The translations under genes were made by a program, and so were the position numbers. The notes beneath the pieces were generated by a model that searched no databases, had not been told where the DNA came from, and saw only the letters and a list, made by a program, of their open reading frames with translations. A stretch of DNA of 31,138 nucleotides, taken from the IMG/VR virus record IMGVR_UViG_3300020478_000040, positions 1 to 31,138 of that record; one strand, given 5' to 3'. This DNA comes from a virus. Shown here in pieces: positions 1-31,138 of the stretch; within the stretch, counting starts at the first letter, position 1, and each line of letters starts with the position of its first letter.

Positions 1-206
1 AAAGAATGTTCGTACACTACTGCATGCAATATCTCATGTAATAAAGTATTAGCAAAATCAGTAGGTGTTAAGTCTTGTTGTATTTCAATCTTGTTCGCCC
101 TGTGTTGGTACTCCCCGTAACAATCTGTTTGTTTTGAAAAGTCAGAACGAACAAGATCTATGTCTATGTCCTTATATCCAACCTTAACTTTTGGAGGACA
201 TTTCAT
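1..206 (-). CDS. Partial HExxH metallopeptidase-like protein (C-terminus cut by window edge)
   Basis: Reading leftward from an ATG at 206, the frame stays open for 68 codons to the window edge, so the C-terminal end is missing. Residues 57-61 read HEILH, preceded by ANTLL. A helix carrying HExxH is the zinc-binding and catalytic signature of zincin metallopeptidases, and short phage proteins of this kind often carry it. A GEY...NKIEI segment at about 31-42 resembles the strand before the active-site helix in such proteins. The start abuts the stop of the preceding 33-aa gene, which suggests translational coupling. It is the last visible gene of the leftward holin operon. Substrate and role are unknown; a third metal ligand would lie outside the window or near its edge. 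Confidence 0.6.
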   Translation of the reverse strand, partial: MKCPPKVKVGYKDIDIDLVRSDFSKQTDCYGEYQHRANKIEIQQDLTPTDFANTLLHEILHAVVYEHS

Positions 207-308
207 TTAAAATAACCCTGTAAAATACATTACTATTATAACCGCTAAAGCAACAATAATAATCTGGTATTTCTTTTTTAGGTCTTTAAACCATGTAAAG
301 TATTTCAT
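207..308 (-). CDS. 33-residue single-pass membrane peptide
   Basis: This gene was found by reading the gap downstream of the holin. The ATG at 308 follows a near-perfect Shine-Dalgarno (ATAGGAGGTAGAATG). The product starts with a basic, aromatic stretch (MKYFTWFKDLKKKYQ) and continues as about 15 hydrophobic residues (IIIVALAVIIVMYF), which is one inner-membrane helix with the N-terminus probably cytoplasmic by the positive-inside rule. It sits directly after the holin and directly before the HExxH gene. It could be a small lysis accessory such as an antiholin or pinholin, but no family is recognised. The strong ribosome binding site is the main support that it is real. Confidence 0.6.
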   Translation of the reverse strand: MKYFTWFKDLKKKYQIIIVALAVIIVMYFTGLF

Positions 309-316
309 TCTACCTC

Positions 317-697
317 CTATTTTTTGAAAAATTTAGATGCACCTTTTATTCCAAACGATGCTGATACAATTACACCTAATGTATATTTGTACCAATCGGG
401 AGTTTGTTGCAAAGCTGTAAAACCTCGTTCAACATATTCAACTGTAAAAGGTATAAAACATAGTAACAAAGGTATAGAGAACAAAATTGTGAGGTACTCG
501 TCTTTCCACGAACCTTGTGTATTTTTTATTGCTTCTAAATCCCAGTCAGCTTCCCCTTTTATTTGTTGATGCATCAACTCAGTTTTAGCTTTTATCTCTG
601 TAACTTTTTGTTCTGCCTTCGCTTTCTTTGTATCAACAAAACCTTTTACGCTTGTAGAAACAATATCAACAACTGGTCCTAAAAGTAAATTTAACAT
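317..697 (-). CDS. Holin, 3TM family of the gene-transfer-agent type
   Basis: The protein has 126 residues with a hydrophobic N-terminus (MLNLLLGPVVDIV), then a Lys/Glu-rich helical segment (about residues 23-47), then WDLEAI...SWKDEYLTILFSIPLLLCFIPF and a last hydrophobic stretch ending FGIKGASKFFKK. The order of amphipathic stretch, SWKDE and two membrane helices matches the 'holin of 3TMs, for gene-transfer release' family (PF11351), which is common in alphaproteobacterial phages and gene-transfer agents. Its role would be inner-membrane permeabilisation, letting a cell-wall hydrolase reach the peptidoglycan; the SleB-type hydrolase at 1628-2029 is the obvious partner. A good Shine-Dalgarno (AAAGGAAAAG) precedes the ATG. 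It is the first gene of a short leftward operon starting from the divergent control region at 698-893. Confidence 0.75.
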   Translation of the reverse strand: MLNLLLGPVVDIVSTSVKGFVDTKKAKAEQKVTEIKAKTELMHQQIKGEADWDLEAIKNTQGSWKDEYLTILFSIPLLLCFIPFTVEYVERGFTALQQTPDWYKYTLGVIVSASFGIKGASKFFKK

Positions 698-717
698 AAT
701 AATCTTTTCCTTTTGTT

Positions 718-770
718 AAAAAAAAATAAAAAAAATTTTTTTTGAAGCTATGCTTTAAATATTTTTTTTG
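718..770. other. Homopolymeric A/T tract in the divergent control region
   Basis: Between the holin start and the plus-strand operon there is a run of A and T blocks, including a perfect 16-bp self-complementary A8T8 at about 735-750 and a second T8 run near 765. A small inverted repeat (AAGC-TAT-GCTT) lies between them. The tract would fall in the 5' leader of the holin transcript. It may cause intrinsic DNA curvature or act as an attenuator, but it may also simply reflect AT drift. No gene is visible here. Confidence 0.4.
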
Positions 771-794
771 TGTTTAACGGTAACTCCTCATTTA

Positions 795-822
795 TTGAGT
801 GTAACATTGTTATACCTATAAC
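795..822 (+). promoter_or_regulatory. Predicted sigma70-type promoter for the 894-1624 operon, overlapped by operators
   Basis: TTGAGT at 795-800 and TATAAC at 817-822 form a -35/-10 pair with 16-bp spacing. The palindrome at 802-812 lies wholly in the spacer, and a second imperfect palindrome (819-829) covers the -10 element and the start-site region. A bound repressor would therefore block polymerase. A second candidate promoter follows downstream at 830-858. Called by eye from consensus. Confidence 0.45.
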
Positions 823-829
823 AGCGTTT
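802..829. promoter_or_regulatory. Tandem palindromic operator sites (left pair)
   Basis: Site one is TAACATTGTTATA (802-814), with a perfect dyad core TAACA-T-TGTTA. Site two is TAACAGCGTTT (819-829), an imperfect copy. Their centres are 17 bp apart (807 and 824). The 13-base site-one sequence recurs exactly, in reverse complement, at 29604-29618, and with two differences at 25817-25829 next to the helix-turn-helix gene. The likely ligand is that regulator; this is inference from motif sharing and position. Confidence 0.6.
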
Positions 830-858
830 TTGACTTTTGATAAAAAAAATGTTAATAT
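830..858 (+). promoter_or_regulatory. Second candidate promoter for the 894-1624 operon
   Basis: TTGACT at 830-835 and TAATAT at 853-858 are separated by 17 bp, giving a predicted start near 865 and a leader of about 30 bases before the ATG at 894. It lies just downstream of the operator pair, so it could be an unrepressed or differently regulated promoter. Either this or the 795-822 pair, or both, may be used. Confidence 0.4.
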
Positions 859-893
859 GTTTTTACATTAATTTTATAAAAAGGAGTTAACCG

Positions 894-1190
894 ATGAATT
901 ATAAATTAATAGACTGCGGAACTTACTTTTGGTTCGTTAAAACTGATCGTAAGTACCATCATTGTATTTACAGTGTAACTGGTGAATACAAAAAAATAAG
1001 ACGTGGCAAAACAATGATGATGCCATCTAATCAAAAAATGAAGATAGCATATCTTATGAATTGGCCACTTGAAACGGCACCATGCACCTTGGATAAAAAA
1101 AGCGCAAAATTTTTTCTTAAATTATTTCGTAGTTTTACTACCAAGACTGCACGCATAAAAGAAATCATAAAACAATTGAGGTCATTATGA
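894..1190 (+). CDS. Hypothetical basic 98-aa protein
   Basis: The ATG follows a clear Shine-Dalgarno (AAAAAGGAGTTAACCG). The 98-residue product is strongly basic and aromatic at its N-terminus (MNYKLIDCGTYFWFVK) and carries a Lys/Arg-rich C-terminal half (AKFFLKLFRSFTTKTARIK). I recognise no family. It is first in a plus-strand operon running against almost everything else here. Its stop overlaps the next start in an ATGA arrangement at 1187-1190, so it is translationally coupled to the metallopeptidase-like gene. The operator-bearing promoter upstream suggests it is under control of the phage regulator and may be expressed at a different time from the virion genes. Confidence 0.7.
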   Translation: MNYKLIDCGTYFWFVKTDRKYHHCIYSVTGEYKKIRRGKTMMMPSNQKMKIAYLMNWPLETAPCTLDKKSAKFFLKLFRSFTTKTARIKEIIKQLRSL

Positions 1191-1624
1191 ACGCAACTAA
1201 AGTTTATCTTGCTAATGGTCGTTCAAAAATTAAATATCCATTATGGGTTAGGCGTTATAGAAAACCATTAGCCAAAATAATAAGAGAACAATTAAAAAAT
1301 AAACACATACAAAAAGATGATGTTAAATTTTTTAAACAAATAGTTCTTACTGCTAGGCAAGTAGCCACCAAAGAATTTTTACCTTTAAAAGATGTAGTAT
1401 CTTGGAAAGTAAGATCCAATTCTAATTATGGTTGGTGTGAACACAACGGTGATATTAAAATTAATATTACTTTTGATAGATACTACTCTAGCATTTTAAA
1501 TACCTTGGCACATGAATTGGCTCACTTAAAATTCATGCATCATTATAAAGACTTTTGGAACTATCATAAAAAATTAATTCCAATAGTCCATGATACTTTT
1601 AACAAAGTGGGAGAAAGGAGTTAA
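1187..1624 (+). CDS. YgjP/DUF45-like zinc metallopeptidase
   Basis: The 145-residue protein has AHELAHLKFMHHYKDFWNYH at about 108-127. HELAH supplies two histidine ligands (109, 113) and the glutamate (110). The following HHYKDFW matches the H-x3-FW element of YgjP-like (DUF45, M48-related) metallopeptidases, where the histidine is the third ligand. The N-terminal half (YRKPLAKIIREQL, about 24-36) is basic and helical. In this superfamily such domains can be stand-alone or attached to restriction and defence genes, and substrates are poorly known. It overlaps the upstream gene by 4 bases and ends 3 bases before the convergent SleB gene. A strong plus-strand terminator lies about 30 bases beyond its stop. 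Confidence 0.75.
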   Translation: MNATKVYLANGRSKIKYPLWVRRYRKPLAKIIREQLKNKHIQKDDVKFFKQIVLTARQVATKEFLPLKDVVSWKVRSNSNYGWCEHNGDIKINITFDRYYSSILNTLAHELAHLKFMHHYKDFWNYHKKLIPIVHDTFNKVGERS

Positions 1625-1627
1625 AAG

Positions 1628-2029
1628 TTAATCAATATCTTCGTAAAAATGATGAACCCCTATCTTTGTGATGGGGGTTTTTCCTTCTGCCCATTTCGGT
1701 TCACTAATATAATCAGCGTAGTAATGAGTAGCTTTACCAACATTACTATCGTGCAATCCATCTAAAACATTATTACTTATATCAACAAAGTCTTTTATAT
1801 CTCCGTGAGTAAGCTGTTCCATTTTTTCTTTGTTTGGGTCGCCTTCATTCCAACAAGAAAATTGCCATTTCTTTTTACATACACCTTCTAAAGTATCAGC
1901 ACTAAACCATTTTTTAGAATCAAATCTATTTTTAATAACATGGGCAATAGCATATTTACCTTCTAAACTTTCACCTCTTGCTTCACCCCAAACTGTTTGA
2001 GCCATTACTAACACGTCAGACTTTTCCAT
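1628..2029 (-). CDS. SleB-family cell-wall hydrolase (endolysin)
   Basis: The 133-residue protein begins MEKSDVLVMAQTVWGEARGE and continues EGKYAIAHVIKNRF, then WQFSCW at about 55-60 and a THYYADY segment at about 101-107. WGEARGE followed by A-A-VI-NR is the signature of the cell-wall hydrolase/SleB domain (PF07486), and the Glu in that motif is the presumed catalytic acid. The size fits a single-domain phage endolysin with no export signal, so it would depend on a holin, here at 317-697. Its start overlaps the metallophosphoesterase stop by 14 bases. Its 3' coding end contains, on the opposite strand, an intrinsic terminator for the convergent operon. Confidence 0.85.
   Translation of the reverse strand: MEKSDVLVMAQTVWGEARGESLEGKYAIAHVIKNRFDSKKWFSADTLEGVCKKKWQFSCWNEGDPNKEKMEQLTHGDIKDFVDISNNVLDGLHDSNVGKATHYYADYISEPKWAEGKTPITKIGVHHFYEDID
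1655..1683 (+). terminator. Intrinsic terminator of the 894-1624 operon, inside the SleB gene
   Basis: Bases 1655-1664 (AACCCCTATC) pair with 1670-1679 (GATGGGGGTT) in a 10-bp stem with one T-G wobble around the loop TTTGT, followed by T-rich sequence. It sits just after the plus-strand operon stop but within the 3' coding part of the opposing hydrolase gene. On the minus strand the hairpin is followed by CATCATTTTTA, so weaker bidirectional action is possible. Confidence 0.75.
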
Positions 2030-2720
2030 TCCATTCCCCTTTATCGTTTAAATACATTGGTTGTATTATTGGTGTTCCTTCTATCAACATACCTACTGAT
2101 AGAATTGGTCTTTTAATAAATAACTTTTGATATTTCATTGCAGGTGCTTTCGGATTAATTAAACATCCTGTACTCATTGCAAAATTTAAAGCGGAGGGTG
2201 AGGACCACCAACTTATATTTGCTTGCGTATGAAAGTGTCCTGTAATTAATGAACAACCTAACTCTTTAGAACTACTTAATACATTGTTCTTAAAGTTATG
2301 TGTTAAGAATACTTTGTCTTTGCTGGGGAGTGTAAGAATATATTTGTCGTGCCAGCGCCACTTTGCTTTTATATCAAAAATTTCGTTTAAATCTTTAAGC
2401 ATTGTTCGTGGAATACCAAAACGTTCGGCCTTACGTTCAATACGAAGATCGTGGTTGCCTTTAAGTATATCCATTTCAGGAAATAACTTTTCCAGCTTTC
2501 TAATTTCTTTTGTTGCTTTACCAATTTCAAAGATAGGTGATTCTACCTCTGGATCATTTGGTCTTTCTACTTGTACGCTTGCAAAATCTACTAGATCACC
2601 AATTTGAAAAATCTTAGTAAATTTCCATTTCTTATGTAGCTTTTCCAGAAAAGGAATAGCGGATGGGTGTTGATTTGGCATGTGCAAATCACTAATTATT
2701 AATATGCGATTATGTTTCAT
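2016..2720 (-). CDS. Calcineurin-like metallophosphoesterase
   Basis: All five motifs of the family are visible in 234 residues: SDLH at 10-13, GDLVDF at 41-46, GNHD at 88-91, a TH motif ending in H141, and GHFH at 161-164. These residues bind two metal ions and catalyse phosphoester cleavage. Phage members may act on nucleic acid or nucleotide phosphoesters; the substrate cannot be told from sequence. A DNA-repair (Mre11/SbcD-like) role is unlikely because the protein is short and no ATPase partner is adjacent. It lies between the exported-protein module and the cell-wall hydrolase in the same leftward operon. Confidence 0.85.
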   Translation of the reverse strand: MKHNRILIISDLHMPNQHPSAIPFLEKLHKKWKFTKIFQIGDLVDFASVQVERPNDPEVESPIFEIGKATKEIRKLEKLFPEMDILKGNHDLRIERKAERFGIPRTMLKDLNEIFDIKAKWRWHDKYILTLPSKDKVFLTHNFKNNVLSSSKELGCSLITGHFHTQANISWWSSPSALNFAMSTGCLINPKAPAMKYQKLFIKRPILSVGMLIEGTPIIQPMYLNDKGEWNGKV

Positions 2721-2743
2721 TGTTTCCTTTGAAACAGTCCTAG

Positions 2744-2944
2744 TTATTGATTGGCGATTAGCTTCATAAATACCCAGATCCCACTGAGTATTGATCCTAT
2801 TATAAGTGTTGTACGGATTGCTGACTTACCAGTCGCCATTTCTTCTTTTAATTTTATAACTTCTTGACGGTTTTCTTTAACCTCAACCTTAACTTCATCC
2901 AAAGTTTTTTGTAAATGTATTAATTGTTTTTCCCAATCAGACAT
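2744..2944 (-). CDS. Coiled-coil protein with C-terminal membrane helix (XhlA-like holin accessory candidate)
   Basis: The 66-residue protein has an N-terminal charged helix of heptad character (EKQLIHLQKTLDEVKVEVKE), then TTLIIGSILSGIWVFMKLIA as a single C-terminal membrane segment. Coiled coil followed by a short tail anchor is the layout of XhlA/hemolysin-type phage lysis proteins (PF10779), though I see no diagnostic motif. The start overlaps the upstream stop as TAATG. Position next to a phosphoesterase and a cell-wall hydrolase fits a lysis or envelope role. Confidence 0.6.
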   Translation of the reverse strand: MSDWEKQLIHLQKTLDEVKVEVKENRQEVIKLKEEMATGKSAIRTTLIIGSILSGIWVFMKLIANQ

Positions 2945-3174
2945 TATGCACTTGTCCTGTTCATAGATGTTAATGTAAAAGCATCAAAAGGAACACAAAA
3001 TGCTTCTGTTACAAGAAGATCTTTATATTCTTGTGTTTTGTTATTATATATATTCATATAACTATCTCTTGCATTTATACATTCTGGTTCTGAAAAATAT
3101 AAAACACCATTATATTTTATAGATGGTTGATTGGGCGTTGATATTAACATTAACAATAAAAAAACTTTAGACAT
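2944..3174 (-). CDS. Small exported hypothetical protein, 76 aa
   Basis: The protein starts with a short signal-like stretch (MSKVFLLLMLIST) followed by a hydrophilic segment with two cysteines (at about 32 and 60) that could form a disulphide in the periplasm. No family is recognised. Its start codon directly abuts the stop of the upstream gene (TAA then ATG at 3177-3172), and its stop overlaps the next start. It is part of a run of seven exported or membrane proteins. Confidence 0.6.
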   Translation of the reverse strand: MSKVFLLLMLISTPNQPSIKYNGVLYFSEPECINARDSYMNIYNNKTQEYKDLLVTEAFCVPFDAFTLTSMNRTSA

Positions 3175-3672
3175 TTAGCCACCTAAGGGTGATGCATTTT
3201 CTTCTTTAATTTCTTCAATCAAAATATTTTGCAATTCATTTTCTTTTTGAACAATAGAAACTAACTTGCTTAATTCACCAATTAAATCTCTCATTTTACC
3301 AAACTCTTTGTATATTTCAGCATTGGCTTTAGACATGTTTTGCATTATCTCTTTATCAACAGATGCAAGTTTTTCATCACCTTCTATCGAATCAGATTTA
3401 GCTGTTAAAATATCTGTACTAATAACATCCAAACTATCGTTATCTCTAGCCATCCATTCATCTTCTAATGCAGACATGCGGTCTAGTATTTCAACTTCTA
3501 GTGTAGAAATTTTTTCATTAATAGGTCCTAGATCCACAGTTTCATTTACAACAAATTCTTTGTTTTCAATACCATCAAGACGTGTATTAAACTCACCCCA
3601 TGCATAAAAACCACCACCTATTGCGCCTATAACTCCTATTATAGATGCATAGCTTGTTAATTTTTCTATCAT
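3175..3672 (-). CDS. Membrane-anchored coiled-coil protein, 165 aa
   Basis: An N-terminal membrane helix with small-residue spacing (YASIIGVIGAIGGGFYAWG, about 8-26) is followed by about 135 hydrophilic residues rich in Glu, Lys, Ile and Leu. Segments such as INEKISTLEVEILDRMSALE and MRDLIGELSKLVSIVQKENE look like coiled coils. The expected topology is a single anchor with a long periplasmic rod. This resembles anchored coiled-coil proteins of marine phages, and in function could be spanin-like or tail-associated; no name can be assigned. The gene overlaps the upstream acidic protein gene by 4 bases. Confidence 0.65.
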   Translation of the reverse strand: MIEKLTSYASIIGVIGAIGGGFYAWGEFNTRLDGIENKEFVVNETVDLGPINEKISTLEVEILDRMSALEDEWMARDNDSLDVISTDILTAKSDSIEGDEKLASVDKEIMQNMSKANAEIYKEFGKMRDLIGELSKLVSIVQKENELQNILIEEIKEENASPLGG

Positions 3673-5291
3673 AATAATCCTTTAAGTTTTTTTAAATCAA
3701 TTAAGATCTTTAGTTTTTCTACTTTAAGATCATAAAGTCTTTGGTTGCGTTGACCAATAGGGTCACTGTTAATGTAGTTATCTAATGTAACACCAACATA
3801 AATATCTTTATAATAAGTACCTAAGTCAGTTTGAATAAATAAAGTATCATCAACATTTTGATAAATGTTTTGCGGTTTATAAAAATTATCAGTCTTATAA
3901 ACATCTAAAGCGTTTGCGTTAGAGAATAAGGTTATTTCAGCTACCTTAACTTCTATCTTATCGTTAATATCTATTTTAATATCTTTATTAACAACCTCTA
4001 TTTCATTACCTTCTATTTCTTCAACCTCATCTATTTTTTCTACAGTTTCAATTTCTTCTTTTTCTATTTCTTTAATATCTTCTGCTTCTTCAACAGCTTC
4101 AGTTTCTTCTTCTAGTACCTCGGCGGTTTCGGTTTCTTCTTCTGGTGCATTAATAATCTCCTCTGGTTCTTCTGCAATTTCTATTTCATTTTCTTCTTCT
4201 ATTTCAATTGCTTCTTCTTCAGCAACCTCAACGTCCTCAATTTCTTCAACGTCATTAAATTCTTCTATCTCAGCTTCCGCTATAATTTCTTCAAATTCTT
4301 CAAAATCAATTTCTTCAAATTCTGTAAAATCAATTTCTTCTAAATCTTCTAAAGCTATATCTTCAAATTCTTCTAATGCAATTTCTCCAAAATCAAATTC
4401 TTCAAAGTCATCTATAAGATCTGTTAAAATAATATTTTCTTCAAAATTTAATTCTTCTAATTCTATTAATGCTTCATCAAAAGTAATTTCTTCAAAGTCC
4501 CATATTATTTCATCAAGAATAATATCATCTATAAAATTATCATCTATAACAATATCGTTTAAATCTTCTTGTATATCATCACTTAAAACAATAGGATTAT
4601 AGGTCATTGTTAAAGATGCACCTAATAAATTTGGTCCTTGTATGGATTGATTTGTGTAATTACTATCTGTTCCAGACCATGACCAATCTACTTTGTTTGA
4701 CCCAATTCCTGTATAAATTATTGTATCATTATATTGACCACAATTATTAGATCTACCATCAGATCCAGAATATGTTGGATAACCATTACAGTTCCCTTGA
4801 AAGCCATCGGGGTTAGTTCTTGTTTGTGTGTTTGTACTTAATACAGTTCCATCAACATCTTTTAATTTTATTGTCGTAGTATGAGAGTCGTTACTGCCAC
4901 CTTTAGACTCACAATTACCTTGGGTACTTTCACAGTTAGCAACATCAACGTAGCTATTTAATGTAATGCCATTATCTAGCATTGGCTGGGTAATAGAATT
5001 GCTAGTTAAACCAATATCATTAGCACTTACGGTAGCTGTTCCTGTTACCTCAAAATCACCGCCTACATCATATTTATAGCCACAGTTAGCTTGTCCTGTT
5101 GGGCAAGTAATAGTAAAACCATTAACTGTTGAGCCATTAGAAACATAACCACTACTACCGTCATTAATCATGTCGGTAGAGTTAGATCCCCAATCTACGC
5201 CGTCATTAGCGTTAGGTAATAAGTTGCCTGTTGTTTCCGCATAAGCAAAGCTAGTTATGAACGTTAATATTAGGAATTTTAACAGGTTCAT
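3669..5291 (-). CDS. Secreted protein with very long hyperacidic low-complexity region
   Basis: The 540-residue protein has a textbook signal peptide (MNLLKFLILTFITSFAYA, cleavage expected after AYA at about residue 18). Residues 19-230 are Ser/Thr/Asn/Gly-rich with six cysteines (63, 70, 120, 127, 168, 184), suggesting a disulphide-bonded domain. Residues 237-435 are dominated by Glu, Asp and Ile in short repeats such as EEIDFEEFEEI, and from 201 to 406 there is no Lys or Arg at all. A mixed C-terminal domain (about 436-540) follows. I recall acidic secreted proteins of this style in marine phages but know no function. It might bind cations or a surface polymer. It overlaps the upstream gene by 41 bases. 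Confidence 0.75.
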   Translation of the reverse strand: MNLLKFLILTFITSFAYAETTGNLLPNANDGVDWGSNSTDMINDGSSGYVSNGSTVNGFTITCPTGQANCGYKYDVGGDFEVTGTATVSANDIGLTSNSITQPMLDNGITLNSYVDVANCESTQGNCESKGGSNDSHTTTIKLKDVDGTVLSTNTQTRTNPDGFQGNCNGYPTYSGSDGRSNNCGQYNDTIIYTGIGSNKVDWSWSGTDSNYTNQSIQGPNLLGASLTMTYNPIVLSDDIQEDLNDIVIDDNFIDDIILDEIIWDFEEITFDEALIELEELNFEENIILTDLIDDFEEFDFGEIALEEFEDIALEDLEEIDFTEFEEIDFEEFEEIIAEAEIEEFNDVEEIEDVEVAEEEAIEIEEENEIEIAEEPEEIINAPEEETETAEVLEEETEAVEEAEDIKEIEKEEIETVEKIDEVEEIEGNEIEVVNKDIKIDINDKIEVKVAEITLFSNANALDVYKTDNFYKPQNIYQNVDDTLFIQTDLGTYYKDIYVGVTLDNYINSDPIGQRNQRLYDLKVEKLKILIDLKKLKGLL

Positions 5292-5895
5292 TTTTAGCTT
5301 TCTCTTTTAATATTTGTAAATCTATTTTTGCTTTATATTCAGAACGTTTTTGCCATTCTTTGAAATCAGGTCTAAGTTCAGGGTAAGTTTCCCATAATTT
5401 TTTAGCGTTCTCTCCTATTTGCCCTGCATGGGGACAAAAAGTATTAGCTTCGGCCATTGCCATAAACACTTCTTTTTTTTGACATAATAAAGTAATGGAA
5501 GCTACTTTCATACCAAAGTCATGAAGAACTTTAGCGTATTTAATACGAACACAATCCTCATCAATCACATGTTTTCCCCCTGATACTCCTACCAATGAAG
5601 AAGAAACAGATCCAGAAATACCCATAGAACAAACGTCCTGACTCATACTTGAATAAGATGGTGAGTTAGCACTGTTAACGGGTATTTGGGAAGCTGTGGA
5701 GGAATTGGTTGTTGTGGATGTTGTGGTGTTTGTTTGACCGCCATCATAGGTGTTGTTGGTAGTCATATTACCGTCTATGATGGTATTAGATCCGCTTTCA
5801 TTTGTTTGGGTATTGTTAGATAAAACGGGTTTCGCGTAAATTGATACAATAATTATTAAAGTTAAGGTTAGTAAATTCGTTAAAAAAAATTTCAT
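5251..5895 (-). CDS. Exported cysteine-containing protein, 214 aa
   Basis: The likely start is the ATG at 5895, giving a clean signal peptide (MKFFLTNLLTLTLIIIVSIY) rather than the TTG five codons earlier. A Ser/Thr/Asn-rich linker (about 25-85) leads to a compact C-terminal domain containing SQDVCSMGISGSVSSSLVGV, then ISGG-like and EDCVRIKYAK segments, LLCQKKEVFMAMAEA and FCPHAG. Four cysteines in this domain probably form disulphides. Similar proteins occur, as far as I recall, in marine T4-like phages and pelagiphages, of unknown function. Downstream it overlaps the acidic-protein gene by 41 bases, so the two are probably co-translated. Confidence 0.65.
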   Translation of the reverse strand: MKFFLTNLLTLTLIIIVSIYAKPVLSNNTQTNESGSNTIIDGNMTTNNTYDGGQTNTTTSTTTNSSTASQIPVNSANSPSYSSMSQDVCSMGISGSVSSSLVGVSGGKHVIDEDCVRIKYAKVLHDFGMKVASITLLCQKKEVFMAMAEANTFCPHAGQIGENAKKLWETYPELRPDFKEWQKRSEYKAKIDLQILKEKAKNEPVKIPNINVHN

Positions 5896-5923
5896 TAAGC
5901 AGAATCGCAACTTTTTTCATTAG

Positions 5924-6238
5924 TTATTCTTTTGATTTTTCCCATTTTTCTTTTGATCGTAAAGTCCATTCTTTTAATGCTTGTTTTGATACTTTCTTAT
6001 CTACAAGAACAGCATCCTCTGGTAATTCATTGTGTAGAGCAACAACAACTCCATCTTTCATTTCTACTAATGCTTCTCCACAGAAAGCATCTTTTTTAAA
6101 TTCTTCATCCCTTGCAAGTATTCTTTTTTCTTTTAAACATTCTGATACAGAAGGCATTGGAATATATTGAGTTAATCTATCTTCAGTATTTGTCATGTCC
6201 CCGAAAACGAACATAATTATAATGCTAATTATTTCCAT
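5924..6238 (-). CDS. Exported hypothetical protein, 104 aa
   Basis: A short hydrophobic N-terminus (MEIISIIIMFVFGD) could be a signal or anchor. It is followed by a hydrophilic part with two cysteines (at about 34 and 53, in SVSECLKEKR and DAFCGEALVE) that could form a disulphide, and a highly charged C-terminus (WTLRSKEKWEKSKE). No family is recognised. It overlaps the upstream coiled-coil gene by 14 bases. Confidence 0.6.
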   Translation of the reverse strand: MEIISIIIMFVFGDMTNTEDRLTQYIPMPSVSECLKEKRILARDEEFKKDAFCGEALVEMKDGVVVALHNELPEDAVLVDKKVSKQALKEWTLRSKEKWEKSKE

Positions 6239-6584
6239 TTGCTCTTACCTTGTCTTTTAGTTCCTCAACATCCTTTTGAAGTTTAACAACTTGATCTTTA
6301 AGAAAATCAATATTAACTCTGTTATGCATCATTGACTCTAATTCTTGTTTAATAGACTCTAAAGCTTTAGAATTTATTTCCAGCAACATATATATTTCTA
6401 GATTTTTGGGCGTTTGCTCAGCTTTTTTTAAAAGATCAGCAGACATTAATTCGTCTTGAGTTTCAAGACTTGTTAACCTAGCCGTAATTTGTGCATAGGC
6501 GAATACAAACGAAGCTACCAAAAAAATTATCCCAATCATATTTTTTATGGGCATAGCCACGCTTGTATCTTGTGATAATTTCAT
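6225..6584 (-). CDS. Membrane-anchored coiled-coil protein, 119 aa
   Basis: A cytoplasmic stretch of about 15 residues is followed by one membrane helix (MIGIIFLVASFVFAYAQI, about 16-33) and then a charged helical region with heptad spacing to the C-terminus (FLKDQVVKLQKDVEELKDKV). The layout repeats that of the 165-aa protein at 3175-3672, so the two may be functional or structural partners. The Shine-Dalgarno (TGTGGAGCATAAATG) lies inside the end of the preceding Cys-rich peptide gene, whose stop abuts this start. Confidence 0.65.
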   Translation of the reverse strand: MKLSQDTSVAMPIKNMIGIIFLVASFVFAYAQITARLTSLETQDELMSADLLKKAEQTPKNLEIYMLLEINSKALESIKQELESMMHNRVNIDFLKDQVVKLQKDVEELKDKVRANGNN

Positions 6585-6671
6585 TTATGCTCCACATGAC
6601 TCACATTCATCGCCACAAGTACATTTGTCTTTATCGCAACCACAAGTAGGACAATTAGGATTATTTGGCAT
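6585..6671 (-). CDS. 28-residue cysteine-rich peptide, probable metal-binding
   Basis: This ORF lies in the gap between the fibre cassette and the membrane protein. The product begins MPNNPNCPTCGCDKDKC and has seven cysteines in 28 residues (7, 10, 12, 17, 19, 23, 26), in CxxCxC, CxC and CxxC spacing. This could bind zinc or another soft metal, or be a disulphide knot. It overlaps the upstream gene by 11 bases and its stop abuts the next ATG, so it fits the tight operon. The ribosome binding site is weak. Without it there would be a gap of about 77 bases where the rest of the operon has none. Confidence 0.5.
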   Translation of the reverse strand: MPNNPNCPTCGCDKDKCTCGDECESCGA

Positions 6672-6828
6672 CTTCAATCGCTTGTAATCTTGTTTGTTCT
6701 GCCAATATATCTTCTTTAGGAATAGGTGTAGTTTCTATCCAAACAATAGTATCTACATCATCATTGTTATATCTAAACATTGCATCTGCGTTTAAACTTT
6801 TAATTGCTTTATCTAAATCTATAATCAT
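6661..6828 (-). CDS. Small XkdW-like tail protein, cassette copy 2 (55 aa)
   Basis: The ATG at 6828 overlaps the upstream stop as ATGA and has AAGGAG 12 bases upstream. The 55-residue product contains AIKSLNADAMF near the N-terminus and TTPIPKEDILAEQTRLQ at about 34-50. This P-x-PT/PIPKE-E pattern after a W/D segment resembles XkdW-type small proteins found next to phage tail fibres (PF09636), which may be fibre assembly factors. It is a clear paralogue of 8594-8773: 46 of 49 bases are identical between 6681-6729 and 8614-8662. Confidence 0.65.
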   Translation of the reverse strand: MIIDLDKAIKSLNADAMFRYNNDDVDTIVWIETTPIPKEDILAEQTRLQAIEDAK

Positions 6829-7382
6829 GTTGCCACTAACTCCTTAACACTAAACATTGAATATTGTCCGTATGTGCTTCTATTAAATCTAATCTGGTCT
6901 GTATTTAATGTTCCACAAGCTTGTACTTTTATACTTTTTTCTGAAGTTCCCCAAGATGGATGTACATAACTAAAATGACATCTAACTCTCATATAATCTA
7001 ATGTCGCACTAGCTACAGAATACATTGCTCCATTTGCATTTAAACTTCCATCACTTAATACTGCTGAATCTGTTGTATTATAAATTTGAATTTTAATACC
7101 ATTATTAACATTTGTAGTATTGGTATTACAGATACAGTTAAACTCAATTAATAATTTAGAAGAAGCACTTGTTGGAGTAAAAGCTAAACTTGCTCCAGTT
7201 ACATCTGTAAAACTTGTTGAAGCAATAGAGGTATCATTAGTTCCTAAAGTTGTATATTTATATTGAAGAAAACTATTACTAAGTCCAGTTAGACTAGCAC
7301 CACTAATAGCTGGTAAATTACCAGTTAATACTGTTGCATCTAAAGCACTCGCACTACGAGCATTAAGTTTTGTTAGTGACAT
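6825..7382 (-). CDS. Tail fibre tip-like protein, cassette copy 2 (185 aa)
   Basis: The N-terminus reads SALDATVLTGNLPAISGASL, an attachment motif shared with the protein at 8773-9321 (LDATKLSGNLPAISGANLTG). The remaining 150 or so residues are Ser/Thr/Asn-rich beta-type sequence with phrases such as TSFTDVTGASLAFTPTSASS, typical of marine phage fibre distal domains. The N-terminal module is conserved and the C-terminal domain is divergent, as expected of receptor-binding proteins under host selection. It ends with the start of the XkdW-like gene in a 4-base overlap. Confidence 0.7.
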   Translation of the reverse strand: MSLTKLNARSASALDATVLTGNLPAISGASLTGLSNSFLQYKYTTLGTNDTSIASTSFTDVTGASLAFTPTSASSKLLIEFNCICNTNTTNVNNGIKIQIYNTTDSAVLSDGSLNANGAMYSVASATLDYMRVRCHFSYVHPSWGTSEKSIKVQACGTLNTDQIRFNRSTYGQYSMFSVKELVAT

Positions 7383-7385
7383 TCA

Positions 7386-7709
7386 TTACTCCTTTGGGTT
7401 ATCCGTTCTAACTTTGTTATATTTTGTTTTGTATTCATTCCATTTAGTGTCATCTCCACCAATTTCTTTTTCACAATATGCTTCAGCAAATTCTTTAAGA
7501 CTTGGATATTCTAATGCTCTTTGTCTTGCAAAGCCTTGACTAGCATATGCTGTTTTTAACTCTGTTAATTTATCAGTTATCTTTTGTTCTGTAGGGGGTG
7601 TTTGTCCATCTAAATATGTAATAATATCACCTTTCATAACAAGTTCGCCATCAACTAATTCTCTTATTGCATCAAATCTATCTGGCTCATTTATATATCT
7701 TTTACTCAT
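7386..7709 (-). CDS. Fibre-associated small protein, chaperone-like, cassette copy 2 (107 aa)
   Basis: The 107-residue protein ends with a conserved helical module: RQRALEYPSLKEFAEAYCEKE, then an acidic turn and TKYNKVRTDNPKE. The same module is in the 9325-9663 protein (RLKEYPSVGDMIDAICKKE...KYPKE), so the two are paralogues. Small proteins with an EYPS...YPKE C-terminus commonly sit between fibre genes in marine phages, and I take them to be assembly chaperones or baseplate-like adaptors. This is inference from position. Confidence 0.55.
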   Translation of the reverse strand: MSKRYINEPDRFDAIRELVDGELVMKGDIITYLDGQTPPTEQKITDKLTELKTAYASQGFARQRALEYPSLKEFAEAYCEKEIGGDDTKWNEYKTKYNKVRTDNPKE

Positions 7710-7718
7710 TTATTCTCC

Positions 7719-8597
7719 TCAACTGTCATCTAATTCTAGTAATGCAATTCCTTCTCCAGCGTGTAACATTACCTTATTTCCACCAGATAGTGATGAGCAT
7801 CTTGTCTTAAATGTAACTGCACCACTATACCCAGCAACTCTAACTGTTGGTAAAGGAAGTTCATCTTCATCTGAGCCAGTTGATGCTCTATGAGAAGCAA
7901 GAACAGCAGAATTTGTGTCATCATAAATATCGCAATATATTCCACCACCAGCACTGCCTCTATTAGCAGTTCCTAATCCAACTAATAGCAATATATTATC
8001 ACTGCTCTCCATTGTATGAGCAATACTTGTATGGTCTTGTACAGTAGTTCCACTTGCAGTTGTTGTACCACTACCAACCGATAAAGTAACTTTAACAAGT
8101 TTTCCTCCTCCACCAGCCTCTGCCCAAGTTAAACCACCAGTGTTAGAAGATTGGGCAGATAAAAAATATCCGTTTGTAGGCGAATTAGAAACTTGTAATC
8201 TTGCTTCGTTTACTGATTCATCTGAAAGTTTTGCCTGTGTTACTGCGTCATCGGCAATTTTTGCTGAAGTTACGGCATCATCTATAATTTTTGCTGTTGA
8301 AATAGTTGAATCGCTAGGAGTACCAATGTTAAGAACATCACCGTACACCATTATAAAGTCGATAGAATCTGACGATGTCAGCGCCGAAGCAAACGTGAGA
8401 GTTGAACTCGAAATTGTGTAGCTGGTTGTTGGTTCTTGTATTATGCCGTTTAGAGATACAAGCATATGATTAACTGATTCTGGTGAATAGTTCGATCCCC
8501 CGTACTGCATTGTATATGAAGCGGTTGCGCTAGCAGTTAGCGCGTCTAATTTTATAAAATTTCCAACCGTGGGTTGCTTGCCAATAAAGTAGGTCAT
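7719..8597 (-). CDS. Tail fibre protein, cassette copy 2 (292 aa)
   Basis: The N-terminus MTYFIGKQPTV matches MSYFIGQQPAT of the 9672-10523 protein and looks like a shared module for docking to the tail. The middle has fibre-type repeats (AKIIDDAVTSAKIADDAVTQ, residues about 100-130), usual in trimeric phage fibres. The C-terminal 125 residues are Gly/Ser-rich beta-type sequence and differ from the other copy. The start overlaps the XkdW-like stop of copy 1 as ATGA, so the second cassette follows the first without a gap. Confidence 0.75.
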   Translation of the reverse strand: MTYFIGKQPTVGNFIKLDALTASATASYTMQYGGSNYSPESVNHMLVSLNGIIQEPTTSYTISSSTLTFASALTSSDSIDFIMVYGDVLNIGTPSDSTISTAKIIDDAVTSAKIADDAVTQAKLSDESVNEARLQVSNSPTNGYFLSAQSSNTGGLTWAEAGGGGKLVKVTLSVGSGTTTASGTTVQDHTSIAHTMESSDNILLLVGLGTANRGSAGGGIYCDIYDDTNSAVLASHRASTGSDEDELPLPTVRVAGYSGAVTFKTRCSSLSGGNKVMLHAGEGIALLELDDS

Positions 8598-8773
8598 TTA
8601 TTATCCTCTATTTCTTGTAATCTTGTTTGTTCAGCTAAAATATCTTCTTTAGGAATAGGTGTCGTAGTAGAAGTATCCCACCAAATTTTATCTACATCAT
8701 TTTCTGAAACAGTATAATCTGCTTTATCATTAAGCGACTTAATTGCATCAGCTATTCTTACTTGATAAGCCAT
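8594..8773 (-). CDS. Small XkdW-like tail protein, cassette copy 1 (59 aa)
   Basis: The ATG at 8773 overlaps the upstream stop (TAATG) and has a strong GGAGG 10 bases upstream. The product starts MAYQVRIADAIKSLNDKADY, contains KIWWDTSTTTPIPKEDILAE and ends IEDNK. The tryptophan pair followed by PIPKE is the pattern of XkdW-like proteins near tail fibres. It is paralogous to 6661-6828. The very high nucleotide identity of the 3' part suggests recent duplication or gene conversion. Confidence 0.7.
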   Translation of the reverse strand: MAYQVRIADAIKSLNDKADYTVSENDVDKIWWDTSTTTPIPKEDILAEQTRLQEIEDNK

Positions 8774-9321
8774 TATGCTAATACCTCCATTAAAATTAAA
8801 TCTGATTTCATATGCAAAGCATTAAATTGAACATACCCACCACTATGAGTTTTTGCTTGTGGGGTATATGTTATTGCACTTGTGGTACTTGGAGAATCTA
8901 ATTTCATCCAAGTATATCTCGTATTTCTTTGACCATTAGTCATGGCACCTTGATTATAAACTTCATAATTATAACCAGAAGAAAATACATTACTTGTTGC
9001 ACCCCCACTTATTGCTCTTTCAAGACTAACTCCATATCCTCTAGTTCCACTTTGAATATTCAACATAGTTTGGAAAGTCCACATGGCTAAAACTTTTGAA
9101 GAAGTTGCACTAGGAGTTATTGTTCCTTCTAAGTTACAATCTGCAAAAGAAGAAGAACTATCAACATCAATTTCACTACTACCTTCTGCGTGGATTATTT
9201 GAGCCACCTTACCCGCGCTGATACCAGTTAGATTTGCTCCACTTATTGCAGGAAGATTCCCTGACAGTTTCGTTGCGTCTAAAGTTGTATATCCTGTGTG
9301 TCCTATTTTACTAAATGCCAT
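8773..9321 (-). CDS. Tail fibre tip-like protein, cassette copy 1 (182 aa)
   Basis: The N-terminus MAFSKIGHTGYTTLDATKLS is followed by GNLPAISGANLTG, the repeat found in many marine phage fibres and in the paralogue at 6825-7382. The rest is beta-rich, with FADCNLEGTITPSATSSKVL and a long aromatic/glycine segment. It probably forms a trimeric receptor-binding tip. The two paralogues share little beyond the first 35 residues and the SATSSKVL/SASSKLL element, so their binding domains have diverged. Confidence 0.7.
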   Translation of the reverse strand: MAFSKIGHTGYTTLDATKLSGNLPAISGANLTGISAGKVAQIIHAEGSSEIDVDSSSSFADCNLEGTITPSATSSKVLAMWTFQTMLNIQSGTRGYGVSLERAISGGATSNVFSSGYNYEVYNQGAMTNGQRNTRYTWMKLDSPSTTSAITYTPQAKTHSGGYVQFNALHMKSDLILMEVLA

Positions 9322-9324
9322 ATC

Positions 9325-9663
9325 TTATTCTTCCTTTGGGTATTTTGTTTTTGTTGCTTGTCTTTTTGTTTCTAAAGAATCAAATTCTGTACTATCTCCA
9401 GCCTCTTTTTTACAAATTGCATCAATCATATCTCCTACACTTGGATATTCCTTTAAACGATTTGCAATAGCTTTATCATTATTTTCAAGTTTTGTTGCTT
9501 CACTATCTAAAGCATCTAATTGTTCTTTTGTTGGTTGAGGTTTGCTTTCGTTCCACTCTACTATTGTTAAGTTTCCATCATAATCAGCAGTAACTTTTAC
9601 TGTATCTCTATTAAAAGGTTTTTCTAAATAAACTGCTATGTTATATCTTTTGTCTATTGCCAT
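9325..9663 (-). CDS. Fibre-associated small protein, chaperone-like, cassette copy 1 (112 aa)
   Basis: The N-terminal 50 residues look like a small beta domain (YNIAVYLEKPFNRDTVKVTA). A linker ending PQPTKEQLDALDSEATKLEN leads to the conserved C-terminal helix pair with RLKEYPSVGDMIDAICKKE and a KYPKEE end. It is paralogous to 7386-7709. Its place between a fibre and a fibre tip suggests a fibre-assembly role, not shown directly by the sequence. Confidence 0.55.
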   Translation of the reverse strand: MAIDKRYNIAVYLEKPFNRDTVKVTADYDGNLTIVEWNESKPQPTKEQLDALDSEATKLENNDKAIANRLKEYPSVGDMIDAICKKEAGDSTEFDSLETKRQATKTKYPKEE

Positions 9664-9671
9664 TATATTTC

Positions 9672-10523
9672 CTATGTTGCTAATTTAAATCCACTAAAAG
9701 CATTTGTATATGCTGTACTAGATAATCCTTGTGAAGTTCCTAATTCAAGAGCAACTGTAACTTCATCTCCTGCACTTACATTTATTATACCTGAACAATG
9801 AACAGCACCAGCACTTGCATTAGATGTTACTCCACGAAGTTTATTTGCTCCCTCTACTTTAATATTAAAATACATTCCAGTATAAGAAGAACCTATATTA
9901 GCATTAGCTTGAAACCACCAATAGCCACCTTGACCACTTGGAATAGTGTATTTTCCATTTGAAGTATCATATCCACTAGCTGAATCAAAAATAGAATTAG
10001 TAAAAACTAACACAGCTTCACTACCTACTGTTTGTGTCGTTGTATCAACACGAAAATAAGGAGTATTGTTTCCACCTTTAATTAAAGAATAATCTATTCT
10101 TTTTATAACTCCGCCATCACTTACTAAAAATTCATCTGTGTCTGAAGGCTCGGAACTAAGTTCGGTTTGTGCAGATATAACATCAGTATTAAGTTTTGCT
10201 CCAGTAACAGCAGTATCATTTATAGTTGTGGTTGTAACACTACCAGCAGTAGGGTTAACTGATTGCATTACTTTATTTAAGTAATACACAGTTACGACAT
10301 CCCCTGAAACTAATGTGCCACCCAATGTAAGAGTTCTATTTCCTGTACCTCCTACCGAATAAGAATTTTTATCCTGAACTATATTTTGCCATACAACAAG
10401 TATATCTTCTTCCGCAGATATATCGTGATTTAAAGTTACCGTATTAGTCGTTAGACCTGTAAATCTATCCTGAATACCACTATCAAAAGTAGTTGCTGGT
10501 TGTTGTCCTATAAAGTATGACAT
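9672..10523 (-). CDS. Tail fibre protein with C1q-like C-terminal domain, cassette copy 1 (283 aa)
   Basis: Residues 1-11 (MSYFIGQQPAT) are the docking module shared with 7719-8597. The first 90 residues form a beta domain with NIVQDKNSYSV. From about residue 155 the sequence (PYFRVDTTTQTVGSEAVLVF, YTIPSGQGGYWWFQANANI, SGIINVSAGDEVTVAL, FSGFKLAT) follows the C1q/TNF-like jelly-roll pattern known in phage fibres, a trimeric ligand-binding fold. This is the likely host-receptor or glycan-binding tip. The gene starts at the base where the upstream 106-aa gene ends. Confidence 0.75.
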   Translation of the reverse strand: MSYFIGQQPATTFDSGIQDRFTGLTTNTVTLNHDISAEEDILVVWQNIVQDKNSYSVGGTGNRTLTLGGTLVSGDVVTVYYLNKVMQSVNPTAGSVTTTTINDTAVTGAKLNTDVISAQTELSSEPSDTDEFLVSDGGVIKRIDYSLIKGGNNTPYFRVDTTTQTVGSEAVLVFTNSIFDSASGYDTSNGKYTIPSGQGGYWWFQANANIGSSYTGMYFNIKVEGANKLRGVTSNASAGAVHCSGIINVSAGDEVTVALELGTSQGLSSTAYTNAFSGFKLAT

Positions 10524-10843
10524 CAGCTTACATCCGTTAGTAATTCAAGTGAAATATCTATAAGTCCACTTGCGTGAGAACTTTGTACTTGTACCTTGTC
10601 GCTTGAATTAAGTACAATTTTTGGTATTGTTAACGCACTGCCTGATGGAACTGACACGTCTTGAAATTTTACAAAAGTTGCAGTTCCGCTACTATCGTAC
10701 TTTTTTAAAGTAACATTTAGCGATGACGTATGCTTATTAGCAATAGTCCCCGTTACCACCATGCTTTTATTAGACGCTGTATATACATCAGTAAGTGAGT
10801 TGTTTGCAATAGTCAAAGATTTTTCATCAAAATTATTTGCCAT
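10523..10843 (-). CDS. Small beta-type structural protein, 106 aa
   Basis: The compact protein starts MANNFDEKSLTIANNSLTDV and continues with alternating beta-type sequence (VTGTIANKHTSSLNVTLKKY, LTIPKIVLNSSDKVQVQSS). Proteins of this size and pattern are frequent next to fibres in marine phages and look like an immunoglobulin-like or jelly-roll virion component. No catalytic motif is present. It lies between the large fibre and the first fibre cassette. Confidence 0.55.
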   Translation of the reverse strand: MANNFDEKSLTIANNSLTDVYTASNKSMVVTGTIANKHTSSLNVTLKKYDSSGTATFVKFQDVSVPSGSALTIPKIVLNSSDKVQVQSSHASGLIDISLELLTDVS

Positions 10844-10856
10844 TATTTTTTACTCC

Positions 10857-13112
10857 TCATGATAGCGCAATACTAATTGCTGTTGAAAATCCAGTAGTCG
10901 CCTTTGCGTCTAGCTGGGTTTGAATATTAGAACTAACTCCGTTGAGATAGCCATACTCAGTGTCCGAAATATTTGTGTTGGCACCAATTTTTGTTGCCGA
11001 AATTCTGTTTACATCTATTGTGATATTACCACTTGATGTAATTGGTGATCCTGAAATAGTAAATTCTGAAGCTGATTGAGTTAATCCAGCGCTTGTCACC
11101 GTGCCTGTGTTCGAAGGTGTAACTTTTGAGAAAGATACACTCGTAGTACCTAAATTCATATTACTATCATTAGTATTTAACCAGATAGTGTCAGCGTTAG
11201 TTGATCCTTCTTGAATGATAACCATTTGACCAGCCATTTCACCAGCAGTATCAAAGTCCGTATCACGGGAAGCTGATCCTGAAGCAACGGCTGTATAAAT
11301 ACCGTTTGCACTGGCGGTACTCTGGTTCTTAACTAAAATACGATTTCCTGTGGCAATTACAACACCGTCTATTGTATCTCCATTTTGAAGATCTGCTGTT
11401 AAATCAACATTGGCTGTTGTTGCTACACGGCATATCACTCTGGTTTTTAATCCTGCTACTAAATTGTCGGTGTACGTTTTTGTTGCTGGCTCGCTTCCTG
11501 AACTCGGCGAACCTAATCCACTTATGGAACCTCCCGTGATACTGACGTTATTACTAGCTTGTGTTGCAATCGTACCTAATCCAAGATTTGTTCTTGCTGT
11601 GGAAGCTGATGCTAGATCAGATAAGTTATTAGCTTTAATTGCTTTAGCATCCAAAGCCGTTTGGACGTTTGCTGAAACTGAATTAATATAACTGAGTTCA
11701 CTATTCGTGACATCCCCGTTACCAATTTTTGTAGCATCAATTCCAGTAGCAAGTTGTGAGTCACTTACGCCTGCTGTTTTAATAGAAACGGCTCCACTTG
11801 AAACTGCAAAATCATTTGTACTGAATGATGCTATTCCTTTATTTGATACTGTTGCATCTTCACCAGCAAAAGTAACGGTCCCTGAACTTTCAGTTACATC
11901 CATGCCTTCGCCAGCACTTAATGTTAATGTTCCACCTAAAGCAACAGGTGATGTATTAGATCCATCGGAAACTGTTATAGATGAATTAACTAATTCAGCA
12001 TTAGCTACTCCACCATCTTTAATTGTTACTGCTCCTGAAGATACAGCAAAATTATCAGAATGAAAAGAAGCAACCCCTTTATTGGATGTTGAAGCGTCCT
12101 CGCCAGCAATAGTTACCGCGTTACCAGTAGCAGAGGTATCAATACCTTCTCCACCAGAAATTGTTAATGTTTCTGAGTCAAGATCAATCGCAATAGTCCC
12201 TGAGTCAGTAGTAATGTCAACGTCTTGCGCTGTTAATTGTGCATCAACATACGCCTTAATACTTTGTTGAGAAGCAACCTTGGTAGCGCTATTTGAGGAC
12301 ATATCATCCTCATCAACAAAAGCTGATCCAGAAATTGCTGTATTAATAACTGGGGATGTTAAGGTTTTATTAGTAAGTGTATCAGTCGTTGCCTTACCAA
12401 CAAGAGTATCAGTTGCATTTGGCAAAGTAATAGTTCTGTCAGCAGTTGGATCAGTGACCGTTAAAGTTGTTTCGTAAGCGTCATCCGTTGCACCTTCAAA
12501 TATAATTGTTGCATCTTCATTTAAAGTTAAAGATGTTCCTACTGTTGGTGTGTTAAGAACAGGCGATGTTAAAGTTTTATTTGTTAAAGTAATTGAACCA
12601 CTATCAATATATGCTTTTACTGATTGCTGGGAAGGAGGTAAGATTGCGCTGTTCTCTGACATAGCGTCAGTATCTATAACAGGGATTGAAGGTCCAACAT
12701 AGGTAGAACCTAAATATAAAACTGGGTTTGTGTCACTTGCATGAATTGAACCTGAATCGAACGTTATAGAAATTGTAGTATTGGGTGATGAATAACTGCT
12801 TGTAGCTATTTTTCCAAAAATTCCTGTCGTAGAGGTATTAGCACCTGTTAATTTAATTCTACGTCCAACATGATGAGTACCCGTAACATCAGCACCGATA
12901 GTAACAGATGTAGCACTGGCTCTAGTATAAGTGTTGGTTGTATCGCCGTTTCCAAGAATAAACCATTCTTTATCGTTCCATTGATCTTTTTGTGCGGACA
13001 TATCCGCGCGAAACACGTTATTAACCAGACTGGGAGCCATTCCCTCGGCAACGTTAATTCCGCTTAATGTGCTGTTACTACTTGCTGTTGTTGAATAATC
13101 TTTTATTGCCAT
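10857..13112 (-). CDS. Large repetitive tail fibre protein (751 aa)
   Basis: The protein contains repeated fibre modules: LTNKTLTSPVLNTPTVG and LTNKTLTSPVINTAISG (about 170-265), paired PxQQSxKAYxD elements (about 160 and 285), and a duplicated unit with ASFHSDNFAVSSGAVTIKDG / ASFSTNDFAVSSGAVSIKTA (about 350 and 430). The TITLPNATDTLVGKATTDTL motif is typical of marine podo- and siphophage fibres. A C-terminal part repeats LDAKA elements (about 500 and 740). It is presumably the main trimeric shaft linking tail to the receptor-binding cassettes. Internal repeats make this a site for recombination. Confidence 0.8.
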   Translation of the reverse strand: MAIKDYSTTASSNSTLSGINVAEGMAPSLVNNVFRADMSAQKDQWNDKEWFILGNGDTTNTYTRASATSVTIGADVTGTHHVGRRIKLTGANTSTTGIFGKIATSSYSSPNTTISITFDSGSIHASDTNPVLYLGSTYVGPSIPVIDTDAMSENSAILPPSQQSVKAYIDSGSITLTNKTLTSPVLNTPTVGTSLTLNEDATIIFEGATDDAYETTLTVTDPTADRTITLPNATDTLVGKATTDTLTNKTLTSPVINTAISGSAFVDEDDMSSNSATKVASQQSIKAYVDAQLTAQDVDITTDSGTIAIDLDSETLTISGGEGIDTSATGNAVTIAGEDASTSNKGVASFHSDNFAVSSGAVTIKDGGVANAELVNSSITVSDGSNTSPVALGGTLTLSAGEGMDVTESSGTVTFAGEDATVSNKGIASFSTNDFAVSSGAVSIKTAGVSDSQLATGIDATKIGNGDVTNSELSYINSVSANVQTALDAKAIKANNLSDLASASTARTNLGLGTIATQASNNVSITGGSISGLGSPSSGSEPATKTYTDNLVAGLKTRVICRVATTANVDLTADLQNGDTIDGVVIATGNRILVKNQSTASANGIYTAVASGSASRDTDFDTAGEMAGQMVIIQEGSTNADTIWLNTNDSNMNLGTTSVSFSKVTPSNTGTVTSAGLTQSASEFTISGSPITSSGNITIDVNRISATKIGANTNISDTEYGYLNGVSSNIQTQLDAKATTGFSTAISIALS

Positions 13113-15272
13113 TTAATACCTCGGTTTAAATTCTCCTTGTTTTACGTCGCCTTTGTTTTGCGCTTTTTCTTTTATATTTGTTAATGTTCCCCCACCAAGT
13201 AAGTGAGAAAATAATATAGTTGCTGTTTTAGTTTTAACACCTATATCTCTTAATTTTGCTAGTTCGCTTTTTCCTTCTTTTGTTGTTAATAATTTTGCCA
13301 AATTTATAGCCATTTTATTTGCTCTTACATCTGTCCACCATTTATTTAAACGTGAAGGCTGATTCCAAATTTGTAATGTTTCAATTGCCTGACCAATAAA
13401 AGGTTTAGCATCTTGTATAAATTCTTGATTTGCTAATTGTTTCCATGCTGTATCACTATTAAAATCCATAGCTTTCATTGTTTGGTTTAATAACATCATT
13501 ACGTCTGCAAATTCCCTACCAAAGCCATCAATTCCTTTAAATGCTTCCAGCATAATATCGCGTTGTCTTTTTGTGCCAAATACTTTTTTATAAAAAGAAC
13601 CACCAAGATTATTAACTGTAAACAGAGTATCGTCTTTTATAACAGACTCAAAAATGTTTTCTAAATGACCTCTAACAAGTTGATTCCATTCATTACCTTT
13701 ACCGTGTTGAAAAAATAATTCTCTTGCATGTTTAACATCAGCAACACTGCTTTTATTTGAGTTAAAAATTATTTTTCCAACATCAGCAAACATATTTTCA
13801 TTTTGTTTAGCTATTTGGTTAACAAAACCACCCTTAATCTTTTCTATGTTTGGAACGCCATGTTCATATATACCTCTTGCTTTAGCGTAATCAGAACTAG
13901 CATTATCCATATTAGCTAAAAGACTTTCTTTAATCTTTGTAAAATTAACAATATTTCCTTTAGCAATAGATGTATCTGTTTTTCCAGCAGAATTAAGAAT
14001 TTGATCTATTTCTCTTTTTATTTGATCTAATGATTGTAAATTTGTTTCTGGAACTAACTGTTTTTGTGTTTGTAAAACACCGCCTTGTGTTGGTCCTTGA
14101 ACTGGAACATCAATTTCTCTAAACAACATGTTTTTTACATTATGTAGTTTAGAAAGAGTATTTCCTTTTGAAACTTTGATTAATTCATCAATAAGATTAA
14201 TGGTGCTTGAAACATCAACATTGTTAACTTGAAATGCTTTATTATAAAGTGCTTTAGCTTTATCTACGAGTATTCTTTCTTCACCTTTGATAACTGCTTG
14301 TGATCCTGCAATAGCTTCTTTAAAAGCTAAATCAGGTGCTATTTCTTTTTCTGATATATTAACAAACAATTTATATACAGCATCTTTAACTTCGCCATTT
14401 CGCATGTGATAAAATGTATTTAAAATTTCATCAGAATTTGGTTTATTAGCTAAAAGTTTTTGTAATTTAATTAATCGCGGATCTCCACTAGATTCAGCGT
14501 GCGTTAATGAAATATTATATTTTTTAGATAAAATATCTATTTTGTCTTTAACATGAGTATTAAATTTTTGAAACCTATCACCAATTTTAAAATTTTTAAT
14601 TCTTGCGGGTAGTTTGCTAATAACTTTTTTTATAGCAGGATTAAGTAAATAATTTGCACTTAATTGACCTCCAAGTTCAATAGCACCAGCCGTACCAACA
14701 TGCATTGCTCTTTGGCCTATTGGTAATTCTTCACCAGTTAATTCGTGAGATAAACCTTGTCTAAAACCTTCGCCCGCCATTCCTAAGCCACCAGCAACAA
14801 AAGGATTTCCACCACTAACTAATGCACCTGCTGTACCAGATACAATTGGTATTGATGGACCTGTTCCTCGTAACATCCATTCATCTATATTTGCTGGATT
14901 ACTTTTTACAGCAGAAAAATTAGGCGTTGCCCAATATAATTTTTGGTCATTGCCTAAATAATAAATTCTACCATCTTGTTGACCAAATCGCCTTATTGCT
15001 TCTTCCATAGGCATGTTAGGAAATTTACTTTTTGCATATGCTTTAACAGAATAAAAACTATCATGCGGTAAAGATCCAACAGCTATACCAGTATTATCAA
15101 TGTAATTATTTTCATGTATTTCTGGGTACATAGCTTGTAATTTACCAGCTTGAGTATCGGTATTACCCGTATCAACATTACCTAATGCGCTTGTATCTTC
15201 TTTTAAAATTGGACCTTTTAATTGTTCATTTTGAATTTCACTGGACCAATCTCTAGCTTGTGCTGTTCCCAT
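13113..15272 (-). CDS. Large internal virion (ejection) protein candidate, 719 aa
   Basis: No enzymatic motif is seen. An N-terminal hydrophilic region with a possible helical domain (KAYAKSKFPNMPMEEAIRRF, about 76-95) is followed by a Gly/Ala/Pro-rich hydrophobic stretch (about 140-170: PIVSGTAGALVSGGNPFVAG) that could insert into membrane. The rest is long, Lys-rich and helical. Size, position just before the fibres, and a hydrophobic glycine segment within a helical protein fit an internal core protein ejected with DNA, as in T7- and P22-like phages. The C-terminus ends KQGEFKPRY. Function is by position. Confidence 0.55.
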   Translation of the reverse strand: MGTAQARDWSSEIQNEQLKGPILKEDTSALGNVDTGNTDTQAGKLQAMYPEIHENNYIDNTGIAVGSLPHDSFYSVKAYAKSKFPNMPMEEAIRRFGQQDGRIYYLGNDQKLYWATPNFSAVKSNPANIDEWMLRGTGPSIPIVSGTAGALVSGGNPFVAGGLGMAGEGFRQGLSHELTGEELPIGQRAMHVGTAGAIELGGQLSANYLLNPAIKKVISKLPARIKNFKIGDRFQKFNTHVKDKIDILSKKYNISLTHAESSGDPRLIKLQKLLANKPNSDEILNTFYHMRNGEVKDAVYKLFVNISEKEIAPDLAFKEAIAGSQAVIKGEERILVDKAKALYNKAFQVNNVDVSSTINLIDELIKVSKGNTLSKLHNVKNMLFREIDVPVQGPTQGGVLQTQKQLVPETNLQSLDQIKREIDQILNSAGKTDTSIAKGNIVNFTKIKESLLANMDNASSDYAKARGIYEHGVPNIEKIKGGFVNQIAKQNENMFADVGKIIFNSNKSSVADVKHARELFFQHGKGNEWNQLVRGHLENIFESVIKDDTLFTVNNLGGSFYKKVFGTKRQRDIMLEAFKGIDGFGREFADVMMLLNQTMKAMDFNSDTAWKQLANQEFIQDAKPFIGQAIETLQIWNQPSRLNKWWTDVRANKMAINLAKLLTTKEGKSELAKLRDIGVKTKTATILFSHLLGGGTLTNIKEKAQNKGDVKQGEFKPRY

Positions 15273-16690
15273 TATCTTATATTCTCCAATGTAAAGACAT
15301 TGTTATCTGGATCGCCATACATTAATAATTTTAATTGTCTTTTGACTTCTGCGTCTATTTCTTCTTCTGATTTAAACTCCCAGTTTTCATCAGCTTTTAA
15401 TTCTGTTTTAATTTCATTACCTATATCATTAACGAATTTATCAACGTTTGCTAAACTCATTATAGCTTCTGGATTTAAGTTGCCATTAGCATCTGTTGGT
15501 ATAGTTAAACCTGAACGTAAAATTAAATTATAACGAATAGTTGACTTCATTGCGTTTTCTAAAATACCATTTAGTTTAGCTTCGTATTCCGTAGGTGAAA
15601 ACTTACGAGGATCAGCAAAACCTTTTAAGATACGTTCAGCTTCCTTTTCTGACATTTGCGCGCCTGTGATACTTTTAATGTAAGCATTTGTCATTTCCCA
15701 TGATTTTTGTTCCCATGAAGAATAATCAGATATTAATTTTTTATCTTCTTCAGATATGTCACCAAAAATATTCCAATCACCCAAACCATCTTGTATTTTT
15801 TTATACCAAACTTTCCATCGTGTTGGTATTGTGCTAAATTCTGGTCTATATAATTCTTGAATTTCTTTAAATCCTTCAAAATTAACACTGTTATTAATTA
15901 TTTGTTGTTCAACGTTTTTCTTAGTTCCTTTTTCCATAGAACCAGAAGCAGAACCGCCAATTTGTAATGTTGTTGATCCGTCTGCACCAGTAGTAAATGT
16001 TATATTCTGACCATTCATTTTAGCCAAAACGTAATCTTGTTTTTCCTCTAATGTTAATTCACGTTTTAAAATATTTTCAAAGTCACGAATATTTTTAGCA
16101 AAAGTTCCTGTGTCATCAGGAATTTGATAAGCATCTGGATTATCTAAAATCTCTTTAACACTAACCCACTGTTTTAATGGATCACCGTTAGTATTTAATA
16201 ATGGTTTAGTATAATCGCTATCCTTATCCATAACCACCATTTCTTTAACAGAAGGAACCTTGTCAATTTTTTTAATTTTCTCCATATAAACGTTAGTAAG
16301 AAAATCAGCACCGTCAACAGCGCCTAACATTTGTGCATATTCTTTTTCATCGGTACTAAACAAATTACTATCCATTAACTTTGAAAAACTATTTTTTTTA
16401 TCTATTTGTTTTTGTAAAGCTAGATTTGTTTGATAGTTTTTTAATTGTTTATCAATAGCAGAGTCATAAGTTTTTGTTCCTTGATCTACCATTTGTTTTA
16501 AAATCATTGCTGTATTAACATTATCCGTTGCAGGACGTGGACCAGCTAAAGCCATTGCGGTTAAACCCGCATCTAACAAACCTCTCCCTCTTGCTTTTCG
16601 CATATTATCAATACCAAGAAGATTGGCCATTTGATTACCTTCAAGATTAGGTAACATCATATTCATTACTTTATTTAATGCATCAGCCAT
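15272..16690 (-). CDS. Internal virion protein candidate, 472 aa
   Basis: The N-terminus contains a short hydrophobic Gly/Ala segment (GRGLLDAGLTAMALAGPRPA, about 35-54), followed by coiled-coil-like sequence (QLKNYQTNLALQKQIDKKNS). A central region and a helical C-terminus rich in Glu and Lys follow. It overlaps its neighbours by 1 base at each end. Together with the 274-aa and 719-aa proteins it forms a three-gene block in the position of the P22 gp7/gp16/gp20 or T7 gp14/15/16 ejection proteins. No homologue can be named. Confidence 0.5.
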   Translation of the reverse strand: MADALNKVMNMMLPNLEGNQMANLLGIDNMRKARGRGLLDAGLTAMALAGPRPATDNVNTAMILKQMVDQGTKTYDSAIDKQLKNYQTNLALQKQIDKKNSFSKLMDSNLFSTDEKEYAQMLGAVDGADFLTNVYMEKIKKIDKVPSVKEMVVMDKDSDYTKPLLNTNGDPLKQWVSVKEILDNPDAYQIPDDTGTFAKNIRDFENILKRELTLEEKQDYVLAKMNGQNITFTTGADGSTTLQIGGSASGSMEKGTKKNVEQQIINNSVNFEGFKEIQELYRPEFSTIPTRWKVWYKKIQDGLGDWNIFGDISEEDKKLISDYSSWEQKSWEMTNAYIKSITGAQMSEKEAERILKGFADPRKFSPTEYEAKLNGILENAMKSTIRYNLILRSGLTIPTDANGNLNPEAIMSLANVDKFVNDIGNEIKTELKADENWEFKSEEEIDAEVKRQLKLLMYGDPDNNVFTLENIR

Positions 16691-17514
16691 TAAAAAATAC
16701 TTCCTAAACCACCAAGTAAAGCACCACCCATTAAGTATGGATTAGCCGAACCTTGTTGTCCTAGCATTTCATAAATACCAGCACCAGCAGAAGCGCCACC
16801 AAGTAAACCCATAATAGGATTTTTAGTAAGCGGTGTTATAGTTGATTGTGATGTGCCAAAAGGACCACCAACACTTGCTTGATATTCTCTTAATTTTTCG
16901 TATGGTTTACGTTGTTCAAATTCATAACGTTTTATTGCATCTTGCAACATTCTTTCTGATAATTCTTCTCTTGCACCACCTACTGTTTGTAGTTTAGCAA
17001 TATCCGAATAATCCATTTCACCTAATTGCGGTGCTTTTGAAGCCATTGCATCCATAACACCACGTTCTTTCATGTAATTATCTGCATAAACTTTAGTAGC
17101 TAAGTCACCTAATGCTTCGGTCATTGTGCCTGTATGCGCGCCACTACCATAACGACCACCTTGTGCAAAATTTGTGTTTACATTGGTTTTAACTTTATCA
17201 GCCATTGTATTAAACAAATTGTTTAAATACGGATTTGTTGACGGATTTAAAAAAGCACCTGACATAACATTATCAGCGTATGTTTGTGATTTGTTAAGTA
17301 AAGGATTACCTTGTAATGCTCTTGCCTTTGCTAATTGTAAAGCTGTTTCTGTTTCTGAAGCAAAAGGAACATAAGTAGCATTTGGGTAATAATTAGGTGT
17401 ACTTGCATTAAATAATTCTTCCGCACGTTGAAAACCTTTTTCTAAATACGGTGATTGAACCTTCCACGGTTCCGTAATATTTTGTGTTGTTTGTGTGCCT
17501 GCACTTTTGCTCAT
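16690..17514 (-). CDS. Small internal virion / ejection protein candidate, 274 aa
   Basis: The protein begins with a Thr/Gln-rich stretch and PWKVQSPYLEKGFQRAEELF, then YYPNATYVPFASETETALQL, SGAFLNPSTNPYLNNLF, and FAQGGRYGSGAHTGTMTEAL at about 110-135. These motifs, ending in a Gly/Ala-rich C-terminus (NPYLMGGALLGGLGSIF) that could insert in membrane, occur in a common marine podophage virion protein located after the nozzle genes. It is a probable ejected protein, with no enzyme motif. It overlaps the next upstream gene by 4 bases. Confidence 0.55.
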   Translation of the reverse strand: MSKSAGTQTTQNITEPWKVQSPYLEKGFQRAEELFNASTPNYYPNATYVPFASETETALQLAKARALQGNPLLNKSQTYADNVMSGAFLNPSTNPYLNNLFNTMADKVKTNVNTNFAQGGRYGSGAHTGTMTEALGDLATKVYADNYMKERGVMDAMASKAPQLGEMDYSDIAKLQTVGGAREELSERMLQDAIKRYEFEQRKPYEKLREYQASVGGPFGTSQSTITPLTKNPIMGLLGGASAGAGIYEMLGQQGSANPYLMGGALLGGLGSIF

Positions 17515-17966
17515 AATAATTCCTTTGTCATAACAATATGTTTTGCTTCATAATCCTTTAGTTTTTTTAACCATCCTTTACGTCCGACTAATTCGATACG
17601 TTTACAATTGTTTTGTTTTGCCCAAGTTTCTACTTGATTGGTCATTTCATCTAGCCAATGTTTCATATTAAAACCACCAGCTAAAAACCAACGGCAAACT
17701 TTAAATTTAGGATAATCAATTATTTGTGTAAGAACGGCTGACTCTACTTTATTTGTCCAGCTTATCCATAATTGCATATCTTTTTTTAAAATACTATCTA
17801 ATAAATTTCTTCCATCATACGAAAAGTCATCATAATATATCCCCCTAAGTAATAATGGTTCTACTTGTCCCCAAATAACTTTTACATTCTTAGGAGGAAC
17901 ATAAGAAATTATTCTATCCGATGATAATGTATTTGTATGTTCTGTCTGTTTGACCATTGTTTGCAT
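17511..17966 (-). CDS. GNAT-like acyltransferase domain protein, 151 aa
   Basis: The C-terminal half reads QVETWAKQNNCKRIELVGRK then GWLKKLKDYEAKHIVMTKEL. This is the beta-strand, RKGW and final strand pattern of the GNAT-like proteins found beside phage tail genes. The central part has SWTNKVESAVLTQIIDYPKF, the strands expected before the acyl-CoA site. The acetyl-CoA-binding Q/R-x-x-G-x-G/A loop is not obvious, so activity is uncertain. The first start at 17966 overlaps the upstream gene by 53 bases; the methionine at residue 4 is an alternative. No good ribosome site decides between them. Confidence 0.5.
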   Translation of the reverse strand: MQTMVKQTEHTNTLSSDRIISYVPPKNVKVIWGQVEPLLLRGIYYDDFSYDGRNLLDSILKKDMQLWISWTNKVESAVLTQIIDYPKFKVCRWFLAGGFNMKHWLDEMTNQVETWAKQNNCKRIELVGRKGWLKKLKDYEAKHIVMTKELL

Positions 17967-18240
17967 GTGTTAAAGTTGCTGTTTGTTTTCCTTGTGCGGA
18001 AACATATAAACTTGTTATTCCTGCCGAAGCGTTAGCTGTTGTTGGCATAAAAACAATAACACTATCACCACCTAAACGTCTATCAGACAACGTAGTTGTT
18101 GTTTGACTAGCGGTTAGTGTGACTGATCCTGTTGAGTTTAGTTTTCCATCTAAGGAATTGTTAACTACAATGGCTAATTGTCGTCGATGTTCTTCTGGTA
18201 TTGGATTAGATAACGGTACAGCTTGAAACTGATTAGCCAT
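17914..18240 (-). CDS. Conserved small structural protein, 108 aa
   Basis: The protein reads EEHRRQLAIVVNNSLDGKLN near residues 16-35, then STGSVTLTASQTTTTLSDRR, SVIVFMPTTANASAGITSLY and ends DRTYKYIIIG. This is a recognisable marine phage protein type, usually next to tail nozzle genes, and probably a small beta-structured virion or fibre-adaptor component. No function is established to my knowledge. Its start overlaps the end of the nozzle-like gene by one base. Confidence 0.6.
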   Translation of the reverse strand: MANQFQAVPLSNPIPEEHRRQLAIVVNNSLDGKLNSTGSVTLTASQTTTTLSDRRLGGDSVIVFMPTTANASAGITSLYVSAQGKQTATLTHANNGQTDRTYKYIIIG

Positions 18241-19724
18241 TATCTTCTTCCTTCGGGCCTTGCATCAACATCAACACCCTGCATATTTGTAAAGTTTCCA
18301 TTTACAATAACTCGTAATCGGTGATACCTTGAATTGGTTCGTAAAGGACAATCACCTGAAGATTTAACTGTTACAGCGCTACCTGTTGTTATAGAGTCTG
18401 CTTGGGAAGAACGTGTAATTGGTGTTACCGTAATCGTTGTATTTTCCCCGTTGGCATCTACTATAGGTCTAGCGTTAATTAGTGTAGATCTTTTTCCTTC
18501 AGCGCCTTCAAATTCTGTTGTATCAACTGTTGCAGTCATAGATCCACCCATAAATTTTCCAAACTTTTTATCGCTTGAAAATCCTGCTAAACCTAAAACA
18601 CCTTCTTGATAATAATAAGAGTCTAAAGGTTTTGGTAAATCATCAATAGAACCCAAAACATCTAAACTTTCTAATGTTGTAAATGCTTCTTGGGAAGCTG
18701 TACCAATAAAATCTAAATCTTGTTCTGAACAAGTTGACCATGAATCCGTTGCATAATTATAAACAACCATTTTATTATTAATGGTTGAACTACCTGTTGC
18801 ACCAGAACCCCTATAAGATACAACATATAAACTATTATTAGTATCAATAGCTGAACATATTCCATCAAAGTTTGACGATAAATCATTAAGAAAAAATTCG
18901 TCAATTTTACCTTTTCCTATTGGTACAACTTGTGAACCGTTAGTAATTTTATAAAATCCGTCTTGAGATAAAAAGAATATATCAGATCCTACATTAGCAA
19001 TAGATCTTGGAGCAAAAGCACCTATATTATCTGCCACCTTAGAAAACTGAAAGATCAATGGAGTTCCAACAAAATCACAACGCCAAATTGCTTTATCTGT
19101 AAAAATAACACCAAAAGACTCACCACCAACAATACCTTGAATATTACCAGTATCAGGTAAGTCTTGATAGTCTGACATAGTAGTTTGTGATACCGTGAAT
19201 GTGGTTGGATCATTTATTCCTGACCATTTTACGCGGTTTGAATATGTGGTGCTACTTTCTATTGTATATCCTGTAAAAACAAAATCTCTTATAACTGCAA
19301 CATATTTAGCTTTTAGTGATACTAAATCAGCAAAAGCTGTTGATGTTCCTTCTACAAAAGACTGAATATTATCAGCAAAGTTAGTAGCAATAACTCTGCT
19401 ACCAAATTGGCAGAAAGACCAAAAGTCACGACTATTTTCTGTAGTTGAATTATTGTAACCTCCTGCTTTTGATTTATCCACGAATACAATACTACTATTC
19501 ATTTGATATAGTTTTGTTGCATCCCCGCAATAATTGGTTGTGCCACTAGAACTTAATTGCGTATGCAATCCACAAGCTGAACCTGTTAATGCTGTTGTTG
19601 TTAATTCTTTAAAAGATGGAAAACTTTTATATCCTTTAGCTAAAGGTATAACGTTATCTACTTTCATGCTTCCTCTATTTTGAAAAGAAGGCATGTCAGA
19701 CATTAACTGCCCGAACTCAATCAT
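18240..19724 (-). CDS. Tail nozzle / DNA-stabilisation-like protein, 494 aa
   Basis: A predominantly beta protein, with FGQLMSDMPSFQNRGSMKVD at the N-terminus, then many short strands with repeated phrases such as SFGVIFTDKAIWRCDFVG, GAFAPRSIANVGSDIFFLSQ and DGFYKITNG, as in a beta-propeller. This is the pattern of P22 gp10-like/SU10 nozzle proteins that close the tail after packaging. It follows directly after the adaptor gene (4-base overlap), as expected. Exact family is not certain from reading alone. The C-terminus NFTNMQGVDVDARPEGRR is typical of this group. Confidence 0.65.
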   Translation of the reverse strand: MIEFGQLMSDMPSFQNRGSMKVDNVIPLAKGYKSFPSFKELTTTALTGSACGLHTQLSSSGTTNYCGDATKLYQMNSSIVFVDKSKAGGYNNSTTENSRDFWSFCQFGSRVIATNFADNIQSFVEGTSTAFADLVSLKAKYVAVIRDFVFTGYTIESSTTYSNRVKWSGINDPTTFTVSQTTMSDYQDLPDTGNIQGIVGGESFGVIFTDKAIWRCDFVGTPLIFQFSKVADNIGAFAPRSIANVGSDIFFLSQDGFYKITNGSQVVPIGKGKIDEFFLNDLSSNFDGICSAIDTNNSLYVVSYRGSGATGSSTINNKMVVYNYATDSWSTCSEQDLDFIGTASQEAFTTLESLDVLGSIDDLPKPLDSYYYQEGVLGLAGFSSDKKFGKFMGGSMTATVDTTEFEGAEGKRSTLINARPIVDANGENTTITVTPITRSSQADSITTGSAVTVKSSGDCPLRTNSRYHRLRVIVNGNFTNMQGVDVDARPEGRR

Positions 19725-20344
19725 GCAACACTCTTAGCTGTCATTTGCAATGGACCTGATGAATGTCGTCCTGATTCGTCAGATGTATTCGCTACTCTTA
19801 CAGCTTCTCTATATAATTCTGCCCATGTTCCTAAACGTTCATCTTGCATTAAAAAAGGTGCTGACTCTAACAAAGAAGCATACAAATATAAATCTGGATG
19901 GTTTGTTAAAATAGCGTTTGATGTATTGTCATCACTTAATGCAGTTGGTTTAGCGTAATACGCCCACTCAATAGAATAATTACTATCAGGTGTTGGACCA
20001 AAGTATAAACGTTCCCCTATTAGTGTTATATACACGGGTTCTCCGCTAGTTACTCCACCATAGTTTCTTGTTAATTCAAATGGTGACATGTAACGTAAAA
20101 CTATTTTAGGTGTTGTATTTAAAGCAACATACTTAAATTCTAAAAAATTTGTTGGCAAGGCAAGATAGTTAGTACCACTTGTTGCTGTTGCCGTCGCCAC
20201 GCTTTCCATAATTCGTAATCTTAGATCTCTACCATGTCTTGCTTCAGCTAAAGCAATAAAATCTGGAATGTGTGATGTTAAATCATCGCGGTTTAAATAA
20301 TTAGCAATTGATGTTTTTAAATTTGCAAAAGTATCTAATGCCAT
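19721..20344 (-). CDS. Head-tail adaptor protein (SU10 / gp6-like), 207 aa
   Basis: The N-terminal helix (MALDTFANLKTSIANYLNRD, then IPDFIALAEARHGRDLRLRI) and NYLALPTNFLEFKYV, GEPVYITLIGERLYFGPTPD and YYAKPTALSDDNTSN are the conserved blocks of phage adaptor proteins of the SU10/P22 gp4-like type. These form a dodecameric ring beneath the portal and carry the tail. The C-terminal DERLGTWAELYREAV helix is also typical. It lies between the 106-aa head protein and the nozzle gene, matching the expected assembly order. Confidence 0.75.
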   Translation of the reverse strand: MALDTFANLKTSIANYLNRDDLTSHIPDFIALAEARHGRDLRLRIMESVATATATSGTNYLALPTNFLEFKYVALNTTPKIVLRYMSPFELTRNYGGVTSGEPVYITLIGERLYFGPTPDSNYSIEWAYYAKPTALSDDNTSNAILTNHPDLYLYASLLESAPFLMQDERLGTWAELYREAVRVANTSDESGRHSSGPLQMTAKSVA

Positions 20345-20664
20345 TAAATTTCTCCGCCATACGTTCTAAAATATTGAAATTCATTACTGTTTAATTTTTG
20401 TTTAACATATTTCCAATCGTTAGGATCAAAAAAGTTTATTCCTTCTTTGCGCCATTGTTCAATAACTACTTTTGGAATACATGCTACATGTTTCATAAAA
20501 TTTCCGCTTTGGTCTATGTGATTCATTTCTATTTTATTTGCATTTAAAATAGGTTGAACATCCTGCTCTTGATAAAGAGTTGTTTTATCTTCTGCTTCGT
20601 CATAATGAAAATATTGACGCACATCTGATGGATTAAAGGGTTTGTTTAATGGTGTTAATGACAT
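20344..20664 (-). CDS. Conserved virion-region protein, 106 aa
   Basis: The 106-residue protein contains DVRQYFHYDEAEDKTTLYQE, then DVQPILNANKIEMNHIDQSG, HVACIPKVVIEQWRKEGINF and ends QYFRTYGGEI. The HYDEAEDK...D-IL-ANK...IP-VVIE-W--EGI...FRT-GG order is a familiar one just after major capsid genes in podophages. I know no assigned function; a head-tail joining role is plausible. It ends at the start of the adaptor gene (1-base overlap). Confidence 0.65.
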   Translation of the reverse strand: MSLTPLNKPFNPSDVRQYFHYDEAEDKTTLYQEQDVQPILNANKIEMNHIDQSGNFMKHVACIPKVVIEQWRKEGINFFDPNDWKYVKQKLNSNEFQYFRTYGGEI

Positions 20665-20683
20665 ATTTTCCTTGGTTTTCTAA

Positions 20684-20703
20684 GGAGGGGAATAATCCCC
20701 TCC
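20684..20703. terminator. GC-rich stem-loop after the major capsid gene
   Basis: GGAGGGG (20684-20690) pairs perfectly with CCCCTCC (20697-20703) around AATAAT, the most GC-rich hairpin in the window. It lies in the small gap between capsid (ending 20715) and the next gene. On the minus strand it is followed by TTAGAAAA, a poor U-tract, so it may be a partial terminator or an mRNA-stabilising 3' end that raises capsid expression above that of the tail genes. Confidence 0.6.
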
Positions 20704-20714
20704 CTTTACATCAA

Positions 20715-21671
20715 TTACGATGTTGTTAAATCAAATACTCCACCACTAGCTTTTTCATTTTCACTAATTAGTGTGTATTCAACGATTAACTGAGATTTTT
20801 GAGAATCTCCTGTCACTGATAAGTCTTGTGATGTGAATGGTCTTAAATAACCAATCGCCCATTTATCAGACTCTAGGACTAGACAATCTCTTGATCTAAC
20901 TAATCTGTTTGGAATAACTTTCATTGAGCCGTAGTCACTACGGTACACATCAAAGTAATCATTGATAGTACCATTGCCATCTACAACACTTCTAGTAGCA
21001 TCTGCTCTACCAGTAAAAGCGTTCATTTTTCTTTTGTTAAAACTTCCAACATGAACAACATCAGGATTTCCACCAGACTCAAAAATTAAGTCTAAGCATC
21101 CTGTGAACATAGCTTCTGTAAAAGCCGCTTGAGTTCCATCAGTTCTAGCATCCGTACCGTTTCCAGTAGGGGAAGCTGGTGAACCAGAAGCACCCATTTT
21201 GTCGTTCGTAGCAATCCAAGATTGGACTGATCCAAGTTCTCTTGCTGTTGAAGCGTTTCCTGCAACACGCCCGTTGTTTAAACCAATCATTGCGTGTTCC
21301 ATATCTTTTTTTAGTTCCTTAGATTTGTGCAACATTTGGAAAGCTTTCTCTTTCTTTCTTCCTGCTCTGTTAACAGCATCTAACGTATTAGATACTACTA
21401 CAGTTTTGTCAGAAATTTGAGTATAATTTCCCACTCTTGTAGTTGCTAAAGAAGCGTCTAAAGTCGCTTCATCACCTTCAATAACTTTGTTATCGGCAAC
21501 GGCACTTAAAGCTAAAGTTTGCCATTCGTGAAAAGTGTTTGTCACTTTTTCAGACTTCAACCCACTTAAAAATGGAGTTTCTGTAACTGCCACTAATGAG
21601 ATTAGGTTAGTCAAATCTTCACGATTACCGATGCTATCGTATGAATCGAAGGTGTTTGTAGGTTGCGCCAT
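20715..21671 (-). CDS. Major capsid protein, SU10/DUF5309-like, 318 aa
   Basis: The N-terminus NTFDSYDSIGNREDLTNLIS, then VAVTETPFLSGLKSEKVTNT, FHEWQTLALS, EGDEA and GNYTQISDKTVVVS with RAGRKKEKAFQMLHKSKELK match the SU10-like major capsid family (PF17236, DUF5309; HK97 fold). The spacing of the DIE-type helix (KKDMEHAMIGLNNGR, about 120-135) and of the P-domain is as expected. Length 318 is normal. A scaffold-like gene lies just upstream and a head-joining gene downstream. A strong stem-loop after the stop probably helps make this the most abundant late mRNA segment. Confidence 0.85.
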   Translation of the reverse strand: MAQPTNTFDSYDSIGNREDLTNLISLVAVTETPFLSGLKSEKVTNTFHEWQTLALSAVADNKVIEGDEATLDASLATTRVGNYTQISDKTVVVSNTLDAVNRAGRKKEKAFQMLHKSKELKKDMEHAMIGLNNGRVAGNASTARELGSVQSWIATNDKMGASGSPASPTGNGTDARTDGTQAAFTEAMFTGCLDLIFESGGNPDVVHVGSFNKRKMNAFTGRADATRSVVDGNGTINDYFDVYRSDYGSMKVIPNRLVRSRDCLVLESDKWAIGYLRPFTSQDLSVTGDSQKSQLIVEYTLISENEKASGGVFDLTTS

Positions 21672-21683
21672 ACAATTTCCTTT

Positions 21684-22682
21684 CTAATTTAGTACGTTCA
21701 TAAACGCATCTAGCATGTCACCTGACTTACCAGACTTAGCGCGTTTAATTGCATCTTTGCGACGTTCGTAGTTAGCGTCATCTTTAGAAACTGGAACCCC
21801 AGACTTAGAAACTTTCGGAACATTTTTTACTTTTTTGTCACCAAGTTTAGCTTTCTTTAATTGATTATATTTCATGCCTTCTATCGCTACCATGACGGTA
21901 CGATGGTCGGTTAACATGCTTAATTCTTGATCGCTAAATCCGATTTCATTTAAGTAATTTTTAACGCCCGCTTGTATTTTTCCTTTTTTAACAGGATCAG
22001 CAAATTCAGGAACTTTTTCACTAAGCATATTACTTTGTGTCGTAACATAATCAGCGTATTTTTTTTGTTGTTCCTTTTCTTGCTTTTCTTGTATTGTCTT
22101 TAGTTCAGCTTCCGCTTGTTGACGTACTTCCTTTTTCTTATCTGCTTCTGCTTTTAATCGAACATATTCAATTGGGTCCTGTTCGTAAACTTTATCCCAA
22201 TCTATATCTTCTTGCTTATCAGATTTAAGAAAAGATTGTAGTTTAACTGCGTAATCATCGCGTTCTTTTTTTACCGCTTCCATTTCAGTTTGCGTTTTAG
22301 AACGTTCATTTTCTAAATTTTTACGTTCGGTTGCTAGCTGATTTGTCTTATTTGAGTAATCGCGTTGACGGCTATATCCATTTTTAAGTTCTTCAAGGTT
22401 AACTTTTTCCTCTTGTCCGTTTATTTTAACGGAATAAAGTTCCTCGGTCCCTTCTGCTGGGGAGTTGTCAGCTTCCTCTAGTTCCAGATCATCTGGAGTT
22501 GGTTCATCGGCGGGTGCGTCTGGTTGTGCTTTCGCGTCCTGTTCATCCGTTGATGTTGGTTGTTCGTTCTCTGCGGTTAGTAAGTTCTCGAACTGACCTA
22601 ATAAATTTTCTTTGGCTTCTGGTTCAGATTGAACCGTTGGCTCTGGAGTAACCGCAGTTTCCGTTGAAGGATTGTCTGCCAT
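21684..22682 (-). CDS. Scaffolding protein, 332 aa
   Basis: The acidic, Pro/Glu/Asp-rich disordered N-terminus (about 1-80) is followed by ELYSVKINGQEEKVNLEELK, a short domain (about 80-110) common in scaffold-like proteins, then a long coiled coil (QLATERKNLENERSKTQTEM onward, about 115-210), and a basic C-terminus (RRKDAIKRAKSGKSGDML). This acidic, coiled, basic-tail layout and its place immediately upstream of the major capsid identify a capsid scaffold. It should leave, or be degraded, during maturation. Confidence 0.8.
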   Translation of the reverse strand: MADNPSTETAVTPEPTVQSEPEAKENLLGQFENLLTAENEQPTSTDEQDAKAQPDAPADEPTPDDLELEEADNSPAEGTEELYSVKINGQEEKVNLEELKNGYSRQRDYSNKTNQLATERKNLENERSKTQTEMEAVKKERDDYAVKLQSFLKSDKQEDIDWDKVYEQDPIEYVRLKAEADKKKEVRQQAEAELKTIQEKQEKEQQKKYADYVTTQSNMLSEKVPEFADPVKKGKIQAGVKNYLNEIGFSDQELSMLTDHRTVMVAIEGMKYNQLKKAKLGDKKVKNVPKVSKSGVPVSKDDANYERRKDAIKRAKSGKSGDMLDAFMNVLN

Positions 22683-22691
22683 TTTTTACCT

Positions 22692-22925
22692 TTATTTTTT
22701 TAGTAATTTACCAGTTTCCATTATGGATTTTAACTGGTTTAACACTGATTCATGCATCTTTATCATTAGATAAAGTTTTTCGCGTGCTTCAGCGTCCCGA
22801 ATAGGACTATTAACTAATTCGTTCATTAGTTCTACTCGTAACTTTTCATTAGCTTCCTTAAATATAGGATGCTCTAAAATTTTTTTTGCTTCTTCTGATC
22901 GTTTTAATTCTTCTTCAGGGACCAT
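22692..22925 (-). CDS. Small helical virion-region protein, 77 aa
   Basis: The protein is helical and charged, with EEAKKILEHPIFKEANEKLR and LYLMIKMHESVLNQLKSIME. A small all-helical protein of about 80 residues is commonly encoded between portal and scaffold in podophages of this type, with no known function. It overlaps the upstream gene by one base. Weak coiled-coil tendency could allow oligomerisation. Confidence 0.55.
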   Translation of the reverse strand: MVPEEELKRSEEAKKILEHPIFKEANEKLRVELMNELVNSPIRDAEAREKLYLMIKMHESVLNQLKSIMETGKLLKK

Positions 22926-23782
22926 TATTTACCGCCTGTAAATCCACCTAAAGATTCACTATACCTACTTCTAATTTCTTTATCTGTATTTTTAACAGAT
23001 CTAATAATATTTTCTTTTAATGCTTTTCTGTATTTATCTTCATCCCTTCTACCATCATCTCTTGTCAAATGACTGCTCGTAGGTTTTGTTTTTTGGTAAT
23101 AATCTCCGCCAGTTCTATCAACTTTTTCATATTGAACAGTACCATCATCTTGAACAACTGGAATTACATCACCTTTATCATCCTGTCTGTCAATAATATT
23201 AGTAACTGTTTTATCTAAATTTTCTTTATACAATTGAGGATTAATATTAAATGTTACGTTGCCATCTTTATCTGTGCCTTGAACAAAACCTCTTTTTGTT
23301 AATTCATTAATAATAAAATTATAACGTAGGTCTTGTTGCTTTCCAATAGCAAATTTTAATAAAGGAGAACCCATCAACGGTTTATTAACAGTAACTATAT
23401 CGCCTTTACTTGGTAAATATCCAAGAATACTATTTCCTATCCAGCCATCTTTTAAATAATCAATTAATTCTTCATCACTGGCACTTTTCATATCTTCAAT
23501 AGACATGTAAGGCCTTTCATCTGAATCTTTTTTGTTGTTGTTGTTGTTATTGTTGCCTTTATTAACACACATTGGATGATTAGCATTAGCTGGAACAGAA
23601 CAAAATACTCCCATGTCAAAATCACTTTCTGGTGTATCTGGTTCAGGAGTAATAGGATTTGTATTCCATGTATAAGGTGTTGCTGTTGCAAAATTCATTG
23701 GAACCGCACCTAAAGGTTGTCCGCCACCGCCTGTAATATTTGAAAATAATGCTGATTGTTGAAAAGGAATAAAATTTGCCAT
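22925..23782 (-). CDS. Hypothetical protein with asparagine run, 285 aa
   Basis: The N-terminal region is Pro/Gly-rich and low-complexity (SNITGGGGQPLGAVPMNFAT). A run of seven asparagines near residues 77-83 is encoded by a repetitive AAC/AAT tract and precedes a charged middle domain (MSIEDMKSASDEELIDYLKD) and a Lys/Arg-rich C-terminus. It lies between portal and the 77-aa gene. I do not recognise a family; position suggests a portal-associated or head protein. The Asn run may be variable between isolates. Confidence 0.5.
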   Translation of the reverse strand: MANFIPFQQSALFSNITGGGGQPLGAVPMNFATATPYTWNTNPITPEPDTPESDFDMGVFCSVPANANHPMCVNKGNNNNNNNKKDSDERPYMSIEDMKSASDEELIDYLKDGWIGNSILGYLPSKGDIVTVNKPLMGSPLLKFAIGKQQDLRYNFIINELTKRGFVQGTDKDGNVTFNINPQLYKENLDKTVTNIIDRQDDKGDVIPVVQDDGTVQYEKVDRTGGDYYQKTKPTSSHLTRDDGRRDEDKYRKALKENIIRSVKNTDKEIRSRYSESLGGFTGGK

Positions 23783-25794
23783 TACAACGTCCCCATTTGT
23801 GCTTTTTTATTTATTTTTTCACGTTCAATTTGTAATTCCGCTATCATTTCTTCTTGTTTTAATTTTATTTCTGCCATCATTTCTTGTTTCTTTAATTCAA
23901 GTTCAGCTTCCATTTTTTCTTTTCGTAATTGTAATTCTCCTATATTCTTTTCTCTATCCGCTTGTATTTGTTGTTGTGTTGCAATTAATAACGGATTATC
24001 CTGCATAGGATCTTTTTGTTCTGGTGGTTGTGTTTCTGGATTAACAAAAAATTCTTGCGGGGATTTAAACCCTGCATTATGCACCATTCTCTCTAGTGTA
24101 TTATAAATTGTTTGTTCATTTGCTAATTTACTACCTGACATTAAGATCTCTTTTTGAATACCTAAAATTTGTCCTAAAACTTGTAAACGTTGTTCATGTG
24201 TTCCCGTTCCTAACCCCACGTTTATTGTTAAATTAAATTTATTTTTCCACTCTCTTGGGTCTATTGGAACGTATTTATTTCTAATTTTAATTATTCTTTT
24301 ATGATCTTGATATTGTGTTGTTAATTTTAATAAACAATTCATTAAATCTTTAATGCCTGTTTCTGCAAATACTCTCGCAATGGTTTCAATACGTTGCCCT
24401 GCTGATTGCATTGCTTCTCTTACACCAGTTGCGGTTGTATGAGATTTTTGTATTGTATTTGGATCTAAGCCTTGTTGTAATCTATTTATACCTGAACGTT
24501 GTTCTTTTATTTGATCGACTTTCTCAATCATAGCCAAACCTTCTTGCATAAAGTTTTGTGCTTGTAATGGTACAACAGCGTTTGGTGATTTGACTCTTAC
24601 AATATTTCCTGCTCTTGATTGTAATAAATCATCAAGGTTAACCATTCCGTCCTGTGCTAAGACTCGGCTATTATTCATAAGGAAAGCGTTGTCCAAGCAC
24701 TGTCTTAGAAGCACTGACTTTATTTGCTGGATGTCCATAACGAGGTCTGCAACACTCATTCCAAATAAACGATGCGGATTGATAATCGGTGTTAACGTAG
24801 AAAATGGAATATAACTTATTTCTTCTACATCCAAAATTTCATTCGTATCACCTACAGTAACTACTTTTAATAATTCAGCTACACCATCATTATCAATATC
24901 GGTGCGAATATAATTTTCCATGTAAAGAATTTCACGCATAGATGGATCAGCGTTTTCATCCATGTAGCTTTCTTCATCAAACATGTTACGGCTTAATGTT
25001 TCTTCATTCCATGTGGAATTAGTATAAGAAGGTAGATCTTCTATTTTTTTTCTATCGTACCCTTCGCCAATTAATTCACTTACCGTCTTTTTTAAACGAT
25101 GCGCTATATATGGCGCATCCGCCAAATTTTTTGCTCGTTTGGAAACAAGTATTTCTTCGGGAGGAACGTTTTCAATACATATTTTTCCTGCTGATGATTT
25201 ACGGCGTACATCAACATTAAATTTAATTTCACTATCAGCCATTTCCCCTTGATCGGTCATGACCATTTTTTCTTCTGAAACTTCTTCGACGTTTAATACC
25301 TCAACATCATCATCTAATAATAATGCTTGATATTCTATCTCTGTAAGGCCTTTATACGACTCTTTGATAAATTCATCTTCGTATTTATAATAATGCTTTA
25401 TAAAGCCATTTTTTTGAATTAAAGCATCTTTAAACCAAGTATAAAAGACTTGCCATCCATCATTATCCTTAAAAATAATATGATTAATGTATTCTGTAGC
25501 TTGTTTTGCTACTTCTTCATCTTCCTCAGATACAGGTTCAAATTTAACTATGTCGTCCCCTGCTGTGAATATCCTCAATAAGCTAGGAAGAACTGACTCA
25601 ACAGCTTCCAGCACATCAGAGGATATAACCTGAGATCTGCCTTCTACTTCATTGCCAAATGGTTCGGAATTGTAATAATCTAAAGCTAGGCTTCGTTCTT
25701 GAACTAATTTCCCGTTCTGATACCCTAAAGCATCAGTAATTTCGCGCGTAATAGTTCCTTTTAACTCGTTTTCTTTTTTTTTATTTAATTTCAT
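23782..25794 (-). CDS. Portal protein, P22/SU10-like, 670 aa
   Basis: The N-terminal block (RSLALDYYNSEPFGNEVEGR, SQVISSDVLEAVESVLPSLL, RIFTAGDDIVKFEPVSEEDE) and WKDALIQKNGFIKHYY-like motif (FKDALIQKNGFIKHYYKYED) are hallmarks of P22-type portal proteins. Further blocks include RRKSSAGKICIENVPPEEIL and HRLFGMSVADLVMDIQQIKS. The C-terminus is a very long coiled coil (about 600-665). A dodecameric ring would form the DNA entry and exit channel. It follows the terminase gene in the genome order but the HTH regulator lies between them. Start is ATG at 25794; the Shine-Dalgarno is weak (AAAGAAAT). Confidence 0.85.
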   Translation of the reverse strand: MKLNKKKENELKGTITREITDALGYQNGKLVQERSLALDYYNSEPFGNEVEGRSQVISSDVLEAVESVLPSLLRIFTAGDDIVKFEPVSEEDEEVAKQATEYINHIIFKDNDGWQVFYTWFKDALIQKNGFIKHYYKYEDEFIKESYKGLTEIEYQALLLDDDVEVLNVEEVSEEKMVMTDQGEMADSEIKFNVDVRRKSSAGKICIENVPPEEILVSKRAKNLADAPYIAHRLKKTVSELIGEGYDRKKIEDLPSYTNSTWNEETLSRNMFDEESYMDENADPSMREILYMENYIRTDIDNDGVAELLKVVTVGDTNEILDVEEISYIPFSTLTPIINPHRLFGMSVADLVMDIQQIKSVLLRQCLDNAFLMNNSRVLAQDGMVNLDDLLQSRAGNIVRVKSPNAVVPLQAQNFMQEGLAMIEKVDQIKEQRSGINRLQQGLDPNTIQKSHTTATGVREAMQSAGQRIETIARVFAETGIKDLMNCLLKLTTQYQDHKRIIKIRNKYVPIDPREWKNKFNLTINVGLGTGTHEQRLQVLGQILGIQKEILMSGSKLANEQTIYNTLERMVHNAGFKSPQEFFVNPETQPPEQKDPMQDNPLLIATQQQIQADREKNIGELQLRKEKMEAELELKKQEMMAEIKLKQEEMIAELQIEREKINKKAQMGTL

Positions 25795-25816
25795 TGATTA
25801 TTATTTCTTTATAGTG

Positions 25817-25829
25817 TAACAACGTTATA
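25817..25829. promoter_or_regulatory. Palindromic operator between portal and HTH genes
   Basis: TAACAACGTTATA matches the operator found at 802-814 and 29604-29618 with two differences. On the minus strand it lies between a TATAAA -10 (25813-25808) and a weak -35 (25836-25831), the same in-spacer placement as at the other sites, so it may control portal transcription. It ends just before the HTH start codon at 25831 and could also control that gene. Overlap with both start regions makes autoregulation likely; this is inference. Confidence 0.55.
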
Positions 25830-25830
25830 T

Positions 25831-26076
25831 ATGAATAAAATAACTAAACATGGCTTTAGGCGATTGCTTAAATTCCTTAATATGTCCCAAGGTCAATTGG
25901 CTAGGGAAACAGGTCAGACGAGAACCAGTATAGGTAATTACTTTAATGGTCGTCGTCCGATTAATACGTTGATGGCGTGGGGTCTAAACCTCAAGGTTGA
26001 GAATGAAGAACTCAAAAAACACAATACTAAACTATCCCAGAGGGTCCATACTTTAAATCAGAGGACCAAGAACTAG
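25831..26076 (+). CDS. XRE-type helix-turn-helix regulator, 81 aa
   Basis: Residues 9-34 (FRRLLKFLNMSQGQLARETG, then QTRTSIGNYFNGRR) form a classic Cro/C1-type helix-turn-helix: a helix, SQ-x-x-LA, G-x-x, and an S/T-I-x-x-Y recognition helix. A leucine/charge-rich tail (KVENEELKKHNTKLSQRVHT) may form a coiled coil for dimerisation, which fits a palindromic operator. It is the only plus-strand gene among the virion genes, and its 3' end overlaps the terminase gene antisense by 50 bases. There is no Shine-Dalgarno before its ATG, so it may use a short-leader or leaderless transcript. It is the likely repressor of the operators described here. Confidence 0.75.
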   Translation: MNKITKHGFRRLLKFLNMSQGQLARETGQTRTSIGNYFNGRRPINTLMAWGLNLKVENEELKKHNTKLSQRVHTLNQRTKN

Positions 26077-27304
26077 ACTCGTTTAAGCCGATTGCCATAT
26101 AGCGCATTGCATCACAGGAATTACTTTCGGTTCCGTGGTGCGGGGTTGAAGTAATTTCTCCTAGTTGATTTGTTTTCCATTTATATTGTTTTAAACAATT
26201 AACTAAATAGTCACATTTATCTTTTTCAAAATAGCAACGTTTTAATACCATTCTTAAAGCATTAATTCCTTCTTCTATTTTTAACTTAGGTACAGCTTGT
26301 ATAAACCATCCTAAATTGGAAGCTATTTCTTGCCTGCTTTTTCCCGTCCCTAATTCTTTAACCACTATATCATGTCCTGCAAAGTGATTATCATAGGTAT
26401 AAGGAAGTTCCTTTAACTTATTAGCGTAGTATTCTATACTTTCTCCTGCGCCTTCTAAATGATCAATAATATGAATTGCTGATCCTTGCTTTTGAATAAA
26501 TACGATGCTGAAAGCATCGCGGTAGCCAATATCCGAAAACGTGGTTACAGGTAATTCGGGTATATGCGGGACAGTAGTAATACGTTTTTCATCCTCTACC
26601 AATTGCATGGATTTTGAATAAATTCCATTTACTACTCCTGCATCAAAATCACAAAGAAACTCAGTAGCGTATTCTTCGGGACTCATCATTAACTTTAAGT
26701 TTTCCAATTCGTCCTTTGGAATAATTTTGGTATCTTCTACGGTATATTTTTTAACAAACCAATCTTTCTTGCCTTTGTTGTTCATATACATGTCATAAAA
26801 AAAATTATGACCTGAAGGAGTTCCGATTGCTATTAACCAGCCTGTTTTTTTATCTAGTTGGTGTCTATCTACCAATGCTGGTCGTAAAACCTTTGTAATT
26901 AAATCCTTATGCAATAATTGACATTCATCCAATATAACCCCGTCAGCGTAAATACCTCTTATGGAGTCAACACTCGATCCATCTGCGCCTAATAATTGTA
27001 TTCTTCTTCCCCCCACCATATCACAACGTAATTCTGTTTCATGATATGTTGTATAAGGAATATTTTTTGTTAGTAACTTTAAATTATCCCAATGGATTTT
27101 TTTTACCTGTGAATAGGTAGCCGATATAATATAATACCTAGGATTAGGTAAATTATTCTGAAAAGCCTTTTTTAATGTTTCAGCTAATCCCCAATAGCTT
27201 TTCCCAAATCTCCTATGACATGGCAGGCAATTAAACCTTTTTATTTTTTTATGTAACTGTGCCTGATGTTTTCTAGGTTTATACGGTATTGTTACGTTCG
27301 TCAT
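26027..27304 (-). CDS. Large terminase subunit (DNA packaging ATPase/nuclease), 425 aa
   Basis: The N-terminal ATPase has Walker A CHRRFGKS at about 29-36 and Walker B VILDE at about 123-127. The nuclease domain shows acidic positions in TFSDIGYRDAF (about 255-265), GHDIVVKE (about 310-317) and SCDAMRYMA (about 396-404), the DDD arrangement of RNase-H-like terminase nucleases. It would cut and translocate phage DNA into procapsids through the portal. The 3' end overlaps the HTH gene on the other strand. A 15-bp sequence shared with the methyltransferase leader sits six bases before the start codon. Confidence 0.9.
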   Translation of the reverse strand: MTNVTIPYKPRKHQAQLHKKIKRFNCLPCHRRFGKSYWGLAETLKKAFQNNLPNPRYYIISATYSQVKKIHWDNLKLLTKNIPYTTYHETELRCDMVGGRRIQLLGADGSSVDSIRGIYADGVILDECQLLHKDLITKVLRPALVDRHQLDKKTGWLIAIGTPSGHNFFYDMYMNNKGKKDWFVKKYTVEDTKIIPKDELENLKLMMSPEEYATEFLCDFDAGVVNGIYSKSMQLVEDEKRITTVPHIPELPVTTFSDIGYRDAFSIVFIQKQGSAIHIIDHLEGAGESIEYYANKLKELPYTYDNHFAGHDIVVKELGTGKSRQEIASNLGWFIQAVPKLKIEEGINALRMVLKRCYFEKDKCDYLVNCLKQYKWKTNQLGEITSTPHHGTESNSCDAMRYMAIGLNESSSWSSDLKYGPSGIV

Positions 27305-27309
27305 TCATA

Positions 27310-27324
27310 CTTTCTACGGGAAGA
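27310..27324. repeat. 15-bp leader repeat, copy A (upstream of large terminase)
   Basis: CTTTCTACGGGAAGA is repeated exactly at 27898-27912. Each copy lies just upstream of a minus-strand start codon (6 and 9 bases). Its reading on the transcript is TCTTCCCGTAGAAAG, which offers no strong Shine-Dalgarno. A translational operator or promoter-proximal element is possible. Confidence 0.6.
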
Positions 27325-27334
27325 TAGTAATATA

Positions 27335-27889
27335 TTAAATCCAGTCTATAGTAGGTAATCCATTGTAATTAACGTCATAAATAAACCAGCCAAAAGCCAT
27401 AAGACCTCTAGCAATAGTATCGCCTTGTTTTTTAAATGGTACTCGTCTTGAAAAGATTAAAACTTTTTCTAATTTTTTTTTATTAAATATTTGCTCTCGT
27501 CTTTTTATTCCTTCTAAATAAGAAATTTTAGAAAGCATAACTACTTTTTTTCTAGCAAGTGTAAAAGCATGAGTAGTAAATTCTGTTGCTAAATTAAAAG
27601 GTGGATTTGTAACTATGTTATCAACTTTTTTTGTTGATTGTAAAAAATCTATTCCTGTTTCTCCATATCCTCTATCAATTAAATCTGAAGAATAAACATC
27701 ATATCCTTCTTTAATCATTAATTTAGACATAGCACCATTACCACAAGCACATTCCCAAATGTTGCCATCAAATTTTTGTCTATCTAATAATGATTGTGTT
27801 GCATTATCTGGTGTTGGATAAAAGTCATCCTTTTCTCTATCACCTTTTGCGTTATGTCCTACATACGCTAAAGCTGAACTTGTTTTCAT
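27335..27889 (-). CDS. DNA adenine-N6 methyltransferase-like protein, 184 aa
   Basis: The SAM-binding motif region reads WECACGNGAMSKLMI at about 45-59, followed by the second-strand acidic YSSDLID. NPPF (95-98) is the catalytic motif IV of amino-methyltransferases acting on adenine-N6. FYPTPDNATQSLLD near the N-terminus fits the substrate-side segment before motif I in phage and Dam-like enzymes. No restriction partner is visible, so it is an orphan enzyme that may protect phage DNA from host nucleases or mark it for packaging; the target sequence is not deducible here. It lies between the small and large terminase genes. Confidence 0.75.
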   Translation of the reverse strand: MKTSSALAYVGHNAKGDREKDDFYPTPDNATQSLLDRQKFDGNIWECACGNGAMSKLMIKEGYDVYSSDLIDRGYGETGIDFLQSTKKVDNIVTNPPFNLATEFTTHAFTLARKKVVMLSKISYLEGIKRREQIFNKKKLEKVLIFSRRVPFKKQGDTIARGLMAFGWFIYDVNYNGLPTIDWI

Positions 27890-27897
27890 TATGTAAT

Positions 27898-27912
27898 CTT
27901 TCTACGGGAAGA
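27898..27912. repeat. 15-bp leader repeat, copy B (upstream of methyltransferase)
   Basis: Identical to the sequence at 27310-27324, nine bases upstream of the methyltransferase ATG. It overlaps the downstream side of the intrinsic terminator at 27915-27946, so any transcript entering the methyltransferase must either read through or start between the two. Confidence 0.6.
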
Positions 27913-27914
27913 AA

Positions 27915-27946
27915 TAAAAAAGGGACTTATATTTCTATAAATCCCT
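27915..27946 (-). terminator. Intrinsic terminator for the small-terminase transcript
   Basis: On the minus strand, bases 27946-27936 pair with 27931-27921 (AGGGA / TCCCT and TTATA / TATAA arms, with one C-A mismatch) around a 4-base loop, followed by TTTTTTA (27921-27915). This is a canonical terminator. It would end transcription coming from the small-terminase cluster before the methyltransferase, implying a separate promoter for 27889-26027. Confidence 0.75.
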
Positions 27947-28070
27947 CGTGATATGCAACAAAGTAAATGTATTTTTATATTTTTTTAAAATATATTTCAA
28001 TCATCATGAATAAAATTCTACTATATATTTTTAGGACCCTTGAATATGGTCTGCAAAGTATTAAAAGGGG

Positions 28071-28135
28071 TTGGCTAATCTTATTTATTTTTTCCGATGG
28101 GGTTGCCTGCCTTAAAATCGGCAGAAAACAGCCAA
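28071..28135 (-). ncRNA. Possible structured RNA in the noncoding gap
   Basis: The stretch from 27947 to 28301 has no convincing gene. Within it TTGGCT (28071-28076) can pair with AGCCAA (28130-28135), enclosing CTGCC-TTAAAATC-GGCAG (28107-28124) and an alternative CCGAT/ATCGG pairing. This local GC-richer block stands out from an AT-rich surrounding. It may be a folded 3' untranslated region or a small RNA, or chance. Strand is a guess based on flanking gene orientation. Confidence 0.25.
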
Positions 28136-28301
28136 ATAATAGTCAAAAAGGATTAATTATCCCATAAAAACCTTAGAAATCAGCCATTTTTTGTTATTTT
28201 TCACAAATTTTGATTAATTTTTAAGATTTTTTTAAGATCTCATGAGGATTACAGACTAAAAAGAACGCTAGAAAGCAACAAACAACACTATCAGATATAT
28301 T

Positions 28302-28361
28302 TTATCCAACTAAACCAAGCATTATTAATATAATAGTAATAAGTAGAATATTAGTTATCAT
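28302..28361 (-). CDS. Possible 19-residue hydrophobic peptide
   Basis: An ATG at 28361 overlaps the end of the 37-aa gene and opens a 19-codon frame, MITNILLITIILIMLGLVG, which would be a single membrane helix. There is no clear Shine-Dalgarno. It could be a chance product of AT-rich DNA. It is listed because overlapping starts are the rule in this operon. Confidence 0.2.
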   Translation of the reverse strand: MITNILLITIILIMLGLVG

Positions 28362-28464
28362 AGCTTCTTTTAGCTTCTTTTAAGTTAATTTTATCTCTTT
28401 TTATCTTCTTTTTGTTCTTTATGACTCTTTGACGATACTTTGATGTACTTAATTCTTTGGCCAT
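28351..28464 (-). CDS. Small basic protein, 37 aa
   Basis: This frame starts 44 bases after the small terminase stop, in the same direction. It reads MAKELSTSKYRQRVIKNKKK and ends KEAKRSYDN. The S/T-K-Y/F-R-x-R-V-x-K-KK pattern is one I recall from very small basic proteins in many phages, with no established function. The nearest GGAG is about 15 bases upstream of the ATG, so translation may be weak. It is followed downstream by a noncoding stretch and the terminator at 27915-27946. A competing 32-codon frame starts nearby, but lacks the pattern. Confidence 0.4.
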   Translation of the reverse strand: MAKELSTSKYRQRVIKNKKKIKRDKINLKEAKRSYDN

Positions 28465-28508
28465 AGGATTTCTTAGTAACTCCAAGCATTTGAAGTAAAC
28501 CAGACCTA

Positions 28509-28931
28509 TCACTTCTCAAAGCTAACTTTGATCTCTCCACCATCTATACCACTTATTTCCAATTGGTCTTTATTACCATATACTCTTGGTGCTAGTTTGC
28601 TTGCTCTAAATGTTTGTAAGTTAATGTGATGTCGCATCATGTTGACGAAATCTCTGTTAGTTCTCCCCGCTTTATTCTCATCTTTAGCTTCTTCAAGTGC
28701 TTTGGAAGATAATTCTTCTGTTTCGGCCATCATCCATTCAATACCGTCTGCTTTAGCTTCTGTGTATCGTTTTCTTAGATCTGAGTCTTTACCTAACCAC
28801 TGTCTAAATGACTCCCACCAAACATTATGCTTTTTTAGTGCTTTTTTAATGCTGATGCCATGCGCTAAATCATTTAATATCTTATCTATAAGTTCGTCTG
28901 ATTTAATGCTTGGTCGTCCTGTTTTTTCCAT
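28509..28931 (-). CDS. Small terminase subunit (Sf6-like), 140 aa
   Basis: The N-terminus MEKTGRPSIKSDELIDKILN is followed by a helix-turn-helix-like domain (ISIKKALKKHNVWWESFRQW, about 26-45) and DSDLRKRYTEAKADGIEWMM, then a helical oligomerisation region and NLQTFRASKLAPRVYGNKDQ near the C-terminus. The GRPS start, W-x-x-DS-LR-RY-x-A, and ASKLAP-x-YG-K elements are characteristic of Sf6-type small terminases. It should bind DNA at the packaging site and activate the large subunit. It overlaps the upstream zinc-ribbon gene by 46 bases. The large subunit lies about 1.2 kb further on, beyond a terminator and a methyltransferase. Confidence 0.8.
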   Translation of the reverse strand: MEKTGRPSIKSDELIDKILNDLAHGISIKKALKKHNVWWESFRQWLGKDSDLRKRYTEAKADGIEWMMAETEELSSKALEEAKDENKAGRTNRDFVNMMRHHINLQTFRASKLAPRVYGNKDQLEISGIDGGEIKVSFEK

Positions 28932-29095
28932 TTATCGTCCATATGTTTACTACAATACCACGTTCTCATGTAATCATTGCTGAATATGCCTATATCTCCA
29001 CAAATAGTGCATTTTTGGTATTCTTGTTGTTCTTCCCGCGTTTTTTCAAAAAACCAAAGACCATTAATGGATCGTTTTTGTTTCCGTTTCGCCAT
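28886..29095 (-). CDS. Small putative zinc-binding protein, 69 aa
   Basis: The protein has a basic N-terminus (MAKRKQKRSINGLWFFEK) and a CTICGD ... WYCSKH pair, giving C29, C32, C48 and H51, in CxxC-x15-CxxH spacing. This is a plausible zinc ribbon or treble-clef site. Its start lies inside the upstream gene and its stop inside the small terminase gene, which supports real co-translation rather than chance. A DNA- or RNA-binding role near packaging genes is plausible but unproven. Confidence 0.55.
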   Translation of the reverse strand: MAKRKQKRSINGLWFFEKTREEQQEYQKCTICGDIGIFSNDYMRTWYCSKHMDDKWKKQDDQALNQTNL

Positions 29096-29237
29096 GTAAT
29101 GCTAGAAGCTGGTTAGAAAAGAGATTTGCTTCATTTTCATCCGTAAATCCAAAGATTTTAACCAAAACAATAGGTTTTCCTTCATCTTCACTTCTCATTA
29201 CTGTAAACTGTAAATTGTCTGGATCGAAAAAAAGCAT
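29064..29237 (-). CDS. Hypothetical protein, 57 aa (start revised)
   Basis: The longest frame begins at a TTG (29261), but a GGAGG lies a few codons inside it, 12 bases before an ATG at 29237. The ATG is therefore the better start. The product MLFFDPDNLQFTVMRSEDEG... is a small beta-type protein of unknown function; KPIVLVKIFGF and DENEANLFSNQLL suggest a short strand followed by a helix. It overlaps both neighbours. Confidence 0.5.
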   Translation of the reverse strand: MLFFDPDNLQFTVMRSEDEGKPIVLVKIFGFTDENEANLFSNQLLALHGETETKTIH

Positions 29238-29487
29238 TTTTAAGTAATTCCTCCGTTTCAAACAATCTAAGATGGCGCTGGGTTTTTAATCTATTATATA
29301 AATGTTTGATATAGTCTGCGTTAGTGTCAGCATAATCTGATATTGTATTTATTTCCCCGCTTTTCATCCAGTCTAGCGCATCTTTTTGAATAAATCTGTT
29401 AGAATAGCTAGGTTCTGGGAACAGTCCCAAAGCATCTAAAATAGCTTGGATTATTACTGACCGCCAAAGCTTAACCTCTGGTGTCAT
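29188..29487 (-). CDS. Hypothetical helical protein upstream of terminase, 99 aa
   Basis: It begins MTPEVKLWRSVIIQAILDAL and continues DALDWMKSGEINTISDYADT, then NADYIKHLYNRLKTQRHL. This sequence of LWR-x-V-I-x-QAI-DA, a W-x-x-SGE/T turn and an Y/V-K-LYNRL end is a pattern I associate with small alphaproteobacterial phage proteins placed just before small terminases, possibly a DNA-binding protein with an HTH-like fold. A Shine-Dalgarno AAGGGA precedes the ATG. It is the first gene of the cluster leading to the small terminase. Confidence 0.55.
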   Translation of the reverse strand: MTPEVKLWRSVIIQAILDALGLFPEPSYSNRFIQKDALDWMKSGEINTISDYADTNADYIKHLYNRLKTQRHLRLFETEELLKNAFFRSRQFTVYSNEK

Positions 29488-29597
29488 AGTTTCCCTTGAT
29501 TTTTAACGGAATTGTAGTGTTATCAAAGTTTTATCTTAGTTATTCACAGTTTCATACCAGCACAAATAGAGAACATGCATTTTTTTTATAATATTGT
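29488..29597. promoter_or_regulatory. Leader/promoter region of the small-terminase cluster
   Basis: This stretch contains no gene. It lies between the divergent small-terminase cluster and the tiny plus-strand operon, so it should hold the leftward promoter, but I find no convincing -35/-10 pair on the minus strand by eye. It is AT-rich. Confidence 0.3.
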
Positions 29598-29625
29598 TTG
29601 ACATATAACAATGTTATAGTGTAAA
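29598..29625 (+). promoter_or_regulatory. Predicted promoter of the tiny 29635-29897 operon
   Basis: A perfect -35 TTGACA (29598-29603) and a weak -10 TGTAAA (29620-29625) are 16 bp apart. The operator palindrome fills the spacer, as at 795-822, and a second imperfect palindrome covers the start-site region. The same arrangement of -35, operator and -10 at two separate promoters is the main support. Confidence 0.5.
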
Positions 29626-29633
29626 CGTTGTTT
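29604..29633. promoter_or_regulatory. Tandem palindromic operator sites (right pair)
   Basis: TATAACAATGTTATA (29604-29618) is a palindrome apart from its central base. AAACGTTGTTT (29623-29633) is an imperfect copy. The centres are 17 bp apart (29611 and 29628), equal to the spacing at 802-829. They flank the start site of the tiny operon. Confidence 0.6.
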
Positions 29634-29634
29634 T

Positions 29635-29772
29635 ATGATTAAAAATAAAAAAATAAATAAATCAATGACATTTATTAAATTAAAAAAAATTATTAAAAAA
29701 AATAAACACATTAAAAATTATAATGCTTGGTATAAAGCATTAATAATTAACATAATAAAGGAGGTTAATTAA
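29635..29772 (+). CDS. Tiny basic protein, 45 aa
   Basis: The ATG at 29635 opens a 45-codon frame ending at the next gene start (TAATG). The product is very Lys/Ile/Asn-rich (MIKNKKINKSMTFIKLKKII...NYNAWYKALIINIIKEVN), with a probable amphipathic helix. No Shine-Dalgarno is visible before its ATG, and the first three bases lie just after the operators; if translated it may be from a short leader. Composition alone would be weak evidence, but coupling to the next gene, promoter and terminator support it. No function can be assigned. Confidence 0.4.
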   Translation: MIKNKKINKSMTFIKLKKIIKKNKHIKNYNAWYKALIINIIKEVN

Positions 29773-29897
29773 TGTTATTAATTATGACACCTACCCCCTG
29801 TGTTTTAGATAAAAATGATATTAATTATTTTTATTGGGGAATTAATTATTGGATAAATGGCGATTACTCTTGTTATAAAATTTATCCAAACAGATAA
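29772..29897 (+). CDS. Tiny aromatic-rich protein, 41 aa
   Basis: An excellent Shine-Dalgarno (AAAGGAGG at 29757-29764) lies seven bases before the ATG at 29772, itself overlapping the previous stop. The product starts MLLIMTPTPCVLDKNDINYF and has many Tyr, Trp and Asn residues and two cysteines (10 and 34). No family is recognised. It could be a small inhibitor of a host or phage protein. It ends two bases before the terminator stem. The strong ribosome site makes this the best-supported protein in the tiny operon. Confidence 0.55.
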   Translation: MLLIMTPTPCVLDKNDINYFYWGINYWINGDYSCYKIYPNR

Positions 29898-29898
29898 A

Positions 29899-29922
29899 AG
29901 GTGGCTCAATAATGAGCCATCT
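29899..29922. terminator. Bidirectional intrinsic terminator
   Basis: Bases 29899-29908 pair with 29913-29922 (core TGGCTCA-ATAA-TGAGCCA) in a stem of 10 bp with one G-T pair. T-rich sequence follows on the plus strand, and ...CCTTTTATC on the minus strand. It separates the tiny plus-strand operon from the convergent DUF6456-like gene, which ends at 29925, and would stop both. Confidence 0.8.
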
Positions 29923-29924
29923 AT

Positions 29925-30443
29925 CTATTTTATTTTAAAATATTCAATTAACATATCTAAACCTTCTCGTAACAAATTCATTTTTCGTCCTACTTTTTTA
30001 TCAGCAATACAACAATCCCATAAAACACCATTATAGTGCAAAGCGTATTTTAATGCTTCATGTAGCTTTTGGTAAGAGTCTATTTTATCAACGGCTATAT
30101 TTTGTTTAGATCCATGTATCATTACTAAAAAACTATCCCAATTAGGCGTTACTCGTTCCTCAATATTGGCTCGTTGACCTAACTCTCTTATAATAGCACC
30201 AGCTAAATATCTTTTTGTATTACTTTCTTGATTAATAGGATTTAATAATTTCCTATTACGATAAACTATTAAAATATGGTCATCTATTCTGTGTAAATGT
30301 CGTTGACCGTTGCTGGGATAAACAACATGGAATTTAGCACCATCTACAACTCTAATTAATTGATTTTTTTTATTATCTTTAATAAGATTAGAAGAACCAA
30401 AATCTGAAACCTCTATTTTTTTTCTGTTTTTTCTTTTACTCAT
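29925..30443 (-). CDS. DUF6456-like protein, 172 aa
   Basis: A basic N-terminus (MSKRKNRKKIEV) is followed by a region ending in NPINQESNTKRYLAGAIIRE and ANIEERVTPNWDSFLV at about 85-125. The C-terminal domain has LHEALKYALHYNGVLWDCCI then GRKMNLLREGLDMLIEYFKI. This matches my memory of DUF6456, an alphaproteobacterial family with RYLAGE-x-RADY-x-A..NWD, then G-VL-DVC and Lr-LD-L--HY blocks. Those proteins are thought to be linked to replication or regulation, but function is not settled. It supports an alphaproteobacterial host. It overlaps the upstream gene by 8 bases. Confidence 0.5.
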   Translation of the reverse strand: MSKRKNRKKIEVSDFGSSNLIKDNKKNQLIRVVDGAKFHVVYPSNGQRHLHRIDDHILIVYRNRKLLNPINQESNTKRYLAGAIIRELGQRANIEERVTPNWDSFLVMIHGSKQNIAVDKIDSYQKLHEALKYALHYNGVLWDCCIADKKVGRKMNLLREGLDMLIEYFKIK

Positions 30444-30663
30444 CTATTATCATTTGTACAAATTCTAATAATTCTTGATTGCATGATGCTACAGTTGAAT
30501 AAATTGTTCCTTTAAAAATACAATGATATTTATATTCACCATCTGAATTTTGTTTACCTATTCTTTTTATGGCACATTTATTTATAATAGCATTACTAAT
30601 GGGAAATTCTTCTATACCTTTTTGATACAAATTATTATAGTAATTTATTAATTCAATTACCAT
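30436..30663 (-). CDS. Hypothetical protein, 75 aa
   Basis: A small mixed protein starting MVIELINYYNNLYQKGIEEF and containing AIINKCAIKRIGKQNSDGEY, then KYHCIFKGTIYSTVASCNQE. Three cysteines are present without metal-site spacing. It sits between the replication protein and the DUF6456-like protein, overlapping both by 7-8 bases, so it is probably part of the same early operon. No family is recognised. Confidence 0.5.
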   Translation of the reverse strand: MVIELINYYNNLYQKGIEEFPISNAIINKCAIKRIGKQNSDGEYKYHCIFKGTIYSTVASCNQELLEFVQMIIDE

Positions 30664-31138
30664 GCTTTAAATTGTTCTTCAGTGATAAGGTTTTCTTTTT
30701 TCATTCTTCTTACCATATCATCTGATATAGATATGTGCCTTCTTCCTTTTTGTACCCAATCAACCCATTTTAAATAATCATCTTCTTTTTTAATAGGTAT
30801 AAATTCATCCTTGGGAGTTGTTGTTGTGTAATTTTCCCAGCGTTTTTGATTTATCCATGTTGTCACCATCGGTACACCTAAACTCTTAGATTGTTGATGA
30901 CTAGAATAGTCATTAAAAGTAGTTAAAACCTTTACTAATAAATCACTATCTTTTTTGTTTTTTAAATAAAACTTTTCCGCTTTATCTTTAACACCTTTAC
31001 TTGGTCCCACATAATTGAACGCTTTCCACCACTCCTCAAAAGCAGGATCTTTAATATTATTTATTTTATTATTTATTTTATTATGTTTTGTATTGCTTGG
31101 TGTATCGCTTGGTGTATCTTGATAATCGTCATAATTGC
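30657..31138 (-). CDS. Phage replication initiation-like protein (partial, N-terminus beyond window)
   Basis: The frame is open to the right edge; the nominal GTG at 31010 is internal because coding continues upstream as DTPSDTPSN, a Lys/Asn/Ile linker, then DPAFEEWWKAFNYVGPSKGV and KAEKFYLKNKK. F-EEFW-x-F/Y...K...A-x-x-WxK-type sequence, followed by a conserved WINQKRWENY (about 60 residues after), is the familiar C-terminal module of phage replication initiators of the helix-turn-helix type. The N-terminal DNA-binding or helicase-loading part lies outside. It begins the early operon that ends at 29925. In lambda-like phages the origin lies inside such a gene. Confidence 0.65.
   Translation of the reverse strand, partial: NYDDYQDTPSDTPSNTKHNKINNKINNIKDPAFEEWWKAFNYVGPSKGVKDKAEKFYLKNKKDSDLLVKVLTTFNDYSSHQQSKSLGVPMVTTWINQKRWENYTTTTPKDEFIPIKKEDDYLKWVDWVQKGRRHISISDDMVRRMKKENLITEEQFKAW
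31056..31118. repeat. Two families of tandem 12-bp repeats in the replication gene linker
   Basis: ATTATTTATTTT occurs twice in tandem at 31056-31079 (and partly a third time), and GCTTGGTGTATC twice in tandem at 31095-31118. As 12 is a multiple of three, they encode repeated NNKI and DTPS peptides in the linker. They may be a flexible linker only, or iteron-like binding sites. Confidence 0.5.

Follow-up and report, generated by a model that had tools for sequence, protein, structure and literature searches.

Dispersed palindromic operators probably tie exchangeable cargo slots to a small XRE-type regulator in temperate kin of pelagiphages

Among marine phages there is a group, akin to the phages of SAR11 bacteria, in which palindromic operators of the form TRTAACRNYGTTATA quite probably belong to the phage's own XRE-type protein of 78-81 amino acids, which would act in trans as an autoregulated repressor of a dispersed regulon. 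What is new is that dispersed palindromic operators are combined with exchangeable cargo slots; if the proposal is true, cargo, integrase, and regulator are tied into one testable switch. Pelagiphages and their kin rank among the most abundant marine viruses, and no operator or regulon was found described for them in the literature searched. The window, meaning the whole stretch of DNA analyzed, comprises 31,138 bp on one strand of an IMG/VR virus record (33% G+C; 3.8% non-coding, 96% coding) and covers part of the genome of a temperate podophage; its TerL shares 40-44% identity with that of HTVC010P-type pelagiphages, the closest cultured relatives by this protein. The comparison set, drawn from IMG/VR, consisted of 11 close XRE relatives and 37 portal relatives. 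One relative, G011 (40,876 bp, or 40.9 kb), carries a 99-bp direct terminal repeat at its ends and is therefore very probably a closed genome; comparison with it indicates that about 9 kb, including the integrase and the early region, is absent from the window.

An earlier note, made from the window alone, had proposed a three-site switch built on a 13-base sequence, TAACATTGTTATA. The exact match at 802-814 on the plus strand stands, as does a third site, TAACAACGTTATA, at 25817-25829 with two differences, and all three sites are intergenic (3/3). The reverse-complement copy is likewise exact, although its 13 bases occupy 29604-29616 on the minus strand, the span given as 29604-29618 being that of the full 15-bp palindrome. 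Seen with the relatives, the operator is best written at this greater length, with arms TATAAC/GTTATA around R-N-Y, and at both outer sites a second palindrome does lie 17 bp from the first. The operators of the window are as follows.

800..814, plus strand: operator A1, TGTAACATTGTTATA, conserved in G003, G011, and G013
817..831, plus strand: operator A2, TATAACAGCGTTTTT, overlapping the -35 element by 2 bp, centered about -41 from the predicted start, and conserved in relatives
25815..25829, plus strand: operator B, TGTAACAACGTTATA, 1 bp upstream of the start codon of XRE (overlapping the start in relatives), a predicted autoregulatory site
29604..29618, plus strand: operator C1, the perfect palindrome TATAACAATGTTATA, between -35 and -10
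29621..29635, plus strand: operator C2, GTAAACGTTGTTTTA, with degenerate arms and an intact AAC-GTT-GTT core, over the -10/start codon region

These palindromes are real and not a product of chance. With a matrix built from the relatives, the best sites in the window begin at 29604 (21.2), 800 (20.5), 25815 (19.6), and 817 (13.8); all four lie between genes, the site next in rank (11.2) falls in a coding region, and in 300 first-order Markov shuffles of the window the third-best score, 19.6, was never reached. Loose matching with up to three mismatches gave no enrichment in the window (49 found, 42 expected), so that the signal is carried by the near-exact sites only. Nor do near-exact sites in the relatives stand at random within coding genes: 50 of 51 are intergenic, where 9.2% of the sequence is intergenic, and a reversed control pattern had no match in 12 records. 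The sharing of one operator among distant sites is supported, and the count of three proves too low, given that G011 carries operators in seven regions, A, B, C, D, E, F, and G, with some 9 kb of such a genome beyond the window.

The likely binder is encoded within the window, as had been supposed.

25831..26076, plus strand: gene of the XRE-type regulator, 81 aa long (relatives, 78 aa), with a helix-turn-helix (HTH) followed by a long C-terminal helix

The protein passes the HTH_3 family cut-off (PF01381, 28.8 bits against 23) and has 35 relatives in IMG/VR. An operator is found at the XRE start in all 33 group loci with this junction, two of which (L050 and L051) have another ORF between operator and gene, and no near-exact site occurs in nine more distant loci that lack this XRE, including three cultured genomes of HTVC010P-type pelagiphages. 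Further, down to 50% identity the HTH segment TRT..GNY.NGRRP does not vary, in contrast to the diverging C-terminal helix. As far as comparison of loci can speak, the link between operator and regulator is strongly supported, although covariation between the two does not bear on it, operator and recognition segment being both constant among relatives. The best reading of the protein is a repressor of Aca-like or Cro-like type. An AlphaFold model of modest confidence (pLDDT 77) has three helices and then a 35-residue helix, which may form a coiled-coil dimer; a PDB fold search with this model gave nothing significant (E of about 0.5 to 1 for the best matches, 434 Cro, Aca1, and C proteins among them), and tblastn in annotated phages returned weak HTH matches only. 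In the window, XRE starts (25831-25839) three codons earlier than in the relatives, and the operator there consequently ends one base before the start codon and does not overlap it as theirs do.

The gene is monocistronic and stands alone between portal and TerL, with the cargo kilobases away. Control of the virion operon, the remaining limb of the switch first envisaged, is not supported: site B overlaps the start region of the XRE gene, and the minus-strand operon to which the portal belongs, as an internal gene, starts beyond TerL. Adjoining TerL in the window is a DNA methyltransferase gene (27335-27889, phrog_799) that is not at that place in G011.

The cargo occupies two slots, C between a 99-aa gene that starts the late operon and a 172-aa gene, and E beside the capsid gene. 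Slot C of the window runs from 29598 to 29922, between late genes, and contains operators C1 and C2 together with the following.

29598..29603, plus strand: -35 element TTGACA of the slot C promoter, near-constant in the slots of relatives
29635..29897, plus strand: slot C cargo, ORFs (45 and 41 aa) not seen in the slot of any other relative
29899..29922, no strand assigned: bidirectional terminator closing the slot C cassette
20665..20714, no strand assigned: slot E, empty in the window (a 57-bp gap as measured), with neither cargo nor operators

In relatives the slot promoter is near-invariant, TTGACA followed by an operator, 3 bp, and a second operator, before different genes; here the placing of the first operator in the -35/-10 spacer is borne out, TTGACA directly preceding it at 29604. 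The motif TGTAACANYGTTATATG alone is not specific (92 stretches in 2.9 million viral contigs), and only the promoter-plus-operator pattern was therefore used. This 21-base pattern, TTGACATATAACAWTGTTATA, comprising the -35 element and the operator, has 39 matches in 37 stretches of the same collection; 37 of the 39 fall in slots C or E of this phage group, and the other two belong to one unrelated sequence with no second operator. Among 29 distinct cassettes, the second operator core follows 17 or 18 bp further in 28, the exception (L095) having one core mismatch, and in 24 the second operator itself supplies the -10 hexamer TATAAC at 18-bp spacing. The variant seen as operator C2 recurs in L058, L082, L085, and L086. 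In about half of the cassettes the first ATG comes 6-7 bases after the -10, an arrangement that suggests leaderless messages whose start codon is covered by the operator. Every filled slot has operators (14/14 for E, at 322-977 bp, and 16/16 for C). Behind these promoters stand 27 ORF families, mostly of unknown function, one of them Mom-like/XF1762 and another weakly metallopeptidase-like. If the proposal is true, the promoter signature alone, given its specificity, reveals these families, one of which is related to Mom-like DNA modification. In L085 the ORFs after the slot C cassette are terminase-like and come from a different type of phage, with a TerL about 29% identical, and the contig is either a genuine mosaic or an assembly chimera.

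As we infer the switch, an XRE dimer probably binds the AAC-RNY-GTT core, and in slots C and E one dimer would sit between -35 and -10 and a second over the -10 and start, excluding RNA polymerase from otherwise strong promoters. Because of this double coverage, repression is the natural reading at C and E, and likewise autoregulation at B, where XRE would cover the start region of its own gene. With polymerase so excluded, cargo is expected to be expressed in a burst before XRE accumulates and to be off afterwards and in the lysogen, and besides the integrase the regulon would take in both early promoters in the window's clade. The more ambitious reading, in which one Aca-like regulator acting in trans has charge of slots across the late operon that are dedicated to the exchange of early accessory genes, perhaps anti-defence genes, is put forward tentatively and falls somewhat short of probable; under it the constant slot promoter would bring any gene landing behind it at once under phage timing control, and the promoter signature would make it possible to search uncultured phages for accessory genes as yet unknown.

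Of the known systems, the Aca regulators, such as Aca1 (79 aa) and the XRE protein Aca3 (70 aa), are alike in being small HTH proteins that are autoregulated, as is predicted here, and that front variable accessory genes from a strong sigma-70 promoter with an inverted repeat inside its core and often a second similar one (PMC9410906). The slots do have one inverted repeat inside a sigma-70 core promoter and a second nearby. However, aca is co-transcribed with its acr cargo (PMC9410906), whereas this XRE is monocistronic and faces several distant loci including the integrase; it shares no operon with the accessory genes that it would control and for this reason falls outside the Aca class. No known anti-CRISPR was found among the slot cargo, which is mostly of unknown function. 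The C1 repressor of phage P1, with its 22 dispersed operators, is alike in being one autoregulated repressor (autoregulation being predicted for XRE) with operators scattered over a phage genome (PMC8546580), and the seven G011 regions likewise show one operator repeated at the regulator gene and at several promoters far apart. The P1 operators are 17 bp and asymmetric (PMC8546580), while those described here are fewer, 15-bp palindromes, and mostly tandem pairs. The stoperators of cluster A mycobacteriophages are also repressor sites dispersed in number over a temperate phage genome, but they are 13 bp, asymmetric, in one orientation relative to transcription, and thought to stop elongation (PMC6550527); the XRE sites, in contrast, are palindromes within or next to promoters. 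Morons offer a further parallel, in that slot C has its own promoter and terminator between late genes and slots are present or absent among relatives, slot E being empty in the window and filled in 14 relatives. Classical morons are usually expressed in the lysogen, whereas the slot promoter here is covered by predicted operators of a phage regulator.

Site A stands before a pair of plus-strand genes, and in G011 region A precedes the same operon.

830..858, plus strand: promoter A, TTGACT-17-TAATAT, hexamers and spacing kept in three relatives
894..1190, plus strand: 98-aa protein gene, first behind site A, without a family match and conserved in relatives
1187..1624, plus strand: 145-aa YgjP-like/SprT-like metallopeptidase gene, second behind site A (PF01863, E=2.6e-8)

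The arrangement supports the control of plus-strand satellite genes that had been proposed. Promoter A is the only sigma-70-like promoter found at the site, and since both operators lie upstream of its -35, the placing of the first operator in the -35/-10 spacer does not extend to 800. A promoter TTGAGT-16-TATAAC around operator A1, probably the one that the earlier note had in mind, was set aside because its -35 is not kept in relatives.

Operators likewise lie just upstream of the -35 at A, D2, D1, and F (centers about -41, -42, -46, and -47 from the predicted starts), positions that would allow either repression by -35 overlap or activation as at lambda PRM. XRE might be a dual regulator, with repression at slots C and E and at its own gene and activation of A, D2, and perhaps the integrase in the manner of lambda CI at PRM; it would then be a relay switch that hands over from immediate-early cargo to the stage that follows. 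About -41/-42, adjoining the -35, is the activator position of lambda CI at PRM, and the proximal operator at A and D2 is centered just there, next to the -35, while at C and E it lies inside the core promoter. Yet promoter A, with its good -35 (TTGACT) and extended -10, argues against dependence on an activator, the centers at D1 and F are half a helical turn off, and the overlap of A2 with the -35 fits repression; the dual regulator is accordingly judged unlikely, and a repressor is preferred.

The integrase is preceded by an operator (region F) in G001, G003, G011, G013, G016, and L098. Region D lies between a gene for a second DNA-binding protein, with a LexA domain (79-81 aa; PF01726, E=1e-6), and the early operon; its early promoters, where a lysogeny (immunity) repressor would be expected to have operators, carry them in the window's clade (G001, G003, G008, and G011) and lack them in the G013/G016 clade. 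This absence indicates that XRE is not a general repressor of early genes there, and that the conserved core of the regulon would consist of XRE, cargo, and integrase, with the replication genes outside it. A second palindrome family, GTTC-N11/12-GAAC, occurs twice in the early region and once over the integrase -35, kept in G001, G003, and G008 (early region) and in G001 and G003 (integrase), and is a candidate site of the 79-aa LexA-domain protein.

L021 (G011:1-20000), 18062-18080 and 18146-18164: GTTC-N11/12-GAAC sites
L022 (G011:20001-40000), 3401-3420: GTTC-N11/12-GAAC site
L022, 4616-4630: operator G, overlapping the stop codon of an 814-aa gene and the start codon of a minus-strand ORF (43 aa, zinc-ribbon-like, with no clear -35)

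That the LexA-domain protein and not XRE binds the operators is improbable. Its gene and the early operon are divergently oriented, and in the window's clade its promoter is flanked by TAACA-type sites, but GTTC-N11/12-GAAC, present in its own and the integrase promoter regions, is the better candidate site, and clade comparison tells against the idea: in the G013/G016 clade the LexA-domain promoter is without a TAACA-type site, while XRE, slots, and integrase have it. In that other clade (L103, L083, L190, and L151) a different palindrome, about AAATGTTYRTAAACATTT, lies upstream of the LexA-domain gene, with no XRE operator. The notion that the palindromes are recombination or exchange sequences or a host-factor site is hardly credible, for although slots do swap cargo behind a conserved sequence, operators also precede genes that are not exchanged (XRE, the integrase, and site A), cargo families are slot-specific save a single weak cross-slot similarity (E=8e-6), and the three cultured pelagiphages are without a near-exact site.

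With XRE retained as the probable binder, the regulon is set in phages that, to judge from their genes, are temperate, since G011 (the window itself not reaching so far) encodes an integrase (PF00589, phrog_1) and a 48-bp attP core exact in alphaproteobacterial genomes, where ARAGORN finds tRNA-Met(CAT) at such a match. The core is the 3' part of the tRNA-Met only; ARAGORN found no tRNA genes in the phage contigs, and the core of G013 and G016 instead matches tRNA-Phe(GAA). A portal search for prophages of the group in bacterial genomes gave only relatives at 36-41% in alphaproteobacterial bins and not one such prophage. Uncultured relatives of pelagiphages linked to integrase and att have been reported (PMC3861242), and temperate kin of pelagiphages are thus already known. 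In G011 the attP core (L022, about 3385-3530) has the integrase promoter with operator F on one side and the integrase gene on the other, and integration would therefore separate promoter from gene. Elsewhere, at 6661-10523 of the window, two parallel four-gene tail-region modules stand in tandem (55/185/107/292 aa and 59/182/112/283 aa), as if one module had been duplicated.

Follow-up and report, generated by a model that had tools for sequence, protein, structure and literature searches.

A candidate modular array of jelly-roll fibre heads and XkdW-family small proteins in a viral genome fragment

Gene layout of the fibre region

The window analysed here, from a marine phage, is the whole 31,138-nt stretch of IMG/VR record IMGVR_UViG_3300020478_000040 (positions 1 to 31,138); no tRNA genes were found in it, so no host hint came from this source. 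As originally predicted, the open reading frames on its minus strand present twice the order of a fibre with a YFIG module, a small protein, a tip with an LPAISGA N-module and a second small protein (Table 1). We refer to fibre A, small protein A (small A), tip A and the short XkdW-family protein A (short A) as set 1, and to their B counterparts as set 2. The junctions of the two sets correspond: the gap between the fibre and the small gene is 8 nt in set 1 and 9 nt in set 2, that between the small gene and the tip is 3 nt in both, and the tip overlaps the following small gene by 1 and 4 nt, respectively. Where the two sets meet, short A and fibre B share 4 nt, and DNA repeats between the sets lie at a constant spacing of 1933–1939 nt. 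The 106-aa protein at the start of the array is conserved at 78–80% identity in near relatives.

Table 1. Genes of the fibre region, with the evidence for each assignment
Feature	Position	Strand	Evidence or remark
106-aa protein	10523..10843	-	phrog_26609; array start in relatives; labelled 'virion structural protein' in HTVC100P/203P/106P
Fibre A: first-position-lineage YFIG module with a C-terminal C1q-like head (about 157-280)	9672..10523	-	
Small protein A: lineage 1 of the XkdW family; putative chaperone for the head of fibre A	9325..9663	-	PF09636, tree, AlphaFold model
Tip A: short LPAISGA N-module and TNF/C1q-like jelly-roll head	8773..9321	-	phrog_6942, model
Short A: 59-aa XkdW-family protein of lineage 2; putative chaperone for tip A	8594..8773	-	phrog_9114 (N-half), tree
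Fibre B: later-position-lineage YFIG module with a divergent head, best match the tip profile	7719..8597	-	
Small protein B: lineage 2 of the XkdW family; putative chaperone for the head of fibre B	7386..7709	-	phrog_9114, tree
Tip B: short LPAISGA N-module and tip-type jelly-roll head	6825..7382	-	phrog_6942, profile searches
Short B: 55-aa XkdW-family protein of lineage 2; putative chaperone for tip B	6661..6828	-	phrog_9114, tree

A C1q-like domain had been predicted on one of the fibres, and fibre A indeed carries a head that matches Pfam PF00386 (24.7 bits, cut-off 23.7) and the C1q-related factor in the PDB (E 3.8e-5). For tip A the jelly roll at the C-terminus was recognised from a structural model (pLDDT 76.8, with a poor N-terminus), whose fold matches were TNF/C1q-like jelly rolls, and its profile matched orf22 of PDB entry 9efk; a search of viral contigs with tip A alone found no locus. 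The heads of fibre B and tip B were assigned by profile only. A profile built from the distal head of fibre B by itself found just two weak relatives and therefore its head type, which we assign tentatively from sequence, was taken from the tip profile. Tip-type heads occur intermixed on both YFIG-anchored and unanchored genes, and the C1q and tip head classes may grade into each other. For the YFIG module of fibre B, the homologous part of P-SCSP1u gp28 lies mid-fibre (570-726) and is not the extreme N-terminus, by which that fibre docks to the tail; the docking role originally suggested for the N-modules is thus at most putative.

All four small proteins belong to one family (XkdW, PF09636/phrog_9114), a point absent from the original prediction. 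Since both small proteins of each half match phrog_9114, each half consists of two pairs of a fibre and a small protein. Small A matched PF09636 with 32.9 bits (curated cut-off 24.6); small B and the short forms had no PF09636 match of their own and were placed in the family by phrog_9114 and the tree. Among the 33 members of the small-protein alignment, 25 matched PF09636 at E <= 0.01, and none matched a Tfa or DUF4376 Pfam family at this threshold. The AlphaFold model of small A (pLDDT 91.6) consists of an alpha-beta-beta domain and a three-helix C-terminal part, and its top PDB match was PBSX XkdW, 2HG7 (Foldseek probability 0.91, TM 0.64 on the target, E 0.4, 51 columns). The profile of a lineage-1-dominated set of small proteins also matched 2HG7 (E 0.0012), and a PDB search with our first, mixed small-protein alignment gave no match. 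Small A was thus taken to have the XkdW fold. The short forms (55–59 aa) are without the helical part that would trimerise.

Relationship between the two gene sets

Local-alignment scores tested against 300 shuffles established that all four corresponding pairs are homologous: fibre A and fibre B (z 8.8, 30% amino acid identity), small A and small B (z 15, 29%), tip A and tip B (z 13.5, 35%) and the two short proteins (z 23.5, 69%), compared with z from -0.5 to 3 for non-corresponding pairs. As anticipated, the N-terminal modules are conserved and the distal domains divergent between the sets. An assembly error as the origin of the repeat could be dismissed because the copies are only 29–69% identical in amino acids. 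The predicted match of 46 of 49 bases between the 3' ends of the short XkdW genes is exact (the best 49-mer elsewhere between the sets shares 34/49) and lies over a conserved XkdW motif. Codon identity across this match is only slightly above the codon-usage expectation (P about 0.08), and we therefore attribute the match to a conserved protein motif; beyond this mild codon excess, there was no support for recent gene conversion as its sole cause.

The original prediction explained the repeat by a single tandem duplication, in the lineage of this phage, of a cassette of four genes whose distal domains later diverged, and the shared order, similar junctions, constant spacing and homology of all four pairs are what such an event would leave. 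The trees speak against it. In the tree of YFIG modules, a branch with 99/91 support divides the first-position from the later-position fibres; these two lineages are ancient, position-specific and common to many pelagiphage-like viruses, including the isolate HTVC026P, and their separation predates the divergence of HTVC026P, HTVC100P and their relatives. Similarly, small A and small B fall on opposite sides of a branch supported at 100/99, in different deep lineages. Neither the fibres nor these two small proteins are thus closest to their partners in the other set. Synonymous identity was at chance level, given codon usage, in three pairs (27 against 31 expected, 17 against 15 and 16 against 17), and was raised in the short XkdW pair only (23 against 18). 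The short proteins are also the only pair to group together, in a three-row clade with L133 (100/99), and the tips as sisters were not rejected (AU p 0.35), their sequences being too divergent for a tree to settle their relationship.

The full repeat has no counterpart in near relatives, the nearest of which (G001, with a capsid 93% identical) is without two of the four small genes, and, among the arrays found with both fibre anchors, two XkdW-family genes in each half occur in this window only. Overall, duplication of the whole block is ruled out by the fibre and small-protein trees and, judged from these sequences, is refuted for the fibre and small-protein pairs, leaving a single cassette duplication a very improbable account of the repeat; the tip and short XkdW genes alone may have been copied. 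The four-gene repeat would instead be a common grammar that is fully filled in here.

Association between head type and small-protein lineage

Across 92 non-redundant pairs of a fibre and a small protein, in which head type was that of the fibre just upstream, the lineage of the small protein varies with the distal head. The small gene directly follows its fibre, with a median gap of 1 nt. C1q heads were followed by lineage 1 in 31 of 37 cases and tip heads by lineage 2 in 51 of 52 (Fisher 8e-17), with seven exceptions to the rule. The same was seen with YFIG-anchored fibres only (20:2 versus 0:11, p 4e-7) and within phages that hold both lineages, where 33 of 35 pairs were as expected (permutation p 5e-5). 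Mutual information with small-protein lineage was 0.59 bit for the head, 0.10 bit for the anchor and 0.02 bit for the next gene, scored by whether it is a YFIG fibre. In partial Mantel tests, the head gave r 0.48 with backbone and anchor controlled and the anchor r 0.16 with the head controlled. Small-protein lineage therefore tracks the type of the upstream head and not the anchor, the slot or the backbone.

Such an association could also arise if neighbouring genes merely descended together without being functionally matched, since genes lying about 1 nt apart recombine together, and independent head switches are few: the well-supported branches of the anchor tree hold just two, both concordant, which is too few for an independent test. 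However, the association survives control for backbone and anchor and holds within single genomes, and the next gene, often equally near, shows little of it (Mantel r 0.29). We consider this explanation unlikely.

A predicted chaperone role for XkdW-family proteins

By analogy with known fibre chaperones, the explanation that we favour with reasonable confidence is that the region is a modular adhesin array in which XkdW-type proteins act as cognate folding chaperones of the distal heads and are exchanged with them. The array would comprise four fibre or adhesin genes for host recognition, two with YFIG modules and two with the short LPAISGA N-module only. All four have a C1q/TNF-like jelly-roll head at their end, and behind each lies a small gene of the XkdW family, whose product would most likely bind the head of the preceding fibre and aid its folding and trimerisation in the fashion of Tfa; head and small gene would move as a matched unit from slot to slot and from phage to phage, with the YFIG modules staying in their slots. 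The closest parallel is phage Pam3, in which the gene behind a fibre with a TNF-like head (gp24) encodes a small protein (gp25) made of two parts, an N-terminal beta-containing domain and C-terminal helices; gp25 is a chaperone and binds the gp24 head (PMC9608196). Pam3, however, has one fibre and one chaperone as opposed to four pairs, the N-domain of gp25 is a Tfa-like beta-sandwich and not XkdW, and its chaperone activity is proven, whereas here it is predicted from sequence and models. Marine Alteromonas phages V22 and A5 likewise swap a fibre together with its cognate DUF4376 chaperone (PMC10579305), although as a single pair and not an array of four, and with a chaperone family that our small-protein alignment did not match. 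Kinship to Tfa and DUF4376 chaperones is therefore proposed at the level of function. PBSX XkdW (2HG7, PF09636) shares sequence family and fold with the small proteins, which differ in occurring in several copies per genome, each behind a different fibre head.

Alternatively, XkdW-type proteins could be virion-resident structural adaptors or caps that join fibre to tip or shield the fibre end. Co-inheritance with heads would then look identical, and a passage in PMC10579305 cites phage Mu Tfa as remaining on the fibre tip. Yet a linker should be matched to its other neighbours, and lineage informs little on the next gene or the anchor; in addition, the equivalent Pam3 chaperone is absent from virions (PMC9608196). 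We regard an adaptor or cap as improbable. Counting against the chaperone model are the seven exceptions to the head rule and the short forms with no helical part; in addition, mutations in an XkdW-like gene of Bacillus phage Sam46 altered plaques and not adsorption (PMC8190038).

More tentatively, and with somewhat less than even confidence, XkdW-domain proteins may in general be fibre chaperones, each specific to a head; in marine podoviruses, the XkdW gene would then accompany its jelly-roll head from one slot to another, with up to four interchangeable units per phage. The XkdW family would then have a testable function, and a sequence rule from head type to small-protein lineage would pair genes in the variable regions that serve host recognition in abundant ocean phages. 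The original prediction of two receptor-binding sets stands in part: a probable receptor-binding role of the heads is supported and two sets in one phage, perhaps in one virion, are plausible and might widen the host range as suggested, but their origin by tandem duplication is not upheld. Recasting an apparent block duplication as domain-level exchange matters for host range inferred from fibre gene counts.

For variable metaviromic islands of marine phages, XkdW genes have already been reported, as have C1q-like, tail fibre and fibre-assembly genes (PMC3909814); XkdW is, however, listed there as of unknown function, and no link is drawn between XkdW type and fibre head. HTVC026P, HTVC100P, HTVC106P and HTVC203P share the order of 106-aa protein, first-position fibre, later-position fibre, heads and small genes, but have fewer XkdW-family genes and additional unanchored head genes. 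The fibre-region genes of these phages are annotated merely as hypothetical or putative tail proteins.

Composition and history of the fibre array

The original prediction described a four-gene fibre cassette that had been tandemly duplicated, and all eight genes were found at the predicted positions (see table). Corresponding gene pairs are homologous, their alignments scoring far above shuffles, which non-corresponding pairs do not. DNA repeats between the two sets lie at a constant offset of 1933-1939 nt, and the match of 46 of 49 bases between the XkdW-like 3' ends is exact, other 49-mer pairs between the sets reaching at most 34/49. What the prediction missed is that both kinds of small protein, the EYPS...PKE proteins (small A and small B) and the short XkdW-like ones, belong, by profile match, to PHROG 9114, to the N-terminal half of which the short XkdW-like proteins align. 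As both kinds fall under this one profile, the sequences indicate that the array unit is a fibre plus an XkdW-family gene, repeated four times, and not four different genes.

In the tree of the YFIG module (the conserved N-terminal module of fibres A and B), 16 of the 18 genes that immediately follow the 106-aa protein opening the array make up one side of a 99/91 branch, and later-position genes form the other side. Fibre A groups with HTVC026P gp52, and fibre B falls with HTVC026P gp55 in one supported group, which places the split between the two fibres before these phages in this tree. Similarly, a 100/99 branch separates small A from small B, and the two short XkdW forms cluster with locus L133; the tips are too divergent for a decision on whether they are sisters (AU p 0.35). 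Codon identity at identical residues equals the codon-usage expectation for the fibre (27 vs 31), small (17 vs 15) and tip (16 vs 17) pairs, and the short XkdW pair shows a mild excess (23 vs 18; P about 0.08 across the conserved motif). Overall, a single four-gene tandem duplication is excluded by the fibre tree, the small-protein tree and the codon identities; the trees and codon data leave room for copying of the tip and short XkdW pair alone.

Features of the window (all on the minus strand)
Feature	Coordinates	Details
Cell wall hydrolase	1628-2029	PF07486, 73 bits
540-aa protein	3669-5291	signal-peptide-like start
Overlapping partner	5251-5910	signal-peptide-like start
Short XkdW B	6661-6828	set 2
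Tip B	6825-7382	set 2
Small B	7386-7709	set 2
Fibre B	7719-8597	set 2
Short XkdW A	8594-8773	set 1
Tip A	8773-9321	set 1
Small A	9325-9663	set 1
Fibre A	9672-10523	set 1
106-aa protein	10523-10843	first gene of array
Fibre-like protein	10857-13112	751 aa, upstream of array
DNA methyltransferase	27335-27889	compact, 184 aa, NPPF motif

Head type and small-protein lineage

The small A model (pLDDT 91.6) consists of a helix, two strands and more helices, and its best match among solved structures is PBSX XkdW (2HG7), also found by sequence profile. A C1q domain forms the C-terminal end of fibre A, and the tip A model (pLDDT 76.8, first 30 residues poor) resembles TNF/C1q-like jelly-roll lectins, its profile matching the C-terminal domain of orf22 in PDB 9efk at 5.7e-24. 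The conserved N-terminal modules had been read as docking modules, a label that is premature for tail docking by YFIG, since the fibre B module matches residues 570-726 of P-SCSP1u gp28 and the P-SCSP1u fibre is docked via its extreme N-terminus (PMC10575957).

From 101 distinct family members we obtained 96 fibre-small pairs (median gap 1 nt), in 92 of which the C-terminal head matches the C1q or the tip profile. Small proteins were classed by deep tree branch (lineage 1 or 2) and upstream heads by profile. Removal of redundancy left 92 pairs, in which 31/37 C1q heads are followed by lineage 1 and 51/52 tip heads by lineage 2 (Fisher 8e-17), the two classes of each having been chosen after the tree was seen. 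The association persists in YFIG-anchored fibres only (20:2 vs 0:11, p 4e-7), and in phages with both lineages 33/35 pairs are concordant (permutation p 5e-5). Lineage carries 0.59 bit of information on the head, 0.10 on the anchor (the N-terminal module) and 0.02 on the following gene being a YFIG fibre or not; partial Mantel correlations (head 0.48, controlled for backbone and anchor; anchor 0.16, controlled for head) agree with a lineage informative on head and hardly on anchor. Phylogenetic independence is the weak point: head switches on well-supported branches number only two, both concordant with lineage. The useful outcome is the rule linking head type to small-protein lineage, together with a function proposed for XkdW.

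Based on co-inheritance and architecture, and because of parallels in other phages, we propose that each XkdW-type protein would act as a folding chaperone for the head encoded immediately upstream. XkdW is not known to act as a chaperone. Of the tested parallels Pam3 comes closest: there, a fibre with a TNF-like head requires an adjacent two-domain chaperone that binds this head and trimerises via its C-terminal helices (PMC9608196), and V22/A5 provide a case of unrelated marine phages sharing a fibre plus cognate chaperone (PMC10579305). In one study of Bacillus phages, mutations in an XkdW-like gene altered plaque morphology and left adsorption unaffected (PMC8190038). A receptor-binding reading of the array is plausible.

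The array in relatives and the phage type

Arrays with both anchors are common among marine podoviruses, and among those found (26 rows, some being the same contig repeated or clipped by contig ends) only in the window does each half hold two XkdW-family genes. L179, the closest relative on a long contig (capsid 93% identical), has the order 106-aa protein, fibre 507, tip 172, fibre 320, small 106, tip 199, small 78, its first fibre and first tip each lacking a following small gene. In L264, another near relative, the first fibre is followed by a small gene, which indicates that array gene content turns over between close phages, in line with marine-phage variable islands containing C1q, fibre, XkdW and fibre-assembly genes (PMC3909814) and with the hypervariable fibre region of HTVC010P-type phages (PMC10504331).

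Three related contigs (L197, L228 and L232) carry the 106-aa protein twice, each copy followed by a YFIG fibre, and are candidates for a real duplication of the array start; in several other loci, a second homologue of the 106-aa protein lies downstream of the array. Three consecutive head and XkdW pairs, including one of the exceptions to the head/lineage rule, occur at L082:7398-9836, in a relative whose downstream gene (120 aa) is 81% identical. The fibre-like protein upstream of the array measures 679-681 aa in five near-relative loci, and its ~70 extra residues in the window are perhaps an additional internal repeat.

The IMG/VR record is linear (31,138 bases, 33% G+C), and its minus strand carries a podovirus-type structural block with terminase, portal, scaffold and major capsid; virion structural proteins occupy the tail-tube positions, and the block also includes an ejection-protein homologue. 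The capsid protein is <60% identical to all phages of the GenBank set, its matches including HTVC106P (Pelagibacter) and Venkman (Methylophilales). The cell wall hydrolase is likely an endolysin; several HTVC pelagiphages instead have an annotated peptidase M15. The methyltransferase aligns to the second half of phrog_799 only and, since it starts at its own ATG, is perhaps a minimal enzyme and not a fragment. The middle of the 540-aa protein is a long stretch rich in Glu and Asp; the protein matches nothing in Pfam or PHROG, and a 541-aa counterpart is retained in L179.

Follow-up and report, generated by a model that had tools for sequence, protein, structure and literature searches.

A reverse-strand helix-turn-helix regulator gene and a dispersed family of promoter palindromes in an uncultivated group of tailed phages

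The regulator gene at the terminase–portal junction

The window analysed here is the whole stretch of 31,138 bp of an incomplete IMG/VR record, which comes from a tailed phage whose portal is of the SU10 type. The phage is uncultivated and probably of marine origin; by terminase, the nearest cultured phages are pelagiphages, with about 40–44% identity. The junction of its terminase and portal genes bears the following features.

23782–25794, minus strand: portal of the SU10 type (SU10_portal, 6.8e-211)
25810–25815, plus strand: -10-like hexamer TATAGT of the regulator promoter, read from the sequence
25817–25827: operator TAAC-AAC-GTTA (TAACAACGTTA), overlapping the regulator promoter
25831–26076, plus strand: XRE-type (HTH_3) regulator, 81 aa, ATG start (Pfam HTH_3, E=1.3e-6)
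26027–26076, both strands: tail-to-tail overlap of the regulator and terminase genes, exactly 50 bp
26027–27304, minus strand: terminase large subunit (Terminase_6N, 1.3e-11; phrog_2, 1e-39)

An earlier note on this DNA described a plus-strand XRE regulator embedded between minus-strand terminase and portal genes, and this arrangement is confirmed by the reading frame, by Pfam HTH_3 (PF01381; 28.8 bits against a gathering cut-off of 23) and by the PHROG and Pfam assignments of the neighbours. The note was equally right about the 50 bp shared with the 3′ end of the terminase gene, about the missing Shine-Dalgarno sequence (the 17 bases preceding the ATG are gtgtaacaacgttatat) and about an operator at the gene start: the ATG lies 3 bp past the palindrome, which is also 22 bp ahead of the divergent portal ATG. 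Its premise that terminase and portal are usually adjacent holds only in part. In the pelagiphage HTVC106P nothing separates the terminase from the next large gene, whereas HTVC204P and HTVC010P have two to three small same-strand genes between the terminase and the head-tail connector. None of these three pelagiphages carries this regulator gene at the terminase junction, and no homologue of the regulator was found in cultured phages at E 0.01.

In uncultivated relatives the gene is a constant feature of the junction. Twelve relatives were fetched, in which two clades (A and B) were distinguished; in a profile search, HTH_3 was above the cut-off in all 13 genomes or fragments. A terminase-protein search of viral contigs gave 25 loci, in every one of which the HTH gene adjoins the terminase. 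A search with the portal protein, made without regard to the HTH gene, yielded 33 junctions with sufficient readable sequence, and the check in close relatives proposed by the earlier note thus has a clear answer, as the gene is intact in 33 of 33. The encoded proteins are of 78 aa (84 aa in one case) and 50–90% identical to that of the window, at a portal identity of 82–100%. Outside the terminase overlap, dN/dS of the regulator is 0.01–0.29 in most pairs of relatives, and the gene is under purifying selection. The higher value for the window and the contig L002 (0.72) is due to the divergence of the first ~17 codons in the window. Within 25831–25880 these codons are unlike those of L002, the remainder being nearly identical; the usual ATG is changed to ATA, and a new ATG has appeared upstream. 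The start codon of all relatives lies 9 bases further in (MTK...), in most of them 1 bp past the operator, so the 5′ end of the window gene looks like the product of a small recombination, insertion or rearrangement.

Between the small and large terminase genes, the window also contains a short DNA methyltransferase-like gene (27335–27889, minus strand), which matches only positions 204–379 of the 458 of phrog_799 and is absent from the gene lists of the same interval in the relatives G001 and G003.

The promoter of the regulator has no clear -35 in the sequence, and its -10 is conserved, reading T(A/G)TAGT in the majority of relatives. TAAC-N3-GTTA stands ahead of the HTH gene in all 33 portal-found readable junctions; its arms are invariant, and the three-base spacer takes seven forms, that of the window and six others. 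The promoter can be written as TATAGT-GTAAC...GTTATATATG, with a single operator over the region from -10 to +1, a placement that would result in autorepression. A search for RNA structure at the regulator start, of the kind expected for Aca2-like RNA control, detected nothing unusual (z -0.4). In two contigs (L095 and L096), a 61-aa gene is inserted between the operator-promoter and the regulator, and its stop codon overlaps the regulator ATG.

A dispersed operator family and two accessory gene slots

The 11-bp core of the palindrome, TAACNNNGTTA, has nine occurrences in the window, where 1.05 are expected and the largest number in 100 shuffles is four. Three of these matches are intergenic (802, 25817 and 29606; 0.06 expected). 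The other six fall within genes, possibly as noise; the core alone is thus insufficient evidence for a site. In five genomes, 3–7 intergenic sites were counted against 0.06–0.24 expected, and a symmetric consensus of 15 bp, TATAACATTGTTATA, is common to 40 distinct intergenic sites. The high PWM scores of the three intergenic sites of the window are due to their extension towards TATAAC..GTTATA. In the 12 relatives, intergenic operators recur at corresponding places: at the HTH start, in a promoter that points away from the late operon (window 29606), at the operon that begins at window position 894, near the integrase and, in clade A, in the central early region. A further operator promoter recurs in relatives between a 106-aa gene and the capsid gene, and the window is without it. 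When 2.9 million viral contigs were scanned with the promoter-operator pattern TTGACATATAACANTGTTAYA, 44 stretches matched, 42 of which came from this phage group. The other two, outside the group (L118 and L135), are coding matches in a T4-like phage. The pelagiphages without the regulator at the junction have just 1–3 core matches each. All of this, from the gene and the operators to the promoter geometry, the conservation and the confinement to the phage group, is read directly from the DNA.

The best-marked targets of the operator family are promoters of small accessory genes, represented in the window by the following elements.

29598–29603, plus strand: -35 TTGACA of the accessory promoter, read from the sequence
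29606–29616: operator TAACAATGTTA, extended TATAACAATGTTATA, of the accessory promoter, with the best PWM score
29622–29635: TAAACGTTGTTTTA, a degenerate second operator-like element adjoining the ATG of 29635–29772
29635–29897, plus strand: two small accessory ORFs of 45 and 41 aa with no assigned function, downstream of the accessory promoter
29900–29921: terminator-like hairpin GGTGGCTCA-ATAA-TGAGCCATC closing the accessory slot (-16.8 kcal/mol, z -4.9)

The order of elements in these promoters is TTGACA, the first operator in the spacer, and the second operator over the TATAAC -10 and the start region, the two operators being 17–18 bp apart. The second operator is perfect in several relatives, and in several its palindrome is overlapped by the ATG (TATAACATTGTTATG), so that the transcript would begin at or beside the start codon. 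Judged by its geometry, this appears to be a repressor arrangement, which also suggests that the accessory messages are near-leaderless.

What follows the promoter is variable: the slot at 29635–29897 carries different genes in relatives, and from roughly 35 promoter instances, distributed over two slots, about 30 similarity groups of genes were obtained. The slot genes lie on the strand opposite to the late genes and are mostly without assigned function. One of them matches Mom-like DNA modification proteins (phrog_1384, 2.4e-15). This protein is encoded at 10292–11050 of the contig L067 and in relatives, and its C-terminal part matches the XF1762 family. An anti-defence role of the slot genes is a guess based on this one annotation and on analogy.

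The hairpin that closes this slot, the second of the two, is conserved as GGTGGCTCA-N3/4-TGAGCCATC (29900–29921 in the window, 4608–4629 in L091, 9541–9562 in L067). The last codons of one gene lie in the hairpin (...VAQ stop), and the following gene can take its start there (MSHL...), as at a module boundary. In one relative (L105), the large terminase beside the conserved accessory promoter seems to be distant and of another type, which suggests that the packaging module has been replaced. Elsewhere, in G001 (24457–24618, minus strand) and G003 (27651–27812, minus strand), an operator is abutted by the minus-strand ATG of a 53-aa cysteine-rich (zinc-ribbon-like) ORF situated directly behind an 800-aa gene without assigned function.

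At the left end of the window, operators occupy another position relative to the promoter.

802–812: operator TAACATTGTTA, the upstream one of two in tandem (motif and PWM)
819–829: weak second operator TAACAGCGTTT, its centre 17 bp from that of the first and at about -41 to the following promoter
830–858, plus strand: promoter TTGACT-N17-TAATAT, read from the sequence
894–1624, plus strand: two-gene operon for a 98-aa unassigned protein and a 145-aa probable zinc metallopeptidase (gene calls)

The weak second operator is retained in G001, G002 and G004, and the G001 counterpart of the metallopeptidase matches YgjP-like proteins. The two centres, at about -41 and -58, are just upstream of the -35. 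The central early promoter of clade A has its operators similarly placed; at the integrase promoter of relatives there is one operator, somewhat further upstream. A site at about -41, ahead of the -35, recalls the activation of PRM by lambda CI; by analogy, activation by the regulator at the 802/819 pair is possible.

Candidate binding protein, proposed circuit and alternatives

The HTH protein is the best candidate for the binder of TAAC-N3-GTTA, since the palindrome is always found in its own promoter and is all but restricted to the phage group, and since residues in the region of the recognition helix do not vary (T30, R31, T32, G35, N36 and Y37 are invariant in 15 aligned proteins with identity to the window protein down to 53%). 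Two other DNA-binding proteins are encoded by the group. A LexA-type protein of 79 aa with a winged helix and an N-terminal CxxC motif is present in both clades, where its gene heads the replication operon (L050, 3768–4007, minus strand; G004, G007 and others). A 240-aa XRE protein is encoded divergently from the replication operon, at the early divergence (L053, 3239–3961, for G003; also G002 and G009); it is found in clade B only, the same profile giving no match in clade A, and is possibly a CI-like repressor without a recognised protease domain. Either protein could share or own operators. That the palindrome belongs to the LexA-like protein or to a host protein, with the HTH gene merely a target, is nevertheless improbable. 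The LexA-like gene is indeed present in all six relatives whose fragment spans that region, but in G003 (clade B) there is no operator upstream of it, whereas the HTH gene always has one. Moreover, LexA-family sites are usually of the GTTC/GAAC type, and palindromes of this very type (GTTCTT...AAGAAC) occur close to the LexA-like gene in clade A.

We consider it likely that the gene encodes an autorepressing regulator, similar to Aca, Cro and C proteins, of a dispersed early and accessory regulon, which would act in trans as a dimer on the palindrome. The dimer would bind TAAC-N3-GTTA, extended to TATAACATTGTTATA, and shut its own promoter through the operator across -10 to +1. In trans, it would act on the strong TTGACA promoters of the accessory slots carrying the operator, as well as on the integrase neighbourhood, the central early promoters and the 894–1624 operon. 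Soon after entry these promoters would fire, and the accumulating regulator would close them and itself, in the manner of Aca, Cro and C proteins; at tandem operators just upstream of the -35, it may activate instead. Binding at the operators, the choice between repression and activation, and the timing are what we infer.

The earlier note placed the mechanism elsewhere, in the antisense overlap with the terminase, where convergent transcription would switch between late expression and repression. Late minus-strand transcription does have to cross the regulator gene to reach the portal, the overlap was found in the junctions with gene ends read, and no convincing plus-strand terminator follows the regulator (the only candidate, inside the terminase gene, is weak, with a fold z of -0.7). 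However, the overlap varies in length between clades (50 bp for the window and G001, 29 bp for G003), tail-to-tail overlaps are common, and operators are also located far from the terminase, so that control is explained through them. There is little chance that the overlap itself is the switch; it appears to be an ordinary tail-to-tail overlap of varying length, and an antisense switch would not be needed, while late minus-strand RNA across the regulator may add interference or timing. More plausible, though still rather unlikely, is a prophage immunity repressor of the small P2 C or P22 c2 kind, with operators at all lytic promoters and the integrase. It would agree with the tyrosine integrase found in six relatives (G001–G004, G007 and G009, i.e., all whose fragment spans the region, which the window does not include), with the operator upstream of it, with the operators that clade A has in the central early region (in G003 of clade B, none was found there) and with the existence of small repressors that lack a protease domain. 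Clade B, however, encodes another XRE protein, the one of 240 aa, where the early and replication genes diverge, and the best-marked operator targets are the accessory slots. No intact prophage of the group was detected in genome contigs; the search of bacterial genomes returned only distant portals (36–41% identity) in Alphaproteobacteria MAGs. In two of these MAG contigs (L099 and L097), the ORF lists contain nothing at the junction that is clearly equivalent to the regulator; L097 has a different, 162-aa HTH-like ORF upstream of the portal. ARAGORN found no tRNA near the integrase as a clue to an attachment site. Besides, an integrase does not imply lysogeny, as T7-like cyanophages have integrases yet do not lysogenise (PMC8776855).

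The autorepressor reading may be extended, tentatively and with rather less than even chances, to a phage-wide promoter platform, in which one antisense repressor would serve two fixed slots that exchange unrelated accessory genes, probably for anti-defence, with late transcription adding timing. Each slot would then consist of a constant near-leaderless promoter with the operator covering the start codon or the start of transcription, and one slot at least would end in a constant closing hairpin. If this is true, the operator could serve as bait for anti-defence genes of marine phages. An uncultivated group distantly related to pelagiphages in its terminase gains a concrete predicted regulatory circuit with a defined operator, and the regulon and accessory genes can thus be listed by the motif alone. 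The slot genes, mostly unassigned and one of them Mom-like, from a DNA-modification family, swap freely among close relatives, and candidate anti-defence genes may in practice be fished out with the operator as bait, as was done in archaeal viruses with Aca8-type sequences (PMC11065993).

Fold and comparison with known systems

The regulator has an N-terminal HTH (helices 20–27 and 31–38) and a long C-terminal helix (46–80). Its AF2 model (pLDDT 83, pTM 0.53) was best aligned to Aca2 (Z 8.7 over 73 residues, rmsd 2.0), followed by Aca10, HigA2, Aca1 and C proteins (C.Kpn2I); P22 c2 and lambda CI rank lower (Z 5.5–5.6), and Foldseek E-values are weak. For a small helical protein, a Z of 8–9 is middling, and the alignment of the model points to fold, not function. 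None of the NCBIfam regulator families reached its own cut-off, and the matches up to E=1 contain no Aca model, whether or not the library has any. A HigA-like antitoxin was rejected, the NCBIfam HigA match (E=0.005) being far below the cut-off and no toxin gene standing alongside.

The targets of bacterial Aca proteins are inverted repeats located within the core promoter, in some cases with a second repeat (PMC9410906). Like Aca2, Aca1 and Aca10, the regulator is a small HTH protein with an inverted repeat within its own core promoter (33 of 33 readable junctions), and the small gene of unassigned function preceding it in L095 and L096 recalls acr-aca operons. Unlike Aca genes, the regulator gene of the window stands alone, antisense in the late operon and not behind an acr gene, a position that sets it outside the Aca group; its operators are dispersed over the genome, and no known anti-CRISPR gene was identified. 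In the literature, the idea nearest to this circuit is the Aca8 regulon of archaeal rudiviruses, in which scattered early anti-defence genes are marked by a single regulatory sequence (PMC11065993). Both systems have one small regulator and one regulatory sequence before many scattered small early genes, but the Aca8 system uses archaeal promoters and a winged-helix regulator, whereas here the promoter is of the bacterial type, the regulator is of the XRE type, and the accessory slots are two and fixed. The XRE fold and odd-centred tandem palindromes are shared with lambda Cro/CI and P22 c2, without the C-terminal protease domain and the classical divergent immunity region. C proteins (C.Kpn2I, C.Csp231I) are likewise of about 80 aa, similar in fold and autoregulated via tandem palindromes, but the restriction-modification pair is absent beside the regulator. 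No phage with multiple operators and a leaderless, autoregulated repressor turned up in a search of the literature. The regulator is set apart from known autorepressors by its reverse-strand place in the late operon, its dispersed tandem operators and the exchangeable slots.
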